A stretch of DNA of 64,000 nucleotides from Roseivirga misakiensis (GTDB lineage Bacteria > Bacteroidota > Bacteroidia > Cytophagales > Cyclobacteriaceae): assembly GCF_001747105.1 (NCBI RefSeq), contig NZ_MDGQ01000005.1, forward strand, positions 2,232,001-2,296,000. Reading direction: 5' to 3'. Numbering within the stretch: the stretch's first letter is position 1; each line of letters opens with the position of its first letter. Under the pieces are notes generated by a model. The model was not told the origin of the DNA and did no database searches. It worked only from the letters and a program-made list of their open reading frames with translations. A program made the translations under genes and the position numbers. This document shows positions 1-64,000 of this stretch, in pieces.

Positions 1-9
1 TTAGAGAAG

Positions 10-1848
10 ATGGATAAGAATTCGGTCATTGGCCTAGTCTTAATTGCGGTTATTTTAATAGTGTACTCTATCGTTTTTCAGAATCCTGAAGAACCAGAAG
101 TTATTGATTTAGAAAGCCCTACTGTTGAGCAAGTAGATCCGGCAAATGTGCCGCAAGAATTACAAGCTACAGAAGGACAACCAACTTTAGACACGACTGC
201 ACTGGCAAGTCAGTTTGGTATCTACGCTAGCGCCATGAGCGGAGCAGAGAAAACATTTGAAATCACTACGGACAAGGCAAAATACACCTTCACAAATAAA
301 GGTGGGCGTATCCAGAAAGTAGTATTGAATGAAGACTCCTATGTCACTTTTGATGGCAAACCGTTGGTTCTTTTTGACGAGAATACGAGTCAACAAGCCA
401 TTAATCTTCCAACAACGAATGGCAACATTAATCTAAGCGACCTATACTTTACAACAAGTAATTCTAGTAGAACAATCCTTGGCCAAGATAGTGTAACGGT
501 AAAGTTTGTAGCCGATTTGGGTAATGGCAACGCGCTAGAACAAACCTATATCATCAAGTCAGATAAATATGATGTTGACTATCAGGTGAAAGCAAATGGC
601 CTTAGAAACAGCATCATTGGCAATGAAATGACTATAGCCTGGTCTATGGCCATGCAGCGCTATGAGAAAAATCTCGATGATTCGAGAAATAAAACTACTG
701 TTAGATATTACACCCTCGCCGAAGATTCTGATAACTTATCGGCTACCACTCAAGACCCTCAGACGGAAGTAATCGCTGAAGGTGTTAAATGGTTAAGCTT
801 TTCTCAAAAGTTCTTTAACTCGGGAATCATTTCTGAAAAAGGATTTACACAAGCTACTATCGGCACTACCCCTGGTCTAGATTCTACAGTTGTCAAGTCT
901 GGTTTAATGGAGTTGAGTACACCGATAAGCGAGGTTATGATTGGGGCCAATTTCACTTATTATTATGGCCCAAATAGCTACAAAGGACTTAAAAAGGTAA
1001 CTGAGGGTTATGAAGACAATGTTTACATGGGTTACAAACTTGTAAGCTGGGTAAACAAATACATCATTGTTGAACTCTTCGGCTTTCTAGAAAAGTACAT
1101 CGGAAACTACGGCGTCATTATTATGATCATTGTATTGATCGTAAAACTGGCCCTATTCCCACTTTCAAGAAAGTCCTACTTGTCCATGGCAAAAATGAAG
1201 GCACTCAAGCCTGAATTAGATGCCCTCAAGGAAAAAGTTGGTGGTGACCAACAAAAGATGCAGCAAGAGCAAATGCAGCTTTACCGCCAAGTGGGTGTAA
1301 ATCCGATAAGCGGATGTATTCCGCTGGTTTTGCAAATGCCGATTCTGTTCGCGATGTTCTTCTTTTTCCCTAACTCGATTGAATTAAGACAAGAATCCTT
1401 CCTATGGGCAAATGACCTTTCGACTTATGATGTACTGATCAACCTGCCTTTTACTATTCCTTTTTATGGCGCTCATGTTAGTGGATTTACACTATTAATG
1501 ACCCTATCAACATTACTTTACACATGGTCTAACAACCAAGTAAGTTCTGTTCAAGGACCGATGAAAAGTATTGGGTACTTTATGCCGATCATTTTCATGT
1601 TTGTACTGAATAGCTATTCTTCGGGTTTAAGTTTCTACTACTTCGTCTCAAACATCATCACATTCAGTCAACAGACCTTGATCAGAAGATTTGTAGATGA
1701 AGATAAAATCAGAGCAACCCTGCAAGAGAACAAGAAAAAGAATGCGAACAAGAAAAAGTCAAAGTTCGCACTAAGGCTGGAAGAAGCCATGAAGGCCAGT
1801 CAAGAAGCTCAAAAACAAAAACAGCTTCAGAACAAAAAGAAAAAGTAA
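10..1848 (+). CDS. yidC: Membrane protein insertase YidC
   Basis: YidC/Oxa1 insertase, which helps inner-membrane proteins fold and insert with or without the Sec translocon. The 612 residues show an N-terminal membrane segment at about 7-24, a large periplasmic P1 domain to about 345, then the five-helix insertase core from about 350 to 565, and a Lys-rich cytoplasmic tail (570-612) suited to ribosome contact. The core carries the family pattern FPLSRKSY after its first helix and ISGCIPLVLQMPILFAMF further on. Length is normal for Bacteroidota. ATG at 10 lies a few bases after a purine-rich stretch. A hairpin terminator follows directly, so it ends its transcription unit. Upstream partners lie outside the window. 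Confidence 0.97.
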   Translation: MDKNSVIGLVLIAVILIVYSIVFQNPEEPEVIDLESPTVEQVDPANVPQELQATEGQPTLDTTALASQFGIYASAMSGAEKTFEITTDKAKYTFTNKGGRIQKVVLNEDSYVTFDGKPLVLFDENTSQQAINLPTTNGNINLSDLYFTTSNSSRTILGQDSVTVKFVADLGNGNALEQTYIIKSDKYDVDYQVKANGLRNSIIGNEMTIAWSMAMQRYEKNLDDSRNKTTVRYYTLAEDSDNLSATTQDPQTEVIAEGVKWLSFSQKFFNSGIISEKGFTQATIGTTPGLDSTVVKSGLMELSTPISEVMIGANFTYYYGPNSYKGLKKVTEGYEDNVYMGYKLVSWVNKYIIVELFGFLEKYIGNYGVIIMIIVLIVKLALFPLSRKSYLSMAKMKALKPELDALKEKVGGDQQKMQQEQMQLYRQVGVNPISGCIPLVLQMPILFAMFFFFPNSIELRQESFLWANDLSTYDVLINLPFTIPFYGAHVSGFTLLMTLSTLLYTWSNNQVSSVQGPMKSIGYFMPIIFMFVLNSYSSGLSFYYFVSNIITFSQQTLIRRFVDEDKIRATLQENKKKNANKKKSKFALRLEEAMKASQEAQKQKQLQNKKKK

Positions 1849-1851
1849 CTT

Positions 1852-1882
1852 AAAAAAGGGAGGTTAATAGCCTCCTTTTTTT
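1852..1882 (+). terminator. Intrinsic terminator after yidC
   Basis: Stem GGAGG (1859-1863) pairs with CCTCC (1871-1875), extended by a G.T pair and by A1852-1857 with T1877-1882, around a 7-base loop. The A-run and T-run make it potentially bidirectional. It begins just after the yidC stop codon. Confidence 0.85.
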
Positions 1883-1983
1883 ATGCCTTTCATTTTAAGT
1901 TGGCACAAAGTCTACACTCAGAACTTTCATCTAATCTGCTATCTTTGTATACTATTTGTTAACCTTAAACATTCTGCCTCACG

Positions 1984-2664
1984 ATGAAATTCACCTTCTA
2001 TGGTCATGCTTCATTTTTAATCGAAACTCAAGGCAAAAAGCTGTTGTTTGATCCCTTCATAACACCAAATGAATTGGCTCAATCGATCGATGTTGATGGT
2101 ATTCAACCAGACTACATTATTCTGAGCCACGGACATGGCGATCACGTAGCTGATGTAGAGCGTATCTACAATGGATCTAATGCCACCATAATTTCTACAT
2201 ATGAAGTAGTCAATTGGTTTGGGGCCAAAGGCTTGGAAAGAGGCCATCCTATGAACCACGGAGGCTCTTGGACTTTTGATTTCGGTACCATAAAACTGGT
2301 CAACGCTGTGCACTCTAGCTCTATGCCTGACGGTAGCTACGGAGGACACCCGGCCGGAATTGTAATCAAAAATGATGAAGGTTGTTTCTATTACTCAGGT
2401 GATACTGCCTTAACAAAAGACATGGAATTAATCGGTGAAGAATTCGAATTAGACTTCTCGATTATGCCAGTTGGTGACAACTTCACCATGGGCGTTGCCG
2501 ATGCTATGAAAGCCTGTAAAATGGTGGCTTGTAATGAGCTAATAGGCGTTCATTTCGATACTTTTCCTTACGTCGCCATAAATCATGACGATGCGCTTGC
2601 AATAGCTCAAGAAAACAAGGTTAACTTAGTGCTACCAGAAATAGGTAAAACACTTTCACTCTAA
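1984..2664 (+). CDS. UPF0173-type metal-dependent hydrolase (MBL fold)
   Basis: Metallo-beta-lactamase-fold hydrolase of the UPF0173/YtkL type, 226 residues, the usual size. The metal motif SHGHGDH is at residues 48-54 (H49, H51, D53, H54), with later ligands likely in the YSGDTAL segment and the GVHFDTFP histidine near the C-terminus. No signal peptide, so cytoplasmic. The natural substrate of this family is not established. It sits 7 bases before parA and may be co-transcribed with the partition genes. A -7-like TATCTTTG lies at 1940-1947, but I see no TTG at the right distance. Confidence 0.9.
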
Positions 2665-2671
2665 AATACAC

Positions 2672-3439
2672 ATGGGCAAAATAATCGCGATAGCAAACCA
2701 AAAAGGTGGCGTTGGCAAGACTACCACTGCCATGAATTTGGCAGCAAGTTTGGCTGTTTTAGAATACAAGACTTTAGTAGTAGATGCAGATCCTCAGGCT
2801 AACACTACCTCTGGCTTAGGGATTAACCCCAGAGAGGTAGAAATGAGTGTCTATGAGTGCATGGTCGGTAAGGCGGAAATTGGCGACTCAATTGTAGAGA
2901 CGGAAATTCCATTTTTAAACCTGCTCCCCTCACATATCAACCTTGTAGGTGCGGAGATAGAAATGGTAAACATTTCTAATCGAGAGGAGAAAATGAGAGA
3001 TGTGTTGAACAGCGTAAGAGCAGACTATGATTTCATACTCATAGACTGTGCACCATCTTTAGGACTAATCACTGTAAACTCACTCACAGCAGCCGATGCC
3101 GTGTTGATCCCCGTACAATGTGAATATTTTGCTTTGGAAGGCTTGGGTAAGCTATTGAATACAATTAAGATAATTCAGAAAAGACTAAACGCTAATCTGG
3201 CTATAGAAGGTATACTGCTTACAATGTATGATACTAGGCTACGTTTGTCTAATCAGGTGGTAGAAGAAGTACAAGTCCATTTTAAAAATATGGTTTGTAA
3301 GACCATAATACCGAGAAATGTAAAACTAAGTGAGTCACCAAGCTTTGGTATACCAGCCATTGTACACGACGCCGAAAGTAAAGGCGCACTGGCTTATTTA
3401 AATTTGGCGAAAGAAATAGCCGATAATAATAAAGGATAA
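2672..3439 (+). CDS. parA: Chromosome-partitioning ATPase ParA (Soj)
   Basis: Deviant-Walker ATPase of the ParA/MinD group, 255 residues. The deviant Walker A KGGVGKT is at residues 11-17, with the D-x-D-P-Q-A-N motif ([10 protein letters not shown]) and Walker B ([11 protein letters not shown]) following. With ParB it moves the origin region during chromosome segregation: ATP-bound ParA binds DNA non-specifically and ParB stimulates hydrolysis. It is followed after 10 bases by parB, and then by the DUF5683 gene and dapB, an arrangement typical of Bacteroidota chromosomes. The short size and lack of an N-terminal HTH favour the chromosomal rather than the plasmid type. Confidence 0.95.
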
Positions 3440-3449
3440 GATTTTTAAT

Positions 3450-4358
3450 ATGGCAGCTAAAACTCCAAAAAGGAAGAACGCATTAGGAAGAGGTCTTGGA
3501 GCACTACTGGAGGATTCTTCAATAAATACCGCACCCAGTGCATTAGATAACAACCCAGTGGGGTCGATGAACGAAATCCGATTGGATCAAATTCAAGTGA
3601 ACCCCTACCAGCCGAGAACTCATTTCGACAGAGAAGCCTTAGAAGAGCTTGCCGAATCCATCAAAGTTCAAGGAATCATTCAGCCAATCACGGTTAGAAA
3701 GCTTAGCCAAGATGAATATCAGCTGATTTCAGGTGAACGAAGGTTTCAAGCATCTAAAATTGCAAAGTTAGACACAGTACCAGCCTACGTTCGTACTGCG
3801 GATGACCAACAAATGCTAGAAATGGCATTGATAGAAAACATCCAACGGGAGAATTTAAATGCTATGGAAATAGCCCTGAGCTACCAGCGCTTACTCGATG
3901 AATGTGACCTAAAACAAGAGCAGTTAGGCGAACGTGTAGGAAAGAATAGAACCACCGTAAATAATTACTTAAGATTACTGAGACTACCACCAGATATCCA
4001 AGCGGGCATAAGAGATAAAAAAATCTCGATGGGCCATGCACGAGCCATTGTTAATGTCGAGGATATAGATAAACAGCTACATATTTTCAAAAAAGCCGTA
4101 AACGAAGAGCTATCGGTACGAAAAGTAGAGCAATTGGTACGAGATTTGATGTCAGGCAAGGACGCAAAACCAGCGAGTTCAAAGAAATCATCGAGTCAAC
4201 ATAGAAGTTACGAAGTGCAACAGGTACAACAGAAACTATCGTCTCATTTCGGAACACGTGTTGGTTTAAAAGCTGACGGACAATTCAGAGGTGAGATTAA
4301 AATTCCATTCGTTTCTACAGAGGACTTGAACCGTATTTTGGAGATTATAAATATGTAA
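3450..4358 (+). CDS. parB: Chromosome-partitioning protein ParB
   Basis: Centromere-binding CTPase/clamp ParB, 302 residues. The N-terminus has the ParA-activating pattern ALGRGLGALL; the ParB/sulfiredoxin-fold domain follows with ISGERRFQASK and ENIQREN (CTP and DNA contacts), then an HTH region around residues 150-190 (GERVGKNRTTVNNYLRLLRL) and a C-terminal dimerisation domain at about 250-302. All key boxes are present. It is co-oriented with parA. I did not see a convincing parS palindrome in the window. Confidence 0.95.
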   Translation: MAAKTPKRKNALGRGLGALLEDSSINTAPSALDNNPVGSMNEIRLDQIQVNPYQPRTHFDREALEELAESIKVQGIIQPITVRKLSQDEYQLISGERRFQASKIAKLDTVPAYVRTADDQQMLEMALIENIQRENLNAMEIALSYQRLLDECDLKQEQLGERVGKNRTTVNNYLRLLRLPPDIQAGIRDKKISMGHARAIVNVEDIDKQLHIFKKAVNEELSVRKVEQLVRDLMSGKDAKPASSKKSSSQHRSYEVQQVQQKLSSHFGTRVGLKADGQFRGEIKIPFVSTEDLNRILEIINM

Positions 4359-4362
4359 CATC

Positions 4363-4929
4363 ATGCGCTTAGCTACAACGGTTTTAATCCTAGTTTTCAT
4401 AACCAATTTTGCAGTATCCCAAGAGAAAACTGCCGAATTGAAAAACGGACAGATCGTAGGCGAAGCCATAGCTGTATCTCAAGGTCAAAAGTACTACAAC
4501 CCCAGAAAAGCTTCCACCCGATCGGCCATCATTCCAGGCTGGGGACAAATTTACAATGACAGCTGGTGGAAAGTCCCTATCATATATGGAGGGCTCGGGG
4601 GGTTAATTCACTTTGTGGGGGTGAATGAGGGACTCAGAAATGATAACCTCACCAAAATAGAAATAGAAGAAGCAAAGGACGACCCAAATTTGGATCTTAT
4701 TCGAGTTTACCAAAGACGAGCTGATAATTGGCGTAAGAATAGAGATTTAGTCTTTTTAAGTATGGCCGGCTTATATGCCTTGCAAATCATAGATGCTGCC
4801 GTAGATGCACATCTTAAAGGTTTTAATGTAGACGAGAAATTAGCACTGAACGTAAAACCAAAAATGGGTGTTCTTTCGAACGGAGCTCCATATATGGGCT
4901 TCCGTGTAACACTACCAATTGGGAGATGA
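4363..4929 (+). CDS. DUF5683 domain protein
   Basis: 188-residue secreted or membrane protein with a signal-peptide-like start (hydrophobic residues 5-16, then AVSQ). The DUF5683 core contains RSAIIPGWGQIYN and two hydrophobic stretches (about 66-83 and 126-146). Function is unknown; the family is found in Bacteroidota, very often between parB and dapB as here. It lies 4 bases after parB and overlaps dapB by 4 bases (ATGA), so translation is probably coupled. The PGWGQ pattern resembles that of small envelope proteins, but no activity should be assigned. Confidence 0.85.
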   Translation: MRLATTVLILVFITNFAVSQEKTAELKNGQIVGEAIAVSQGQKYYNPRKASTRSAIIPGWGQIYNDSWWKVPIIYGGLGGLIHFVGVNEGLRNDNLTKIEIEEAKDDPNLDLIRVYQRRADNWRKNRDLVFLSMAGLYALQIIDAAVDAHLKGFNVDEKLALNVKPKMGVLSNGAPYMGFRVTLPIGR

Positions 4930-5645
4930 ATATACTGTTAATAGGCTATGGCAAAATGGGGCAACTCATAGATAAGCTTGCCACTGACGCCGGACACCAA
5001 ATAGTCGGCAAAATCACAATCGATAATACGGCAGATTTACAAACCTTGGATACCGAAGCGGTTGATGTGGCTATTGAATTTAGTCAACCTGAAGCGGCTA
5101 TCGATAATATCAAATGGTGTATAGATCACCAAATTCCGGTGGCCGTCGGCACAACTGGCTGGCTGGATCGGAAACAAGAAGTTGACGAGTACTGCGAGTT
5201 AAATAACGGCACTTACTTAGTAGCATCTAATTTTAGCATCGGCGTAAACTTATTCTTCAAGCTAAATGAGCAATTGGCCAAACTAATGAATAGCCAAAGT
5301 CAATATGCAGTATCCACTAAAGAGATTCATCACACCCATAAGTTAGATGCCCCAAGTGGCACTTCAATCTCAATTGCCAATGGGATAATTGATCACTTAG
5401 ACAGAAAGACAAGTTGGGTAAATGAAGAAACTGATGTACCTACTGAGCTGACAATAATTTCTGAAAGAATAGACCCAGCCCCTGGAACGCATGAAATTTC
5501 ATACACTTCGTCAGTAGATACTATCGATATTCGGCACACCGCACACTCTCGAGAGGGATTTGCAAAGGGTGCAATAGCCGTTGCTGCTTGGTTAAAGGAC
5601 CAAAAGGGTGTTAAGTCGATGGAAGACTTTTTAAACCAAGTTTAA
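4926..5645 (+). CDS. dapB: 4-hydroxy-tetrahydrodipicolinate reductase
   Basis: DapB reduces 4-hydroxy-tetrahydrodipicolinate with NAD(P)H in the diaminopimelate/lysine pathway, in the cytosol. The 239 residues show the Rossmann GYGKMG near the N-terminus, VAVGTTGW, SNFSIGVNLFF, and the catalytic/substrate-binding EIHHTHKLDAPSGT segment. This is the short Bacteroidota/Firmicutes form. The start overlaps the previous stop by 4 bases. In many relatives lepB follows dapB; here the next gene, ung, is on the other strand, so the conserved cluster ends here. Confidence 0.96.
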   Translation: MNILLIGYGKMGQLIDKLATDAGHQIVGKITIDNTADLQTLDTEAVDVAIEFSQPEAAIDNIKWCIDHQIPVAVGTTGWLDRKQEVDEYCELNNGTYLVASNFSIGVNLFFKLNEQLAKLMNSQSQYAVSTKEIHHTHKLDAPSGTSISIANGIIDHLDRKTSWVNEETDVPTELTIISERIDPAPGTHEISYTSSVDTIDIRHTAHSREGFAKGAIAVAAWLKDQKGVKSMEDFLNQV

Positions 5646-5652
5646 ACTTCTT

Positions 5653-6315
5653 TTACCAGTTTATTGTCGGAAGGCCTCTACCCTCCAAATATGCGTTGGC
5701 CTTACTAAAGTGGCCGCAGCCGAAAAAACCTCTATGTGCTGATAATGGTGATGGATGCGGTGATTTCAAAACGCAATTGTCATTGACATTTACTATAGCA
5801 CCTTTCTTTTGGGCGTAGCTACCCCAAAGGATGTAAACAACGTCCTTCTTTCTACTGGCCAATTGACTAATCACGGCATCCGTAAATTCTTCCCAACCCT
5901 TCTTCTGATGCGACCCAGCCTGATGTGCCCTCACTGTAAGCGTTGAATTCAGGAGTAAAACACCTTGATTTGCCCATCGCTCTAAAGAGCCATTTGGTGG
6001 AATCTCCAATCCAAGGTCATTCTTCAATTCCTTGAAAATATTGACTAAAGAAGGCGGAAAAGGGATGCCTTCATGCACTGAAAAACAAAGACCATTGGCT
6101 TGACCTGGACCATGATAAGGGTCTTGACCCAGAATGACCACTTTTACTTCGTCAAAGGGACAAGCATCGAAAGCGCGAAAAATATCAGCACCTTTCGGGT
6201 AAACCGTTCCTTTATTATACTCCTCTTTGACGAACGAAATCAGTGATTTGAAATAAGGTTTTTCAAACTCATCTACCAATACTTCTTTCCAACTCTCCTC
6301 AATTCTTACGGCCAT
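5653..6315 (-). CDS. ung: Uracil-DNA glycosylase
   Basis: Family-1 uracil-DNA glycosylase, 220 residues, which removes uracil from DNA to start base excision repair. The water-activating loop GQDPYHGPGQA has the catalytic Asp at residue 65, LLLNSTLTV provides the uracil-recognition Asn, and HPSPLSAHRGF is the DNA-intercalation loop with the catalytic His. Length and all motifs are normal. It converges on dapB with only 7 bases between the stop codons, leaving no room for a separate terminator. Confidence 0.97.
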   Translation of the reverse strand: MAVRIEESWKEVLVDEFEKPYFKSLISFVKEEYNKGTVYPKGADIFRAFDACPFDEVKVVILGQDPYHGPGQANGLCFSVHEGIPFPPSLVNIFKELKNDLGLEIPPNGSLERWANQGVLLLNSTLTVRAHQAGSHQKKGWEEFTDAVISQLASRKKDVVYILWGSYAQKKGAIVNVNDNCVLKSPHPSPLSAHRGFFGCGHFSKANAYLEGRGLPTINW

Positions 6316-6386
6316 TGAATTTTCCTTTACTCGACTAGTTATTTTAGAACTAATCTATAACTTTAAACGTCATAAGTAAACAGATA

Positions 6387-6776
6387 ATGATTGTTACTGC
6401 AATTACAGATGGGATAAAAGTTTGTGTTGAAACAAACTACCAGCCGGAGTACTCTAGCCCTGGCCAATCTCATTATGTTTTTACTTATAGAATTACGATT
6501 GAAAATAACGGTGACTATACCATTAAACTCCACAGAAGACACTGGTACATTCATGATGCTAATAATGCAATGCGTGAAGTAGAAGGTGATGGTGTTGTAG
6601 GGCAACAACCCGTATTGGAGCCTGGGCAGAAACACCAATATGTTTCGGGCTGTAACTTACGGTCAGGATTCGGCAAAATGTATGGCACCTATATGATGGA
6701 AAAGGTGGTTGACGGTAAAGAATTCGCAGTCAATATCCCTGAATTCAATATGATAGTCCCCTATCTCTTGAACTAA
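6387..6776 (+). CDS. apaG: ApaG family protein
   Basis: 129-residue single-domain ApaG (DUF525) protein, a beta-sandwich fold. The family pattern is clear: YVFTYRITIENNGDYTIKL, RHWYIHDANN, VEGDGVVGQQP and GCNLRSGFGKMYGTY. ApaG has been tied genetically to Co2+/Mg2+ efflux phenotypes in enterics, but its biochemical role is open. It is divergent from ung across a 71-base gap. The next gene starts in the same reading frame just three bases after its stop, so the two are probably co-transcribed. Confidence 0.93.
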   Translation: MIVTAITDGIKVCVETNYQPEYSSPGQSHYVFTYRITIENNGDYTIKLHRRHWYIHDANNAMREVEGDGVVGQQPVLEPGQKHQYVSGCNLRSGFGKMYGTYMMEKVVDGKEFAVNIPEFNMIVPYLLN

Positions 6777-6779
6777 GTT

Positions 6780-7547
6780 TTGTTTCAAGTTATTTCCTTT
6801 CTGATTTATTGGTTAAAACGGGTGGATGAGCACTCATTACATGCTCCTTTTATCTATAGCTTTTTCACTCAAGTACTCAAACAAAAACACTCCGATTCCC
6901 CAGATATAGCGCAAATACATCAGCAGATGTTATCGGATAACCGAAGTATTCAGCTTACTGATTTCGGCGCAGGTTCTAGAGTTTCGTCTAGCGGCCAAAG
7001 ATCCATTCGGTCTATCGCCAAATATGCCAGTACTCCGGTTAAATTTTCAAAAATGATGAAGCACCTTATTCATCACTTTCAATTTACAGAGGTGCTAGAA
7101 CTCGGGACTTCTTTGGGTATCAATACACTCTATCTAAGTAGTGATCCGCAAGTGAAAGTGACTACGCTGGAAGGTGACCCGAACATTGCAAAAATAGCTT
7201 CAGACAACTTCAAAGCTTCAAAGCGAGAAAACATAGCGTTAATCGTCGGGAATATTGATGAAACACTACCAAAAGTTTTGAAAAACGAGAGAAAAGTTGA
7301 CCTAGTCTATATAGATGCAAATCATCGATTTGAACCTACATTGAGGTATTTCGATATGATTTTGCTCAACTGCCATAGTGAATCTATTATCATTTTAGAC
7401 GATATCCATTGGTCTAAAGAAATGGCTTCGGCATGGAAGAACTTGATTTCAAGACCCGAAGTTACGCTCTCTATCGATGTCTTTGAAGCGGGATTATTAT
7501 GGATTAACCCCAAATTAGATAAGCAACACTACATCCTAAACTTTTGA
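6780..7547 (+). CDS. Class I SAM-dependent methyltransferase (O-methyltransferase-like)
   Basis: 255-residue Rossmann methyltransferase. Motif I is VLELGTSLGINTLYLS, followed by the acidic strand VTTLEGDPNIAKIA and the DLVYIDANHRFEPTLRYFD segment, which resembles catechol-type O-methyltransferases and uncharacterised Bacteroidota proteins. The start is TTG at 6780: the segment YWLKRVDEHSLHAPF just after it is typical of this subfamily, and the first in-frame ATG would delete it. The gene is nearly contiguous with apaG. Its 3' end overlaps the convergent next gene by 12 bases. Substrate unknown. Confidence 0.82.
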   Translation: MFQVISFLIYWLKRVDEHSLHAPFIYSFFTQVLKQKHSDSPDIAQIHQQMLSDNRSIQLTDFGAGSRVSSSGQRSIRSIAKYASTPVKFSKMMKHLIHHFQFTEVLELGTSLGINTLYLSSDPQVKVTTLEGDPNIAKIASDNFKASKRENIALIVGNIDETLPKVLKNERKVDLVYIDANHRFEPTLRYFDMILLNCHSESIIILDDIHWSKEMASAWKNLISRPEVTLSIDVFEAGLLWINPKLDKQHYILNF

Positions 7548-8144
7548 TTTTACCGTCTTTATAAAAAGCTCATTTCCCATTCTAGGCTTTATGGAATTAT
7601 AAGCTGTTTCCATGGTATCGATCTTAAATTTTGATTCAAATAGCGAAAGATACTCTTCTTTGCTCCCACCAAAAGGAGGTCCATTCTCAGTTAGTGGAAA
7701 ATTGAACAGTAACCCAACTAATTTACCACCTGGCACCAAAAGCAAGTTCATTTTATTAACGTAGCTCTTTCTCAACTGCGGGTTTAAAGCACAAAAGAAT
7801 GTTTGCTCAAGAATTAAGTCAAATTGATCTGCTAAGTCGAAAAAGTCTCCTTTTATCAATTGTGCATTTGGTATACCTGGAACTCTACTTTTAAGATTAT
7901 CCAAAGGGTTTTGCGACAAGTCGACCACATAAATATTCTTAAATCCAGAGTTCCACAGGTACTCTGCCTCATAAGCATTACCAGCTCCTGGAATCAAAAT
8001 TTTGATTGATTTATCGTCAAGCTGATCGATGTATTCTTTTATGGGCGTAGATACGCTACCTAAATCCCAACCTGTCTGACCTTTCTCATAGCGTGAGGTC
8101 CAATAGTCGCTATCGAGTTTAACAATTTCTGTATCTCTTTTCAA
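7536..8144 (-). CDS. TPMT-family SAM-dependent methyltransferase
   Basis: 202-residue protein of the thiopurine S-methyltransferase-like family. The N-terminus YWTSRYEKGQTGWDLGSVSTPIKEY is diagnostic, followed by SAM motif I ILIPGAGNAYEAEYLW and QTFFCALNPQLR. Bacterial relatives methylate small thiols, selenium or tellurium compounds or halides; which applies here cannot be told from sequence. It is monocistronic on the minus strand and overlaps its convergent neighbour by 12 bases. Confidence 0.85.
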   Translation of the reverse strand: MKRDTEIVKLDSDYWTSRYEKGQTGWDLGSVSTPIKEYIDQLDDKSIKILIPGAGNAYEAEYLWNSGFKNIYVVDLSQNPLDNLKSRVPGIPNAQLIKGDFFDLADQFDLILEQTFFCALNPQLRKSYVNKMNLLLVPGGKLVGLLFNFPLTENGPPFGGSKEEYLSLFESKFKIDTMETAYNSIKPRMGNELFIKTVKSKV

Positions 8145-8234
8145 TGGGATTGAATTATTAAGAAAAGTTTAAGTACTTCGCCAAATATATAACTAGCTAG
8201 ACGTTATTTGGTTAGTTTATTAATTACCGACTGT

Positions 8235-9146
8235 ATGAGTGAAGATAAAACAAAGCGCAACAGAGACATCATTAGAATTATTCTAATAGCTGTTTTGGCG
8301 ATCGTTGTGACAGGTGCCATTTTAAAAATTAATGAGGGGGTTAAAGAAAGAGAGGCCATCCAAGCCGAGTATGATGCTACTAGGGCTAATTTGACTTCCA
8401 AACTGGATAGTATCTCTATCGAATTGAATGGTAAAATATTAGAGATTTCTGACTTGGGTGGAGACATCGATTCATTGATAATACTTAAAGATTCTATTAC
8501 TTCTGAGCGAGATCAACTCCAAAGAACGAGAAGAGCAAACAAGGCGCTTATACAACGTCTGGATAAAAAAGTTAATGGCTATGAAGAGCTACTACTAGCC
8601 AAAGATGTTGAAATCGCGGATTTGAAGCGAATCAATGACGAATTGCTCGAAGAAAACAACGAGTTGAAAATTGATAAAAACGAGTTGAACGAAACGATTA
8701 CGGCGGCAGCTGAAAGAGAAAGACAATATCAACAGAAAATCTCTTTGGCAGCTAAACACAGAGCTGAAAACATCAAAATTTTCAATATCAACAGTAGAGG
8801 CCGCGAAAAAGAAGGAAACTTTAGAAAACGGCAAGCCCAAAAAATCAAAGTCACATTTAATATCGCTGAAAATGATGTAGCGCCTGTGGCAGGACATAAA
8901 ATCATGATCCAGTTAGTGGATCCATCAGGCAACGTAATATTTGATGTAGCACGCGGTTCAGGTTCCTTTAAAGTTGACGGAAAGGAACAATTCTATACGG
9001 CTATGCAAGAGATTGTTTTCGATAACTCTAAGCAAGAGCTCAGTTTTGTCTATGACAAAGGATCGCAATTTGATACTGGGGATTATAAGGTGATTATACT
9101 TGCTGACACCTATGAAATGGGTATTGGCACATTTAACGTGAGATAA
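8235..9146 (+). CDS. Single-pass membrane protein with long coiled coil
   Basis: Not recognised as a named family. From ATG 8235 it has 303 residues: a short charged N-terminus, one membrane segment (IIRIILIAVLAIVVTGAIL, about residues 13-31), a long heptad-rich region (about 35-170, many E/K/L/N residues with repeated ELxE patterns) and a C-terminal beta-rich domain (about 190-303). The topology suggests an inner-membrane anchor with a periplasmic coiled coil and terminal domain. A TTG at 8208 would add nine residues, but ATG 8235 is better placed before the charged/TM start. Function unknown; similar proteins are common in Cytophagales. Confidence 0.75.
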   Translation: MSEDKTKRNRDIIRIILIAVLAIVVTGAILKINEGVKEREAIQAEYDATRANLTSKLDSISIELNGKILEISDLGGDIDSLIILKDSITSERDQLQRTRRANKALIQRLDKKVNGYEELLLAKDVEIADLKRINDELLEENNELKIDKNELNETITAAAERERQYQQKISLAAKHRAENIKIFNINSRGREKEGNFRKRQAQKIKVTFNIAENDVAPVAGHKIMIQLVDPSGNVIFDVARGSGSFKVDGKEQFYTAMQEIVFDNSKQELSFVYDKGSQFDTGDYKVIILADTYEMGIGTFNVR

Positions 9147-9252
9147 GTAAAAGCTTACAACCAATAGAATTAAGGGAGGTGCAAACGTTAGCATTTCCCT
9201 TTCGTTTTTAAAGGGCTATCTTTCTTTTTTGGTTTAATCCACTAAGTCCGAT

Positions 9253-10545
9253 ATGCTTCCCATTCAAAAGAATTTCAAAAAGTCATTTTTTGTATTACTC
9301 AGCTTGCCAGCCACGGCCATGGGCTTTGCCTTGTCTGTGCAAATTGCTGCTTTAAGCTGGATTCTAAACACCAAATTTGGATTCGACTTACATGAAATAG
9401 GTATAGTTTGGGCGGCCGGTCCCCTTGCCGGAATCATCGGCCAAGTGATCATTGGAATAGTAAGTGATAAAGTTTGGTTTTGGGGAGGTAGAAGGCGGCC
9501 ATTCATCTTGATAGGAGGTTTAATTGCTGCTTTGATGCTCTTAGCCCTTCCCAATATCGATAAGATTGGAAATGCACTAGGTGTTGAGGAAATTCTAGGC
9601 GTCGCGATCGCCGTAGCTTTGTCACTGGATTTAGCGATCAATATCAGTTTTAACCCAACAAGGTCAATTATCGCAGATGTAACCCCCGAAGGAGATGTCC
9701 GAACGAGTGGCTATACTTGGATGCAAACAATCTCTGGTTTCTTCGGCGTTATCGCTTATCTCATTGGTGCATTCGTGAGTAATTACACGCTAATCTATCT
9801 GGGGGCGGCCTTAGTATTCATCTTTTCCATTTTCCCTACCCTATTCATATCGGAACCGAAAACACTTGATGCAAGCGAGGGCGACGACTCAAAGAGTCAA
9901 GGTGGTACGACCAACATGCCCGAGTTTATCAAAATATGCATTGCTCATGCATTCACCTGGTTGGGTGTCCAAACTATGTTCGTATATACGTTTGCCTACA
10001 TAAAAGAAAATATAATGGGCTTCGGCACAGCCGATACACTAGCCGATGCTCAAAATGACGAGATTGGATTTATTACTGGTGTTTCCTTTGCAGTGCTAAA
10101 TACTGTTGGGTTTTTACTCCCTGCTTTAGTCTTAGAACCGATAACAAAGAAAATCGGTCGCGTTAAAACGCATATGCTGTGCATTGCTACAATGGCTATT
10201 GGGTATGTCTTGATCATTCTATTCGGTCAAACCTCCACTACATTTTTCGTCCTAATGGTAGTAGTAGGCGTGGGATGGGCCGCGGTTGTGAGTTTGCCTT
10301 TCGCCATCATGTCTGAAAAAGTAGATCAGCGAAAAATGGGGCTCTTTATGGGGCTCTTTAACTTATCAGTAGTCGTCCCTCAATTGGTAGCATCTGCGCT
10401 TGGTAAGTTTATTAACGATCAGGCCGATAAATCTGTAATATTCATTATCAGTGCTATAGCGCTCGGGATTTCGGCTGTTCTATGGCTCCTAGTTAAAGAA
10501 AGTAATTCTACATCTTCAAAATTAAGTCCATCTGGTGGACATTAA
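9253..10545 (+). CDS. MFS transporter, SLC45/sucrose-maltose type
   Basis: 430-residue major facilitator with about 12 membrane segments. GIIGQVIIGIVSDKVWFWGGRRRPFILIGG is the loop 2-3 signature; the RRRPF version is typical of the glycoside-pentoside-hexuronide/SLC45 sugar transporters (sucrose, maltose and related glucosides). The second half begins near residue 225 after a hydrophilic linker (GDDSKSQGG). It lies 10 bases upstream of a pullulanase lipoprotein gene, so uptake of alpha-glucan breakdown products is the natural reading. Substrate is inferred, not shown. Confidence 0.88.
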   Translation: MLPIQKNFKKSFFVLLSLPATAMGFALSVQIAALSWILNTKFGFDLHEIGIVWAAGPLAGIIGQVIIGIVSDKVWFWGGRRRPFILIGGLIAALMLLALPNIDKIGNALGVEEILGVAIAVALSLDLAINISFNPTRSIIADVTPEGDVRTSGYTWMQTISGFFGVIAYLIGAFVSNYTLIYLGAALVFIFSIFPTLFISEPKTLDASEGDDSKSQGGTTNMPEFIKICIAHAFTWLGVQTMFVYTFAYIKENIMGFGTADTLADAQNDEIGFITGVSFAVLNTVGFLLPALVLEPITKKIGRVKTHMLCIATMAIGYVLIILFGQTSTTFFVLMVVVGVGWAAVVSLPFAIMSEKVDQRKMGLFMGLFNLSVVVPQLVASALGKFINDQADKSVIFIISAIALGISAVLWLLVKESNSTSSKLSPSGGH

Positions 10546-10555
10546 ATGAATCCTT

Positions 10556-12550
10556 ATGAAGCAAATATTAAGTTCGATCATTCTATTATTCATTTTGCTA
10601 ATGAGTTGTGATAGTATTGTGACTTATGAGAGTTTCGATGATTTCCCTGTTTACGAAGGAAATGATCTAGGCGCTACTTACTCAAAGTCGGGAACGACCT
10701 TTAAAATGTGGTCGCCCGAAGCACAGGAAGTGAAGTTGAACCTTTATAGCGCTGGGGATGGCGATAATTTAGTAGAGACTTTCGCGATGAAAAAAGCAAA
10801 GAATGGCGTTTGGACTTTCAAGATAAAGGGTGATGTAGAATCGAGTTATTACACTTACAAGGTGATGCAAAAAGGACAATGGCTTCAAGAAAAGCCAGAC
10901 TTATATGCTGAAGCCGTTGGCGTAAACGGTCAACGATCCATGGTAGTAGACTTGAGTACCACTGACCCTAAAGGCTGGGAAAATGACAAACGACCAGCGA
11001 TGAAGAATTATACCGACATCATTTTATACGAATTGCACATTAGGGACATGTCAATCCATGAGAGTTCTGGGGCAAAAAATAAAGGAAAGTATCTAGCCTT
11101 TACTGAAAGTGGTACGAAAAGCCCTCAAAATCTAACCACTGGCATGGATCATATGAAGGAATTGGGTATTACTCATGCTCATTTACTTCCAACGTTTGAT
11201 CACAAATCAATTGATGAAACTAGACTTGACGAAGCGCAGTATAATTGGGGCTATGATCCGCTCAATTATAATGTTCCAGAAGGTAGTTTCTCGACTGATC
11301 CTTATGATGGGAAAGTGCGGATTAGAGAATTTAAGGAAATGGTAAAAGCCTTTCACGATAATGGTATCCGTGTGATTTTAGACGTGGTATACAACCACAC
11401 AGGGCAGACTGAGGATTCAAATTTCAACCAACTCGTGCCGAATTATTTCTACAGACAAAACCTTGAAGGTGGTTTTTCTGATGCTTCGGCCTGCGGTAAT
11501 GAAACGGCCTCAGAACGCTACATGATGCGCAAATACATGGTTGAATCTGTGAAACACTGGGTAAATGAATACCATTTAGATGGTTTTCGGTTCGATCTTA
11601 TGGGTATTCATGACATTGAAACCATGAATGAAGTAAGTGCAGCCGTACGGGCAATTGATCCTACAATTTTTGTCTACGGTGAAGGTTGGACCGCCGGTGC
11701 TTCTCCACTACCCTCAGAACAGCAAGCGTTGAAAGCCAATACCTACAAAATGGAAAAGGTATCGGCGTTTAGCGACGACCTAAGAGATGGTTTAAAAGGA
11801 AGTGTCTTCGAGCATGAACAACGTGGTTTTGTAAGCCAAGGAAAAGGCATGAAAGAAAGTATCAAATTTGGAATAGTCGCTTCAACTCAACATCCACAGC
11901 TAGACTATAAAGCTGTGAATTACTCTGATGCACCTTGGGCTTCTGAACCTTCACAAACGATCAGCTACGTTTCGTGCCATGATAACCATACCTTATACGA
12001 CAGATTAAAAATATCCAATCCAGAAGCTAGCGAAGCCGAACTTATTCAAATGCATAAACTGGCCGAAACGATCGTATTAACTTCTCAAGGGGTACCTTTT
12101 ATACATGCCGGTATGGAAATGCTGAGAACTAAAAATGGTGAAGAAAACTCCTATCAATCGCCTGATGAAATTAACCAAATCGATTGGAATAGAAAGGCTG
12201 AATATATTGACCTATTCAACTACTACAAGGCATTAATTGCGCTAAGAAAAAACCATCCGGCCTTTAGAATGCCAGATACCGAAATGATTCAGGAACATCT
12301 AGAATTTATTGACACAGACGGTGAAAATTTTCTCGGTTACCAGATTAAGGACAATGCCAATGGAGATTCATGGAAGAACATATTAGTGTTGCTCAATGGA
12401 TCAGATTTGAATAAAACGATCGCTTTACCAAAAGGTGAATGGACACTTGTCAATGATGGTAGTCAAATCAACGAATCAGGAATTGGTCGCAAAAGATCTG
12501 GTAGTCTTACCGTTAAAGCTCGTACACCTCTGATCTTGATGAAAAACTAA
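10556..12550 (+). CDS. pulA: Type I pullulanase (GH13), surface lipoprotein
   Basis: Debranching enzyme that cleaves alpha-1,6 bonds of pullulan and branched alpha-glucans. The 664 residues begin with a lipoprotein signal peptide ending LLMSC, then an N-terminal beta-sandwich (about 35-130, CBM48-like), and the GH13 barrel. YNWGYDPLNYNVPEGSFS is the pullulanase hallmark; DVVYNHTG, GFRFDLMGIHD (nucleophile D347), YGEGW (acid E376) and SCHDNHTLYD complete the catalytic set. It is coupled to the upstream sugar transporter, forming a small alpha-glucan utilisation pair without SusC/D. The 3' end overlaps the convergent phzF-like gene by 4 bases. Confidence 0.95.
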   Translation: MKQILSSIILLFILLMSCDSIVTYESFDDFPVYEGNDLGATYSKSGTTFKMWSPEAQEVKLNLYSAGDGDNLVETFAMKKAKNGVWTFKIKGDVESSYYTYKVMQKGQWLQEKPDLYAEAVGVNGQRSMVVDLSTTDPKGWENDKRPAMKNYTDIILYELHIRDMSIHESSGAKNKGKYLAFTESGTKSPQNLTTGMDHMKELGITHAHLLPTFDHKSIDETRLDEAQYNWGYDPLNYNVPEGSFSTDPYDGKVRIREFKEMVKAFHDNGIRVILDVVYNHTGQTEDSNFNQLVPNYFYRQNLEGGFSDASACGNETASERYMMRKYMVESVKHWVNEYHLDGFRFDLMGIHDIETMNEVSAAVRAIDPTIFVYGEGWTAGASPLPSEQQALKANTYKMEKVSAFSDDLRDGLKGSVFEHEQRGFVSQGKGMKESIKFGIVASTQHPQLDYKAVNYSDAPWASEPSQTISYVSCHDNHTLYDRLKISNPEASEAELIQMHKLAETIVLTSQGVPFIHAGMEMLRTKNGEENSYQSPDEINQIDWNRKAEYIDLFNYYKALIALRKNHPAFRMPDTEMIQEHLEFIDTDGENFLGYQIKDNANGDSWKNILVLLNGSDLNKTIALPKGEWTLVNDGSQINESGIGRKRSGSLTVKARTPLILMKN

Positions 12551-13338
12551 AAGTCAAAATTAGATTCAAAAACTTTAACCGCATTGCCGGTTATTACTAC
12601 TCGATCGCCTTTTAAAGTGAGCCAAAGATCGCCACTTCTGCTTGAAGCTTGAAGGGCTTTAAAGGAGTCCTGTCCTTTTCTGTTTGCCCAGTAAGGCGTC
12701 AATATGGTGTGCATAAAACCAGTAACAGGGTCTTCTTTGATTCCTAAGTTTGGCGCAAAGTATCTTGAAGCAAAATCATACTGTTCATTCCCACACCAGA
12801 CTGAAACGATCACGCCGTTTTTGGCTAGACTTGCTATAACACCCGAATCAGGATCGGTACTGAACAAGTCCTCCGGATTCTTTAGAATAACTATTAATTC
12901 ACCGGGGATTCTTAAGGTTTCTATAACCTCTCCCCCAAATAGTTTTTCAATTTTATTGATGTCCTCATCCGCTTTATTCGGTATGGTAGACGGAAAGTCC
13001 ATGGACAATGAACCATTACTGTTCTTAGTTACAATTAATTGACCACTCAGCGTGTTAAAAATAATTGGCTCAGTTTTGTTCCAATATCCCTCTTCAAATA
13101 AGACAAACGCCGATGCCAAAGTAGCATGCCCACAAAGCGGCACTTCTCTGGCTGGTGTAAACCACCTTAAATCACAGGACTCCTCGCCTAACCTCACAAA
13201 AGCCGTTTCGGAAAGATTCATCTCCAAGGCTATACTTTGCATTTGTGCCTCCGATAACTCACGATCGACTATACAAACAGCTGCAGGGTTACCTCTAAAT
13301 ACCTCCTTCGTAAACGAATCAACCTGATATAACTTCAC
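12547..13338 (-). CDS. PhzF-family isomerase
   Basis: 263-residue PhzF/diaminopimelate-epimerase-fold protein. The family start KLYQVDSFTKEVFRGNPAAVC is clear, with the catalytic Glu in MNLSETAFV and VPLCGHATLASAFVL in the first half; the second half has the matching EDPVTGFMHTIL. In phenazine makers PhzF isomerises trans-2,3-dihydro-3-hydroxyanthranilate, but no phenazine genes are here, so the substrate is unknown. It overlaps the start region of the next minus-strand gene's 3' end by 20 bases, so the two are co-transcribed with the transporter gene first. Confidence 0.9.
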   Translation of the reverse strand: MKLYQVDSFTKEVFRGNPAAVCIVDRELSEAQMQSIALEMNLSETAFVRLGEESCDLRWFTPAREVPLCGHATLASAFVLFEEGYWNKTEPIIFNTLSGQLIVTKNSNGSLSMDFPSTIPNKADEDINKIEKLFGGEVIETLRIPGELIVILKNPEDLFSTDPDSGVIASLAKNGVIVSVWCGNEQYDFASRYFAPNLGIKEDPVTGFMHTILTPYWANRKGQDSFKALQASSRSGDLWLTLKGDRVVITGNAVKVFESNFDF

Positions 13339-14173
13339 GCTTTTTTCTGTTTTTAAATGTCACATTTAGTACTACGCCCAACATCACTGCGGTCATCCCT
13401 AAGTAGGTTTGCAGATTAAAACTCTCGTCGAAAAACACGTAGCCAAAACCTAGGGCATAGATGATTCCAATAAAATTAATATTGGCCACTTTTGCCAGCT
13501 CTTCAGACTGATATGATTTGGTCATAAAATATTGTGCAAACTGAGTTAATACGCCAACACCCAATAAATAAACCCATTCTTCTCCTTCAGGCATTACCCA
13601 ATTGAAGCCAGAATAAATACTAACGATCGGCAAGGTGACTAATGGGAAATAAAAGATGATAACCAACGGATGTTCGGACGTCTTTAGCTTTCTAATCATG
13701 TTATAAGCAACGCCTGAAAAGAAGGCCGCACCAACACCCAACAGGGCCATTAAAGTAGAAATTCGAGTATCAAAGCCTTTGATCATCACTATACCTGCAA
13801 AAGAAATAGCGAAGAATAACCATTGGAGATTGTTTACTTTTTCCTTTACGATCCAGATACCCAAAATGGATGTAAATATTGGGCTAAGAAACATCAACGT
13901 GACAGCACTGGCTAAAGGAATTTCCTGAAGTGTCGTAAAAAACATTATCAATGCAATGGCTCCTGCAAGACCTCTAAAGAAGAGAATTTTACGATTCGTA
14001 CCGAGCAATGGTATTTTCTTTACCTTAAGTGAAATACCGGACATCAGAAAGGAAACAATTGACCTGAACAATATGATCTCTATTGCAGGAATGTTTGGAA
14101 GGAACTTAATGAGCACGTTCATAATTGCAAAAATGAGCGTGGCCAAAAGCATATAAAGAACTCCTTTTGACAT
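13319..14173 (-). CDS. EamA/DMT-family transporter
   Basis: Drug/metabolite transporter family membrane protein, 284 residues with about ten membrane segments arranged as two EamA repeats (about 1-135 and 145-280). The N-terminal repeat has FAIMNVLIKFLPNIPAIEIILFRS and the second FIGIIYALGFGYVFFDE. Family members export amino acids, nucleotide sugars or other small molecules; substrate unknown here. I chose ATG 14173; a TTG at 14179 would add two residues. It is translationally overlapped with the PhzF-like gene, so the pair may act on one metabolite. Confidence 0.88.
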   Translation of the reverse strand: MSKGVLYMLLATLIFAIMNVLIKFLPNIPAIEIILFRSIVSFLMSGISLKVKKIPLLGTNRKILFFRGLAGAIALIMFFTTLQEIPLASAVTLMFLSPIFTSILGIWIVKEKVNNLQWLFFAISFAGIVMIKGFDTRISTLMALLGVGAAFFSGVAYNMIRKLKTSEHPLVIIFYFPLVTLPIVSIYSGFNWVMPEGEEWVYLLGVGVLTQFAQYFMTKSYQSEELAKVANINFIGIIYALGFGYVFFDESFNLQTYLGMTAVMLGVVLNVTFKNRKKREVISG

Positions 14174-14229
14174 GATCAAACGAATATCTGGTTTTATAGT
14201 AGATTTAACAGAATAAAAGACCTTTTTCT

Positions 14230-14673
14230 ATGGCGTTAAACAAGGGTGCAAAAGCTCCAGAATTTAAGTTACCAAGCACAAGTGATGAGAACTTCGTTCT
14301 CAGGGATAACGTTCCTTGTATCATCTATTTTTACCCTAAAGATTTCACACCGGGCTGTACAGAAGAAGCGTGTAGTTTTCGAGATGGGTTTGCTGAGTTA
14401 AGAGGTTTGGATGTGGCCGTTTTTGGAATAAGCAGAGACTCCATAAGTCAACACAAAAAATTTAAAAGTGCTCACAACCTTCCATTTGAATTACTCAGCG
14501 ACGCCAACGGAAATGTCTGTAAAGCATACGACGCTTTAATTCCTGTGGTAAAAATCCCTAAAAGAGTAACCTACTTAATAGATAAAGAACTCAGGATCAA
14601 AGCGGTGTACTCCGATCTATTTGGAGCTAAAAAACACTTAGAACGGATGATTTCAGAATTAAAAGTTGAATAA
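14230..14673 (+). CDS. bcp: Thioredoxin-dependent peroxiredoxin, BCP type
   Basis: 147-residue peroxiredoxin of the BCP/PrxQ class that reduces hydroperoxides using thioredoxin. FYPKDFTPGCTEEACSFRD gives the peroxidatic Cys43 and, five residues later, the resolving Cys48, the atypical two-Cys pattern of this class. Cytoplasmic, no signal peptide. It is divergent from the EamA gene and is followed 41 bases later by an outer-membrane barrel gene. Confidence 0.93.
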   Translation: MALNKGAKAPEFKLPSTSDENFVLRDNVPCIIYFYPKDFTPGCTEEACSFRDGFAELRGLDVAVFGISRDSISQHKKFKSAHNLPFELLSDANGNVCKAYDALIPVVKIPKRVTYLIDKELRIKAVYSDLFGAKKHLERMISELKVE

Positions 14674-14714
14674 AACACGAAAATGTTCGTTCGAATTATA
14701 AATTTGTAGTTCGC

Positions 14715-15602
14715 ATGAAAAACATACGTTCAAGTAAGTATACTCTACTCCTCCTCTTTCTTTTAGTCAGCTCAATTGGCACTGCTCAGCAGTACGTGAC
14801 TACTGGCGATTTTGATAGGATTTCTAAGGCATCTTTCGGCTTTGGTATGAACACCTATTTAGGTGAACTGAGAAGAATTAATGATGCTGACTTACAAGCA
14901 GGTTTAAGTGCGACTCTAGGTTATGAACACCTATTCACCGATAAGTTGGCTATCAGAACATCGTTAAGTGTTTACAGAATACAAGCAGATGATTCACTTT
15001 CGCCAATACCAGCCAACAACACTAGAAACATCAACTTCAAGGCTGTTAACACCGAGTTTGTCGTTCAAGGTGTCTATTACATGTTTAGACACCCAAGATC
15101 AGGTTACAAGGACAGAGCATTTCTCAACCCTTACATACATCTTGGGGCTGGAATCACGAGTAATAATCCCAAAACTTCTTTAAACGGCAGTGATTACGAT
15201 TTAAGACCTCTTTCGTTGGAAGGGGTACAATATGGAGGTATTGCCTTAGTTATACCATTTGGTGGTGGCGTGAATATTTACATCTCCAGGTATGTAGACT
15301 TACAAGTAGAGTTTCAATACACCCAAGCACTAACGGGCTACTTGGACAATGTAAACGGTGTTTATAGAGACCCTTCGTCCTTTTCAGATACAAATGGAGT
15401 TGACGCTGCGACTTTAGGTTTATTATCTGATCCAAGAACAGCACTAAACCCACCTGTTCAAGCCGTTTCGGCAGGAACCCCTAGAGGTGATGGAACCAAT
15501 GATGCTTATTTAAGATTTGGATTTCGTTTTGGTGTTTACTTACCTAAATCACTATACGGTAAATCATCAATTCGATGTAAAGTCACTAAGCGGACGCGAT
15601 AA
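14715..15602 (+). CDS. Outer-membrane beta-barrel protein (DUF6089-like)
   Basis: 295 residues with a signal peptide (residues 1-25, [15 protein letters not shown]) and alternating hydrophobic/polar strands of a small outer-membrane barrel. [22 protein letters not shown] and a late [21 protein letters not shown] are the same landmarks seen in the gene at 17795, so the two are paralogs. The C-terminus [11 protein letters not shown] is barrel-like, then Lys/Arg-rich. Function unknown; such proteins are often gliding- or envelope-associated in Bacteroidota. The 3' end overlaps the convergent lolD-like gene by 17 bases. Confidence 0.78.
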
Positions 15603-16254
15603 CACCATCTGCAATTTCTACCTTCCGATCAGACATTTGAGCTAATTCAGGGTTGTGCGTGACAATTACGAATGTCTTGTCAAAATCATCACGAAGCTTG
15701 AAGAAAAGCTTGTGAAGTTCTTCCGCATTTTTCGAATCTAAATTTCCGCTTGGCTCATCTGCAAAAATAATCGCGGGATCATTAATTAATGATCGGGCTA
15801 CCGCTACTCTTTGTTGCTCACCTCCAGATAATTCAGAGGGCTTATGTAAAGCACGTTTACCCAAACCGAGGCTATTCAAAAGTTCTGTTGCTCTTGACCT
15901 GACGGCTTTCTCTGGCCTACCACCAATAAACCCAGGCAAACACACATTTTCTAAAGCCGTAAATTCAGGTAGTAGATTATGAAACTGAAAAACAAAACCC
16001 AGCTTTTTATTTCTGAAACTCGCCAGCTGTTGACTTGATAAATCGGCGACTCTGGTTTCATCTATCAGTAGATCACCGCCATCCGATAAATCGAGTGTTC
16101 CTAGTATATGCAGGAGTGTACTTTTACCAGCTCCTGAAGCCCCAACGATTGAAAGAATCTCTTTTCCACCTACCTCTAAATCAACTCCATTTAACACCTT
16201 TAGCGTCGAATAAGACTTGGTTAATTTTGTTGCAGAAAGTATGGGTTTGTTCAT
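15586..16254 (-). CDS. lolD: ABC transporter ATPase, LolD/MacB type
   Basis: 222-residue ABC ATPase of the LolD/MacB/FtsE class. Walker [11 protein letters not shown]-loop region [18 protein letters not shown], signature [13 protein letters not shown] and Walker [14 protein letters not shown] are all intact. LolD powers release of outer-membrane lipoproteins from the inner membrane with LolC/E; MacB-type efflux is the alternative. No permease gene is adjacent in this window, which is usual for lolD in Bacteroidota, so the partner is inferred. Confidence 0.88.
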
Positions 16255-16322
16255 ATCGATTCAAACATAAGGATTAAAGTAATACAACCATCACCGAGAT
16301 ATCAGTAATAGTCCGATTTCAC

Positions 16323-16353
16323 TTGTAATTATAAGCCCAAAGGTATAGCTTCG
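16323..16353 (+). promoter_or_regulatory. Probable promoter of sucC
   Basis: TTG (16323-16325), 20 bases, then TAGCTTCG (16346-16353), one mismatch from the Bacteroidota -7 box TAnnTTTG. The predicted start of transcription falls about 15 bases before the sucC ATG. Confidence 0.45.
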
Positions 16354-16374
16354 CACAAAATTTGAGACAAGGAT

Positions 16375-17586
16375 ATGAACATTCATGAGTACCAAGCCAA
16401 AGAGCTTTTAAAGGGATACGGAGTTAAGATTCAAGAAGGAATTGTTGCAGACTCACCAGCTGACGCAACAAATGCCGCTAAAAAACTCAATGAAATGACC
16501 GGCACTAGCTGGTATGTACTAAAAGCTCAAATCCATGCGGGTGGGCGTGGAAAGGGCAAGGTTCAAGAAACTGGTTCTAATGGAGTGGTCTTAGCCAAAA
16601 GCTTGGACGAAGTAGCTCCTAAATCTGAGGCGATACTTGGTGGCACTTTGGTGACTCACCAAACTGGCCCAGAAGGTAAAAAGGTTAACAAGATTCTAAT
16701 TGCTCAAGATGTATACTACCCTGGCGATTCGGAACCGAAAGAATACTACTTGTCCATTCTTTTGGATCGTGCAAAAGGTTGCAACGTTATTATGGCTTCT
16801 ACCGAAGGTGGTATGGACATTGAAACTGTAGCTGAAGAAACTCCGGAAAAGATTATCAAAGAGTGGATTGATCCTAACGTTGGACTACAAGGCTTTCAAG
16901 CTAGAAAAGTTGCATTTAAGTTAGGTCTCGAAGGGCAAGCCATGAAGGAGATGGTAAAATTCATCTTTTCTTTATATAAGGCTTATGAAAACAGCGATGC
17001 CTCTCAATTCGAAATCAATCCAGTTCTTAAAACATCAGACAATCAGATCTTAGCAGTAGATGCTAAGGTAAATCTAGATGACAACGGTCTTTTCAGACAT
17101 AAAGACTTATTAGAATTAAGAGATGTTACTGAGGAAGACCCTGCAGAAGTTGAGGCTGGAGAATACGGTCTAAGCTATGTGAAGTTAGATGGTAACGTTG
17201 GATGTATGGTAAATGGTGCTGGTTTAGCTATGGCTACCATGGATATCATTAAATTATCTGGTGGAGAGCCAGCTAACTTTTTGGATGTTGGGGGAACTGC
17301 TAACGCTGAGACAGTTGAAGCTGGTTTCAGAATTATCATGAAGGACCCAAATGTGAAGGCAATCCTAATAAACATTTTTGGTGGTATCGTAAGATGTGAC
17401 CGAGTAGCTAATGGTGTAGTGGAAGCCTTCAAAAAAATCGGAAATATTGAAATTCCGATCATTGTAAGATTACAAGGGACAAATGCTGAAGAAGCAGCTA
17501 AAATCATTAATGAAAGTGGTTTGGCAGTAGAATCTGCAATAGTTTTAAAAGATGCAGCACTAAAAGTTCAAGCTGCACTGAAATAG
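16375..17586 (+). CDS. sucC: Succinate-CoA ligase (ADP-forming), beta subunit
   Basis: SucC, 403 residues, the nucleotide-binding subunit of the TCA-cycle enzyme that converts succinyl-CoA to succinate with ATP formation. The N-terminal ATP-grasp domain (about 1-240) starts MNIHEYQAKELLKGYG and has AQIHAGGRGKGK; the C-terminal CoA-ligase domain has NFLDVGGTANAE and INIFGGIVRCDRVANGV. Length is slightly above the E. coli protein because of short insertions. sucD is not adjacent. The stop codon is only five bases before a tRNA-Arg gene. Confidence 0.96.
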   Translation: MNIHEYQAKELLKGYGVKIQEGIVADSPADATNAAKKLNEMTGTSWYVLKAQIHAGGRGKGKVQETGSNGVVLAKSLDEVAPKSEAILGGTLVTHQTGPEGKKVNKILIAQDVYYPGDSEPKEYYLSILLDRAKGCNVIMASTEGGMDIETVAEETPEKIIKEWIDPNVGLQGFQARKVAFKLGLEGQAMKEMVKFIFSLYKAYENSDASQFEINPVLKTSDNQILAVDAKVNLDDNGLFRHKDLLELRDVTEEDPAEVEAGEYGLSYVKLDGNVGCMVNGAGLAMATMDIIKLSGGEPANFLDVGGTANAETVEAGFRIIMKDPNVKAILINIFGGIVRCDRVANGVVEAFKKIGNIEIPIIVRLQGTNAEEAAKIINESGLAVESAIVLKDAALKVQAALK

Positions 17587-17591
17587 TATTA

Positions 17592-17665
17592 GCATTCGTA
17601 GCTCAACTGGATAGAGCACCAGATTTCGGCTCTGGGGGTTGAGGGTTCGACTCCTTCCGAGTGCG
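17592..17665 (+). tRNA. tRNA-Arg (anticodon UCG)
   Basis: Complete cloverleaf: acceptor GCATTCG (17592-17598) with CGAGTGC (17658-17664, one G.T pair), D-stem GCTC/GAGC, anticodon stem CCAGA/TCTGG with loop TTTCGGC (anticodon TCG at 17626-17628), five-base variable loop, and T-stem GAGGG/CCTTC with TTCGACT loop. Discriminator G at 17665; CCA is not encoded. The anticodon reads CGA and probably other CGN codons. It starts five bases after sucC and is followed at once by a terminator, so it is likely processed from the sucC transcript. Confidence 0.95.
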
Positions 17666-17668
17666 CTA

Positions 17669-17701
17669 AGTCTTCTGAACGTCATCAGAAGACTTTTTTT
17701 T
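17669..17701 (+). terminator. Intrinsic terminator after tRNA-Arg
   Basis: Perfect 10-base stem AGTCTTCTGA (17669-17678) with TCAGAAGACT (17685-17694), 6-base loop, followed by a run of T. It closes the sucC-tRNA unit. Confidence 0.92.
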
Positions 17702-17744
17702 GCTCTATTTTATGTTAAATTTGAATTCCTCTTCCGAGATTATT

Positions 17745-17774
17745 TTGCTCTCAGCCACCATTTAATTAGCTTTG
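17745..17774 (+). promoter_or_regulatory. Bacteroidota-type promoter for the barrel gene at 17795
   Basis: TTG (17745-17747), exactly 19 bases, then TAGCTTTG (17767-17774), a full match to TAnnTTTG at a common spacing. Transcription should begin about 14 bases before ATG 17795. Confidence 0.6.
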
Positions 17775-17794
17775 TACTAATTGAGATTATCTCG

Positions 17795-18745
17795 ATGCGA
17801 AAAATTACTTTCATCTTATGCCTTTTTATAGCGTTTGTTGACATAGCAGATGCTCAAAGTTTCTACTCCAGAAGAAGAGACCGTCTATGGATGGCTTCTT
17901 ATGGACTTGGACTTGCTACCTATCATGGAGACATGCACGACGTGCTTTATGATGGATTCTCTAGTGCCTCTGGATGGAGCCTAAATGGCGGAATCCGTAG
18001 AAAGTTTGGCTCTCAACTCTCTTTAAGACTTGACCTTAACTATTATCAAATCGGTGGCGATGACGCCGAAGGTGGTGCTAACGCAATCATTAACCGACCA
18101 GGTGGAAGAGCTTCGGGTGAAAATGATACTCGATTTATCAGAAATTTAAATTTCCGTTCTCGGAACCTAGAATTATCTTTATTAGCAGTATTTAACCTAA
18201 TTCCAGTTGATGGAAGCTATACAAGACGCCCTGTCGTGAATCCATACTTACTTTTTGGTATAGGAAGAACCACAAATAGACCGAAAACATATCTGCCAGG
18301 CGATCAAGGGAATTATTCGGTGAATTTATGGGAAATACAAACTGAAGCTGCCGCTCCTGTTTCATCCTACCCTAAAGCTGTTACTGTTATTCCTTTCGGA
18401 GTTGGTCTAAGAATAAAGGCTAGTCGACAAATAGACATTTTATTGGAAGGAGCTAGAAGGTTTACATTTACCGATTATTTAGATGACGTCGCAACTGTTT
18501 ACCCAAGTATTAGCGAAGTTATTGAGTGGAATGGAGGGCCAGGATCTGAACAAGCTAATATAGCTGCACAAATCTACGACAGGTCTGTAGAAGGAGGTTT
18601 TGAGGCTAGATTGAAGGGGAATACACGAGGAAGAGAAAATAACGATGCGTACTATATCTTCTCAATAAGGCTTGAATTCTACTTGCCAGATAACTTCCTT
18701 TCAGAATTATTATCACCATCAAGAAGGAAGCCTAAGTTCAGGTAA
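17795..18745 (+). CDS. Outer-membrane beta-barrel protein (DUF6089-like)
   Basis: 316 residues from ATG 17795. The signal peptide (ITFILCLFIAFVDIADAQ) immediately follows this ATG; the open frame continues upstream into the tRNA, so the upstream start codons can be dismissed. The barrel repeats landmarks of its paralog at 14715: YGLGLATYHGDMHD, NPYLLFGIGRTTNRPKTY, FGVGLRIKASRQIDILLEG and TDYLDDVATVYP. The C-terminal sequence runs through FSIRLEFYLPDNF to a basic tail. Function unknown. It has its own promoter just after the sucC-tRNA terminator and ends 23 bases from the convergent glycan locus. Confidence 0.78.
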   Translation: MRKITFILCLFIAFVDIADAQSFYSRRRDRLWMASYGLGLATYHGDMHDVLYDGFSSASGWSLNGGIRRKFGSQLSLRLDLNYYQIGGDDAEGGANAIINRPGGRASGENDTRFIRNLNFRSRNLELSLLAVFNLIPVDGSYTRRPVVNPYLLFGIGRTTNRPKTYLPGDQGNYSVNLWEIQTEAAAPVSSYPKAVTVIPFGVGLRIKASRQIDILLEGARRFTFTDYLDDVATVYPSISEVIEWNGGPGSEQANIAAQIYDRSVEGGFEARLKGNTRGRENNDAYYIFSIRLEFYLPDNFLSELLSPSRRKPKFR

Positions 18746-18768
18746 GAACTTTTACCAAATCGTACTTA

Positions 18769-20658
18769 TTAGTCCAAAACTTCGAAACGAGAAGCTTTAC
18801 TCTTGTATTCTATTATTAGAGATTTAAGCTGCCCAACTAATTCAAAGTCTTTTGTTTCCTTTTCTTCGTTAAGAAGGTTGCTTAATGCATCAAAATCTGT
18901 TTTGACATCAGCAAAGTCCACCTTACGCGTATTGGCGATCATGATTTTTGGATGGTGTGTCGCCATATTGTTTTCTTCATCACCAAGAAGTTCTTCAAAA
19001 AGCTTCTCCCCCGGCCTCAAGCCTGTGAATGATATCTCAATATCTTTTCCTTCAACCAAGCCCGAGAGTTGAATCATCCTTTTGGCCAAGTCTACAATTT
19101 TAACGGACTTACCCATATCAAAGACAAAGATCTCACCACCAGTACCCATAGTAGCAGCTTCAAGAACAAGACTACAGGCTTCAGGAATAGTCATGAAGTA
19201 ACGTGTGATATCGGGATGCGTAACGGTAATTGGCCCTCCTTTTTGTATTTGCTTCTTAAAAATCGGAATCACTGAACCGTTAGATCCTAAAACGTTTCCA
19301 AATCTAGTCGTAATAAAGCTTACGTTAGATTTACCTACCGTACTCAACAGCTCATTTAACGACTGAACATAGATTTCTGCGGCCCGTTTTGTAGCCCCCA
19401 TTACACTAGTTGGATTCACCGCTTTGTCAGTAGAAATCATGACAAACTTTTGTACTTCAAACTCAACTGAAATATCCGCCAAGTTCTTAGTCCCCATAAT
19501 ATTACAGGCTATAGCCTCGGAAACATTTATTTCCATCATCGGTACATGCTTATAAGCCGCAGCGTGAAATACTATATCTGGTTTATGAATAGAAAAGCAC
19601 TCTCTAATGCGATTTAAATTTGTAACATCAGCTATAAAACAGGTCAAGCGGTCCTGCATATTGATTATACCTCGAATTTCATTTTCAATCTCGAATAACC
19701 CTGTCTCTGATTGATCTAGCAGTACAACTTTTGCAGGTTCATACCTGACAAGTTGCCTCACTATTTCTGCCCCAATAGACCCAGCAGCACCCGTCACGAG
19801 GATTGATTTCCCATTTACTTCCTTAGAAACATATTGATTGTTTAACACAATCATATTTCGGCCTAGTAGATCTTCAATTCTAACTTCTTTAATCTGAGAA
19901 ATATCAAATTCACCACCAATCCACTGATCTGCCGTAGGAACTGTTGATACTTTAATACCAAATTCTAGACACTTATCTACAAGGTCATTTTTACGTTCTA
20001 ATGAAATTTTGGAAGCTGCAATAATCAATTCAGTAGGTCCATACTTCATGACTACCTTTTGGAATTCCTCTATCGCCGAAAATATCTTTACACCAGAAAG
20101 TATATTCCCAATCTTCCGATCGTTGTCCTCTAAGAAACCGACAACCTTGATGTTCGAACTGGTATCATTGTCCAAAAGTTGCTTAGTAAGCATTCCGGAT
20201 TGGCCAGCCCCCATGATCAAAATTTTGCGTTGCGCTTTTGGAACAGTTCTATAGAAAGCGAAGAGTTCTTTCACCAGGAGTCGATAACTTATGGTGGCAA
20301 CAAGTGATGCTAGAAAGGCTATCACAGCAACAGAATTTGGAACAGAATTCTTGGAGATATAATTGACCGCCAAAACTATGAGCAGGGTCAGTAAATTGGC
20401 GTAAAATACACGAACAGTATCTTGAGTACCAGTATACCTGATTATTCCTGCAAAACTGCGAGTAAGCAATGAGCTGATTAAACCAGCAGCTGTAAAAATT
20501 ATAATGCCTCTTACAAAATCGTATTCATAAAGCTGATCTAATTGAAAATTTAGCCTCAAAAGGTAGGCTGCAAGCGCCGAAAAGGAGAATACCATTAAAT
20601 CGATGAATACAATGATCCACCTAGGCAATACATTTAATGTCTTTATTCTACTAATCAT
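18769..20658 (-). CDS. PglF/CapD-type membrane UDP-sugar 4,6-dehydratase
   Basis: 629-residue membrane-bound nucleotide-sugar dehydratase of the FlaA1/CapD/PglF group. Four to five membrane helices (about 15-125) precede a first Rossmann-like domain (ILIMGAGQSGMLTKQLL) and the catalytic SDR domain, with VTGAAGSIGAEIVRQL for NAD(P)+, AAYKHVPMME and FVMISTDKAVNPTSVMGATKR. In place of the SDR Tyr the family uses the Met/Lys arrangement seen here. PglF makes UDP-4-keto-6-deoxy-GlcNAc from UDP-GlcNAc, the first step of bacillosamine synthesis. It is the last gene of the glycan operon and overlaps the aminotransferase gene by 4 bases. Confidence 0.9.
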   Translation of the reverse strand: MISRIKTLNVLPRWIIVFIDLMVFSFSALAAYLLRLNFQLDQLYEYDFVRGIIIFTAAGLISSLLTRSFAGIIRYTGTQDTVRVFYANLLTLLIVLAVNYISKNSVPNSVAVIAFLASLVATISYRLLVKELFAFYRTVPKAQRKILIMGAGQSGMLTKQLLDNDTSSNIKVVGFLEDNDRKIGNILSGVKIFSAIEEFQKVVMKYGPTELIIAASKISLERKNDLVDKCLEFGIKVSTVPTADQWIGGEFDISQIKEVRIEDLLGRNMIVLNNQYVSKEVNGKSILVTGAAGSIGAEIVRQLVRYEPAKVVLLDQSETGLFEIENEIRGIINMQDRLTCFIADVTNLNRIRECFSIHKPDIVFHAAAYKHVPMMEINVSEAIACNIMGTKNLADISVEFEVQKFVMISTDKAVNPTSVMGATKRAAEIYVQSLNELLSTVGKSNVSFITTRFGNVLGSNGSVIPIFKKQIQKGGPITVTHPDITRYFMTIPEACSLVLEAATMGTGGEIFVFDMGKSVKIVDLAKRMIQLSGLVEGKDIEISFTGLRPGEKLFEELLGDEENNMATHHPKIMIANTRKVDFADVKTDFDALSNLLNEEKETKDFELVGQLKSLIIEYKSKASRFEVLD

Positions 20659-21797
20659 CTATTACTTAGCGTATTTTCGATATTCTCCTTTATCCGAGAC
20701 AACTCTTCTTCACCCAAGTTAGAACCAGAAGGTAAACAAAGACCATTTTGAAACAATGTTTCTGATACGTGACCACCATAAAACGGATAAGATTCAAAAA
20801 TTGGTTGCTTATGCATAGGCTTCCACAAAGGTCTTGATTCGATATTATCCTCTAGCATTCTAAGCCTCAGCGTCTCTCTGTCGATTCCTGCATTTTCTGT
20901 ATTTATATTAACCGCTGTAAGCCAATGGTTAGAAAAGAACTTATCATTTGGTTCAGTCAATACATCAATACCATCGATATCTTCAAATATCCCCTTATAA
21001 AACTGGTTAATCTCTCGCCTTTTCTGAACCCATTCGTCGAGCACTATCATTTGCCCTCTTCCTATACCTGCGACAACGTTTGACATTCTATAGTTGTATC
21101 CTATTTCGCTATGCTGGTAATGAACAGCGTTATCTCTGGCTTGAGTAGCTAGGAATCTTGCTTTTTGAATCCATTTCTGGTTGTTAGAAAGTAGCGCTCC
21201 CCCCCCAGAAGTTGTAATTATTTTATTGCCATTAAATGAGAAAACGCTCAAATCACCAAATGAACCCAGCTTTTTATCGCCATAAGATGAGCCTAATGCT
21301 TCCGCAGCATCTTCTATGATCGGAATTTCAAATTCTTGACAAACAGATATTATTTCATCCAGCTTGGCAGGCATACCATAAAGATGAACTAGAATTAACG
21401 CCTTAGGCTTTCTACCCTTAGAAATCCTATCCAGTATTGCTTCTTTCAAGGCCAAAGGATCAATGTTCCAAGTATCTGATTCACTGTCTATCATGATAGG
21501 GACAGCACCTTGATAGACAATAGGGTTAATCGAGCCAGAAAATGTAAAACTCGAGACTAAGACTTCGTCACCTCGTTCAATACCCAAGATGATTAATGCT
21601 AAGTGAATTGCCGCTGTACCGCTTGTCAATACTGCGGCATGCTCCACACCAGAGTAATCTTGTAAATCAGTCTCAAAACCGTCTACGTTTGGACCCAGGG
21701 GTGCTACCCAGTTTGAATCAAATGCCGACTGCACAAAGTTCTGCTCGTGCCCACTCATGTGGGGTGAAGACAGCCAAATCCTTGGTTTTTCACTCAT
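20655..21797 (-). CDS. DegT/DnrJ/EryC1 sugar aminotransferase (PglE-like)
   Basis: 380-residue PLP-dependent sugar aminotransferase. Landmarks: WVAPLGPNVDGFE at the N-terminus, AVLTSGTAAIHLAL, PIIEDAAEALGSSYGDKKLGSFGDLSVFSFNGNKIITTSGGGAL containing the PLP lysine, and YRMSNVVAGIGRGQM. With the adjacent dehydratase and acetyltransferase it most likely forms UDP-4-amino-4,6-dideoxy-GlcNAc, as PglE does. It overlaps the acetyltransferase gene upstream by 8 bases and the dehydratase gene downstream by 4. Confidence 0.92.
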   Translation of the reverse strand: MSEKPRIWLSSPHMSGHEQNFVQSAFDSNWVAPLGPNVDGFETDLQDYSGVEHAAVLTSGTAAIHLALIILGIERGDEVLVSSFTFSGSINPIVYQGAVPIMIDSESDTWNIDPLALKEAILDRISKGRKPKALILVHLYGMPAKLDEIISVCQEFEIPIIEDAAEALGSSYGDKKLGSFGDLSVFSFNGNKIITTSGGGALLSNNQKWIQKARFLATQARDNAVHYQHSEIGYNYRMSNVVAGIGRGQMIVLDEWVQKRREINQFYKGIFEDIDGIDVLTEPNDKFFSNHWLTAVNINTENAGIDRETLRLRMLEDNIESRPLWKPMHKQPIFESYPFYGGHVSETLFQNGLCLPSGSNLGEEELSRIKENIENTLSNR

Positions 21798-22389
21798 TAT
21801 ATCTAATTATTCGGCCAGGATTTCCGACTACAACAGCTCGATCTGGAACATCTTCAATTATTACTGATCCACCACCGATTGTGACCCACTTTCCAATTTT
21901 TAGATTAGGTAAAACTGTGGCCCCTGCACCGATTTGCGTCCCCTCACCTACTTCAATTGTTCCGCATAAAGTCGCATTGGGTGAAACATGTACAAAGTCT
22001 TTCAAATCACAATCGTGATCTACTGAAGCCGTCGTGTTAATAATACAATGATTCCCTATTGTGGTGGCACTATTTATAATCGCTCCAGCCATAACAACCG
22101 AGCCTTGTCCTATAACAACTCCATCTCCAAGAACTGCATTTGGGTGAACTGCCCAGCCATATTTCACGCTCAACTTATCAGCTAGTTTTTTACGAATAAG
22201 ATTAGAGCCTATGGATATTATGACCTCATCAGACTCCTTTTCTTTGTAATCCGGCTCATGAATCACTTTATAAGATTGTAACTCCGTGATACTTCTATCA
22301 GCATCAACCAAGAAGTCAACTTCAATACCTTCCTTTTCAAGAATATCTATGATCACTTTCGCATGTCCTGAGGCTCCGTATAATATCAT
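21790..22389 (-). CDS. PglD/NeuD-type sugar N-acetyltransferase
   Basis: 199 residues from ATG 22389, chosen because [15 protein letters not shown] is the canonical start of this family and the ATG overlaps the upstream stop as ATGA. An N-terminal Rossmann-like domain binds the UDP-sugar; from about residue 95 a left-handed beta-helix of hexapeptide repeats ends with [18 protein letters not shown]. By context it acetylates the 4-amino group, giving UDP-N,N'-diacetylbacillosamine. The [18 protein letters not shown] segment holds the catalytic His typical of PglD. Confidence 0.9.
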
Positions 22390-22994
22390 TCTGGTGATCC
22401 TGTGAATTTTTCCATAGTAACTGAAGTATCCGAACTGATGTCCTGTGGTTTCAAGACCTTTAGGACAGTTAAAAATAAGATTTTCATATCTAAGCCAAAA
22501 GATTGGTGACTCACATACCAAACGTCAAGCTCAAATTTCTTTTCCCAACTCAGTGCATTTCTGCCGTTAATCTGTGCCCAACCAGTAATTCCGGGCCGAA
22601 CATCATGCCTTTTTGACTGCTCAGCATTATAAAGACCCAAATATTCTACTAAAAGAGGCCTAGGGCCGACTAGAGACATATCCCCTAAAATTACGTTCAT
22701 CAATTGCGGAATTTCATCTAATGATAGCTTTCTCACTAAACTTCCAACCCATGTAAGCCTGTCTTTATCAGGTAACAAATTACCATCCGCATCCTTGGCA
22801 TCAGTCATGGTTTTGAACTTGAAAATCTTAAATATACGACCTTGAAGCCCAGGACGAGATTGAAAAAAAAACGGTGTATCTCGGTTAACAAGCAATAACA
22901 ACAAAGCCGTCAATAAAAAAACTGGAGATAGAATTGTAAAACCAATAAGCCCAACAAAGAAATCAAAAAGCCTTTTGCCTCCTCTTTTATACAT
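22386..22994 (-). CDS. Initiating phosphoglycosyltransferase (PglC/bacterial sugar transferase)
   Basis: 202-residue monotopic phosphoglycosyltransferase, the minimal PglC-like form with one re-entrant membrane helix (about 12-35). Signature segments are [10 protein letters not shown] (catalytic Asp in the DAKDADG stretch), [30 protein letters not shown] and [18 protein letters not shown]. It transfers a phosphosugar, here probably diacetylbacillosamine-1-phosphate, to undecaprenyl phosphate to begin repeat-unit synthesis. It overlaps the acetyltransferase start by 4 bases and the upstream glycosyltransferase end by 8. Confidence 0.93.
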
Positions 22995-24135
22995 TGGTTA
23001 ACTGCATAAATTCAAAAATTCGACTGTTAATCTTATTCACATCAAACTTTTCTCGAGCCATGCTTAAACTCGCTATTCCCATTGATCGAATTGCTTGGGG
23101 GGTTTTGATAAAGTATTCCATCCTATCTCGCAGGACATCTGCATTCTTTGTTGGTACCAGAAAACCATTCTCACCCTCAACAACAGTCTCTCTACAGCCT
23201 GGATGATCAGTGGTTATTATAGGTTTGGACATAGCCATAGCCTCTTGTATTGTTCTCGGTAATCCTTCATTGTAGTAAGTCGGTAAAACAAAGACATCGG
23301 CATTATCCATAAATGGACGAATGTCATCCGTGGTACCCAAATAAGTTATAACCCCAGTGGCGTCCATTGCCTCAATTTCTTCTTTAGAAATTCCTCCCGG
23401 ATTTGGATCTACCCATCCCAAAAGTTGTACTTCAAAGTTATCGTAGTACTTTTTGAGCTGTTTCGTTGCTTCAAAAAGCTCCGGAATTCCTTTTTCCTTG
23501 ATAAGTCTAGCGACAAACAAGAACTTAATCTTGTCCAAATCCTCACGATTCTTGCTTTTAGAAGCATGGTAGTAAGCTAAATCTACACCTGTGCCCTCTA
23601 TTACAGTCGAGTTTGCGTTTTTCGATATAATACTCTCTTCGATGAAAAATATCTCATCATTTGAGTTCTGAAAGATAATCCCTTCAACATTGGAAAGTGA
23701 TCTTTTATAAAGCCTCTTTACTATACTCCTAATTGTTTGTGCTTTGAAGGTGTTTGAATCAAAGCCTGAACCTCGGCCAGTTATTAAGGCGTATTTCTTT
23801 ACGTTTTTTTTTCCTGAGGCCATCAATCCAAAAATTACTGGCTTGATCGTATAGGCTAAAACATAATCGGGTTTTATAGCCCTTATTTCCTGTTTTAACT
23901 GCCTAAAGGCTAACAAGTCTTTAATTGGGTTTAGACCGGTACGCTCAAAATTGTTAGAAATGCACGTAACTCCCAAGGCTTCAACTTTAAGGCGAGTATC
24001 TTGATCGACAAAGGGTGCGGTGGCGTACACGTCAAATTTAAGCGTAAGCGCTCTTAATAGCGGGCCACGAAAGTTGATCAGTGAGGATGCGAATCCACCA
24101 ATTAAAAGAAATTTAGGCTTTTTGGAGTGCTGCAA
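22987..24135 (-). CDS. Glycosyltransferase family 4 (PglA-like)
   Basis: GT-B retaining glycosyltransferase, about 383 residues. [20 protein letters not shown] is the family start, [10 protein letters not shown] follows, and the donor site has [52 protein letters not shown] with the E-x7-E motif. The start is uncertain: no ATG precedes the family start, so TTG at 24135 (or TTG at 24180) must be used, inside the 3' end of the previous gene. Adjacent to PglC, it likely adds the second sugar to the lipid-linked first one. Confidence 0.85.
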
Positions 24136-25369
24136 TTTCTCTGAGTTTTTCCTCTCTCCGCCTTTTCTTTTTCTGGGCAAGGAACATCACCCGTTTATCT
24201 GAATAAGCATAAATTATAATAAACATGAAAGGATATAAAATTATCCTTTGCCTTGCGATAAGCCCTAAATTACTTAACGCTAAACCTGCTCCAACAGAGA
24301 ATAATATGATAAAAATTAGGCTAAATGCCACAAGTCTATCTTTCTGTATCATTCTAATAGCCCTAAAAACTGCTTTCCGATTTCTAAGTGCCAGAAACCA
24401 AATGAAGTATATATCAAAAAAACTAATTACCTGCAACGCACTACGAACTTCCCATGGAAAAGGTCTCAGAAGTATATTCACTGGTGCAAAAATAAAAGCC
24501 AACGGCCCCCGAAAAAGCTGGATTTGACTACCTCCATAAGAGGATTTAGCTCGTTGGTCTGTGGCGTAGTTCGTAACTTCTGTAACTTCATTAACTCCGA
24601 CAACCGACAAAAAGTATAAGGCGCCCACAACAGAAAGGACTAATATGGCAACATTCTGAAAAGTGAATTTCTTAAAGGAACCAAGGAAGTAAGATCCAGC
24701 TAAAGAAAACGCGAGAATAGCAGCAACTTGTGGTCTCACTAAATAGCACCAAAGTAAGCCAAAAGCCATTACATAAATACTTTGTTTTCTTTTCTTAGAG
24801 ACCATGCCTGTTAAGAAGACAGCCACGCCAAAAATCATCCAAGTATCCTTACTTATACTAGCTGTCCAGAACCATAACGAGGGGTACAAAAGCACCAATG
24901 TTAGGTACCATTTATAATCAATCCCACCATAGGCTCTGAAAAATACTTTTGCAAAGAAAAATAGGCCAATTAAACAAAGGGAAGAATATAATAACCATGT
25001 ACCCCGAAAGCTCTCACCAACCAAAAGAATTGCAAATGCGGCTGGGTACCCGACAAAATTTGTTCCTGTTAGTGCAGGACCTCTCCAAATATCCGAGTTA
25101 AAAAAGGGTTCTAGACTGAATTCCTTAAAATAATCCGCAAACCTCTGACCCCACCTAAAATAAACAACGGGGTCGGCGGCTCCACTATAAATTGAAAAGA
25201 CGACAAAAGAATATGCAAGAACACCGATTATTCTCAAGAATATGGATCCTCCCATTATACCACGAAATTGGCTTGGAATATTTCTATACCCAACCAAAGT
25301 CACGATAATAGTGAAAAGTACAATGGCTATAAAAAGGCCAGGTAGTTCAAATCCTCCTTGACCTCTCAT
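24113..25369 (-). CDS. Polytopic membrane protein, possible O-antigen/repeat-unit polymerase (Wzy/EpsG-like)
   Basis: 418 residues with about ten membrane segments and a large loop in the last third, then a very basic cytoplasmic tail ([18 protein letters not shown]). ATG 25369 is preferred to a TTG at 25378. This pattern, and the position between glycosyltransferases of a glycan locus, suits a repeat-unit polymerase; segments such as PSLWFWTASISKDTWMIFGVAVFL resemble EpsG-type proteins. No catalytic motif can be named, so the function is inferred from topology and context. The 3' end overlaps the next gene's start. Confidence 0.6.
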   Translation of the reverse strand: MRGQGGFELPGLFIAIVLFTIIVTLVGYRNIPSQFRGIMGGSIFLRIIGVLAYSFVVFSIYSGAADPVVYFRWGQRFADYFKEFSLEPFFNSDIWRGPALTGTNFVGYPAAFAILLVGESFRGTWLLYSSLCLIGLFFFAKVFFRAYGGIDYKWYLTLVLLYPSLWFWTASISKDTWMIFGVAVFLTGMVSKKRKQSIYVMAFGLLWCYLVRPQVAAILAFSLAGSYFLGSFKKFTFQNVAILVLSVVGALYFLSVVGVNEVTEVTNYATDQRAKSSYGGSQIQLFRGPLAFIFAPVNILLRPFPWEVRSALQVISFFDIYFIWFLALRNRKAVFRAIRMIQKDRLVAFSLIFIILFSVGAGLALSNLGLIARQRIILYPFMFIIIYAYSDKRVMFLAQKKKRRREEKLREIAALQKA

Positions 25370-26492
25370 AGAATGCAATTGTCTCCGTCACCATGCGATT
25401 TAAATTATAATATTCCATCAAGTTAGAATATGCATTTTCGGCTATTCTAGTTTGAACTTCTGGGTTTTCAAAGATTGAAATCAGTTGATTAGCCAACTTC
25501 CTAATATCATAAGGCTCAACATGATATCCAGATTCAGCGTGCTTCATTAATTCATTTCCCGCTGGCACATCCCATGATACAACAGGAGTTTTGGCGGCAA
25601 AAGCCTCAAGAAAAACAACACCAAAGCCTTCAGAGACTGAAGGCACCACCACAATATCACTATTAGCCATATATTCCCCTACATTCTCACTATAACCCAA
25701 AAATGAAATTTGATCCTTAAGCCTTAAGTTACACACCTTTCTCTTTAGTTCATCTTCTAAATCACCAGTACCTGCAATTAACAGTTTAACCTCAGAGCTG
25801 TACTCTTTCTTAACTAATTCCATTGCATCTATTAGAAACTGATGTCCTTTAAAGGCTACGAGACGTCCGACAATAATCAATTGTTTTTTGGCTAATCGAA
25901 ATTGAGACAGTCCTTTTGTTTCAAAATGATTTGCCATATCAAAACCATAATGTATCAACTCCATTTTATCGGATGTAGATAGTTTAGTTTTAACAAAAAA
26001 ATCTCTTAAACCTTTAGAAATGGTAAAGGATGCACGCATTCTTTTCTCAGACCATTTACTTATTAAAAAATAAGGTGTTTTGGTCTGTTTAGACGCATCA
26101 AACCCATACTTCGAAGTGAAGGCATTATCATAGCCATGCTTTGTCGAAACCAAGGTGTACTTTCCTTGGAAAAGAAGTTTCGCTAATGCCAAATAAAAAT
26201 CTGCATGAATAAGATGCGTATGTATAAGATCATAACTTCCGGCTTTAGCTACCCTATGTATTTTAGCCAACACCCAAGGAGTAGGATATTTACTAATATT
26301 AATCTCATGGACTTTTACTCCCATGTTAGTGAGGCGGTCTACAAATTCGCCCCCTTTCCCCCCTTGAAGGTTGGTGTATAATCTTAGAAATTCTATTACA
26401 ACATTTTCGTCAAGCAGGCCTGGAATAACTTTCAACTGATAGTTTTCAGCACCAAATATTCCTCCTTCTTTCTGTACAAAAAGTATTTTCAC
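25347..26492 (-). CDS. Glycosyltransferase family 4
   Basis: 381-residue GT-B enzyme beginning MKILFVQKEGGIFGAENY, with the donor-binding IIVGRLVAFKGHQFLIDAM, a GTGDLEDELKR loop and VVPSVSEGFGVVFLEAFAAKTPVVSWDVPAGNEL (E-x7-E). Cytoplasmic or peripheral membrane. It is the first gene after the only substantial gap of this half of the locus and has a likely promoter, so it may head a sub-operon with the downstream bacillosamine genes. Sugar specificity unknown. Confidence 0.9.
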   Translation of the reverse strand: MKILFVQKEGGIFGAENYQLKVIPGLLDENVVIEFLRLYTNLQGGKGGEFVDRLTNMGVKVHEINISKYPTPWVLAKIHRVAKAGSYDLIHTHLIHADFYLALAKLLFQGKYTLVSTKHGYDNAFTSKYGFDASKQTKTPYFLISKWSEKRMRASFTISKGLRDFFVKTKLSTSDKMELIHYGFDMANHFETKGLSQFRLAKKQLIIVGRLVAFKGHQFLIDAMELVKKEYSSEVKLLIAGTGDLEDELKRKVCNLRLKDQISFLGYSENVGEYMANSDIVVVPSVSEGFGVVFLEAFAAKTPVVSWDVPAGNELMKHAESGYHVEPYDIRKLANQLISIFENPEVQTRIAENAYSNLMEYYNLNRMVTETIAFYERSRRI

Positions 26493-26555
26493 GGATATAG
26501 TTATTAGTAAATTCTAATGCTTTAAAACAAGTCAGATACTATTGTAAGACCTCAT

Positions 26556-26583
26556 CAAATATAGTGCAATCGGTCGGGTTCAA
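26556..26583 (-). promoter_or_regulatory. Probable internal promoter of the bacillosamine sub-operon
   Basis: On the minus strand TTG (26583-26581) is followed after 17 bases by TATATTTG (26563-26556), a full match to the -7 box. Transcription would begin near 26549, about 57 bases before the start codon at 26492. A small hairpin CCCAA/TTGGG (26598-26610) lies just upstream, without a T run. Confidence 0.45.
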
Positions 26584-26615
26584 GAAACCTACTTAGCCCC
26601 AACCCTTGGGTCTAC

Positions 26616-27710
26616 TTAAATCAAAAGTGAAGCGATACCATCTACTGGATTATGCTTCCAATAATTATCTTCAGCAAGCAACCTGCTTTTTTCAGCCATA
26701 GTTGGTAACAGTACTCTTTGCAAAGAAATCTCCAATAGTGCATTGGCCACAGAAGTCACCTCGTTTTCAAAAAGGAATCCATCTTCTCCGTGCATGATCA
26801 CATTATTAATTCCTTCTACATCTGAGGCCAATATGGTAAGGCCACAGGCCTGAGCTTCCATGATGCAATAGCAGACAGTTTCACCCTCACTAGCATGTGC
26901 GTAGGCATCAAGCGACTGATAAAAGTGGAGAATTTCTTTACTGGTTAGTCTACCTGTAAACTCAACTTGGTCATGCAGACCCAGCATAGCTACTAGCTCT
27001 TGACATGTGTTTAGGTTTGGACCATCTCCTGCTATTCTCAAATGTATGGTTTGACCCTGGTCTTTTAGATACTTAACCGCCTCTATTAGTAAATCATGTC
27101 TTTTCCCCTGTATGATTCGAGCAGTAGTGCCAATTGTGAATGGCCTGCCAGACTCATTATCTAGTTGCTGAGGTTTAAAAATGTCGATATCTACGGTTTT
27201 AGGTAAGAAAGAGGTGTGCGCTCCGATTTTTAAGAACGGAAATTTACTTTTCAAAAGTTGAAACTGATCACGATAAAAGTAGATTGCTTTAAAGGCCAAA
27301 AGATGATTCAAAGCAGTGTAAATCCATTCCAACCGCGTCTTCACCTGATAGGGCGTATGATCTATGCTGATTACTTTGACGTAACGCCTGATCCTCCAAT
27401 AAAAAGGGCTAAGGCTGAAAGTGTGTAGCAAGGCATATGTAATCTCATTTTTCTTAATGAAACTCTTACAAGCCTTGAATGCCGCAAAGTCAAGCTTACC
27501 GTTTCTCCTTAGGTATTGATAAGTAATTTGATGCTGTTGACAAAACGTTTCATATTCTTCATAAAGTGGTTCTATACCGTAAAAGAAAGCGAAGTGTTGA
27601 AAACGCCTTTTCTTATCTATCCTCACAAAATTCTGAAAGTAGGTACCCAAACCACCTTGGCCGGAGTACAGGATATGAGCAATCTTTATAGGAGCATTCG
27701 TTTTGCTCAT
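26616..27710 (-). CDS. Glycosyltransferase family 4
   Basis: 364-residue GT-B glycosyltransferase. KIAHILYSGQGGLGTYFQNF is the acceptor-domain start, IGTTARIIQGKRHDLLIEAV the donor-domain start, LRIAGDGPNLNTC and YAHASEGETVCYCIMEAQACGLTILASDVEGINNVI (E-x7-E) complete it. It overlaps the upstream gene by 4 bases and is the last gene before the 123-base gap and internal promoter. Likely adds one residue of the variable part of the repeat unit. Confidence 0.9.
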   Translation of the reverse strand: MSKTNAPIKIAHILYSGQGGLGTYFQNFVRIDKKRRFQHFAFFYGIEPLYEEYETFCQQHQITYQYLRRNGKLDFAAFKACKSFIKKNEITYALLHTFSLSPFYWRIRRYVKVISIDHTPYQVKTRLEWIYTALNHLLAFKAIYFYRDQFQLLKSKFPFLKIGAHTSFLPKTVDIDIFKPQQLDNESGRPFTIGTTARIIQGKRHDLLIEAVKYLKDQGQTIHLRIAGDGPNLNTCQELVAMLGLHDQVEFTGRLTSKEILHFYQSLDAYAHASEGETVCYCIMEAQACGLTILASDVEGINNVIMHGEDGFLFENEVTSVANALLEISLQRVLLPTMAEKSRLLAEDNYWKHNPVDGIASLLI

Positions 27711-28876
27711 GAAAGTGCCGAATTAAGTAATACGCTTCCGCTGGGGTTTATGAAGTTCTCTTTTATCGACTGTCTGACTTCTTTATCGGGATCGTTTGAA
27801 AAACTAATCTCTTCCTTAGTGAAATCGAAAAAGCCCAGAACTGGCAAATTAACCTCTTTTAAAAGAGCTTCTTGCAGTCCAGAGTAAAATATCTTAAAAA
27901 GACAGGTGGGTTTCCAATACACGGCCGGCACAATCATGGTGGAGTAAAAGCCAAAACAGGCACGGGCGCTTTGCATATACTGATTTAAGTTGTCTACTTG
28001 CTTCAAATAAACAATGTTTGGATCATTCGGAAGCCAGTTTGATGAATAAGTTTCAGGGTGAAGCTTGATAAAAAGTCTGGCCCCTTTTGAAAGGCAATAT
28101 TCATTCAGTTTGTGGTAAAACTGAACCATACTTTCCTTACTTACAGTTTCTTCTCCAAATGAATTATCGGCCAGTGCCTGATCTATATGCAGGTAAAAAT
28201 CTTCTAATATCAGTTCCTCTTCCGGCTTAAGGAATTTGGCCAGTTCATGGCTGCCAATATAGGTTATATGGTTTTCAGAAATTCGGTCTGTCTCGCGGTG
28301 AATGGTTGCGTTATTAGGGCTAAAGCAAAGGTATTCGTCGGCCCGCTTCATCTTAAGTGGAATGTATCTGGAAGCCCAATAAGGACCTATTTTTTGTTGA
28401 GCCCGTGTGTATATCAGGATTGGAAACAGGCGCCAAAGACTCTTGGGTTTAAATGAGTTCTTAAGGAACCGACCCGTACTAAATCCCGCTGCACTACTTT
28501 CAATCTTGGCCTCTTTCGCCTTGCCGCCCTTTCTCCACAACTTCTCCCTGATACGATAGTCTTTGTAATTGGTGAATATACCATGCTGAAGCACATAGGT
28601 CTTGATCCCTCTTTTCTTTGCAAGGGTATTCAAGGCAATACTCAAACCAGATTCTATAGACATGTAAATGACTGCATCTGGCTTAAGTTGGTCGAGCATG
28701 TCATTTACCGAGGTAAATTCTGACCAATAATGACAATCGAAGCCCTTTGCGTAATTGGGTGTTTGTGGAAAGAGAGATGGAATAAAAGTAAAGTGAAACT
28801 CATCTTTCAGCTCAAGAAAAGTGCTGATCCAGTCTTTTCTGATGGTTGGCCAGATGACCAGGAAATGCTTCTTCAA
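27707..28876 (-). CDS. GT-B transferase with K-x-H-P motif, possible CMP-sugar-dependent transferase
   Basis: 389-residue predicted cytoplasmic GT-B protein. GIKTYVLQHGIF in the N-terminal half and RLFIKLHPETYSSNWL in the C-terminal half, then ARACFGFYSTMIVPAVYWKP, are the pattern seen in capsule transferases such as polysialyltransferases, KpsS/KpsC and CDP-glycerol transferases, where the H-P pair contacts the cytidine nucleotide. It follows HAD, NeuB-like and SpsF-like genes, so transfer of a CMP-activated ulosonic acid is the best inference. Exact family not recognised. Confidence 0.6.
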   Translation of the reverse strand: MKKHFLVIWPTIRKDWISTFLELKDEFHFTFIPSLFPQTPNYAKGFDCHYWSEFTSVNDMLDQLKPDAVIYMSIESGLSIALNTLAKKRGIKTYVLQHGIFTNYKDYRIREKLWRKGGKAKEAKIESSAAGFSTGRFLKNSFKPKSLWRLFPILIYTRAQQKIGPYWASRYIPLKMKRADEYLCFSPNNATIHRETDRISENHITYIGSHELAKFLKPEEELILEDFYLHIDQALADNSFGEETVSKESMVQFYHKLNEYCLSKGARLFIKLHPETYSSNWLPNDPNIVYLKQVDNLNQYMQSARACFGFYSTMIVPAVYWKPTCLFKIFYSGLQEALLKEVNLPVLGFFDFTKEEISFSNDPDKEVRQSIKENFINPSGSVLLNSALS

Positions 28877-28882
28877 TTCTTC

Positions 28883-30419
<1,537 letters not shown>

Positions 30420-30427
30420 GGAGTTCT

Positions 30428-31168
30428 TTATTTGTTAAATTTCGCGATTCCTTCTTTCATTTCTTTCAAAAAATGCTGGTGAGCATCTACTATGTCCACC
30501 AGCCCCTTGATTGAAGAAGCTTCTTTTTGACTTACCAGCGTTGCAAGATTCTGCATATTATTAAAATCTTGCTCGGTATCAATAGTAAAGCGTAAATCAT
30601 TCCTGTGAATTATCTCTGCCACAGCCGGAATAAGCTCGACATCAAATTTATCAGCGTGTCCATAAATGAAATTGGTCACATGCTCCCGATAGAAAGATTC
30701 ATCATCTTCCAAGAGCGCATCTGCCTTTTTTAGGGCTTTCAGCGAAACTCCCTCAACAAACAGGCCCCAGTGCTTTCGAATAGCAGGCACACCTTCGTAA
30801 TCAGAAAAGCTCACGTAATCTACTCCTGCTTTTAACTTCTGCAAAAAGCCCGTAATGTCGGTTGTCTGTATAAAGGGGTTGTCGGAACAAATGCGGATCA
30901 GGAATTCTGCATCATGTTGCTCAGCGCAATCAATGAATCGCTGTAATACATTATGCTCTGAACCTCTGAAAAACTGGACCTCATTTTTTTGAGCCCATTC
31001 AACCAGCAGATCGTCCGCTTTATTAGTGGTTGTGGCCAGGACAAATGGAAGCTTCAGGGCCTTTAATGCCTCAAACTGCAAATCGAGTATGGACTTGCCA
31101 TTGAAGAAAGGTTTTAAAATCTTTCCAGGTAGTCTTGCTGAGGAAAGTCTGGCTTGTACAATAATCAA
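30428..31168 (-). CDS. SpsF-like cytidylyltransferase
   Basis: 246-residue nucleotidyltransferase of the SpsF/KdsB-related group. IIVQARLSSARLPGKILKP is the diagnostic nucleotide-binding start, with ATTTNKADDLLVEWA and RICSDNPFIQTTDI (metal-binding Asp) following. It should form a CMP- or other NDP-activated sugar from CTP. Context points to CMP-activation of the product of the NeuB-like enzyme, 8 bases downstream. A second, NeuA-type cytidylyltransferase lies at 33750, so the two probably serve different sugars. Confidence 0.88.
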   Translation of the reverse strand: MIIVQARLSSARLPGKILKPFFNGKSILDLQFEALKALKLPFVLATTTNKADDLLVEWAQKNEVQFFRGSEHNVLQRFIDCAEQHDAEFLIRICSDNPFIQTTDITGFLQKLKAGVDYVSFSDYEGVPAIRKHWGLFVEGVSLKALKKADALLEDDESFYREHVTNFIYGHADKFDVELIPAVAEIIHRNDLRFTIDTEQDFNNMQNLATLVSQKEASSIKGLVDIVDAHQHFLKEMKEGIAKFNK

Positions 31169-31171
31169 TGG

Positions 31172-31867
31172 TCAAAAATTGAGTGTGTCCAAATCTGAAG
31201 AGTAGCCTAACGCTTCAAAATCTCTTGAATAAAACGCTTTCAAATCGCTGATCAGCGCTTTATGCTCTGAAAGGTCCATGTTGCTCCGTTTTGACGTGTT
31301 TTTGCGAGATAGTGTCTTTAAGAGAAACTTCAATTGACTGCTCAGTCTTTCAATATCTGTATCAAGGTCTTCGAGCTTCATGATGAAGTCGACCGGCTTG
31401 TCTGACAAGTGATGCTTCAGGTAGTCTACTTGTGGCCTGATCACGAATGGCTCCGATTTGAATACTTCAAAGTATTGGTTGAGGGAGAAAGATTCCAGAC
31501 CAGGGTATTTCGACTTAAAAATCCCATTGTATTCAGGCTTGGTATGATAAAAGTAGGAGCTCAAAAACCGATCAATCGGATGCCGGACAGCCACAATGCT
31601 AAAGTATTCTTCCCAAATGGATTTAGGTACTAAAAATGACGGTGTGCTATGGCTTGATTTAAAGTTGGCTTTTCTCAATCCAAGCACATCTAATACACTG
31701 TTTCCTGCTGCCTTGGGATTGTGAACAAACAGGATTTTACGGGAATGATCAAAATTGGCCAGGTCCCGCTCAAACGCCTTCCGCAAGTTGAATTTGTAAA
31801 AACCAAAAGCACTTACCACTGCGGTACTATTGGTACGATATATTTTGTTAAAAATTAGCTCCTTCAA
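31172..31867 (-). CDS. Sulfotransferase, family 2-like
   Basis: 231 residues with the PAPS-binding loop KILFVHNPKAAGNSVLDVLG (5'-phosphosulfate binding, normally IPKAAGTS) and the 3'-phosphate-binding segment VAVRHPIDRFLSSYFY, both as in carbohydrate sulfotransferases of the Sulfotransfer_2 group. It would transfer sulfate from PAPS to a sugar hydroxyl or to a sugar in the repeat unit. No PAPS-producing genes are in the window. It overlaps the upstream gene by 4 bases and lies between the two CMP-sugar modules. Confidence 0.8.
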   Translation of the reverse strand: MKELIFNKIYRTNSTAVVSAFGFYKFNLRKAFERDLANFDHSRKILFVHNPKAAGNSVLDVLGLRKANFKSSHSTPSFLVPKSIWEEYFSIVAVRHPIDRFLSSYFYHTKPEYNGIFKSKYPGLESFSLNQYFEVFKSEPFVIRPQVDYLKHHLSDKPVDFIMKLEDLDTDIERLSSQLKFLLKTLSRKNTSKRSNMDLSEHKALISDLKAFYSRDFEALGYSSDLDTLNF

Positions 31868-33105
31868 TTTAAACTTGATTTAATAGAAGAGTAAAATACC
31901 TGAACAAATGCCTGAAACCGCTGGGCCAAAGAGACATTATTAGTTCGCTTTGTTTCTTTAAGCGTTTGCAACATCACTTCAGCGGCTGAACCAGAGTTTT
32001 CAAAAACTTCATTGAAACGTTTGAATCTTTCAGCCTTGACCTGTTCTATATTACTCATCATTTGACTTAGGGCCTCATTCAGTTCCTTTTGATTGGTAGC
32101 CGTATTGGTCAAATCCAATATGTTATAATAAGAGGTTCTTGAACCGTCTTCATAAGTGAACCACTTGGTGTAGCCACCTTCAAATTTATAATATTCGATG
32201 GAAGGGATTTTCTGTGACAGCAGATCGGTGGTCACTGATGTCCAAAAATTAACTGCAAAATCTACTTTCCTACTTAGTACAAAAGGATTTGAGTAAACAA
32301 AGCTGTATCGGTCATTCGGATAATTGCTGAGTTTCTTTTTTAAGTCCTCAAAGTTTTGACGGGGATGCGGCTTGATCAGAACAAAGGCATTGGGTATCGT
32401 AAAAAGCTCTTCCAGGGCAGTATCCATGAGGTAATGATAGTTTTCTTCCTCCAACAAAATGGGTTTCGGCCCTCTGATGGCGAAGAGAATATTGAGTTTA
32501 CCCTCGTTCACGATTTGCGCTTCGGGCCTGTCAATGGCGTTAGCACTGTCAATTACTTTTTCTACCCATTCGATATGGTAGCCCAAAGCACCCACTACTT
32601 TGATTCGGTCATGCATAATCCTGGATGACCAGTAGCTGATGTCATATTTAGAGTTGAGTACCAGAAGGTCATAACAAGCCTGATCGTGCGATTTAGGATC
32701 ATATACGAAATTATCGACCCTTTGATCATAACCATATAAAGCAAAAGAGTGGGGAAACAGAATTAGAGCGGCATTGGTGCAAACCTGCCTGATCTTGTTG
32801 GCGAGGCTTCCCTGATGAATAGGCCAGAAATCTTTAAATATATACCTGACCTGTGAGCCATTGCGCCATAGAAAACCAAACAGTGACTTCTTTTGGACGA
32901 TCGTTGAGCAGTCTTCCAATAACCGGTAATAAACCCCTTCCTCTTTGATCGATTCAAATACCCGATCTGAAAAGAAAACAGTGCATACTTTGAACCCTTG
33001 CTCTTTAAATGAATGAGCAAACGGAAGAATCCACTGAAGCTCACCTATAGAGGTATGGATGATAATCAGTACGATCTGCTCTTTTTTCGATTCGGCCTTC
33101 AGCAT
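31864..33105 (-). CDS. GT-B transferase with K-x-H-P motif (capsule transferase-like)
   Basis: 413-residue predicted GT-B protein, no signal peptide. IVLIIIHTSIGELQWILPFAHSF begins the first Rossmann domain; the second has ILFAIRGPKPILLEEEN, NAFVLIKPHPRQNFEDL and VDFAVNFWTSVTTDLLSQKIPSIEYY. The K-P-H-P pair and the later S/T cluster match CMP-sialic-acid/CDP-glycerol type capsule transferases. Its gene follows HAD and NeuA-like genes directly, mirroring the arrangement at 27707-31168. Donor and acceptor unknown. Confidence 0.58.
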   Translation of the reverse strand: MLKAESKKEQIVLIIIHTSIGELQWILPFAHSFKEQGFKVCTVFFSDRVFESIKEEGVYYRLLEDCSTIVQKKSLFGFLWRNGSQVRYIFKDFWPIHQGSLANKIRQVCTNAALILFPHSFALYGYDQRVDNFVYDPKSHDQACYDLLVLNSKYDISYWSSRIMHDRIKVVGALGYHIEWVEKVIDSANAIDRPEAQIVNEGKLNILFAIRGPKPILLEEENYHYLMDTALEELFTIPNAFVLIKPHPRQNFEDLKKKLSNYPNDRYSFVYSNPFVLSRKVDFAVNFWTSVTTDLLSQKIPSIEYYKFEGGYTKWFTYEDGSRTSYYNILDLTNTATNQKELNEALSQMMSNIEQVKAERFKRFNEVFENSGSAAEVMLQTLKETKRTNNVSLAQRFQAFVQVFYSSIKSSLN

Positions 33106-33753
33106 TTAGGCACTTTTGAACAGGGTTTCAATCTTTTTCAAGTCGTAGTCATTAAAGGCCTTAACATAGGCATGACCTTCTTCCAAAGTGAGGTTGTTGT
33201 AGCCGATAAAACCAATCTCATTCTTTGAGGCAGCCTCATAATCATTGATAGAATCGCCCACCAGCACTACCTCATGCTTCGGGTAATGCCTGGTATTTAA
33301 GAGGTTTCCTACCAATTCTGCTTTCGGTGTTGGTGATCCATCAATGGATTGGAAAAGGAGGTCGATTTCCAATTGGGCACATAAGTAATTGAGCTCAACA
33401 TGATCGGAGCCAGAAACTATGTGCATGGAGATGTCTTTGTGGTATTTTTTGATAAAGTTAAGCGCGTCTTGAATGAGTAATTCCTTGTTGGTAAGTATCC
33501 TTTTCATGATTACTGAAAAGTGCTGTGCCATTTCATTTACCGTTTCCTCACTAACGCTCTCCCCTCTGATTTGCTCAAAAAAGTACCTGAATTTCACATA
33601 CCTTGACCAGCCACCATTGCGCCTGTGAAAGTCCAAAAGGAATGCTACCTGCTCTTCCGGGTAAGGTTTCAAAACCTCAATAAAGCCCTGGTCTCGCACG
33701 CTCATGGAGTCGAGTATGACCCCATCAAAATCCCAAAAGATAGATTTCATCAT
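33106..33753 (-). CDS. HAD-superfamily phosphatase (PGP-like, with cap)
   Basis: 215-residue HAD hydrolase with a helical C1 cap (about 20-85). Motif I is IFWDFDGVILDSMSVRD, motif II MHIVSGSDHVELN, motif III GSPTPKAELVGN (Lys) and motif IV VVLVGDSINDYEAA. This is the phosphoglycolate-phosphatase-like shape, unlike the cap-less KdsC type at 28883. It overlaps the NeuA-like gene by 4 bases, so it probably removes phosphate from the precursor that the cytidylyltransferase then activates. Confidence 0.85.
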   Translation of the reverse strand: MMKSIFWDFDGVILDSMSVRDQGFIEVLKPYPEEQVAFLLDFHRRNGGWSRYVKFRYFFEQIRGESVSEETVNEMAQHFSVIMKRILTNKELLIQDALNFIKKYHKDISMHIVSGSDHVELNYLCAQLEIDLLFQSIDGSPTPKAELVGNLLNTRHYPKHEVVLVGDSINDYEAASKNEIGFIGYNNLTLEEGHAYVKAFNDYDLKKIETLFKSA

Positions 33754-34448
33754 TGTTTCAACCCTAAATAAACCGCCTCTGCAATCTTATAGTCATCTTC
33801 CCAATCGATGTCCAGTGATGTCATGGCATCCTGTTGGTGAAACCTAACCTTTCGGCCAATCCGGTCTCCCAGTTTTTGATAGTTCTCAACTGAGGACACA
33901 AACGCTGCATGGTTGACCTCATAAATGAGTTTAAGGTCTTGTGTACGTGGCCAGCGGCCTTTACCTTCTGCAGCTGTATTAATGATTGCTCCACTTTCCG
34001 GATCGATCAAAAAATTCTTCAGTTCCTTTACGGTCACCAATGAATCGTAGCCTTCATTCAGCGCTTCAAAGTAAGCCGACACCACCTGATCATAATCAGC
34101 ACCATCTACAAATGGTGTGGTGACATGGCCCCACAGTACATGGGGGCAACTGGTTATTTCTGGCACATAATTGATCAGGTCTGTCAATGCAGTAGTGTTA
34201 AGGCAAAGGTGCTCCGGTCGTTCTATGACATTTAAACGTGGGTCGGAAAACATGGAAGCCACTTCCATAGATGCTTCATCATTGGTAGACAGAATGATCT
34301 CGCTGATGCGTTCTGATTTGATCAGTTGTGAAAGTTTCAATGCCAGCAAGCCTCCCTCAATACCTGCAAAATTCCTAGTATTCTTGTTAATGACCCGGCT
34401 ACTTCCCTTTCGGGTGGGAAGGAAGAAGGTGATTTCAGTTGGGCTCAT
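33750..34448 (-). CDS. NeuA-like CMP-sugar synthetase
   Basis: 232-residue acylneuraminate cytidylyltransferase-family protein. The CTP-binding loop is FLPTRKGSSRVINKNTRNF, followed by IILSTNDEASMEVA and LWGHVTTPFVDGADYDQV (equivalent of the VQPTSPL.. segment), and LDIDWEDDYKIAEAV at the end (metal-binding Asp pair). It activates a 2-keto-3-deoxy acid as its CMP derivative. There is no NeuB beside it; instead the adjoining gene encodes a DRE-TIM aldolase fusion that overlaps it by 4 bases. Confidence 0.88.
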   Translation of the reverse strand: MSPTEITFFLPTRKGSSRVINKNTRNFAGIEGGLLALKLSQLIKSERISEIILSTNDEASMEVASMFSDPRLNVIERPEHLCLNTTALTDLINYVPEITSCPHVLWGHVTTPFVDGADYDQVVSAYFEALNEGYDSLVTVKELKNFLIDPESGAIINTAAEGKGRWPRTQDLKLIYEVNHAAFVSSVENYQKLGDRIGRKVRFHQQDAMTSLDIDWEDDYKIAEAVYLGLKQ

Positions 34449-35992
34449 ATTTTTGCGTAGACTGATATCTCAGACAGTGACTCGTATTTAGTTGGGGTGA
34501 GGGAAGTCAACGTCCCGTGATTCTCCATGAAATTGAGAAACAGGGTCTCATTTTCATTGGCCATTTCCAGCTCTACCTGCCTGATGGCATCTCCTGAATA
34601 ACCGTCATAGCCTGCTAAATAAATGTTTCTCGCTCCTAATTCAATGGCGGTCTGTAAGGCCAATACGGTGTGTGAATCTTTTACTTTGCCGGTGAACTGA
34701 ACCTTCTGTAATTCGAAACTTTTTTCTGCCAATTCGGCCGGCACATAGGTCCCCATTTTTCGGGGGAAAGGTGGTAAAATGCACTTGGACACGAAGTCAA
34801 AACCTGCCGCAGATTGATCCTCCAACCTGTGCCCTTCATTGCCTACAAGGCAAAAGAACTGGTCTTTATTCAGATCTATATAGTAATTGGCATTTTTTGA
34901 ACTGGCATGAACAATGCAAAGATCGGTTTCTTTAGAAGCCCATTCGTTGAGTGCCGCTGCATGGTCAGAAGCAGACGGCCCGCCTCCGATAATCAGGACA
35001 GATTGATAAGATTTTTCAGGACTGAAGGCATTGAACTTAATGTTATCTTCTACTCCTGCGCTTTGGTTATTAAGGGCCTGAACGATACTATTCATAGAAT
35101 AAAACCGCTTACTCACCCATTCCATCACATCTTTCTGTGGCAGGCTATTCGCTCCTGAAACCATGTATGGTAAGTTAGTACCCCACTGGTGCATATCTTG
35201 TAATGGGCCATAGGCAGCCACAACACGACCCAAGGCATTAAAGTCTACCTCTAAGCCAAACTTAGAGCTCAGACAGGTAAGCAGCAGCTCCATTTTCAAA
35301 TTGCCCGCTCCTCTTCCCATGCCTCTGATGGTGGCATCCACTATCTCGGCTCCGGCTTCAATGGCTGTCAGTGTGTTGATCAGGCCTAGTTCCATGTTGT
35401 TATGGCCATGAAAGCCCACCTTGGAGTTTATTTTAGATTTCACCTGGGTTACAATGCTGCGCACATCATCAGGATATACACCCCCAAAAGAATCGACCAA
35501 ATAAAAGTAATCGACTAGGCCATTGACTTGATCTAACTGATCAAAAAAGCCGTCCACCTTGTGCCAATTAGACATGTACATCACGTTGAATGCTACCTCA
35601 TAACCCATGTCTTTTAATCCGCGCGCCAAAGTCACTGCTCTGCCAAAATTCACTGGATTTACCGCTACACGAACCAAATCGATCAAGTCAGTACAATGCC
35701 CTAACAGGGGCTCCAGATCATCCAGTGAAACATCTTTTTCATTCAGCAACACGGCAATCTTTTTAGCGCTCACCTGCCTCACAGCCTTCAGCACAGAGTC
35801 AGGACAATAGAAATATTTACCCAGGTATTCCGATTTCACAGGGCTTCTATAACCTATTTCCAAATAGTCTAAAGGCAGCGATTCACAAGATTTGAGATAG
35901 CTATCTACCAGGGCTTCATCAAAATCCCAATTGGTATAATAGCCCCCATCTCGCAGGGTACAGTCTAATATCTTTACAGACTCTATATTCAT
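34445..35992 (-). CDS. DRE-TIM aldolase fused to a GGGPS (DUF115/GT42-like) domain
   Basis: 515 residues in two parts. Residues 1-280 are an HMGL-like DRE-TIM aldolase: ILDCTLRDGGYYTNWDF (D10, R14, D15), VGFHGHNN with metal ligands H195 and H197, and GMGRGAGN (225-231), as in 4-hydroxy-2-oxovalerate aldolases. Residues about 328-515 form a second domain starting SVLIIGGGPSASDH and holding NIYLAGYDGYSGD; this GxGPS pattern recalls DUF115/Maf and GT42 sialyltransferases. It overlaps the NeuA-like gene by 4 bases and the GT2 gene by 4. I infer synthesis of a 2-keto acid sugar from pyruvate plus an aldehyde; the second domain's role is open. Confidence 0.78.
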   Translation of the reverse strand: MNIESVKILDCTLRDGGYYTNWDFDEALVDSYLKSCESLPLDYLEIGYRSPVKSEYLGKYFYCPDSVLKAVRQVSAKKIAVLLNEKDVSLDDLEPLLGHCTDLIDLVRVAVNPVNFGRAVTLARGLKDMGYEVAFNVMYMSNWHKVDGFFDQLDQVNGLVDYFYLVDSFGGVYPDDVRSIVTQVKSKINSKVGFHGHNNMELGLINTLTAIEAGAEIVDATIRGMGRGAGNLKMELLLTCLSSKFGLEVDFNALGRVVAAYGPLQDMHQWGTNLPYMVSGANSLPQKDVMEWVSKRFYSMNSIVQALNNQSAGVEDNIKFNAFSPEKSYQSVLIIGGGPSASDHAAALNEWASKETDLCIVHASSKNANYYIDLNKDQFFCLVGNEGHRLEDQSAAGFDFVSKCILPPFPRKMGTYVPAELAEKSFELQKVQFTGKVKDSHTVLALQTAIELGARNIYLAGYDGYSGDAIRQVELEMANENETLFLNFMENHGTLTSLTPTKYESLSEISVYAKI

Positions 35993-37026
35993 TTTACCTT
36001 AAATGGTTTATCTAATCTAATTATTCTTCTGGTAGGACCTGCGAGTTTTGGCATGAACACGTGTCGGTTTAATCGAAATAGCAGGCCATTTAAAAAACCC
36101 AGCCCTGAGCTTTTGATCGTACTGTGTAGCCGGATGAAGAATTTGATCCGGCTCAGCTTAAACGATTTTCTTCTTGTAAAATAACCCATACTTTTCAGTA
36201 AGGCATTGAATTCACTCTTTGAGCGCTGAATGGCCACGTTCTGCAAGTACAGAAAATACTGCCGCAAAAGGCCATCATCCATGCTCAACTCGGCCTCAGA
36301 CTGTAGGGAAAGCTCTACCTTATCTAAAACGTCAAACCTTGATTTTACCCTTTCTAATGACTCGGTATTGGTTTGGGAAATTCTGTCTGAATGCCCAGCC
36401 CTAATATAAACATCCGGTGCCGACTCGGGGAACTTTTGATAGGCCGGTTTCGACTTCAATATTTCTATATGAAAAGACCAGTCCTGAAGGCATTTGGCCG
36501 TTTCGAAGAACCGGTAATGCTTCACAAAATCAGTGCGAAAGCAGGTACTGGAAATGCACCAACCTTCGAAATCGACAAAAGCCTGAAGGTCGCTTTGATG
36601 CTTTAAGCTGCTCCACAATCGATCAGCCAGCATAGTCTGTGCGTCAAAGAGCGCAGTCTGGTATACAACAAAATCTAAATCCGGTTCAGCTGTCAGCTTT
36701 GCCACTCTGTTCTTTAGACAATTGACCGACAACAAATCATCAGAATCCAGAAACATCATAAAGTCTCCAGTAGCCATGTCTAAGCCTATATTACGACAGG
36801 TAGGTGCCCCCTTGGGTTCTCTTTTTCGCTGAGCAGAAATGATGCGTGAATCATTCTGAGCAAAATTCTGGGCTATCTTGAAGGATTCATCCGCAGAGCC
36901 ATCGTCAATCAGAATTAGCTCCCAATTCGTGTGAGTCTGACTTATGACGCTCTCGATTGTTTCTGAAAGAAAGGCGTCACGATTAAACACAGGAACTACC
37001 AAAGACACTAAATGCTTTTGCATCAT
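35989..37026 (-). CDS. Glycosyltransferase family 2
   Basis: 345-residue GT-A inverting glycosyltransferase. VSLVVPVFNRDAFLSETIESVISQTHTNWELILIDDGSAD is the nucleotide-binding start, GDFMMFLDSDDLLS contains the metal-binding D-x-D, and GWCISSTCFRTDF and CLQDWSFHIEIL complete the core (to about 215). The C-terminal 130 residues are helical and basic, with an amphipathic stretch that may touch the membrane. It shares a TAATG stop-start with the upstream GT4 gene. Confidence 0.92.
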   Translation of the reverse strand: MMQKHLVSLVVPVFNRDAFLSETIESVISQTHTNWELILIDDGSADESFKIAQNFAQNDSRIISAQRKREPKGAPTCRNIGLDMATGDFMMFLDSDDLLSVNCLKNRVAKLTAEPDLDFVVYQTALFDAQTMLADRLWSSLKHQSDLQAFVDFEGWCISSTCFRTDFVKHYRFFETAKCLQDWSFHIEILKSKPAYQKFPESAPDVYIRAGHSDRISQTNTESLERVKSRFDVLDKVELSLQSEAELSMDDGLLRQYFLYLQNVAIQRSKSEFNALLKSMGYFTRRKSFKLSRIKFFIRLHSTIKSSGLGFLNGLLFRLNRHVFMPKLAGPTRRIIRLDKPFKVK

Positions 37027-38162
37027 TAACTATTGTATGCCTCGGCTATTGCCTGATCAATTTTATCAATATGCTCCTTGAGGCTGTAGTTTGAAACGAT
37101 ATGTCTCCTGCCTGTAGTTCCCATTTCTTTCGCCAGTCGAACATTACTCAGTAGTGCTACCATTGCTTTTGACATTCCTTCCACATCATGCTCTTCCACT
37201 AAAATACCCGATTCATTGTCCAGAATCACATCTGGGATTCCTGCATGTTTTGTAGAGATTACCGGAATTCCAGCACTCGAAGCTTCTACTACAGCTACTG
37301 GTGTGCCTTCCATATCGCCATCTTCAGCTGTAATGCTATGCTGAACAAATGCCCTTACCTTCAAGAGGTAATCCTGGAATTCAACAGGTTTTATTATACC
37401 CAGAAACTCTACACTCCCCTCAATTCCCAGGTACTTCACCAGGTTTTTACATGTATTCAACAATGGGCCTTGCCCGGCCAAAATCAATTTGGCTTTTGGA
37501 AAAGTATTAAGTACTTCAGAAAAGGCCAGAATGGTGTAATAAGGTGCCTTTTTATCTACGAACCTACCAATACCAATGAGATCAAGTGAATCGAGACTTG
37601 GTTCCAGTTGGCTAAAACTACTATTCGGGCCACAGGGGTTTACGACTAACTTGTCTGCATTACAGCCGAGTTGAAGCAGCTTACCTTCCATTACTCTCGA
37701 CACCACTATAATTTTCTTCGCCACAGAGAACAGTTCTCTATATCTCTTATTTTTTTCTATGATTGTATACCTTGATGCATCATAACCATGAAAATGGACC
37801 ACAAGGGGTAAGCTCAGTGCCTTGACGACTGGTAATATTGCATTACCCGTAGGACCGTACTCTGCCAGTACTATATCTATTTTTTCCTTTTTAAAGGATT
37901 CAAACAAACTGTATTCCAAGGCAGAGGAGAAACCTTTTAAAAATTTTGTTTTAAAAAAACTCTTGAGTCTTCGGTCATTCGAAATTAACGAATACTTATT
38001 CTCAACAAATCGTGGCAGCTTTCCGCCATAATAGTAAACGACTTCAGCATCTATCAAATTCTTGTGAGCCTGTATAAAAGTCTCTGAATAGGCATCTTGA
38101 GATGGGCTGACCAAAGCCACACGCAGTCGTTTTGAAGGTTTATCTTTTTGTTTCGAAGTCAT
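37026..38162 (-). CDS. Glycosyltransferase family 4
   Basis: 378-residue GT-B enzyme. RVALVSPSQDAYSETFIQAHKN starts the acceptor domain; VVHFHGYDASRYTI, GIGRFVDKKAPYYTILAFS, ILAGQGPLLNTCKNL and AEDGDMEGTPVAVVEASSAGIPVISTKHAGIPDVI define the donor domain. The SETFIQAH start resembles colanic-acid-type WcaL/AmsK transferases. It directly precedes the GT2 gene, sharing one base. Sugar unknown. Confidence 0.92.
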   Translation of the reverse strand: MTSKQKDKPSKRLRVALVSPSQDAYSETFIQAHKNLIDAEVVYYYGGKLPRFVENKYSLISNDRRLKSFFKTKFLKGFSSALEYSLFESFKKEKIDIVLAEYGPTGNAILPVVKALSLPLVVHFHGYDASRYTIIEKNKRYRELFSVAKKIIVVSRVMEGKLLQLGCNADKLVVNPCGPNSSFSQLEPSLDSLDLIGIGRFVDKKAPYYTILAFSEVLNTFPKAKLILAGQGPLLNTCKNLVKYLGIEGSVEFLGIIKPVEFQDYLLKVRAFVQHSITAEDGDMEGTPVAVVEASSAGIPVISTKHAGIPDVILDNESGILVEEHDVEGMSKAMVALLSNVRLAKEMGTTGRRHIVSNYSLKEHIDKIDQAIAEAYNS

Positions 38163-38238
38163 AAACAGTACTTTCTATAAGGACCTTTTAGCCATTCCTA
38201 ACAAGCTTTTATTCAACCGGAAGCCTGTGCGGTATGAA

Positions 38239-39480
38239 TCACAGGTTCGCTTTTCTTTGATGATAGAGTATCCTAAGCTTGTAAAAAACCCTGCGAAGTA
38301 GCGATCGGTTTGACCAGGAATTATGTTCTCGTAAGCTCTTATGATTATGAGGCAATTGAAAATTATAGTCGGCCTTAGATTTCGGCTTTTTGGGGTATTT
38401 GTTATTCAATGAGGAGATCAGTCCATACCATTTTTGTGCACTAACCCTCACGGAGAACTTACTATCAATCATTTCCACGTTGCGTGCTGACATTTGCTTC
38501 ATCACTATTCTATCCTTTGAAACCCGCAATATTAAGTTCTCCAGCTCTGAAATATGATCGATTATGAAACCATTATATCCATCTGAAATGATTTCTTCAA
38601 CTCCTTCATAACGTGTACTGATGGGAATTAAACCACATGACATGCCATCCATCAAACTACCGGGGGTCCCTTCATATTCCGAGTTTAAAAAAACGAAATG
38701 ATGCTCTGATAATTTCTTTTTGTAAGCCTGACCATACAGATTTTTCTCAAGAGAAACTTTATTCTTTGACTGAGCTAATTCAATCGCCTCTCTTACTTTC
38801 CCATACAAAGAACCTCCACCTATCATCGTAAACTTCATATCCGGATACTTACCACTCAGATGAATAAAAGACTCTGTAATGCCTAAAATTCTCTTTTGTA
38901 TTTCCTCTATTCTACCTGAATATATGATTCCAATCTGACCCGACTCAAGGTCGGCACGATGGTCGCTGGGTAGTACCCCGGAATAAATTACTTCATTAAG
39001 AATGCTTTGTGCACTTAGGCTGTTATTGTATTTTTTTTTCAAAAATTCATTGACGAACATATACCCCTGTACATCCCAACCATTATCAGAACTCAATAGG
39101 AAATCAGCAACTCCATTATTCAGTTCATCATCGCTTCGATGGGTGTGTATAACCGGAATACCTCTTTTAACCAGCCATTTAGCCAAAAGTGCTGTCTGTA
39201 TATTGATGTTTGATACCACTACATCCGGGTCGATTGATAGAATCATGGTCCATACATCATAGGCCAATTCCTCTGAAAAGAATTTTCTATTAAGAACAGT
39301 TACCTTTACTCCGTTATCTATAAGGCTTTGAGCGTTGGGCGTTGAAAGGTCTTTGGGGGCAATGCATATTCCATGCACTTCAATTCCTAAATTTTGTAGC
39401 TCAGGGAGTAGTCTTACCGCATTTAAAGCAGGCCCACCAGCATAGTTGGCTCGATCATGAAATGCAAAAACTATTTTCAT
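38239..39480 (-). CDS. Glycosyltransferase family 4
   Basis: 413-residue GT-B glycosyltransferase. KIVFAFHDRANYAGGPALNAVRLLPEL opens the first domain; GIIYSGRIEEIQKRILGITESF, FTMIGGGSLYGKVREAIELA and FLNSEYEGTPGSLMDGMSCGLIPISTRYEGVEEII form the donor site. The C-terminus is long and basic (after about residue 360), consistent with membrane association. A 76-base gap separates it from the next gene, and 9 bases from the upstream membrane protein gene. Confidence 0.9.
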   Translation of the reverse strand: MKIVFAFHDRANYAGGPALNAVRLLPELQNLGIEVHGICIAPKDLSTPNAQSLIDNGVKVTVLNRKFFSEELAYDVWTMILSIDPDVVVSNINIQTALLAKWLVKRGIPVIHTHRSDDELNNGVADFLLSSDNGWDVQGYMFVNEFLKKKYNNSLSAQSILNEVIYSGVLPSDHRADLESGQIGIIYSGRIEEIQKRILGITESFIHLSGKYPDMKFTMIGGGSLYGKVREAIELAQSKNKVSLEKNLYGQAYKKKLSEHHFVFLNSEYEGTPGSLMDGMSCGLIPISTRYEGVEEIISDGYNGFIIDHISELENLILRVSKDRIVMKQMSARNVEMIDSKFSVRVSAQKWYGLISSLNNKYPKKPKSKADYNFQLPHNHKSLREHNSWSNRSLLRRVFYKLRILYHQRKANL

Positions 39481-39489
39481 CTGAAACGT

Positions 39490-41055
39490 TTAACCAGGCT
39501 TTTCAAAAGTATCCGTTTCATCTTTATTTCGTTCATATATCATAACTCCTTTACCAATTGTTTTGATCACTTGCCATTCAGAAGGAGGATTCCAACCTTC
39601 AAAACCAGCAGTGGCCAAAGCAGATTTTCTTAACACCAATAGGTTGACTCCAAAATCGTTGGACATTTCGTCTAACCTGTCTAAGTCGAGGTATGGATAG
39701 CTCGGTTCCAGACCTTTTTTGGTAATTGGGTGCTCCTCATTATCAGTAAGGATAGACCCAAAGAGTTGATGATCTGTTTCCAAAAGTATCTGAAAATAAG
39801 ATCCAACATGATATGGAAAACACAAGACCACTTTTGGTTGAAGCGTGCCTAAAAAAGCGGTTATTTTATCATTTGTCTGCTTTCCTGCACTCACCTTCTT
39901 GCTTAGAATTCTTATAGAATTAAAGAAGTACAATGAATTGAAAATAAGTAGGAAGGCTACCACCCAAATTAATTCATACTTTTGAATAATACTGCTAAAT
40001 CCGCAGGTCAGTAAAATTGCCACATGGCTAAGATATCTTTCACTCTCTCCCAAAAAAGTAAAGAACTTGATATTGATCACTATGAATAAAAGCAACACAG
40101 CCATTATTGGTGTTGAAAACTCAAAACTTCTGAAAAATTGAAAATCCCAGAAGATGAGTACAATCAAGGGAAGTGTAAAAGAGATCAAGATACTACCTGC
40201 CAGCGGGCCTTTGTCTTTCGCCTTGGTCATCAATAGGTCTTGGAGGTTAGAGGCCATGGAACGATTCTTTGACCAAAGCCCTTTCAGGTTGCTTCTGTTG
40301 GCAGCATAACTAAGCCCTTTCCTATTCAAATTAGCATACCATTTCAGGTGATTAAAATGATGTTTGACAGAGGATAAAAATGGTACTCTAAAAAAGAGGA
40401 TCAGACATAACACGCTCAACGCTAAAGGTATGATGGGCAAAAGTGAAAGATCTATAAGGGCACAGAGTAAGCCGGTAAAAAGGATACTCTGTACACCAAA
40501 TTTTGATGAGGATAAAACCGCAAAAGACATTGCAGAAGTGATAGCAATTATTTGCCATTCAGATAACCCAATATCTACATAGATAAAGGTAAAATACAGC
40601 ATCACCAACACTTCGCTCAGCAGCCTTGGAGTAAAGCTGCGCAATCTGGGCCCCGAGATCACCAGTGTTGTCCAAAGCGGTGTACTCAGGTAAATTAGTA
40701 ACGCGAGTAGTATGGTTTGCAATCGAAATCCTGCGAGGTGCAGAATCACAAAAAAGACTCCTGAGAAGAAAGTATCGATAAGAGTATTGAGCGACCTATT
40801 GATTTTAGTCAAAAGGTCAATCCCAAACAAGTGGACGAAAAACCAATTGATAAAAAAAGGATTGGGTATTGCTTTGGACGCTACTACGTTCGATGTAATC
40901 GGGCCAAATGGCCCTAACCTTTCTGCTTTCAAACGTTTTGAGAAATAAAGATGTCCGAAGGTATCAAAATCGGTTGTAGTATACCGGAGCTGGTAAAACC
41001 TACCAATCAACATCATTAGGATCCCAAACAGAAAAATGATCTCTAGCAGGGTCAT
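39490..41055 (-). CDS. Polytopic membrane protein, GT-C-like
   Basis: 521 residues with roughly ten membrane helices in the first 390, then a C-terminal soluble domain (about 410-521). The first extracytoplasmic loop carries TTTDFDTFGHLYFSKRL (D29, D31), the acidic pair expected of GT-C glycosyltransferases that use polyprenyl-phosphate sugars, and a later segment WTTLVISGPRLRSFTPRLLSEVL is reminiscent of them. A repeat-unit polymerase or a transferase adding sugars outside the membrane are both possible. Exact family not recognised. Confidence 0.6.
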   Translation of the reverse strand: MTLLEIIFLFGILMMLIGRFYQLRYTTTDFDTFGHLYFSKRLKAERLGPFGPITSNVVASKAIPNPFFINWFFVHLFGIDLLTKINRSLNTLIDTFFSGVFFVILHLAGFRLQTILLALLIYLSTPLWTTLVISGPRLRSFTPRLLSEVLVMLYFTFIYVDIGLSEWQIIAITSAMSFAVLSSSKFGVQSILFTGLLCALIDLSLLPIIPLALSVLCLILFFRVPFLSSVKHHFNHLKWYANLNRKGLSYAANRSNLKGLWSKNRSMASNLQDLLMTKAKDKGPLAGSILISFTLPLIVLIFWDFQFFRSFEFSTPIMAVLLLFIVINIKFFTFLGESERYLSHVAILLTCGFSSIIQKYELIWVVAFLLIFNSLYFFNSIRILSKKVSAGKQTNDKITAFLGTLQPKVVLCFPYHVGSYFQILLETDHQLFGSILTDNEEHPITKKGLEPSYPYLDLDRLDEMSNDFGVNLLVLRKSALATAGFEGWNPPSEWQVIKTIGKGVMIYERNKDETDTFEKPG

Positions 41056-41093
41056 TATACTTTTTTCAGGGAATTCAGATTAGATTAAAACTA

Positions 41094-41654
41094 TCAGTCG
41101 TAGAGTAATTCAACCTTATCACCAGTAACCTTTACCCTTCCTTTGACACGTGCCGGAATTCCTACAGCGATTGAGTAAGAGGGGATATCAGATGTAACTA
41201 TAGCCCCTGCGCCAATAAGGCAATGATCCCCTATGGTAACACCTTTTGTAACCATGGCATTGGTTCCGATAAAGCAATTATTGCCAATTTGAATAGGTCC
41301 TAGTTCATAGGGCACTTTTCCTCCACTTAGCGCATACTTTACTGAGTCGTGAGTCACAATTTGAACGCCCGAAGAGATAGAACAAAAAGAGCCTATTTTA
41401 ACACCAGCGGTGCCATCAATGGCTGTATAAGGCCCAATCCATGTATTATCGCCTACCTTCACATCGCCACATAAAGAAGCGGTATTATATACCGTTATAT
41501 TTTTCCCTTCACCAAATAAGTAAGCCCCTCTCTCTTTCCAATCTGTAAGATCTTCCACAAAAGGGTTTACCCTACCAAACTTTGCCTGAGTCTCATCTCT
41601 TAAGCGCTTGTGCAGTCTGATGAGTTGTTCCTGTAGTTTATCAAGCTCTTCCAT
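41094..41654 (-). CDS. Left-handed beta-helix acyltransferase (WbbJ/maltose-acetyltransferase type)
   Basis: 186-residue hexapeptide-repeat acyltransferase. A helical N-terminus (about 1-50) precedes the beta-helix (VKVGDNTWIGPYTAID, VKIGSFCSISSGVQIVTHD with the catalytic His, IQIGNNCFIGTNAMVTKGVTIGDHCLIGAGAIV) and the closing YSIAVGIPARVKG. It likely O- or N-acetylates a sugar of the glycan. It overlaps the next upstream gene by 14 bases, so it works with that unrecognised protein. Confidence 0.88.
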   Translation of the reverse strand: MEELDKLQEQLIRLHKRLRDETQAKFGRVNPFVEDLTDWKERGAYLFGEGKNITVYNTASLCGDVKVGDNTWIGPYTAIDGTAGVKIGSFCSISSGVQIVTHDSVKYALSGGKVPYELGPIQIGNNCFIGTNAMVTKGVTIGDHCLIGAGAIVTSDIPSYSIAVGIPARVKGRVKVTGDKVELLYD

Positions 41655-42723
41655 AGTTCATAAAGCCTCCTTCAAAATCCTGCCCGATGCCATACTCAAC
41701 AGTCTTCCGGATGGTTTCTTCTACACTTGCACCTTCTAATCGATTTCTGACAGCCAGTTCTCCCACTTTCAAGCCACCACATAAGAGTTTCAGCGTGGGT
41801 TTTGGACTGATAACAGTCGGTAATACGCTCATATAACCACTGGGAGCGATGTTCTGGGGGTAAAAACTAATTTGAGATTCGTTTAAATCTTCAGTGTCTA
41901 TGTTACCACACAAATGGACTACCTTCAGGTTTGTAAACTTTTCTGCCAGATCTTTGAATGACAGTTTAGCATTTTGACCTATGAGCAAATCGTGAATTGC
42001 ATGCTCGGCAATGAAAATAGTTTCCACTCCATTCTGCATAAGAACCTCTTCTAAACTGCTATAAGGCCTACTTTCTAAAGCCGTTATGCGCAACAACGCC
42101 TCATCTGCATACCATAGGAGATCGTTATTGAATTTACTGAGAGTTCGTGCAATGAGACTGCCGGTTAAGCCGCCACCAATCAGTACAATTTTGTCGCTTG
42201 AAAAGTCTGAATTTACCTCGAAAAGCAATTTCATAGCTAACATACCCGGATAGTGATACATGTCTATGTCCTTGTATTGCTCGTCCGTTCCAATAACGGG
42301 AATTTCAAAGCTTTGACAAGCCTCAATATCAATTTCATGAGGCCGAAACTCCCATGTCTCCCACATTAAAGGTATCACCGCAGTATTTTTAAACTTACCA
42401 AGCATTTGCTCATTTATAGGTCGCAGCATGCCGGAATTTGTAATAATATCACCCTCATGCCATATATCGAATTCATCAACCTTAGCTACTGTTATGACAT
42501 CATCAAAGCCCCACTCACTGGCACGATCTAATATGACCTGCCTATTCTCCGAATAGCTACCATAAGCCGAATCTCGCCCCAGAGCGTATACTTTTCGGGC
42601 TCCAGAAGCTGCGGCAATAAAAGGCAAATAAGAATAATCACCATTGGCAGCCTCTGTAATTACGGTTAAGTCTGATAAATCCAGCTTAACCTTTTGCACA
42701 AGACCTTCGATTATTTCTCTCAC
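41641..42723 (-). CDS. Unrecognised protein with Rossmann-like domain
   Basis: 360 residues, not assignable to a named family by eye. The N-terminal part has VITEAANGDYSYLPFIAAASGARKVYALGRDSAYG, an arrangement like a nucleotide- or SAM-type fold; from about residue 170 a second segment, KIVLIGGGLTGSLIARTLSKF, looks like a dinucleotide-binding loop, as in 2-hydroxyacid dehydrogenases. No signal peptide or membrane segment. It lies 3 bases after the FkbM-like gene and overlaps the acyltransferase gene by 14 bases, so it is probably an enzyme modifying the same sugar or a sugar substituent. A 2-keto/hydroxyacid dehydrogenase relative is one possibility. Confidence 0.6.
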   Translation of the reverse strand: MREIIEGLVQKVKLDLSDLTVITEAANGDYSYLPFIAAASGARKVYALGRDSAYGSYSENRQVILDRASEWGFDDVITVAKVDEFDIWHEGDIITNSGMLRPINEQMLGKFKNTAVIPLMWETWEFRPHEIDIEACQSFEIPVIGTDEQYKDIDMYHYPGMLAMKLLFEVNSDFSSDKIVLIGGGLTGSLIARTLSKFNNDLLWYADEALLRITALESRPYSSLEEVLMQNGVETIFIAEHAIHDLLIGQNAKLSFKDLAEKFTNLKVVHLCGNIDTEDLNESQISFYPQNIAPSGYMSVLPTVISPKPTLKLLCGGLKVGELAVRNRLEGASVEETIRKTVEYGIGQDFEGGFMNYGRA

Positions 42724-42726
42724 CTT

Positions 42727-43776
42727 CTAATATCCCTTTTCAAATAGGTAATTATGTATTCCAGAAATTTCACCTCCTATGATTTCTCGAATTGAAAAGC
42801 GATCCACGAGCTTAAATCCAAAGGAACTGAGCCTCGAACTGACTGCCTCAAACTCATTCACCTCTACCTCAATCATTATTTGCTTTACCTTATTACCCTG
42901 AAGCAAGTCAGCTGCACCGTTTAAAACATTCATTTCCGCACCATCCACATCTATCTTCATGTATTCAGGGGCAGGCAATTTATATCTGGATAACAAATGA
43001 TCGAGTGTTTCCACCAGCGTATACTGAATGTGATCTACCCTCATTTCCTTCTGCTGGTCCCTGTTAGACATGTCGAACACCTTGCCGTGAGCACCTGCCA
43101 GATAATCCTGACATCTTAGCCCCAAAACAGAGGGGGTATCTCCTAACCCAAGGTTCAACGATACAAATCGATTTACCATGCTCTTCCTGTTGAGATAGTG
43201 ATTCATCTCCAGAATTGAAAAATTCTGAGCATCAGGTTCTACAGCGACCGCAATAGCACCTTTTACTACTGCAGCATAAATCGCATATATACCGGAAGAG
43301 GCACCTACATCGTAAAACACAGCATCAGTCTCAAAACTGTTGATCCAATCGGTAGTACAATTTTCGATGGTTTCAAAATTTTCTGACACCTGCAATAAGT
43401 ATTTATTGGGCGTATAAAAATGAATCTCGCGGTTTTGCAGCACCCTTCTGATCTTCTTGGTTTCGGATTCACCAGACAACAAATCCACTACGTAAAAGGT
43501 CAGGTTGGTTTGCTCCAGTCTTTGAACTACATCACGCCAATAGGAAGTGGTGACCAGCACAATGACATCGTCTGGTATCTCATTGAATTTTTGAACTGGG
43601 ATTTTCGATATTTCGCCAGTCTTCAAATCGTCAATAAAGGCCAGCACCTGAACATCAGACCTGTTAGCTCTTATCTTTTTGAATACAAAAACACCTGAGG
43701 CACCAGCGCCAAACAAGACCACTTGGGCACCATGTTTTATAATTTTTAAATCTGAAATCAGATAATCGCTGGTCAT
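42727..43776 (-). CDS. FkbM-family methyltransferase with N-terminal Rossmann domain
   Basis: 349 residues. Residues about 15-125 form a short Rossmann-like domain (QVVLFGAGASGVFVFKKI), similar to those found before sugar-modifying enzymes; residues about 140-345 are an FkbM-type SAM methyltransferase with AVFYDVGASSGIYAIYAA, AVAVEPDAQNFSILEMN and PEYMKIDVDGAEMNVLNGA. FkbM enzymes O-methylate hydroxyls, here presumably on a sugar. It overlaps the PhyH gene by 4 bases. Confidence 0.88.
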   Translation of the reverse strand: MTSDYLISDLKIIKHGAQVVLFGAGASGVFVFKKIRANRSDVQVLAFIDDLKTGEISKIPVQKFNEIPDDVIVLVTTSYWRDVVQRLEQTNLTFYVVDLLSGESETKKIRRVLQNREIHFYTPNKYLLQVSENFETIENCTTDWINSFETDAVFYDVGASSGIYAIYAAVVKGAIAVAVEPDAQNFSILEMNHYLNRKSMVNRFVSLNLGLGDTPSVLGLRCQDYLAGAHGKVFDMSNRDQQKEMRVDHIQYTLVETLDHLLSRYKLPAPEYMKIDVDGAEMNVLNGAADLLQGNKVKQIMIEVEVNEFEAVSSRLSSFGFKLVDRFSIREIIGGEISGIHNYLFEKGY

Positions 43777-44624
43777 AAGAATACCTTAGCTAAGTCTTGT
43801 CTTTTAGGGAAATCTGGAGTTACCAAGCCTTTTTCGGGGTGATAAACCTTGTAGGGGTGAGGAAATTTTCTTTCAATGAAAGTCGATTCATTCATGTCAT
43901 TATATCTGAAGTGCATCGACCACCTAATGTTTTCTGATGAATTATTACCTGATCTATGGACTAAAAACGAAGAAAAGAATAGGGCGTCTCCTTTCTTAAC
44001 ATCTATGGAAACATATTCGCTCTCTGGTATTTCTGATTCAGGTATATTTCTGAACCATTCATCTTCTTCACTTTTATACAGTCCGCTTCTATGAGAGCCT
44101 GGAACAATTTCCAGCGTACCCAGCTCTCTATTGAGGTCCATTAAGGGTATCCAAACCACCATTGAATTGATGCTCCCCTGCATGCTTCTCCAATCCTGAT
44201 GGCCTGGTGTTTTATAGTGGCCTTCTATCTTGGAAATATGTCTTGAGTTAAAGAAAATGATTGGCTTAACACAGATAGCCGGTTCTTCTAAACCCAATAC
44301 TTTAAGGTTATTGATAAGATCATCTGCAATGGCCAACTGGTGCAACTCCATTGTGTGTTGACAAAGTTTTGCCGCACCAATAAAGGCATGAAAGTCTTTC
44401 TTAAATAAGGCATACAATGCCTTTTCGAAATGAACATCTTCGAGCGATTCTAATTCAATATTTTGCGCAGTAATTTGTCTGGCAAAAACAGATTTAGCTT
44501 TATCTCTTATTTTGTCAACAAAAGACTGGTTCACGAAATCACTTTTAAGACAAAAACCATCATTCCTAAAATTCTGAAGGTCTTGATTATCAAGTTCTCT
44601 GAAAAGCAATGAATTATCGGTCAT
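43773..44624 (-). CDS. Phytanoyl-CoA dioxygenase (PhyH) family protein
   Basis: 283-residue Fe(II)/2-oxoglutarate oxygenase of the PhyH group. The metal triad is visible as H-Q-D in YKTPGHQDWRSMQGS and a distal His in FFSSFLVHRSGNN, with the 2OG-binding Arg in IRWSMHFRYND. Such enzymes hydroxylate or otherwise oxidise small molecules and, in glycan loci, sugar or lipid substituents. Substrate not known. It overlaps both neighbours (4 and 11 bases), so it is part of the tightly coupled decoration block. Confidence 0.85.
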   Translation of the reverse strand: MTDNSLLFRELDNQDLQNFRNDGFCLKSDFVNQSFVDKIRDKAKSVFARQITAQNIELESLEDVHFEKALYALFKKDFHAFIGAAKLCQHTMELHQLAIADDLINNLKVLGLEEPAICVKPIIFFNSRHISKIEGHYKTPGHQDWRSMQGSINSMVVWIPLMDLNRELGTLEIVPGSHRSGLYKSEEDEWFRNIPESEIPESEYVSIDVKKGDALFFSSFLVHRSGNNSSENIRWSMHFRYNDMNESTFIERKFPHPYKVYHPEKGLVTPDFPKRQDLAKVFL

Positions 44625-45339
44625 AGCTGTTTATTAATCGAGTGAATATGTTTCGAACGCCATACCCTTCATACTGCCTTTTGTTTAAAGCATCCATGTC
44701 TTTAAAATCGGATCTGGCGTTATTGTAATGGCTTAGTGTCGGTGTGTTTAATTTAATATGAATCGGGTGAAAATTAAATACCCTCAGGTATTTGTAATCG
44801 GATCGAAACAGTTGAGCAGTATTAAAACTTCTACCTTCCTCTTTGAAAAAGGCGTATCCATCATCTGCAAAAAAAACAGGAGCCTCCACCAATCCATTGA
44901 TATGGGCAAAAGGTTGAATGGTACTCACGCCCCCCATGTAGTATTGACTGAGAAACTTTATACCAAGCTCCTTGTACAAGGGTAACCATCGACCACTATG
45001 TGTCATTCCATGACTTCTTAAAACACAAGCTTCTGGCGCCAAATTCAATAATCGCTCTAGTGATATCCTTGCAGAATCTGCTGTTGGCTCTTGCCCTATA
45101 AGTGGATTGAAATTGGGGTGAATACCCACTTCAAGATGGTCTAAACTACGAATTCTATCGACCGTTTCGCTTTTGTGCGTTATGAAAAAAGTAGCTTTTA
45201 CTTTTCGCTCATCTAGTAAATCGATCAGCTCATGTACCACCTCATCTATAGCCCAATCAATATCAAAGCTTAGAAGGGCTTTTGATCGCCAACTAATTGG
45301 TTGACTCAGGTCAATGTCCTTGAAATGTATGAAATTCAT
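44614..45339 (-). CDS. Polysaccharide-deacetylase-like protein (WbmS-like)
   Basis: 241 residues resembling the WbmS branch of carbohydrate esterase-4-like proteins of O-antigen loci. ALLSFDIDWAIDEVVHEL has the metal/catalytic Asp pair, KATFFITHKS the next strand, LEVGIHPNFNPLIG and VLRSHGMTHSGRWL the His motifs; the classical H-x3-H pair is not obvious. No signal peptide, so it would act on a cytoplasmic sugar nucleotide or lipid-linked sugar rather than on secreted glycan. It overlaps the propeller gene by 4 bases. Confidence 0.75.
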   Translation of the reverse strand: MNFIHFKDIDLSQPISWRSKALLSFDIDWAIDEVVHELIDLLDERKVKATFFITHKSETVDRIRSLDHLEVGIHPNFNPLIGQEPTADSARISLERLLNLAPEACVLRSHGMTHSGRWLPLYKELGIKFLSQYYMGGVSTIQPFAHINGLVEAPVFFADDGYAFFKEEGRSFNTAQLFRSDYKYLRVFNFHPIHIKLNTPTLSHYNNARSDFKDMDALNKRQYEGYGVRNIFTRLINSYDR

Positions 45340-46253
45340 CCTTCCGAAATTGCCAAACCGATTCCGTCTTTCCCAAATGAGTTTCCATTGTAAAGCATGT
45401 AATACCTGCCTTTATGAAAAATCACCTCTTGCTTGTCGAGGGCGATAGAGTCCCACCCTTCGCCAGAGACTGTGATACCCACCAAATGATCTTGTCTATC
45501 CCATTGTAAGCCATCTGCCGATTTGGCGAAACCCAATCTATAGCCGGAAGTTTCTCTCTTTTTTACTGGATACCAAGCTTTGTATTCACCATCTATTTTC
45601 AAAATAGACATCCTTGAAATATTGGTTTCTCCACCTTTCAAAGGTAAAGATGTGAAACCTTCACGAATCCAATCAATACCGTCTTTTGATTCCGCATACT
45701 TAATGTTGTAACGAGAAATGGCCTCTTCATCTTCTATGGTGAAATCAATGCCCGAAAGGTACCACATCCTCCATAAATCATTCTCTTTGATTACGGTGCC
45801 ACCCGAAACCATCCATGGGTCATGCTGGCCTCTTGACATGATAGGAGCAGGCGAATACTTTTCAAAGGTCTGACCTCCATCTGTGCTGATGGCCAAACCA
45901 ATGGCAGTATAAAAAAGTGGCTTGGTGAGTGCTGGATTCCAACCCAAATAGTACATGTAGACCATGTCATTATTACGAACCACAGATGTGGCTTGTACCC
46001 CATGATCATCAAAATGTCCCAAGGGACCTGGTGCAAGTAATGGATACTCTGAGCTTTGATTTGTAATCTTGTTGGTGACCACATCCCAGTCAAAATAACC
46101 CACAAAGGTTCTATTTTGCTGGTCTCTGGAGGTAAAGTAAATTCTATAGGTGTCGTCTTTTAGAAAAAGCGCTGTAGGAAGCGCAGCATGAGAATTTTGC
46201 CAGTAGTAAATACGATTAGGCTTGAATATTAGCCCTTCTTTCTCCCAGTTCAA
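45336..46253 (-). CDS. Intracellular five-bladed beta-propeller, glycosidase-like
   Basis: 305-residue repeat protein resembling GH43/GH32-like five-bladed propellers. Repeats around YRIYFTSRDQQNRTFVGYFDWD, YMYYLGWNPALT, WRMWYLSGIDFT, YKAWYPVKKRETSGYRLGFAKS and YYMLYNGNSFG mark the blades. There is no signal peptide. Similar proteins are scattered in O-antigen and capsule loci of many bacteria with no known reaction; whether it hydrolyses, transfers or only binds sugar is open. It overlaps the methyltransferase gene upstream by 4 bases and the deacetylase-like gene downstream by 4. Confidence 0.7.
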   Translation of the reverse strand: MNWEKEGLIFKPNRIYYWQNSHAALPTALFLKDDTYRIYFTSRDQQNRTFVGYFDWDVVTNKITNQSSEYPLLAPGPLGHFDDHGVQATSVVRNNDMVYMYYLGWNPALTKPLFYTAIGLAISTDGGQTFEKYSPAPIMSRGQHDPWMVSGGTVIKENDLWRMWYLSGIDFTIEDEEAISRYNIKYAESKDGIDWIREGFTSLPLKGGETNISRMSILKIDGEYKAWYPVKKRETSGYRLGFAKSADGLQWDRQDHLVGITVSGEGWDSIALDKQEVIFHKGRYYMLYNGNSFGKDGIGLAISEG

Positions 46254-46885
46254 TTCGATTCTTTTTTAACAATAATGGTCCATTCATACAAAGGATAGTC
46301 ATGGATCAGGGTCACAAATCTGCTCAATTCTCTTTTACAAAAATCAAAGTAATATGCAGGGTCAGCGTAGTAAAGATCCTTTGCTTCGAAGTCTACATAT
46401 TTGGTCAGTAAGTTAAAAGAAATACCCTTGTCCGCCTGTTCGTACATTTGCATCAAGGTACGCTTGATATGGTTAATCCACGCTTCCTTGTCTTCGTCAA
46501 ACATGACATTGAAGATACCTGATGCAATGGTAAAATCGGCATTTGTATGTATAGCAGACGCATGGTGAAGGGCAATTTGCGGACCATTCAGGTACTCTCT
46601 CGCAGCTTTTAACATATCGGCACTGATGTCATATCCATCATACTGAGTAAGCGCAAATTCGTGCTTCTCACAATACTTGACCAGCTCACCATAACCACAA
46701 CCCAATTCATTTACCGAAAACGGCTGTGAATTATCGCCCACTACTTTGAGCAACTGCTTGAACCTTAGGTCTTGTTTTTGCTGATTTCCCCAACCTACAC
46801 TTTGTGCACTGTTTCCGAATTTCTTTATATTATCAGAATACAGCTTTTCAACTTTGCTCAGGTCTATATTACTCCTTTTTGACAT
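46250..46885 (-). CDS. Class I SAM-dependent methyltransferase
   Basis: 211 residues. VNELGCGYGELVKYCEKH is SAM motif I, YDGYDISADMLKAAREYL motif II and ADFTIASGIFNVMFDEDKEAWINHI the post-I region. The C-terminal half includes YYADPAYYFDFCKRELS, typical of methyltransferases in polysaccharide loci. It overlaps the NeuD-like gene by 17 bases and the propeller gene by 4. Substrate likely a sugar hydroxyl or amino group; unknown. Confidence 0.85.
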   Translation of the reverse strand: MSKRSNIDLSKVEKLYSDNIKKFGNSAQSVGWGNQQKQDLRFKQLLKVVGDNSQPFSVNELGCGYGELVKYCEKHEFALTQYDGYDISADMLKAAREYLNGPQIALHHASAIHTNADFTIASGIFNVMFDEDKEAWINHIKRTLMQMYEQADKGISFNLLTKYVDFEAKDLYYADPAYYFDFCKRELSRFVTLIHDYPLYEWTIIVKKESN

Positions 46886-47519
46886 ATTCAGCAGCCTTGG
46901 TTCCTATATAAATCTTATCATCATGAGTAGGCTTTACCATTAGGCAACCAGCTCCCAATGTATTGAATTTTCCTATGGCGATTCCATCTCTTAATGTAGA
47001 GTTCACGCCAATGAATGTGTTGGCACCTATACGGCAATGCCCAGAAACAACTACATGTGATGAAATGAAAACATTATCTTCTACTACCGAATGGTGACCA
47101 ATGTGGTTACCACTCCACAGGATTACATTATTTCCAATTTCTACAAATGGCTGAATGGTATTGTCTTCAAAAATAAAGGTATTGTCTCCAATTTTGTCAG
47201 TCCAGCAAGTTGTCTTCGAGCTAATGTAGGTCAACAAGGTATAGCCTTTGGCCTTGGCCTCATGATAGAATCGCTCTCTTACTTTATTTTGATCAGCATA
47301 ACTCAGCGAAACATACATTTCGTAGTCAGCAGGTGGGTAAATCCCCTCAATTCCTTCAAAGTCTACCAAAGGTTTATTCATAAACTCATCATTCTCCCGG
47401 TATGCCTTTGAAACACAGAATGCTACAATTTCATATTCACTATCCGCTTCCAATAAGTAAGAAACTACTTCTGCCTGACCATTGGCACCAAATACAATTG
47501 CCTTTTTTGTCTTTTTCAT
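46869..47519 (-). CDS. NeuD/PglD-type acetyltransferase
   Basis: 216-residue sugar O- or N-acetyltransferase with an N-terminal Rossmann domain (KAIVFGANGQAEVVSYLL) and a left-handed beta-helix (NVILWSGNHIGHHSVVEDNVFISSHVVVSGHCRIGANTFIGVNSTL). The GNHIGHHS His is the catalytic-base candidate. It is a second NeuD-like protein beside the bacillosamine PglD at 21790. The usual GNPAR ending is replaced by TKAAEYVKKE. It overlaps the methyltransferase gene by 17 bases. Confidence 0.85.
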   Translation of the reverse strand: MKKTKKAIVFGANGQAEVVSYLLEADSEYEIVAFCVSKAYRENDEFMNKPLVDFEGIEGIYPPADYEMYVSLSYADQNKVRERFYHEAKAKGYTLLTYISSKTTCWTDKIGDNTFIFEDNTIQPFVEIGNNVILWSGNHIGHHSVVEDNVFISSHVVVSGHCRIGANTFIGVNSTLRDGIAIGKFNTLGAGCLMVKPTHDDKIYIGTKAAEYVKKE

Positions 47520-47530
47520 ATGCTGTTACA

Positions 47531-48583
47531 TTAATAGGGATATAAATAGAAGTTGGGAAAAGCTTTCTTTAATCCTTCTATGGGTTGATCAATGATATCC
47601 GGGTCATTGAATCTTATGAAGTACTTGTACTCATGATCTTGAGCCCCCCACCTTTTCTTAAAGTCATAAACACCTTCCTGACTTTTCCATGTTCCTCCCC
47701 AGTTCCAGTTCTCAAACCCTTTCTTACTGGCCTCCTTCATTGCTTCAAATATCAATAGGGCTGAGGGTTGATCTCGTCTAAAATCATGAATAGTGGCTGG
47801 TGTAAAATACTCTACCGTTTTGTTGAAGTAGAATAATAAGATGGCCGCAATAGGCTCATTATCTTTTCTGGCCACAAAAACGGCAAACTCTTCATCAGAG
47901 AAATATTCAGGAATTAATTCGAAAAACTCTTTCCTTTTTGGGATTCCACCAATGCTTTCTATGTTTTCTTTATGAACATTGTACAAGAAATCCAGACTTA
48001 CTTTGTCATGTTCCACGGTTACCGAGATCTCAGCTTTTATCGCCCTGCGGATATTTCTGGGCCTTGGATTACTGAACAATTCCATTAGGTCAGTCTCCAC
48101 AGTTTCGGTATTCGGAATTGGTGTTATTTGGCCAATTCGGTAATCCGTTTTGTCATGTTTCCAGTTTTGAGTGAACCAATCAGTTTCTTCCGGGCAATAA
48201 GGGTTTGTAACAATGGTAGAAAGAACTATTCCCTCTTTATGGCAAAAGCTATCAAACTCTTTTAATAGTGAGGTATTAATCCATTTAATGTCTTCTCCAC
48301 TGAGTTCATTTGAATAAACCGGACCACCATTACTACCATAATAAGGTAAACTGTTGAGTACGGCACCGTACTCATCGTTCCTTTTGATCATAAATGGGAA
48401 AACAGCCTTTAGTTGCTTCTCTTGAAACCATAAAAAATAGTACGCTTCTGCAGCAAGGTGCTTTTCCAGAAGTTTGTGATAAGACAAGCTTTGATAAAAA
48501 AGCGTAGTCATTTGTGACAATAAAAGCTCACTATAATCGCCATCTAAATCAAAGGGCATCCCCTTCTCAATTGCAAATTCCAT
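47531..48583 (-). CDS. FemAB/GNAT-like acyltransferase
   Basis: 350 residues with the double-GNAT fold pattern of FemAB/BioF2-type proteins: YYFLWFQEKQLKAVFPFM in the first half, NPRPRNIRRAIKAEISV as the middle helix, IAAILLFYFNKTVEYFTPATIHDFRRDQPSALLIFEAMKEASKKG, and FENWNWGGTWKSQEGVYDFKKRWG near the end. FemAB proteins transfer amino acids from aminoacyl-tRNA; the BioF2 group may use acyl-CoA. Between asnB and a NeuD-like gene, it may attach an amino acid or acyl group to an amino sugar. It shares one base with asnB. Confidence 0.8.
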   Translation of the reverse strand: MEFAIEKGMPFDLDGDYSELLLSQMTTLFYQSLSYHKLLEKHLAAEAYYFLWFQEKQLKAVFPFMIKRNDEYGAVLNSLPYYGSNGGPVYSNELSGEDIKWINTSLLKEFDSFCHKEGIVLSTIVTNPYCPEETDWFTQNWKHDKTDYRIGQITPIPNTETVETDLMELFSNPRPRNIRRAIKAEISVTVEHDKVSLDFLYNVHKENIESIGGIPKRKEFFELIPEYFSDEEFAVFVARKDNEPIAAILLFYFNKTVEYFTPATIHDFRRDQPSALLIFEAMKEASKKGFENWNWGGTWKSQEGVYDFKKRWGAQDHEYKYFIRFNDPDIIDQPIEGLKKAFPNFYLYPY

Positions 48584-50472
48584 TATACTTTATGACCGTT
48601 CAAAAAAATCCTGCACCACCACTCAAAATTCATAAAAGACCAGATCAACAATCGATGGTTGATTTGCTGCTCGGTATGTTCTCTTACAATTTTCTCAATA
48701 TAGGCCGGCTTTATAAATTCTGCTGAAATGGTATCCTTTTTGTTCAAAAGCAGCTCACGAACATAGCTCGCATTCTCCCCTCTGTACCAACTTTCATCAG
48801 GTGCTGAAAAGCCTTGTTTTTTCCTATCGATGATCTTCTTTGGGATGTAACCTTTCATGGCTTCCCTTAAGATTTTCTTGCCATCGTCAAAGCTTCTGTA
48901 TTGCATTTTCTTGCTGACATTTTCGTCAATTTTATCAATCTCGCGCTGAAGATTACCCAGTTTATACCTTACCGGGACTTTTTGAGCAAAGTCAACCAAA
49001 TCATTGTCCATAAAAGGGAAGCGTTCTTCCAGGCCGTTGGCCATGGCCAACTTATCACCTACCAAAAACAGCCCTGGCAGAAAAGTTTTAGCCTCAAAAT
49101 ACAACGAATTTTGTATGTGTTGTTCAGGGGTTTTATAACCGAGTTGGTCATTAAAAGTAAAAACCCTTTCAAAAACTGTCCTTGGCTCCTCTAAAGACAT
49201 TTGTCGTAATGCAGAGGTCTGAAACAACTCGGTTTTAGAATCGTCAGGTACTAACCTTTGCCAAAAGCTATAATACTGATCAAAGAAATTTTGCTGGCTT
49301 AAAGAATCAAAAATTCTGTAGTACCGCCATGGATAACCACCAAATAACTCATCGCCTCCGGTTCCTTGTAAACAAACCTTTACAAATTTTGAAGCTAACC
49401 TGGCTATGTAGTAGTTGGGGTAAGACATGCCCACCCGCAAGTCTTCCAGGTGATACACCAACTTGGGAAGTGACCAGCGTAAATCTCCAGCATTTATTAC
49501 TTGTTCAAAATGCTCGGTTTTGAAATGATTGGCCATTAACTCCGCATCTCGCCTTTCATCATAATTGGCTTCATAGCCAGTCACTTCACTCATATCAAAT
49601 CCACAAGTGAAAGTAGATATTCTTGGGACGTAATTTGTCGCAATCGCGGTAATCGTACCGGAATCCATCCCACCGGATAAATAGCTTCCAACTGGAACAT
49701 CAGAAACCATTTGTTTCGCTACTGCCCGTTCCATCAGTCTTTCCGTTTCTAATTTGGCATCTTCGAATGTGATGCTTTCATCAGGCTTTGAAAAGTCATA
49801 ATCCCACCATGAATTGTGGGTTATTTTTTTCATGTGCTTGTCTACTACCAGTGTATTTGCTGGTGGTAACATGGCTATGTCCTGGAACAGCGTTCTAAAT
49901 GAGAATAAGTTTTGAAAGGTAAAATACTCGTTTAATGCACCCAGATTTACTCCAATTTGATAATCAGGGTGCTCCAAAATGGCCTTAGTCTCTGATGCAA
50001 AAACAATTGTTTTTCCATTGAACCAATAATAAAGTGGTTTGATTCCGAACCGATCACGAGCCAGGAAGAGCCTCTCTTCTGTAGAATCCCAGCATGATAT
50101 GGCGAACATCCCATTCAGGCGCTTGATATAGTCTATGCCAAAACAAGAGATGCCTTCAACGATCACCTCTGTATCGGTATCTGAATGAAAGACATGTCCG
50201 CAGGACCTTAACTCTTGTCGGAGTTTGATATAATTGTAAATACAGCCATTAAACACCAGAGTATATCTACCATCTTTGGAAGACATGGGTTGCACTCCAC
50301 GTTCAGAAACGTCTAAAATGGCCAAACGCTTATGAACTAAACCAATGTTTCTGTCCACATAAAGGCCTTCGCCATCAGGCCCCCGATGTGCTAACTTCTC
50401 ACCCATTTTTTTCAATAGGCCATCTGAAACAGGTTTCTGATGTAAATTAAAGATACCGGCTAAACCGCACAT
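48583..50472 (-). CDS. asnB: Asparagine synthase-like glutamine amidotransferase
   Basis: 629 residues. An N-terminal class II glutaminase begins MCGLAGIFNL (nucleophile Cys2) with FNGCIYNYIKLRQEL; the synthetase domain has the PP-loop VGSYLSGGMDSGTITAIA and LKALG-type GTGGDELFGGYPWRYY. True asparagine synthesis is possible, but in glycan loci these enzymes amidate uronic or ulosonic acids, the likelier role here between a SAM methyltransferase and a FemAB-like gene. Length is near the family norm. Confidence 0.88.
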   Translation of the reverse strand: MCGLAGIFNLHQKPVSDGLLKKMGEKLAHRGPDGEGLYVDRNIGLVHKRLAILDVSERGVQPMSSKDGRYTLVFNGCIYNYIKLRQELRSCGHVFHSDTDTEVIVEGISCFGIDYIKRLNGMFAISCWDSTEERLFLARDRFGIKPLYYWFNGKTIVFASETKAILEHPDYQIGVNLGALNEYFTFQNLFSFRTLFQDIAMLPPANTLVVDKHMKKITHNSWWDYDFSKPDESITFEDAKLETERLMERAVAKQMVSDVPVGSYLSGGMDSGTITAIATNYVPRISTFTCGFDMSEVTGYEANYDERRDAELMANHFKTEHFEQVINAGDLRWSLPKLVYHLEDLRVGMSYPNYYIARLASKFVKVCLQGTGGDELFGGYPWRYYRIFDSLSQQNFFDQYYSFWQRLVPDDSKTELFQTSALRQMSLEEPRTVFERVFTFNDQLGYKTPEQHIQNSLYFEAKTFLPGLFLVGDKLAMANGLEERFPFMDNDLVDFAQKVPVRYKLGNLQREIDKIDENVSKKMQYRSFDDGKKILREAMKGYIPKKIIDRKKQGFSAPDESWYRGENASYVRELLLNKKDTISAEFIKPAYIEKIVREHTEQQINHRLLIWSFMNFEWWCRIFLNGHKV

Positions 50473-50477
50473 TTTAT

Positions 50478-51428
50478 TTACTTACGAAACCTGCCTGAAA
50501 AACAGGCTTCTTCAGTATGAAAATAGTCTGTTGTTAAATGATTTGAATTGATCAGTTCCGTAAACTCCTCTTTGCTAAACCGTTTGGCATTGGAAGGTGA
50601 ATACCAATCAAAATTAGTTGCGTCTGAAATGTCTTTCCCCAACTCTGGGTTCCAAAAGCATTTGATAAAGTTCCAGTAAATAAACCTTTGTAAATCTTGC
50701 TGTCCACCTTTAATTCCTAAAAGCGGGATCTCTGGAATATCCAACTGCACCTCTAATTCTGCGAGCCTTTTACCTAACTCGGTTAGCTGTTGAGACATTT
50801 CCCACAGTTGTTCATTGGATAACTCATGGGTTCTCACCCTAAAATGATCATCCAGCAATTCACGTGGTAGCGCCTTTTTAGCATAAACGTAGGTAGCAAA
50901 GGAGCCATTGGATTTTGTGATTTCTGTTAAATGCTTAAAAGTCATGTCAGGATATTCTGTGTGCATAATCACTTGATCACACAGTACAAAGTCGACACTT
51001 GAGGCTTTTAGGCCGGTGTCTGCAATATCTCCTCTTATGAAAGTAAGATTTTCTATATGACCGTAAAACTCACTGGCTTCGGCACCACTTTCAGAAAAAT
51101 CCATACCGATTACGCGTGCATGTGGCGCTAATTCTGCCATCCAGGCTGCCTTATATCCGAGTCCGCTTCCTGCATCCAGAATAACAGATTTATCAGAAAG
51201 AAATGACTTGAAATCAGCCTCATTAGCAAACCCGTAGAGGGTATAAAACCAATTCTTTTGAAAGGCATTAATTTTCCCAATTTCTACCCTGGTGTTCATT
51301 TTATTCCATTTTTCAGAAAAGACACTTGTCGTTTGATCCTGATTGGAATAACCTGAAAGCTGTTTCGATTCAAAATAGTTTTTCCTGATTTCCTTAATCG
51401 GCTCTATAAGTAGATTTTCTAAAATCAT
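50478..51428 (-). CDS. Class I SAM-dependent methyltransferase
   Basis: 316 residues. SVILDAGSGLGYKAAWMAELA is SAM motif I, RVIGMDFSESGAEASEFY motif II and VDFVLCDQVIMHTEYPDMTFKHL motif III. An N-terminal extension of about 85 residues and a C-terminal region (PELGKDISDATNFDWYSPSNAKRFSKEEF) are like those of methyltransferases that act on sugars or acyl groups in O-antigen loci. It overlaps the aminotransferase gene by 4 bases and lies 5 bases before asnB. Confidence 0.83.
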   Translation of the reverse strand: MILENLLIEPIKEIRKNYFESKQLSGYSNQDQTTSVFSEKWNKMNTRVEIGKINAFQKNWFYTLYGFANEADFKSFLSDKSVILDAGSGLGYKAAWMAELAPHARVIGMDFSESGAEASEFYGHIENLTFIRGDIADTGLKASSVDFVLCDQVIMHTEYPDMTFKHLTEITKSNGSFATYVYAKKALPRELLDDHFRVRTHELSNEQLWEMSQQLTELGKRLAELEVQLDIPEIPLLGIKGGQQDLQRFIYWNFIKCFWNPELGKDISDATNFDWYSPSNAKRFSKEEFTELINSNHLTTDYFHTEEACFSGRFRK

Positions 51429-52564
51429 ATACTTTTCAAAGTTTCGACTACGTATTGAAAGTCCAGTTCATTCATTCTGTTGTGCAATGGAATGGACATT
51501 GAATAATCATTGGCTATTTGGGCACCTGGATAGTCTCCGGGCTTAATATCAAATGTATTGGCATAGAAATTCAACATGTGTACTGCATGGGTTCCCGGCC
51601 TAGTAGATATACCTCTTTCCTGAAGTTTCTCCATGATCTCATTTCGGGTATAAGGTGCCTTTGTCTCGTCAATCAAAGTGACGAAACTCTGCCAACCATG
51701 GTCATAATCTGCCGAAAATTCAGGGAGCTGCAACCATTCCAGACCACTCAATTCCTTTTTATAATATGCAGCCCATTTGGCTCGCTCGTTGATAAACTGA
51801 TCGAGCTTACCCAACTGCACCACGCCCACAGCACCTTGCAAATCGGTCATGCGGTAATTATAACCACTAACATCAAAATCGGGCAAGATGTAAGGTCTTG
51901 GTCCATGGTGACGTTGCTCTTCTGAAACAGAAGCACCATGATTTCTCAATATGCCCAGTTTTTCCCCATAAGCATCGTTGTTGGTTGTCACCATCCCCCC
52001 CTCACCAGTGGTGACTGATTTACGTGGATGAAATGAAAAGCAACCAAAATCTCCTAATGCTCCTGCAGGGATGCCTTTGTATGCTGCTCCTGCCGCACAG
52101 GCTCCATCTTCGATAATCGGTACACCCGGAGCAGCCTCTTTGATGGCATCCATATCAGAACAAAGACCGAATAAGTGCACCGTCATAATGGCTTTTGTGC
52201 GATCGGTTACCTTATCGGTCAACTGAGTCGGGTCGATATTAAATGTTTTAGGATCGATATCGCAAAAGACTACTGCTGCCCCAACTTGCAAAACTACATT
52301 GGCCGTTGAAACCCAGGTAAATGCAGGTACAATTACCTCATCGCCCGGCCCTACCCCCAAGGCAACCAACGATAAATGTAAGGCTGTGGTTGCGCTCGTT
52401 ACCGCTATGGCATGTTTTACCTGGTGTCTTTCAGCAAAAAGGTTTTCGAACTCCCTGACCTTGGGGCCTGAAGTAAGCCAACCTGTCATTAGAGGTTCTT
52501 TTACGGCCTGCCACTCTTCTTCACCGGTAACAGGCAGCGAAATCGGTATATTTCGTTTATCCAT
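51425..52564 (-). CDS. DegT/DnrJ/EryC1 sugar aminotransferase
   Basis: 379-residue PLP enzyme with IPISLPVTGEEEWQAVKEPL, AIAVTSATTALHLSLVALG, PIIEDGACAAGAAYKGIPAG, GCFSFHPRKSVTTGEGGMV (PLP Lys in the FHPRKS stretch) and YNYRMTDLQGAVGVVQL. It aminates a keto group on an NDP-sugar. It is distinct from the PglE-like copy at 20655 and is coupled to the epimerase gene upstream (8-base overlap); the matching acetyltransferase at 53572 is broken. It closely resembles the ArnB/WecE/FdtB style, but the sugar is unknown. Confidence 0.92.
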   Translation of the reverse strand: MDKRNIPISLPVTGEEEWQAVKEPLMTGWLTSGPKVREFENLFAERHQVKHAIAVTSATTALHLSLVALGVGPGDEVIVPAFTWVSTANVVLQVGAAVVFCDIDPKTFNIDPTQLTDKVTDRTKAIMTVHLFGLCSDMDAIKEAAPGVPIIEDGACAAGAAYKGIPAGALGDFGCFSFHPRKSVTTGEGGMVTTNNDAYGEKLGILRNHGASVSEEQRHHGPRPYILPDFDVSGYNYRMTDLQGAVGVVQLGKLDQFINERAKWAAYYKKELSGLEWLQLPEFSADYDHGWQSFVTLIDETKAPYTRNEIMEKLQERGISTRPGTHAVHMLNFYANTFDIKPGDYPGAQIANDYSMSIPLHNRMNELDFQYVVETLKSI

Positions 52565-53540
52565 TGTCTAATCCCGTCTCAATTCTCCAATCAATCAGTT
52601 TCTGAAGGCCTTCTTTCAGTTCATATTTATATCTGAAGCCAATTTCCTCTTCGGCCTTCTTTCTTGAGCCTATCCGGTTTTGAACCAGTGCCCTGGCGTC
52701 ATCCTCAGAATAAGGCTTGTAAATCACTTCCATGTCAGAATTTTTCAGTTCCAAAATGGTATCACAGAGCTGCTTAATTGAAGTCTGAACCTCAGTACCT
52801 ACATTATACATTCCAAACTTCGTATCGCTTTTCAAAGCATCGACATTACATCTTGCTACATCTTCGACATAGATAAAGTCATAGGCCTGGCTGCCATCTC
52901 CATTTATGACTGGTGACTCATTTGCTTCAATCTTATTCAGCATGATGGGTACTACCCCGGTATAAGCAGCCGTTTGGTCCTGGTGAGGGCCGTAAACGTT
53001 CATATACCTCAAACCAATTACTTCCAAACCATAGCGGTCATTGAATGCAGTGGCCATTGCTTCTCCGGCAATCTTAGAAGCACCATAAAAATTCTTATTG
53101 TTGAAGGGGTGCGACTCGGTCATTGGCAACTCCACTGCATCGCCATAAACGGAGGCTGAAGAAGACCAAATGAGCTTTTTGATGTTGTTCTTCACACAAG
53201 CTTCTAAGACATTGAAGGTCCCTTCAATATTGACATGAAAGGCGGTTCTCGGGAAGTCTTTGCAATGAAGAAGCCACATGGCAGCCAGGCTGACCACATA
53301 ATCCTTGCCTTTCATGGCTTCATTGAGAATATCAACTTCTCTAATGTCACCACCAATGGGAAACATGCTACATCTTGGGTCTTTCAATTGCTCTTCTAAG
53401 TACGCCTTTTTGCCTCTAGCGAAATTATCGTACACCACAACTTCCGCTACATCCTCTTTGAGTAGCTCTGAGACGACAAAACTTCCAATAAAACCAGCAC
53501 CTCCAATTACGAGTACTTTAGCATCTTTAATATTATTCAC
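52557..53540 (-). CDS. NAD-dependent nucleotide-sugar epimerase/dehydratase
   Basis: 327-residue extended SDR. VLVIGGAGFIGSFVVSELL binds NAD, LIWSSSASVYGDAVELPMTES and NFYGASKIAGEAM give the S/Y-x3-K catalytic set, and RYMNVYGPHQDQTAAYTGVVPIML the substrate-binding loop. It resembles UDP-glucose 4-epimerase/UDP-glucuronate epimerase-like proteins of glycan loci. Overlap with the aminotransferase gene suggests it supplies that enzyme's sugar or works on the same NDP-sugar. The usual C-terminal region is intact. Confidence 0.92.
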   Translation of the reverse strand: MNNIKDAKVLVIGGAGFIGSFVVSELLKEDVAEVVVYDNFARGKKAYLEEQLKDPRCSMFPIGGDIREVDILNEAMKGKDYVVSLAAMWLLHCKDFPRTAFHVNIEGTFNVLEACVKNNIKKLIWSSSASVYGDAVELPMTESHPFNNKNFYGASKIAGEAMATAFNDRYGLEVIGLRYMNVYGPHQDQTAAYTGVVPIMLNKIEANESPVINGDGSQAYDFIYVEDVARCNVDALKSDTKFGMYNVGTEVQTSIKQLCDTILELKNSDMEVIYKPYSEDDARALVQNRIGSRKKAEEEIGFRYKYELKEGLQKLIDWRIETGLDNG

Positions 53541-53551
53541 TAGTTATGATT

Positions 53552-53676
53552 TTAGTTTTTGATTTTCTTGACTAATGGGTGGTAATCCCCCGTTGGGGCC
53601 TGAACTTTCTGATCTCGAAGGTCGTGCACAATTTCAATGGCCTGGCGATTGTCTGCGAGGCCGAAACCATAGTTTC
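53552..53676 (-). pseudogene. 3' remnant of an unrelated gene, probably a WlbA/Gfo-Idh-type oxidoreductase
   Basis: In a minus-strand frame different from the acetyltransferase, codons from about 53676 down to the TAA at 53552-53554 read NYGFGLADNRQAIEIVHDLR, then about 21 more residues ending KKIKN. This looks like a genuine C-terminal tail (helix, basic end), not random reading. The GFGLxDxRxAIExVxxLR pattern recalls, from memory, the C-terminus of WlbA/BplA sugar dehydrogenases, whose genes often sit next to WlbB acetyltransferases. The identification is inference; no start or upstream body is present. Confidence 0.45.
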
Positions 53677-53982
53677 CACATATTGTCCCGTCCGAACCAC
53701 TACACTCTTAAGGTTTGTAATGTTGGTAAATACCATGGATGGTCCCAAAAAAACATCATCCTCACACTTTACTCCGGAATAGATACTTACATCGTTTTGC
53801 ACCTTGACGTTATTGCCTAAAGTTACCCTTGGAGAAACCATCACATTTTGGCCCAGATTACATTTTTCACCCAAGACACAGTCTTTCATAATATTTGAGA
53901 AGTACCAGATTTTGGTTCCATCCCCAATTATTGAACCTTCATCAATGACTGCAGTTGGATGACTATAATAAGACTCAGGCAT
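53572..53982 (-). pseudogene. Truncated WlbB/WbpD-type sugar N-acetyltransferase
   Basis: 136-residue frame whose first ~106 residues match WlbB/WbpD-type UDP-sugar 3-N-acetyltransferases (SHPTAVIDEGSIIGDGTKIWYFSNI, NLGQNVMVSPRVTLGNNVKVQNDVSIYSGV, FLGPSMVFTNI). The family usually has about 190 residues; after QYVETMV the sequence here stops resembling it and continues with 30 unrelated residues (SASQTIARPLKL...) to a stop. The lost part includes the remaining coils and the GNPA-type end. A fused or deleted junction near 53665-53676 is likely, so activity is doubtful. It sits 31 bases from the epimerase gene. Confidence 0.75.
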
Positions 53983-54036
53983 ATTTTTAATCTAATTCAA
54001 TAAGATGCCACTTTTCACAGTGGCCTCATGCAAATT

Positions 54037-54996
54037 CTACTTTTGAAAAAAAATAAGTGTTGGCCCATTCAATTTATTAAACTGATCAATGTTGTAATGT
54101 TTAATTGACCTTGCGAGCTCTTTCAGTGCATTCAATGGCCTAAAAACTTTTCTGCTTTTCTGGAAGTCATATTTAATCAGTTCCACAGGCCTCAACCCAC
54201 ATGATTTACCTAGGCTGACTAAACTTTCTGTATTATAACAGTTGAGGTGTTCTATAGGATTGACGGGATTGAGCTTCCTAAACCCTTCTTCACTATTAAA
54301 ATCATACTTCTTAAGGTTCTCCTCAATCTTGCTCCCATTAGGTACACTTAGCTTGACCACCCCTCCTGGTTTCAATAAGCGAACTAAATTTTGTAAATAT
54401 TCAAAAGGCTCATCTAGATGCTCAAAAACCTGCTCTGTGTTAATGAAGTCAACAGAACTCTCCTCTTGCTGCTCCAAAGTTTGTGCTTCAAAACCCAATG
54501 AAGATGCATATTTTACTTTCGAGGGGGATATTTCGAGCCCTATCGGCTCTAACCCCAGTGATCTTGCGGCAATAGACCATTCTGACCACCCCATTCCAAA
54601 ATCCATTACTTTAATTCGATTGACAGGCTGGTTATAAAATTGGATAAAGGAGTATACCTCTGTAAGAAATCTCTGGATTTTTACTCTTCGGTTATCCAAA
54701 GACAAATTAAATCTCAGGTTTTCATCCTGATCATACCAAGACTCATAAGCTTTGTGTAGCAGTTCACTGTCTGGAATAATTGACTGATAGATTAATCCAC
54801 AATTACCGCATTTAGTGATCTCATATTTCTCGTCTAAAATTTCTTCAACTTCAGGCCTGTACCCTCCCGCAGGTTTGCTTGCAATATGGTCTATCCAGTG
54901 CTTAAAGTAGTTACTGTTAAAATATTCTTCTAAAAGTACCTTTTGGTCTTCTTTGCTTTTGCAGCATGGACAAACCGTCCTTTTAATAAATCCCAT
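54037..54996 (-). CDS. SAM-dependent methyltransferase with N-terminal zinc-finger-like cysteines
   Basis: 319 residues. The N-terminus has two Cys pairs, CPCC (9-12 region) and CGNCG (about 57-61), typical of the zinc-binding domain before sugar C-methyltransferase-like proteins. The SAM domain has IKVMDFGMGWSEWSIAARSLG, FINTEQVFEHLDEPFEYLQNL and LLKPGGVVKLSVPNG. The C-terminal part differs from classical TylCIII-type enzymes. Sugar methylation in the glycan is the likely role. A 180-base gap precedes it. Confidence 0.85.
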   Translation of the reverse strand: MGFIKRTVCPCCKSKEDQKVLLEEYFNSNYFKHWIDHIASKPAGGYRPEVEEILDEKYEITKCGNCGLIYQSIIPDSELLHKAYESWYDQDENLRFNLSLDNRRVKIQRFLTEVYSFIQFYNQPVNRIKVMDFGMGWSEWSIAARSLGLEPIGLEISPSKVKYASSLGFEAQTLEQQEESSVDFINTEQVFEHLDEPFEYLQNLVRLLKPGGVVKLSVPNGSKIEENLKKYDFNSEEGFRKLNPVNPIEHLNCYNTESLVSLGKSCGLRPVELIKYDFQKSRKVFRPLNALKELARSIKHYNIDQFNKLNGPTLIFFQK

Positions 54997-55055
54997 TATC
55001 TTTTCAAGTGTTGGACTTCCAATTTATTAAACCGACTCATGTAAATTCGGTAGCG

Positions 55056-55071
55056 ATTTTGTCAACAAAAT
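55056..55071. repeat. Short perfect inverted repeat
   Basis: ATTTTGT-CA-ACAAAAT, seven-base arms around two bases, in the 180-base gap 54997-55176 between two methyltransferase genes. It could be an operator or small hairpin; no T-run follows, so it is not a classical terminator. I see nothing else in this gap. Confidence 0.4.
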
Positions 55072-55176
55072 GAGTACCCAGCACACCGCACATGCCTCAG
55101 GAAACAAGTAGCATTATGGTCTTTTTCCCGTTCAATACAACTACTACTTTTCCTTGACTTCTAAATTAAGTTCGAC

Positions 55177-55827
55177 TTAAAACTTAAAAAGGTGTACTTC
55201 CTGCGTTGGATGGGAAAGGCAGTTGAATTCGACTTCCACACCCATTGTGTCAGCAGCTTTTTGATAGAATTCTTCATTCATACCACTGCCACGGAGCATT
55301 GGATGGTAGCTTCCATAAAGAAAGCCTTGTGCATTTTTAATATCAATATTTGTAAATAAAAACTTACCTCCTTTAGCCATGACCTCTTTCAAATTACTCA
55401 GTGCCGTTTTTACTTGCGAACGTGACAAATGAGTGAAGACTGACTGGGCTATTGCGAAGTCAAACTTGGTTTTGAACAATGAGAACTCAAAGTTTTCGCT
55501 TTGCTCCACAGTGTAGTTCTTTTCCAAGCCTGCTTCATCGCACAGTAACTTCCCTAGATTAATGTATGGAGTATAGGGGTCCATTCCATGGTAATTACCA
55601 TCCTCCAAGTAATTAATAGCCTCCATACCAAATCTGAGTGGTCCGCAACCAATGTCAAGAAGCCTGTGTTCTGGTGTGAGCCCTATTTCTTTTACAGCGT
55701 TAATTTGCCATTTAGCATATTCATGCCATTTGTAATGAAATTTAGCATCTGGAACCATCCCCACTGACAATGAAATGTCAACAAGTTTTGATACAGGCAA
55801 GCGCTTTTCTAAATCCAAATTCTTCAT
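55177..55827 (-). CDS. Class I SAM-dependent methyltransferase
   Basis: 216-residue methyltransferase. HRLLDIGCGPLRFGMEAINYL is SAM motif I, KFDFAIAQSVFTHLSRSQVKTALSNLKEVMAKGGKFLFTNIDI covers motifs II-III. The start MKNLDLEKRLPVSKLVDISLSVGMVPDAKFHYKWHEYAKWQ is compact and soluble. The closest well-known use of this architecture in surface-glycan loci is sugar O-methylation. It lies 28 bases downstream of the 2OG-oxygenase gene. Confidence 0.85.
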   Translation of the reverse strand: MKNLDLEKRLPVSKLVDISLSVGMVPDAKFHYKWHEYAKWQINAVKEIGLTPEHRLLDIGCGPLRFGMEAINYLEDGNYHGMDPYTPYINLGKLLCDEAGLEKNYTVEQSENFEFSLFKTKFDFAIAQSVFTHLSRSQVKTALSNLKEVMAKGGKFLFTNIDIKNAQGFLYGSYHPMLRGSGMNEEFYQKAADTMGVEVEFNCLSHPTQEVHLFKF

Positions 55828-55855
55828 TTTGTTGTTGGTACCGAAAATTACCTTA

Positions 55856-56668
55856 TTACTTTATCACTTTTCTTTTTGCTCTGCGCGCCAACTCACGAGT
55901 GAGGCTTTTAGCCGATAACTTCTTGAGTAAAACACTATCCGGGACTTCAAATAATTGCTCTGGTGGAAACAATATTCTGACAAAACCAAGCTGATTAGGA
56001 GATGAATTCACATTTCTGACACAATGCTCATTGGTGTACTTCCAAAGAATCAAATCTCCTTTTTTAACACCAATATCCCTATTCAAACAAATTTCTTCGT
56101 TATTATTCTTCTTGAACATCAATCCTTCTCCGCTGTAGTCAGTGTCATGATCACTCAAAATGAGCGTGGCTTGAAGTGCCGCGGGATCAAAGAATTTTTC
56201 TCCAGTCCAATCTTTGTGGGGTTTGACGATTTCCTCGCCATTTTTTGTAAGCACCACCCTAAAAGAATTACTTCGATTACCATTACCATTGGTTGGAAAT
56301 ACCCTTAAATAAAAGTTTCGCGACATCACCTGATTTCTCAGTTCCATTATTTTCCAGGAAACGGCATAGGTCACCTCATCTAATGGCTCATTCCATAGGT
56401 AATTAAAATAAGTAAGACCATGGACTTCTTCCTTTAGATAGTTAGGGCAGCCCATGTAAAGGTCTTTGTCCTTATTTATTTTTTTGACCTTTTTCCATCC
56501 CTTGGCAGGGCTTTTTAACTCTTGAGACCAAAAGCTAATAATGTGACTTGTAAAAGCAGGATCAATGAAGTCTTGAAAGACATAATAACCAGGACCCTCG
56601 GAGTGGTATAGCTTTTTCCTAATTTGAATCAGGTCATTTGCGGGTATGATTAAATCAGAGTAATTCAT
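55856..56668 (-). CDS. 2-oxoglutarate/Fe(II)-dependent oxygenase-like protein
   Basis: 270 residues. A jelly-roll oxygenase with the H-x-D pair in EEIVKPHKDWTGEKFF and a distal His in ILWKYTNEHCVRNVNSSP, followed by the Arg of LGFVRILFPP. It is a second oxygenase besides the PhyH protein at 43773, from a different subgroup (P4H-like). It starts directly after wzt (one base) and so is the first decoration gene of the locus. Substrate unknown; sugar or acyl hydroxylation is likely. Confidence 0.75.
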   Translation of the reverse strand: MNYSDLIIPANDLIQIRKKLYHSEGPGYYVFQDFIDPAFTSHIISFWSQELKSPAKGWKKVKKINKDKDLYMGCPNYLKEEVHGLTYFNYLWNEPLDEVTYAVSWKIMELRNQVMSRNFYLRVFPTNGNGNRSNSFRVVLTKNGEEIVKPHKDWTGEKFFDPAALQATLILSDHDTDYSGEGLMFKKNNNEEICLNRDIGVKKGDLILWKYTNEHCVRNVNSSPNQLGFVRILFPPEQLFEVPDSVLLKKLSAKSLTRELARRAKRKVIK

Positions 56669-57958
56669 TTAGTAAAATTTCCAATTAGCATTCAAGTGAA
56701 TAAAAGTGTTCTGCTTCGATGATACTTCGTGAAAGCCATCCAAGGATTCATTAGTAATTTCAAAGTGATAAAAATCAGCTATAGCATCATAAAATTTAGC
56801 TCCATCTCTTGATCCAAAATAGACGCTCAGAGCATACCGGCCTGGTACTAACTGTGGATTGATTTCAATTAAGGCTTTTCTCTTGCCCTTTTTCATATCA
56901 AGCTCGCCTTTGACATCATGAGTACTCACTGACCTGGTGATTTGTGTTCCTTCTACATTGCCAATTCGTAGTTGAAAATTGGTATCAGAAATATCTCGAT
57001 CGCAATCAAACGCTACTTCAACTATCAAAGGCTCTTTGAATAATAAGGTTGAAGTATACTCTCCTTTAGAATTTAGGATGCGAATCGTCTTAAAGTCTGC
57101 GTCTTCATGCCCCCATGGTCTCTCCCAAGAATCAGGAACTATTCCTGTTGAGTAATCAATAAGTGATGGCCCAAGCTGAACGTACTTTCTAATAGCGTCA
57201 TCAACGCTACCATCTAAAGTGATCTGTCCATTTTCGAGAAAAATGGCTCGCTGGCATAGATTCCTGATCGAATCCATATTGTGACTCACAAAAAGGATTG
57301 TTCTGCCTTCTTGTGCCACTTTACCCATTTTACCAATGCACTTTTTCCTAAATTCTGCATCTCCTACAGCCAGTACCTCATCGACAATCAGTATCTCCGG
57401 TTCCAGAAAGGCTGCAACGGCAAAGGCCAGCCTCACCTTCATTCCAGAAGAGTAGCGCTTTACAGGAGTGTCTATATAACGCTCGCATCCTGAAAAATCC
57501 ACTATTTCATCCAGTTTGAGCCTGATTTCATTTTTAGTCATCCCGAGTAATGCGCCATTTAAAAACACATTCTCTCTGCCTGTTAATTCCGGATGAAAAC
57601 CGGTTCCTACCTCTAAAAGAGCACCAATACGTCCATTTGCCTTTATTCTTCCTGTGGTTGGCCCAGTTACTTTAGAAAGAAGTTTTAGCAAGGTGCTTTT
57701 TCCAGCACCATTCTTTCCAATCACACCTAAGACCTCCCCTTGCTTTACTTGAAAGTTAAGATCTTTAAGAGCCCACACATAATCAGAACTTCCTTTAACA
57801 GTCCGATCATTTACCTCGCCAATTGTTAAGAAAGGATCTTCTCTGCCTCGTACTCTGGCCCACCATCTGTTTAGATCATGGCTGATCGTACCAGTTCCCA
57901 CTACACCCAATCTGTATTGCTTGGAAAGGTTTTCTACTTGAATTGATACTTTTGACAT
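56669..57958 (-). CDS. wzt: ABC exporter ATPase Wzt with C-terminal substrate domain
   Basis: 429 residues. The ATPase domain (1-250) has Walker [17 protein letters not shown], the lipid-glycan-type YSSGMKVRLAFAVAA signature and Walker B ILIVDEVLAVGDAEF; EVLAVGD is the Wzt/TagH mark. The C-terminal region (about 255-429, beta-rich, with DISDTNFQLRIGN and LVPGRYALSVYFGS) is the Wzt carbohydrate-binding domain found when the exporter recognises a modified glycan end. Such a cap points to export of a complete chain on a lipid carrier. It is 23 bases downstream of wzm. Confidence 0.93.
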   Translation of the reverse strand: MSKVSIQVENLSKQYRLGVVGTGTISHDLNRWWARVRGREDPFLTIGEVNDRTVKGSSDYVWALKDLNFQVKQGEVLGVIGKNGAGKSTLLKLLSKVTGPTTGRIKANGRIGALLEVGTGFHPELTGRENVFLNGALLGMTKNEIRLKLDEIVDFSGCERYIDTPVKRYSSGMKVRLAFAVAAFLEPEILIVDEVLAVGDAEFRKKCIGKMGKVAQEGRTILFVSHNMDSIRNLCQRAIFLENGQITLDGSVDDAIRKYVQLGPSLIDYSTGIVPDSWERPWGHEDADFKTIRILNSKGEYTSTLLFKEPLIVEVAFDCDRDISDTNFQLRIGNVEGTQITRSVSTHDVKGELDMKKGKRKALIEINPQLVPGRYALSVYFGSRDGAKFYDAIADFYHFEITNESLDGFHEVSSKQNTFIHLNANWKFY

Positions 57959-57981
57959 ATTATCTATTGCAATGTCTAGCT

Positions 57982-58842
57982 TTAGACCGTGTCCATAAAG
58001 TTTTTCTCGGTTTTGTTAAAGATGGCCAAACCGATCACGAATAGTAAAACCGAGAAAATCGCAGAATAAATTAAATGACTATAATCTAGGTTTCCGGTAC
58101 CTAAAAACATATACCTAAAGCTCTCAATAATAGGAGTCATTGGGTTGGCTAAAATAAAAACCCGATACTCTGCAGGAATGGCCGATAACGGATATATCAC
58201 GGGTGTTCCATACATCAATAATTGCACGCCGAACGTGACAAGAAACTTCAAATCACGGTATTTGGTGGTAAGGGCAGATAATACAAAGCCAAAACCCAAA
58301 CCCAAAAGCATCATGATAAAAACGAGGGCTGGAAAAAGTAGCACTTCTATCTGTATCGTTCCCTCAAATTGACCACTGAAACGGTAGTAGGCCAAAAAAA
58401 TTAAAAATAAACATAACTGTATACCGAATGTAACCAGGTTGGTGATGGTCGTTGCTATGGGCATTACAGCTCTGGGAAAGTAAACTTTGCCAAAAACCTG
58501 AGCGTTTTTTGTAAATGTATCAGAGGTCTTTGTGAGAGAATCGGAAAAATACCTCCAACAGGTGATACCACTTAAATAAAAGAGAATTTTAGGTAGGCCA
58601 TCTGTTGACAATCCAGCCACATTACCAAAGATCAATGTGTAGGTTAAGGTAGTCAGTAGTGGTTGAATAACATACCACAGGGGGCCCAAGATGGTCTGTT
58701 TGTACTGAGCTACCAAGTCTCTTCGTACAAAAAGAAACAGTAAGTCCCTATACCTTACAAGCTCATTAATTTTTAAATCGAGGAGAGAAGATTTGGGCTC
58801 AATTATTGTTTCCCAACTATCTTTTTGCTCTATAGTATTCAT
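57982..58842 (-). CDS. wzm: ABC-type polysaccharide/polyol-phosphate exporter permease Wzm
   Basis: 286-residue ABC-2-type permease with six membrane segments. RDLLFLFVRRDLVAQYKQTILGPLWYVIQPLLTTLTYTLIFG is the coupling-helix start of the Wzm/TagG group. It moves a lipid-linked polysaccharide across the inner membrane with Wzt. The first start is followed by a 34-residue cytoplasmic N-terminus before the membrane part. A 119-base gap separates it from wzc upstream, with no clear promoter. Confidence 0.93.
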   Translation of the reverse strand: MNTIEQKDSWETIIEPKSSLLDLKINELVRYRDLLFLFVRRDLVAQYKQTILGPLWYVIQPLLTTLTYTLIFGNVAGLSTDGLPKILFYLSGITCWRYFSDSLTKTSDTFTKNAQVFGKVYFPRAVMPIATTITNLVTFGIQLCLFLIFLAYYRFSGQFEGTIQIEVLLFPALVFIMMLLGLGFGFVLSALTTKYRDLKFLVTFGVQLLMYGTPVIYPLSAIPAEYRVFILANPMTPIIESFRYMFLGTGNLDYSHLIYSAIFSVLLFVIGLAIFNKTEKNFMDTV

Positions 58843-58961
58843 AAAATACTTATTTCAATTAGGGTTTTGGAAAACTGGGTCGTTTCTTTCTTAGAAAACA
58901 TCTTATCAGGTTTAGACAAGCATAGATACTTTTGGAAACTTTTTTGATCTTTTGAAGGGTA

Positions 58962-61376
58962 CTACTTTTTAAAAAACTGCTTCAGTTTGTTTGGTTTTTC
59001 ATTTTTTTCATCAGCCTCATAATAACCCGATCCATAGCCATAGCCATAACCGTAGCCGTAGCCATAACCGTAGCCGTAGCCATAACCATAGCCATAACCC
59101 GCATTCACTTTGAAATCATTTAATAGAAGTGCAGAGTTACTAATGATTCCTTTTTTTGTGATATCGTTTAGAAACGGAAAGACCTGTTTGGCCGTATAGT
59201 TTTGTCGAATGACAAAAATGTTCAAATCAGAAAGTGTGGTAAGACTAAAAGTGTCCGCTACAATACCAACAGGAGGTGTATCTATTACAACGTAATCATA
59301 AGTTTCTTTTAGATTTAATATCAACTTTCTTAGTTCATCGGAAATTAATAACTCAGCAGGATTAGGTGGAACTGGGCCTGCTGAAATTAAATCCAAATTC
59401 TCATAAGGAGTTTTTTGAATGATTTTATCCCTTTCCACAAACCCCGCTAGATAATTGGAGACCCCAAAGTCATTGCTTAATTCAAAATCTCCAAAAAGCT
59501 TTGGTTTCCTTAAGTCTAAACCAATCAATACGGTTTTTTTACCAGAGACAGCCAACATTGAGGCATAATTCACCGAACAAAAGCTTTTCCCTTCACCCGA
59601 AGCATTTGAGGTGACTAAAATGGTCTGTATTTTTCTTTCCCTACCAAAGTATTCCATATTCGATCGTATTGCTCTAAAAGACTCTGCCATAATAGACTTG
59701 GGGTGTTCTAAGATGGCTAGGTTACCATGGTGTTTATTGTGACCAATCATTCCTATGATTGGAATATTCGTCATTTGTTCTATTTGTTTTCTAAACTCAA
59801 CTTTATCTTTCAAAAGTTCTTTTAGTGTTACAAATAGCAGTGGTAGTATGAAACCTAAAACACCCCCAATGACATAGTTAAAGGGTTTATTGGGAGAGAT
59901 TGGTTTTTTGTTATCCTGAGCCTTGTCTATGACCTGAGCAGTAGATTCATTTCGAGCTTTAGCAATTCCAGCTTCAGCTCTTTTCTGGCTAAAAAATTCA
60001 AACATCCCATAGTACAAACTGTAAATACGCTCTATATCACTGAATTGCCTTTGCCTAGTGGGGTATTTAGCCAACTGTCTATTTAGGTCTGCCAGTTTAG
60101 TATCTATGTCTTCTATTGTTTCGTTGAATTCAGAAATTTTAAGTGTTGATGTATTCCTAATTAAATCTATGAGTGATTCAATTTCTCCATCAATACGCTT
60201 AATTGATTTATTAAAATCTGCCAAATTTTTGGACTTCTCTCTTCTCTGACTTATTAAATCTTGATACCTATCTATATACTTACCCACAATTTCAGCACCG
60301 TCAATAGTCAAGGGAATAACCCCTTGGTTTACTTTACTACTATCATCTAGCACTTTAAGATTTTCATTAAGTAATCGAATTCCTGCTAGAGCCTCCCCTT
60401 TGAGAGTTTCCAGCGAAGAAATTTGGTTTATTATTCGATTAGCTATTTCATTAAAACCAGAACCAACAATTTTATTTTCAACTCTGACTTTATCTAACTG
60501 GCTCTCATAGATTGCAAGAGTGTCTTTTAACACCTCTATTTCCTTGTCAATAAAACTGATTGTACGATCCGCTTTTAAGTTTTTCCTGATTAATTCGCGA
60601 TCCACATAGACTTCCATTGACGAATTCAAAAAGTCAGCAGCTTTTTTAGAATTAGAGTATACCAATTTAACTTCTGCAATAGTTGTGTAAGCTTCTAAAT
60701 AATCTACTTTAAGGCGGCTCTTCCACTGATTAACCAGATAGTCGAAATCTCTAAAAACAAAGTAGAATTCACGCCCATTTAGATCTACTGATTTATTGAA
60801 AAAAACAACAAAATCATAACCATCACCAGAAACTTGGCTATTCTGGGGATAAATTGTTGACTCTTCATGATTTTCGTCACTGGATTTAGTCAACCTAAAT
60901 TGATTATCTTCTAAGAAGCTAATTCTAAATTCAGTGTTTGTGACTTGATTAATACCCTCGCTAGGGTCTATTTCAAAGGGCAAAGATTTATATTCTTCAA
61001 TAGTCTTTATTCTACCCTTGCTGTAGTATTCTATCTCAAAATTCAACTTTTTTAACGCTCCTTCTGTGATTGCATCGCTACGAAGAACCTCAAGTTCATT
61101 CATGAAGTTAACGCTATTGAAAGAAGGCAAAAGGTCTCCGAAGAATCCACTTGAGATATTAGGGTTATTTTCGGGAATCACCATAGTCCCTCTTACTTGG
61201 TATTTTTCAATAGCATATCTATGAAAAATAAATACAGAAAGTAAACCCAAAACTATGCTTAAAACAAAAATTGGCCATTGTCTAATTATTTTGATTATAA
61301 CCAACCGAGGATCAATTGTCATTGACGATTGTCCCCCTCCGCTGGTATTCTCAAAAAAATCGAATTCGTTAGCCAT
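58962..61376 (-). CDS. wzc: Polysaccharide co-polymerase with BY-kinase domain (Wzc)
   Basis: 804 residues: N-terminal Wzz domain with one membrane helix at about 25-50, a long periplasmic coiled-coil region (about 240-480), a second membrane helix (about 505-525), and a cytoplasmic bacterial tyrosine kinase. Walker A NASGEGKSFCSVNYASMLA, Walker A' GLDLRKPKL and Walker B VVIDTPPVG are intact. The tail is an eleven-fold Gly-Tyr tract (23 residues) followed by GSGYY, the autophosphorylation cluster. It controls chain length or export through cycles of phosphorylation. It shares a TAATG with the upstream wza. Confidence 0.95.
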   Translation of the reverse strand: MANEFDFFENTSGGGQSSMTIDPRLVIIKIIRQWPIFVLSIVLGLLSVFIFHRYAIEKYQVRGTMVIPENNPNISSGFFGDLLPSFNSVNFMNELEVLRSDAITEGALKKLNFEIEYYSKGRIKTIEEYKSLPFEIDPSEGINQVTNTEFRISFLEDNQFRLTKSSDENHEESTIYPQNSQVSGDGYDFVVFFNKSVDLNGREFYFVFRDFDYLVNQWKSRLKVDYLEAYTTIAEVKLVYSNSKKAADFLNSSMEVYVDRELIRKNLKADRTISFIDKEIEVLKDTLAIYESQLDKVRVENKIVGSGFNEIANRIINQISSLETLKGEALAGIRLLNENLKVLDDSSKVNQGVIPLTIDGAEIVGKYIDRYQDLISQRREKSKNLADFNKSIKRIDGEIESLIDLIRNTSTLKISEFNETIEDIDTKLADLNRQLAKYPTRQRQFSDIERIYSLYYGMFEFFSQKRAEAGIAKARNESTAQVIDKAQDNKKPISPNKPFNYVIGGVLGFILPLLFVTLKELLKDKVEFRKQIEQMTNIPIIGMIGHNKHHGNLAILEHPKSIMAESFRAIRSNMEYFGRERKIQTILVTSNASGEGKSFCSVNYASMLAVSGKKTVLIGLDLRKPKLFGDFELSNDFGVSNYLAGFVERDKIIQKTPYENLDLISAGPVPPNPAELLISDELRKLILNLKETYDYVVIDTPPVGIVADTFSLTTLSDLNIFVIRQNYTAKQVFPFLNDITKKGIISNSALLLNDFKVNAGYGYGYGYGYGYGYGYGYGYGYGSGYYEADEKNEKPNKLKQFFKK
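59022..59099 (-). repeat. Gly-Tyr codon repeat in the Wzc C-terminus
   Basis: Alternating GGN and TAT/TAC codons: eleven Gly-Tyr units (59031-59099) plus GSGYY. The six-base repeat unit could change length by slippage while keeping frame, changing the number of phosphorylatable tyrosines. Confidence 0.9.
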
Positions 61377-62218
61377 TAATCTCTTGTTAAAACTCCTATT
61401 ACCACGGCTGTGCCAGAAATCACACTAACGATAGTTGCAAAAGTCTGTAGGGCCGTCTGTCCAGTTCCTAGTTCTCTGATTTTCAATGGAGGTACATAAA
61501 TAATGTCGTCAGGTTGTAAAAAGAATTGTTCTGTTTCTAAAAATGCACGATCTGTGACATCAACTTCATGAATTCTGATGCCATCAGGGTATTGCCTTAA
61601 AATTGTAACATGAGCCCTGTCAGCGTTAATGGTAAGGTCACCAGCAGATGCAATGGCTTGAAACAAATTAGCTTCATATTGTCTCAAAGTCTGTTGACCT
61701 ATATTTCTAACCTCACCGTAAATTGTATAAGGAATACCACTTAATTTAACCCCAACCAAAATATCATTTACACCGGCCTTTTCTTTGATCTGTCTTTCAA
61801 TTTCATATTTTAATTCTGACGTGGTTAATCCCGCAGCTTTTACACGACCTAAAGCATTGATCTCAATATTCCCATCTTTATCAATATTATATCCGGTCAA
61901 ATATGGGTCATTAAAATTCCCACCGTTCCTTTGATTATTATTATTCACTTGTACAACCCTATTTGGCCTGGCAAAAATTGGATAGAACGCCTCTACTTCC
62001 TCTTCCTCTTTACTGTAGAAATTAATTAGCAGGATATCATTCGGCTGAAGCTTATAATCAACTCTTGAAAGGGCTATTAGCTGTTCATTTTCCAGCCTTT
62101 CCGCTCCACTTTTGTTTTGAAGGTAAACTACTTTCTCATTGGGAATGCAACTTGATACTATCCCACAAACGAAAAGGAGAAATATGGCTTTTTTAATTAG
62201 TGTCTTGTCTTTAGTCAT
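61376..62218 (-). CDS. wza: Polysaccharide export outer-membrane lipoprotein (Wza-like)
   Basis: 280 residues with a lipoprotein signal ending IVSSC (Cys near 24). The polysaccharide export (PES) region begins YKLQPNDILLINFYSKEEEE; two SLBB-like segments follow (TIYGEVRNIGQQTLRQYEANLFQAIASAGDL and DDIIYVPPL), and the C-terminus has a hydrophobic stretch FATIVSVISGTAVVIGVL. It forms the outer-membrane or periplasmic conduit with Wzc. It shares TAATG with wzc and overlaps kdsA by 8 bases. Confidence 0.93.
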   Translation of the reverse strand: MTKDKTLIKKAIFLLFVCGIVSSCIPNEKVVYLQNKSGAERLENEQLIALSRVDYKLQPNDILLINFYSKEEEEVEAFYPIFARPNRVVQVNNNNQRNGGNFNDPYLTGYNIDKDGNIEINALGRVKAAGLTTSELKYEIERQIKEKAGVNDILVGVKLSGIPYTIYGEVRNIGQQTLRQYEANLFQAIASAGDLTINADRAHVTILRQYPDGIRIHEVDVTDRAFLETEQFFLQPDDIIYVPPLKIRELGTGQTALQTFATIVSVISGTAVVIGVLTRD

Positions 62219-63059
62219 TTAAATCTATTTTGGCATTTTGTCCTAGATCAAACGCTGCTTTAGACATTACCAAGAATTCGTTCATTTTATGAAGAGGCAC
62301 CATATTTGGACCGTCACTGAGTGCTTTTGATGGGTCTGGATGAGTCTCTATAAAGAATCCATCCACTCCAGCAGCCCCAGCTGCTCTTGCTAGATATGGT
62401 GCAAATTCTTTTTGTCCGCCAGAACTACCTCCAGCTCCACCAGGTTGCTGAACGCTATGCGTCACATCAAAAACCACAGGTGCAAATTGTCTCATTGTTG
62501 GCAAGGCACGCATATCAACCACCAAGTTGTGATACCCGAAGGAGACACCTCTTTCAGTCAAGCAAACCTTGTTATTTCCAGTTGATTTCACCTTGTTTAC
62601 AGCATACTGCATATCCTCAGGTGCCATAAACTGGCCTCGTTTGATTTTAACCGTTTTTCCCGTTTCCCCTGCTGCCACTAATAGGTCAGTTTGTCTACAT
62701 AAATAAGCCGGAATTTGCAATGCTTGCGCCACGTCACTCACAGGATTAGCTTGATTTGGCTCGTGAATGTCGGTGACTATCGGAAGGTCAAATTCGCGTT
62801 TAATCTTGTCTAATACGCTTAGCCCTTCATCTAACCCTACCCCTCTAAAAGAATTAACAGAAGTTCGGTTAGCTTTATCAAATGATGCTTTAAATACATA
62901 TTGAATGTTAAGTCGTTGACAAGTTTCTTTCAGTGTTTCTGCCACTTTTGCACACACATCATAACTTTCAACTGCACATGGTCCTGAGAACAACACCATA
63001 TTCCCATTTCCCATCACAATATCATCAGCTATATTAAAGCTTTCTTTGAATTTATCCAT
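62211..63059 (-). CDS. kdsA: 3-deoxy-8-phosphooctulonate synthase
   Basis: KdsA, 282 residues, condensing PEP and arabinose-5-phosphate to Kdo-8-phosphate. Motifs: LFSGPCAVESYDVC, FKASFDKANRTSVNSFRGVGLDEGL, VTDIHEP, LTERGVSFGYHNLVVDMR and PVVFDVTHSVQQPGG. GPCAVE and the D-M-R segment are KDO synthase marks. Its presence at the head of a capsule operon is common. It shares one base (TAATG) with kdsC; kdsB and kdsD are not in the window. Confidence 0.96.
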   Translation of the reverse strand: MDKFKESFNIADDIVMGNGNMVLFSGPCAVESYDVCAKVAETLKETCQRLNIQYVFKASFDKANRTSVNSFRGVGLDEGLSVLDKIKREFDLPIVTDIHEPNQANPVSDVAQALQIPAYLCRQTDLLVAAGETGKTVKIKRGQFMAPEDMQYAVNKVKSTGNNKVCLTERGVSFGYHNLVVDMRALPTMRQFAPVVFDVTHSVQQPGGAGGSSGGQKEFAPYLARAAGAAGVDGFFIETHPDPSKALSDGPNMVPLHKMNEFLVMSKAAFDLGQNAKIDLND

Positions 63060-63589
63060 TATTGTTTTTTCAAAATTAAATCGTATGTCCCAGTCGCTTC
63101 TAGGATTAAATCAGCTAATTCTCTTACCGCCCCTTTACCCCCTTCTGAACTAAGCACTAAATCCACTTCCTCTTTTACTTTATAGTGCCCATCCGCCGGG
63201 GTAGCACTTAAACCAACTATCCTTAAAACAGGTAAGTCATTAATATCATCACCAATGTATGCCACTTGATCAGCCGCAATATTTCTCCTTGACATTTCTT
63301 TGAAGAAAACATTGAATTTGTCCTCAATACCATGATGGTGGAAATCAATTTTCAATTCTTCGCACCTATTTCTCACCACTCTAGAATCTCTTCCTGTGAT
63401 GACCCCTGTCAAAATATTGTTCTTCCGGAGGTGTTTTATGATTTGACCATCTTTTACGTTGAAGCTCTTAAACTCCATTCCTTTATTATCATATGTGATC
63501 TTCCCATCGGTCAACACTCCGTCAACATCAAAAACAACGGCTTTTATTCCTTTTAATTTCTCTAGAATTTCTGGTGATAGCTTTTTCAT
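63059..63589 (-). CDS. kdsC: Kdo-8-phosphate phosphatase
   Basis: 176-residue cap-less HAD phosphatase: VVFDVDGVLTDGKITYDNKGMEFKSF (motif I), GVITGRDSRVV, GIEDKFNVF (motif III Lys) and YIGDDINDLPVL (motif IV). ATG 63589 is chosen because the family start MKKLSPEILEKLKGIKAVVF follows; longer in-frame starts add a non-conserved segment that covers the likely promoter. First gene of the minus-strand glycan operon. It hydrolyses Kdo-8-P to Kdo. A paralog lies at 28883. Confidence 0.95.
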   Translation of the reverse strand: MKKLSPEILEKLKGIKAVVFDVDGVLTDGKITYDNKGMEFKSFNVKDGQIIKHLRKNNILTGVITGRDSRVVRNRCEELKIDFHHHGIEDKFNVFFKEMSRRNIAADQVAYIGDDINDLPVLRIVGLSATPADGHYKVKEEVDLVLSSEGGKGAVRELADLILEATGTYDLILKKQ

Positions 63590-63602
63590 AATTCGAGTAG
63601 AA

Positions 63603-63634
63603 CAAATGTAAAAGTAAAATCGAGCATGACCCAA
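63603..63634 (-). promoter_or_regulatory. Probable promoter of the glycan operon
   Basis: On the minus strand TTG (63634-63632), 21 bases, then TACATTTG (63610-63603), a full TAnnTTTG match. Transcription would start just before kdsC (ATG 63589). A second TAnnTTTG-like box, TAAATTTG (63659-63652), lies upstream with a poorer TTG distance. Confidence 0.5.
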
Positions 63635-63692
63635 TAACCTCGATTAGGAGTCAAATTTATTATATTCACTTTTCCAACCTCGAAAGCATGTT

Positions 63693-64000
63693 ATGAAGCT
63701 TGTGAAACTGTTTGTGTCTCTCATTTTTACCATAGGAATATTCTATGCGCTGAATACAAAGTTTGGTTCAATCCCTCCATTAGGTAAATTTCTCTCCCCT
63801 AGTACTGGAATCTGGCAAAATGAAGGCAGTGATAATGAATCTGGCAAAACTTTTGAACTAAAGGGACTGAGTGCACCAGTAAATGTTCATTATGATGAAA
63901 ACCTTATCCCACATGTATTTGCACAGAACGATCGAGATCTTTATCGTGCACAAGGCTATATAACAGCTCAACACCGACTTTGGCAAATGGAATTTCAAAC
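63693..64000 (+). CDS. Penicillin-acylase-family protein, N-terminal part
   Basis: Partial gene; 102 residues are visible before the window ends. A signal-anchor or signal peptide (KLFVSLIFTIGIFYALNTKF, about 5-25) precedes the start of a penicillin acylase alpha-chain: VNVHYDENLIPHVFAQNDRDLYRAQGYITAQHRLWQME, a close match to the VxxxDxxGVPHIxAxxxxDLxFAQGYxxAQDRLWQM pattern of this Ntn-hydrolase family. These secreted enzymes cleave amide bonds of penicillins, acyl-homoserine lactones or related substrates. The catalytic Ser of the beta chain lies beyond the window. It is divergent from kdsC, 103 bases away. Confidence 0.85.
   Translation, partial: MKLVKLFVSLIFTIGIFYALNTKFGSIPPLGKFLSPSTGIWQNEGSDNESGKTFELKGLSAPVNVHYDENLIPHVFAQNDRDLYRAQGYITAQHRLWQMEFQ

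Follow-up and report, generated by a model that had tools for sequence, protein, structure and literature searches.

Module 2 of the analyzed window, a 64,000-nucleotide stretch of the Roseivirga misakiensis genome, is predicted with a probability of roughly 0.7 to make its own CMP-activated 3-deoxy-2-ketoaldonic acid by way of an aldolase fusion (ALD), a HAD phosphatase (HAD2), a cytidylyltransferase (CT2), and a transferase (GT2), different from the acid of the adjacent KDN-type module 1. The initial annotation had described eight genes in two CMP-ulosonate-type modules with different carbon–carbon-forming enzymes, and both points are borne out. An ORF check of the window recovered all eight genes at the coordinates first assigned to them, each on the minus strand and all but the GT-B transferase of module 2 with family support, and the two carbon–carbon-forming enzymes belong to NeuB (PF03102) and the HMGL-like family (PF00682), respectively. 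A ninth gene between the modules (31172–31867, minus strand) is of the sulfotransferase family (PF03567, 9.3e-10). Roseivirga thermotolerans (locus L022, identical to L036) repeats the order ALD-CT-HAD-GT followed by CT-NeuB-HAD-GT.

Judged by its sequence matches, module 1 appears to be an ordinary KDN-type CMP-nonulosonate set, whose product is probably KDN. Its SpsF/KdsB-like cytidylyltransferase CT1 (30428–31168) matches CTP_transf_3 (PF02348; 2.9e-21, 76.7 bits, cut-off 22.6) and the KdsB models of NCBIfam only far below their cut-offs; it is the candidate CMP-KDN synthetase. The module further contains a NeuB-family ulosonate(-phosphate) synthase with a SAF domain (29373–30419; PF03102, 1.3e-67; PF08666, 8e-12), which reaches 281 bits against TIGR03569 (cut-off 399.65), the KdsC-like phosphatase HAD1 of the KDN-9-phosphate phosphatase type (28883–29371; NF058599, 258.5 bits, cut-off 180), and GT1, a GT-B enzyme of the polysialyltransferase family (27707–28876; PF07388, 3.7e-9, 37 bits, cut-off 23.3). 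These three supply the NeuB-family synthase, KDN-9-phosphate phosphatase, and CMP-sialic-type transferase of a KDN-type set. The sialic-, legionaminic-, or pseudaminic-acid logic originally invoked for both modules is hence corrected for module 1 to a phosphorylated KDN-type route on the strength of NF058599; bacterial Neu5Ac, legionaminic, and pseudaminic acid synthases are not known to require a phosphatase. By this known route, NeuB-type condensation with PEP, KDN-9-phosphate dephosphorylation, CMP activation, and transfer by the polysialyltransferase-family enzyme would proceed via CMP-KDN or a close C9 relative.

In module 2, carbon–carbon bond formation would fall to ALD (34445–35992, 515 aa; PF00682, 8.3e-20), whose N-terminal part, about residues 1–315, is a DmpG-like DRE-TIM aldolase domain. 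ALD matches PDB entry 3dxi with 407.6 bits over residues 5–316, and a Foldseek search with its structure model (pLDDT 95.5, pTM 0.90) returned 3dxi first and DmpG-type aldolases next. An ALD profile searched against the PDB matched DmpG-type enzymes at 2.3e-31 to 1e-26 and citramalate synthase at 1.9e-17. Profile and modeled fold both place ALD closer to the aldol than to the Claisen branch of the superfamily. R14, D15, H195, H197, and N231 are invariant among 69 aligned sequences, the window included, and the metal and enolate residues of DmpG (Arg, Asp, HxH) are present in ALD. In contrast to DmpG, the motif LRDGGYY of ALD carries a tyrosine, as aligned with 4lrs, in place of the histidine of LRDGxH, which we take to be catalytic; Tyr18 is found in at least 90% of the 69 sequences. 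The C-terminal domain of ALD (residues about 328–515; 34448–35011, minus strand) is Rossmann-like and resembles MptE and GT42 proteins, with 21 bits against PF01973 (cut-off 34.6) and no Pfam model of either family above cut-off. A profile of 45 such domains reached α-2,3-sialyltransferase 2p2v (E 0.015) and MptE 8sd5 (E 0.044), neither being significant, while hhalign aligned it to stand-alone GT42-like proteins with 93.7% over 42 columns. A possible role of this domain is to bind the CMP sugar or to pass it on.

The CMP-ulosonate-type cytidylyltransferase CT2 (33750–34448), of the NeuA/PseF type, matches PF02348 (1.1e-9, 38.9 bits, cut-off 22.6) and, far below the cut-off of 205.7, the PseF model TIGR03584 (6.6e-11, 42.3 bits), and HAD2 (33106–33753) is a HAD-IA phosphatase (HAD_2, PF13419, 3e-12). 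ALD overlaps CT2 and CT2 overlaps HAD2 by 4 nt each, and HAD2 abuts GT2, as in a translationally coupled operon. GT2 (31864–33105) is a putative GT-B transferase. Since it has no Pfam or NCBIfam match at E ≤ 0.01, its GT-B nature rests on the K-P-H-P motif noted at the outset and on a low-confidence model (pLDDT 53) with mixed GT-B-fold matches, including polysialyltransferase, WaaA, and many UDP-sugar enzymes. Pfam, NCBIfam, PDB sequences, a viral scan, a search of 395 genomes, and the structure model yielded neither a known family nor a donor for GT2, which occurs in 2 of the 395 sampled Bacteroidota genomes, both Roseivirga, and whose profile attained at best 36% probability among the neighbors of other loci, to a cluster named by eye as 2-epimerase-like. 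The proposal that both GT-B enzymes belong to cytidine-donor families thus holds for GT1 and finds no family match in GT2.

The order of the route in module 2 is most likely condensation, dephosphorylation, CMP-ulosonate formation, and transfer. The metal-dependent domain of ALD would form a pyruvate enolate and add it to an aldehyde, probably phosphorylated; HAD2 would remove the phosphate from the condensation product, CT2 would couple the 2-keto acid to CMP, and the transferase (GT2 here, GT29- or GT42-like in many other genomes) would place the sugar on a surface glycan. While families and gene order are read directly from the locus, we infer the synthetic aldol direction, the pyruvate donor, the phosphorylated acceptor, the final sugar, and the donor of GT2.

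The ALD-CT pairing recurs in several phyla, as directly observed among the 80 closest of 578 cellular ALD relatives and in 11 additional phylum and plasmid loci. In 72 of the 80 and in all 11, a same-strand cytidylyltransferase is found no farther than 6 kb from ALD, mostly as the next gene; these counts refer to the cytidylyltransferase superfamily and not to CT types, as the three length-limited CT profiles converge to one superfamily. Five of the eight cellular loci without CT end at a contig edge, so that an aldolase fusion traveling without a cytidylyltransferase, the observation that was to speak against the original reading, is not seen as a rule. Where CT is downstream, its start follows the ALD stop within 75 bp in 56 of 68 loci; ORF starts were set mechanically, and some CT ORFs therefore overlap ALD. 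A HAD gene was detected near ALD in 54 of the 80 cellular loci and in 11 of 11 phylum and plasmid loci; the former count is a lower bound because the profile missed L103, in which a HAD-looking start is visible by eye, and in six of the 26 loci without a detected HAD the available sequence stops at ALD. Among the Pelagibacteraceae, three loci (L074, L077, L080) lack a same-strand CT within 6 kb; in L080 a CT lies on the opposite strand, upstream sequence of L074 extends over just 1.9 kb, and a B12-radical-SAM gene follows ALD in L077 and L080. Two short plasmid relatives (L020, 353 aa; L021, 319 aa) showed no CT within the fetched stretch. ALD, a KdsB-like CT, and HAD are retained in Leisingera at 27–29% ALD identity, where records name the ALD-type genes “aldolase catalytic domain-containing”, and the module was likewise found in one isolate and one MAG of Bacillota and in a Prochlorococcus genome.

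In phages, the two enzymes are often joined in one polypeptide. ALD and a KdsB-like CT form a single ORF in 38 of 59 viral loci, amounting to 27 distinct proteins, for instance L112:7998–9689 (PF00682, 6.6e-29; PF02348, 5.8e-39). Ten of the 59 have no CT, all with a short ALD of 334–395 aa, one of them cut by the contig end. The fused viral forms are clustered in the tree (3 label changes versus a shuffled mean of 32.9), a quick reconstruction with long branches that supports clustering and not a single origin.

Moreover, sialyltransferase-type genes were observed directly in the neighborhood of ALD. A GT29- or GT42-like gene is no more than 6 kb away in 24 of the 80 cellular loci and in 33 of the 59 viral ones; the other 56 cellular loci gave no GT29/GT42-like match within this distance. 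The cellular count would rise to 32 with one of the three seed sets (cluster 4 plus L066/L069), which mixes a real PF07388 protein with a cluster whose checked member (L024:4710–5774) lacks a Pfam family, and 24 is the number used. A PF07388 gene precedes ALD in L066. The GT29-type cluster comprises nine proteins from eight cellular loci, eight of them at position +3 after ALD, and the one member checked matches PF00777 above cut-off (1.3e-9). Among phage GT29 candidates, that of the fusion locus L125 exceeds the PF00777 cut-off (4.5e-6), that of L149 falls below it (20.7 versus 23), and that of L111 has no PF00777 match in Pfam. The GT42-like neighbors match α-2,3/8-sialyltransferase in the PDB at 6e-4. 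Of the 755 ORFs within 4 kb of ALD, 37 are transferases, versus 3 of 454 beyond; this comparison is biased by seeds chosen near ALD and does not serve as evidence of enrichment.

The cytidylyltransferases bear on whether module 2 could be a second route to a known acid such as Kdo, KDN, or a heptulosonate, with new chemistry leading to a known sugar. The Leisingera CT beside ALD passes KdsB-named subfamily cut-offs (PRK13368, 261.2 versus 255; PRK05450.1-5, 215.9 versus 193), and the CTs fused in phages match the same family, yet the Leisingera CT remains below the KdsB equivalog cut-offs (TIGR00466, 134.4 versus 155.2). Further, the checked CTs beside ALD differ in the models they match, resembling PseF in the window and in L042 but KdsB-named models in Leisingera, the Roseivirga host has a KdsA-type gene above cut-off (62265–63002 of the window), and the module is present in genomes of Bacillota and Prochlorococcus, which are not typical Kdo makers. 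We consider a second route to a known acid doubtful, though worth bearing in mind. Replacement of the normal Kdo route by module 2 was rejected, given the KdsA-type gene in the window.

An HpcH/HpaI-type aldolase is the gene next to ALD in five loci (L023, L025, L026, L033, L094), with a sixth cluster member in L103 (the family of this second aldolase was checked with PF03328 in L023 and with NCBIfam in both L023 and L025); carbon–carbon bond formation there may thus not depend on ALD alone. A GalE-like SDR is part of the set in L023, L024, L025, L034, and L094 (families checked for L023, L025, and L034), and a PfkB kinase nearest to KDG/KDGal kinases, below every NCBIfam cut-off, follows CT in L042 and L046. 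These neighbors would fit an ALD that is not the main ulosonate former and instead uses a second aldol step to lengthen or branch a sugar that other enzymes (HpcH/HpaI, SDR) have made, or supplies an aldehyde by retro-aldol cleavage. Such a role is unlikely, as the second aldolase occurs among the genes compared in only 6 of the 91 clustered cellular and plasmid loci, a few of which are duplicates, is absent from the window, and the phage fusion links ALD straight to CT.

The best NCBIfam models of ALD are of the DmpG type and public plasmid records call shorter relatives dmpG, which could indicate a 4-hydroxy-2-oxovalerate aldolase of ordinary catabolism, or else a Claisen-type acyl-CoA synthase, that came to lie in a polysaccharide locus by chance; ALD falls below the DmpG cut-offs (108.6 versus 229 and 94.5 versus 286 bits), cytidylyltransferase linkage extends over several phyla, and the ALD-CT fusion strongly disfavors this explanation. 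Phosphonate synthesis is known to employ HMGL-type synthases and CMP activation, and HMGL-like enzymes and cytidylyltransferases co-occur in some of its pathways. As a role for the set it is hardly credible: a scan of 152 loci found no ORF above 200 aa with the PEP-mutase signature EDK(x5)NS, and several nearby transferases are of the sialyltransferase type.

Beyond the window, a slightly better than even case can be made for a widespread, apparently undescribed class in polysaccharide loci of several phyla, in which a DmpG-like pyruvate aldolase, and not a PEP-dependent NeuB/KdsA synthase, forms CMP-ulosonic acids. A single-protein form in uncultivated phages would serve GT29- and GT42-like transferases encoded by the phages themselves, which may thus be able to produce a complete activated acidic sugar out of central metabolites. 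To our knowledge, all activated acidic ketosugars on bacterial surfaces, namely Kdo, KDN, Neu5Ac, Leg, and Pse, derive from PEP through NeuB/KdsA-type synthases. If the aldolase route is real, genome-based prediction that seeks NeuB or KdsA would miss acidic ketosugars, “aldolase catalytic domain-containing” genes in polysaccharide loci would gain a role, and a compact natural aldolase–CMP-synthetase fusion would be on offer for glycan synthesis; the phage form would mean that the central part of a pathway to an activated acid sugar can be virus-encoded.

While module 1 is ordinary, the module 2 set is apparently undescribed: full-text searches of a collection with few subscription journals and no bioRxiv preprints gave no aldolase-based CMP-ulosonate pathway among the matches listed, nor do parts of PMC7678222 and PMC9529941 describe one. 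Among the papers listed by a search for 3dxi, none contained its names; the search needed two terms together and would miss papers giving a single name.

Compared with the KDN-type CMP-nonulosonate pathway, which module 1 matches, module 2 keeps the order of condensation, dephosphorylation, CMP activation, and transfer, but has a DmpG-like aldolase for the PEP-dependent synthase and a HAD-IA enzyme for the KdsC-type phosphatase. The closest characterized enzymes of ALD by profile and fold, DmpG, HsaF, and AmnG, share its DRE-TIM fold, Arg/Asp pair, and HxH metal site, whereas ALD differs from DmpG in scoring below the cut-offs, in Tyr for the catalytic His, in its extra C-terminal domain, and in its cytidylyltransferase and HAD neighbors. 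The putative aldolase BVU_2661 of Bacteroides vulgatus (3dxi) is 54% identical to the ALD N-terminal domain; its structure covers the N-terminal domain only, and the title of the entry assigns it no function. GT42 sialyltransferases (Cst-I/Cst-II) and MptE/Maf-type proteins show weak to clear profile likeness to the ALD C-terminal domain and several neighbors, but the C-terminal domain is shorter and its own matches are sub-threshold. One-pot chemoenzymatic sialylation combines sialic acid aldolase, CMP-sialic acid synthetase, and sialyltransferase in the reaction order of module 2, namely pyruvate aldolase, CMP activation, and transfer. In contrast to this laboratory assembly with its NanA-type lyase, module 2 is naturally linked and its aldolase belongs to another superfamily.

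Module 2 (ALD, CT2, HAD2 and GT2; 31864-35992, minus strand) is a real, recurrent unit. It looks like a putative aldolase-based CMP-ulosonate pathway, a kind for which our full-text literature searches found no description. Both modules lie on the minus strand within a polysaccharide locus of a Roseivirga-type genome and are separated by a sulfotransferase-family gene (31172-31867). The nearest named locus, from R. thermotolerans, is flagged as the same genus and has an ALD 62% identical to that of the window. All eight proteins that the initial annotation had placed in the two modules are present in the window, and the families proposed for them hold for seven. The exception is GT2, the putative GT-B transferase of module 2, which has no family match and is present in 2 of 395 sampled genomes. 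Its structural model, built from two sequences, is poor (pLDDT 53); Foldseek nevertheless returns GT-B folds with it, a polysialyltransferase and WaaA being among the matches, most of which are UDP-sugar and other enzymes. GT2 in this respect counts against the pathway reading.

Module 1 (27707-31168, minus strand) is ordinary and of an already known kind. Its four genes encode a synthase of the NeuB family (PF03102, 1.3e-67), a cytidylyltransferase resembling SpsF/KdsB, a phosphatase scoring 258.5 bits against a cut-off of 180 for the NCBIfam KDN-9-phosphate phosphatase, and a GT-B transferase of the polysialyltransferase family (PF07388). A dedicated phosphatase separates the phosphorylated KDN-type logic from that of the bacterial Neu5Ac, legionaminic and pseudaminic pathways; its presence thus points to a phosphorylated KDN-type route for module 1 rather than to any of the latter three. 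Pairing of ALD with a NeuB module is uncommon beyond Roseivirga, which also counts against the pathway reading; among the printed neighbourhood rows as a whole, NeuB occurs only in L033, L036 (R. thermotolerans), L059, and L081 (L-numbers denote fetched loci with ALD relatives). Near the window end, a gene at 62265-63002 exceeds the cut-off for KdsA (Kdo-8-P synthase), so that the normal Kdo entry enzyme is also present in the window.

Among 395 genomes sampled from the phylum, 15 (counting that of the window) have an ALD match at 1e-20; a full-length ALD is present in nine, one of which holds two copies. Nine regions from eight genomes other than the window's, together with two of the three Leisingera plasmids that give a near-full-length match, make up 11 phylum/plasmid loci. 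In all of them (11/11), the strand of ALD also encodes a cytidylyltransferase no farther than 6 kb away and a HAD phosphatase no farther than 7 kb. Further, a scan of genome_contigs yielded at least 578 relatives. The best 80 of these, i.e., the closest ones, given here as raw counts, comprise 38 loci from Bacteroidota, 35 from Pseudomonadota, two from Bacillota, one each from Balneolota, Campylobacterota, Cyanobacteriota, and Omnitrophota, and one unassigned. Among these best 80, a same-strand cytidylyltransferase lies within 6 kb of ALD in 72 and within 200 bp in 59, and a HAD within 7 kb in 54; no HAD was detected in the other 26, six of which have no sequence past ALD, and this counts against the pathway reading. 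A downstream-starting cytidylyltransferase lies no more than 75 bp past the ALD stop in 56 of 68 loci. Eight of the 80 have no same-strand cytidylyltransferase within 6 kb: five stop at a contig edge at ALD (L040, L067, L075, L086, L099), and the Pelagibacteraceae loci L074, L077, and L080 also lack one, L080 having one on the opposite strand. Two short plasmid-borne ALD relatives (loci L020 and L021) have no cytidylyltransferase within the fetched stretch.

In L077 (9700-11289, by Pfam) and L080 (9702-11291, by a near-identical start), ALD is followed by a B12-binding radical-SAM gene instead of a cytidylyltransferase, and a protein that by eye looks similarly radical-SAM-like sits between ALD and the cytidylyltransferase in L100 (9607-11499).

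A fusion in phages is the strongest single argument for linking the aldolase to CMP activation. ALD and a KdsB-like cytidylyltransferase form a single ORF in 38 of 59 viral-contig loci (27 distinct sequences; the fusions lie within the range L112-L162), as in L112:7998-9689, which matches PF00682 (6.6e-29) and PF02348 (5.8e-39) and is immediately preceded by three glycosyltransferase-like genes. Five of the 38 fusion loci encode a separate cytidylyltransferase as well, and 11 further viral loci have one within 6 kb; the ten viral loci without any all carry short ALD forms of 334-395 aa. A small HAD-like protein, whose Pfam match is below cut-off, is close by in 29 of the 38. Beyond the viral label, genes known from PHROGs mark two contigs as viral: L141 encodes a DNA polymerase, and L136 has clamp-loader and exonuclease genes; the tested ORFs of L117 and L122 gave no PHROGs-type viral marker. 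None of 50,697 GenBank phage records covers 80% of the fusion; the search gave seven partial hits.

Genes resembling GT29, GT42, and PF07388, which are families of CMP-sialic-type transferases, also occur near ALD. One GT29-type neighbour is in the R. pacifica locus L032. A GT29-type cluster contains nine proteins from eight loci, eight of them at position +3 after ALD, and the one member checked (L031:10866-11639) matches PF00777 above cut-off (1.3e-9). The same holds for a GT29-like protein on a fusion-bearing phage contig (L125:14615-15391; 4.5e-6), while of two other phage candidates tested against PF00777, one falls under the cut-off and one has no match. On two further fusion-bearing phage contigs, L112:15196-15972 and L162:13218-14018 are GT29-like sialyltransferases by home-made profile only. 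GT42-like neighbours match alpha-2,3/8-sialyltransferase in the PDB at about 6e-4, and L066 has a PF07388 gene upstream of ALD. With a threshold of E < 1e-4, 24 of the best 80 of at least 578 cellular loci have a GT29- or GT42-like gene no farther than 6 kb away, as do 1 of 11 phylum/plasmid loci and 33 of 59 viral loci (19, 0, and 28 at E < 1e-20); these counts are descriptive, since the seeds of the home-made profiles were drawn near ALD. The C-terminal 190 residues of ALD itself, which include a GYDGY loop, only weakly resemble MptE/GT42 proteins, with PF01973 below cut-off and non-significant PDB matches to alpha-2,3-sialyltransferase (E 0.015) and then MptE (0.044). Against stand-alone GT42-like proteins, hhalign gives 93.7% across 42 columns, and the profile of the latter matches five fetched ALD proteins (region of match not printed). 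Our guess is that this domain handles the CMP sugar.

The side genes may give a clue to the substrate and are consistent with 2-keto-3-deoxy acid chemistry. An HpcH/HpaI aldolase is the next gene after ALD in five loci, with a sixth member farther off in L103; a GalE-like SDR lies within the gene set in five; and a PfkB kinase, nearest to KDG/KDGal kinases although below cut-off, follows the cytidylyltransferase in two. These kinases, straight after ALD and cytidylyltransferase in L042 (10261-11289) and L046 (10307-11335), where no HAD was found, are a possible sign that the product is a hexulosonate. The same three gene types beside ALD leave room for it performing a different aldol step. One genome holds a pair of ALD modules, L025 and L026, separated by about 20 kb, and in each an HpcH/HpaI-type gene follows ALD. 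Additionally, a 212-aa protein is encoded near the module in one Bacteroidota locus (L024:7188-7826, no Pfam family) and three Marinobacter loci (L084:12775-13413, L089:12722-13360, L098:12833-13471).

The pyruvate-aldolase reading of ALD builds on its N-terminal HMGL/DRE-TIM domain. A 69-sequence ALD profile finds 3dxi as the best PDB match (2.1e-142), followed by DmpG-type aldolases (2.3e-31 to 1e-26) and, well behind, citramalate synthase (1.9e-17) and isopropylmalate synthases. Foldseek with the confident AlphaFold model (pLDDT 95.5, pTM 0.90) yields the identical ranking, 3dxi and then DmpG-type. Arg14, Asp15, His195, His197, and Asn231 are unchanged in 69/69 sequences. In contrast to DmpG, however, ALD aligns Tyr18 with the position of the catalytic His. 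Its score lies far under the DmpG cut-offs; it is therefore not filed as DmpG, though it probably functions like a pyruvate aldolase.
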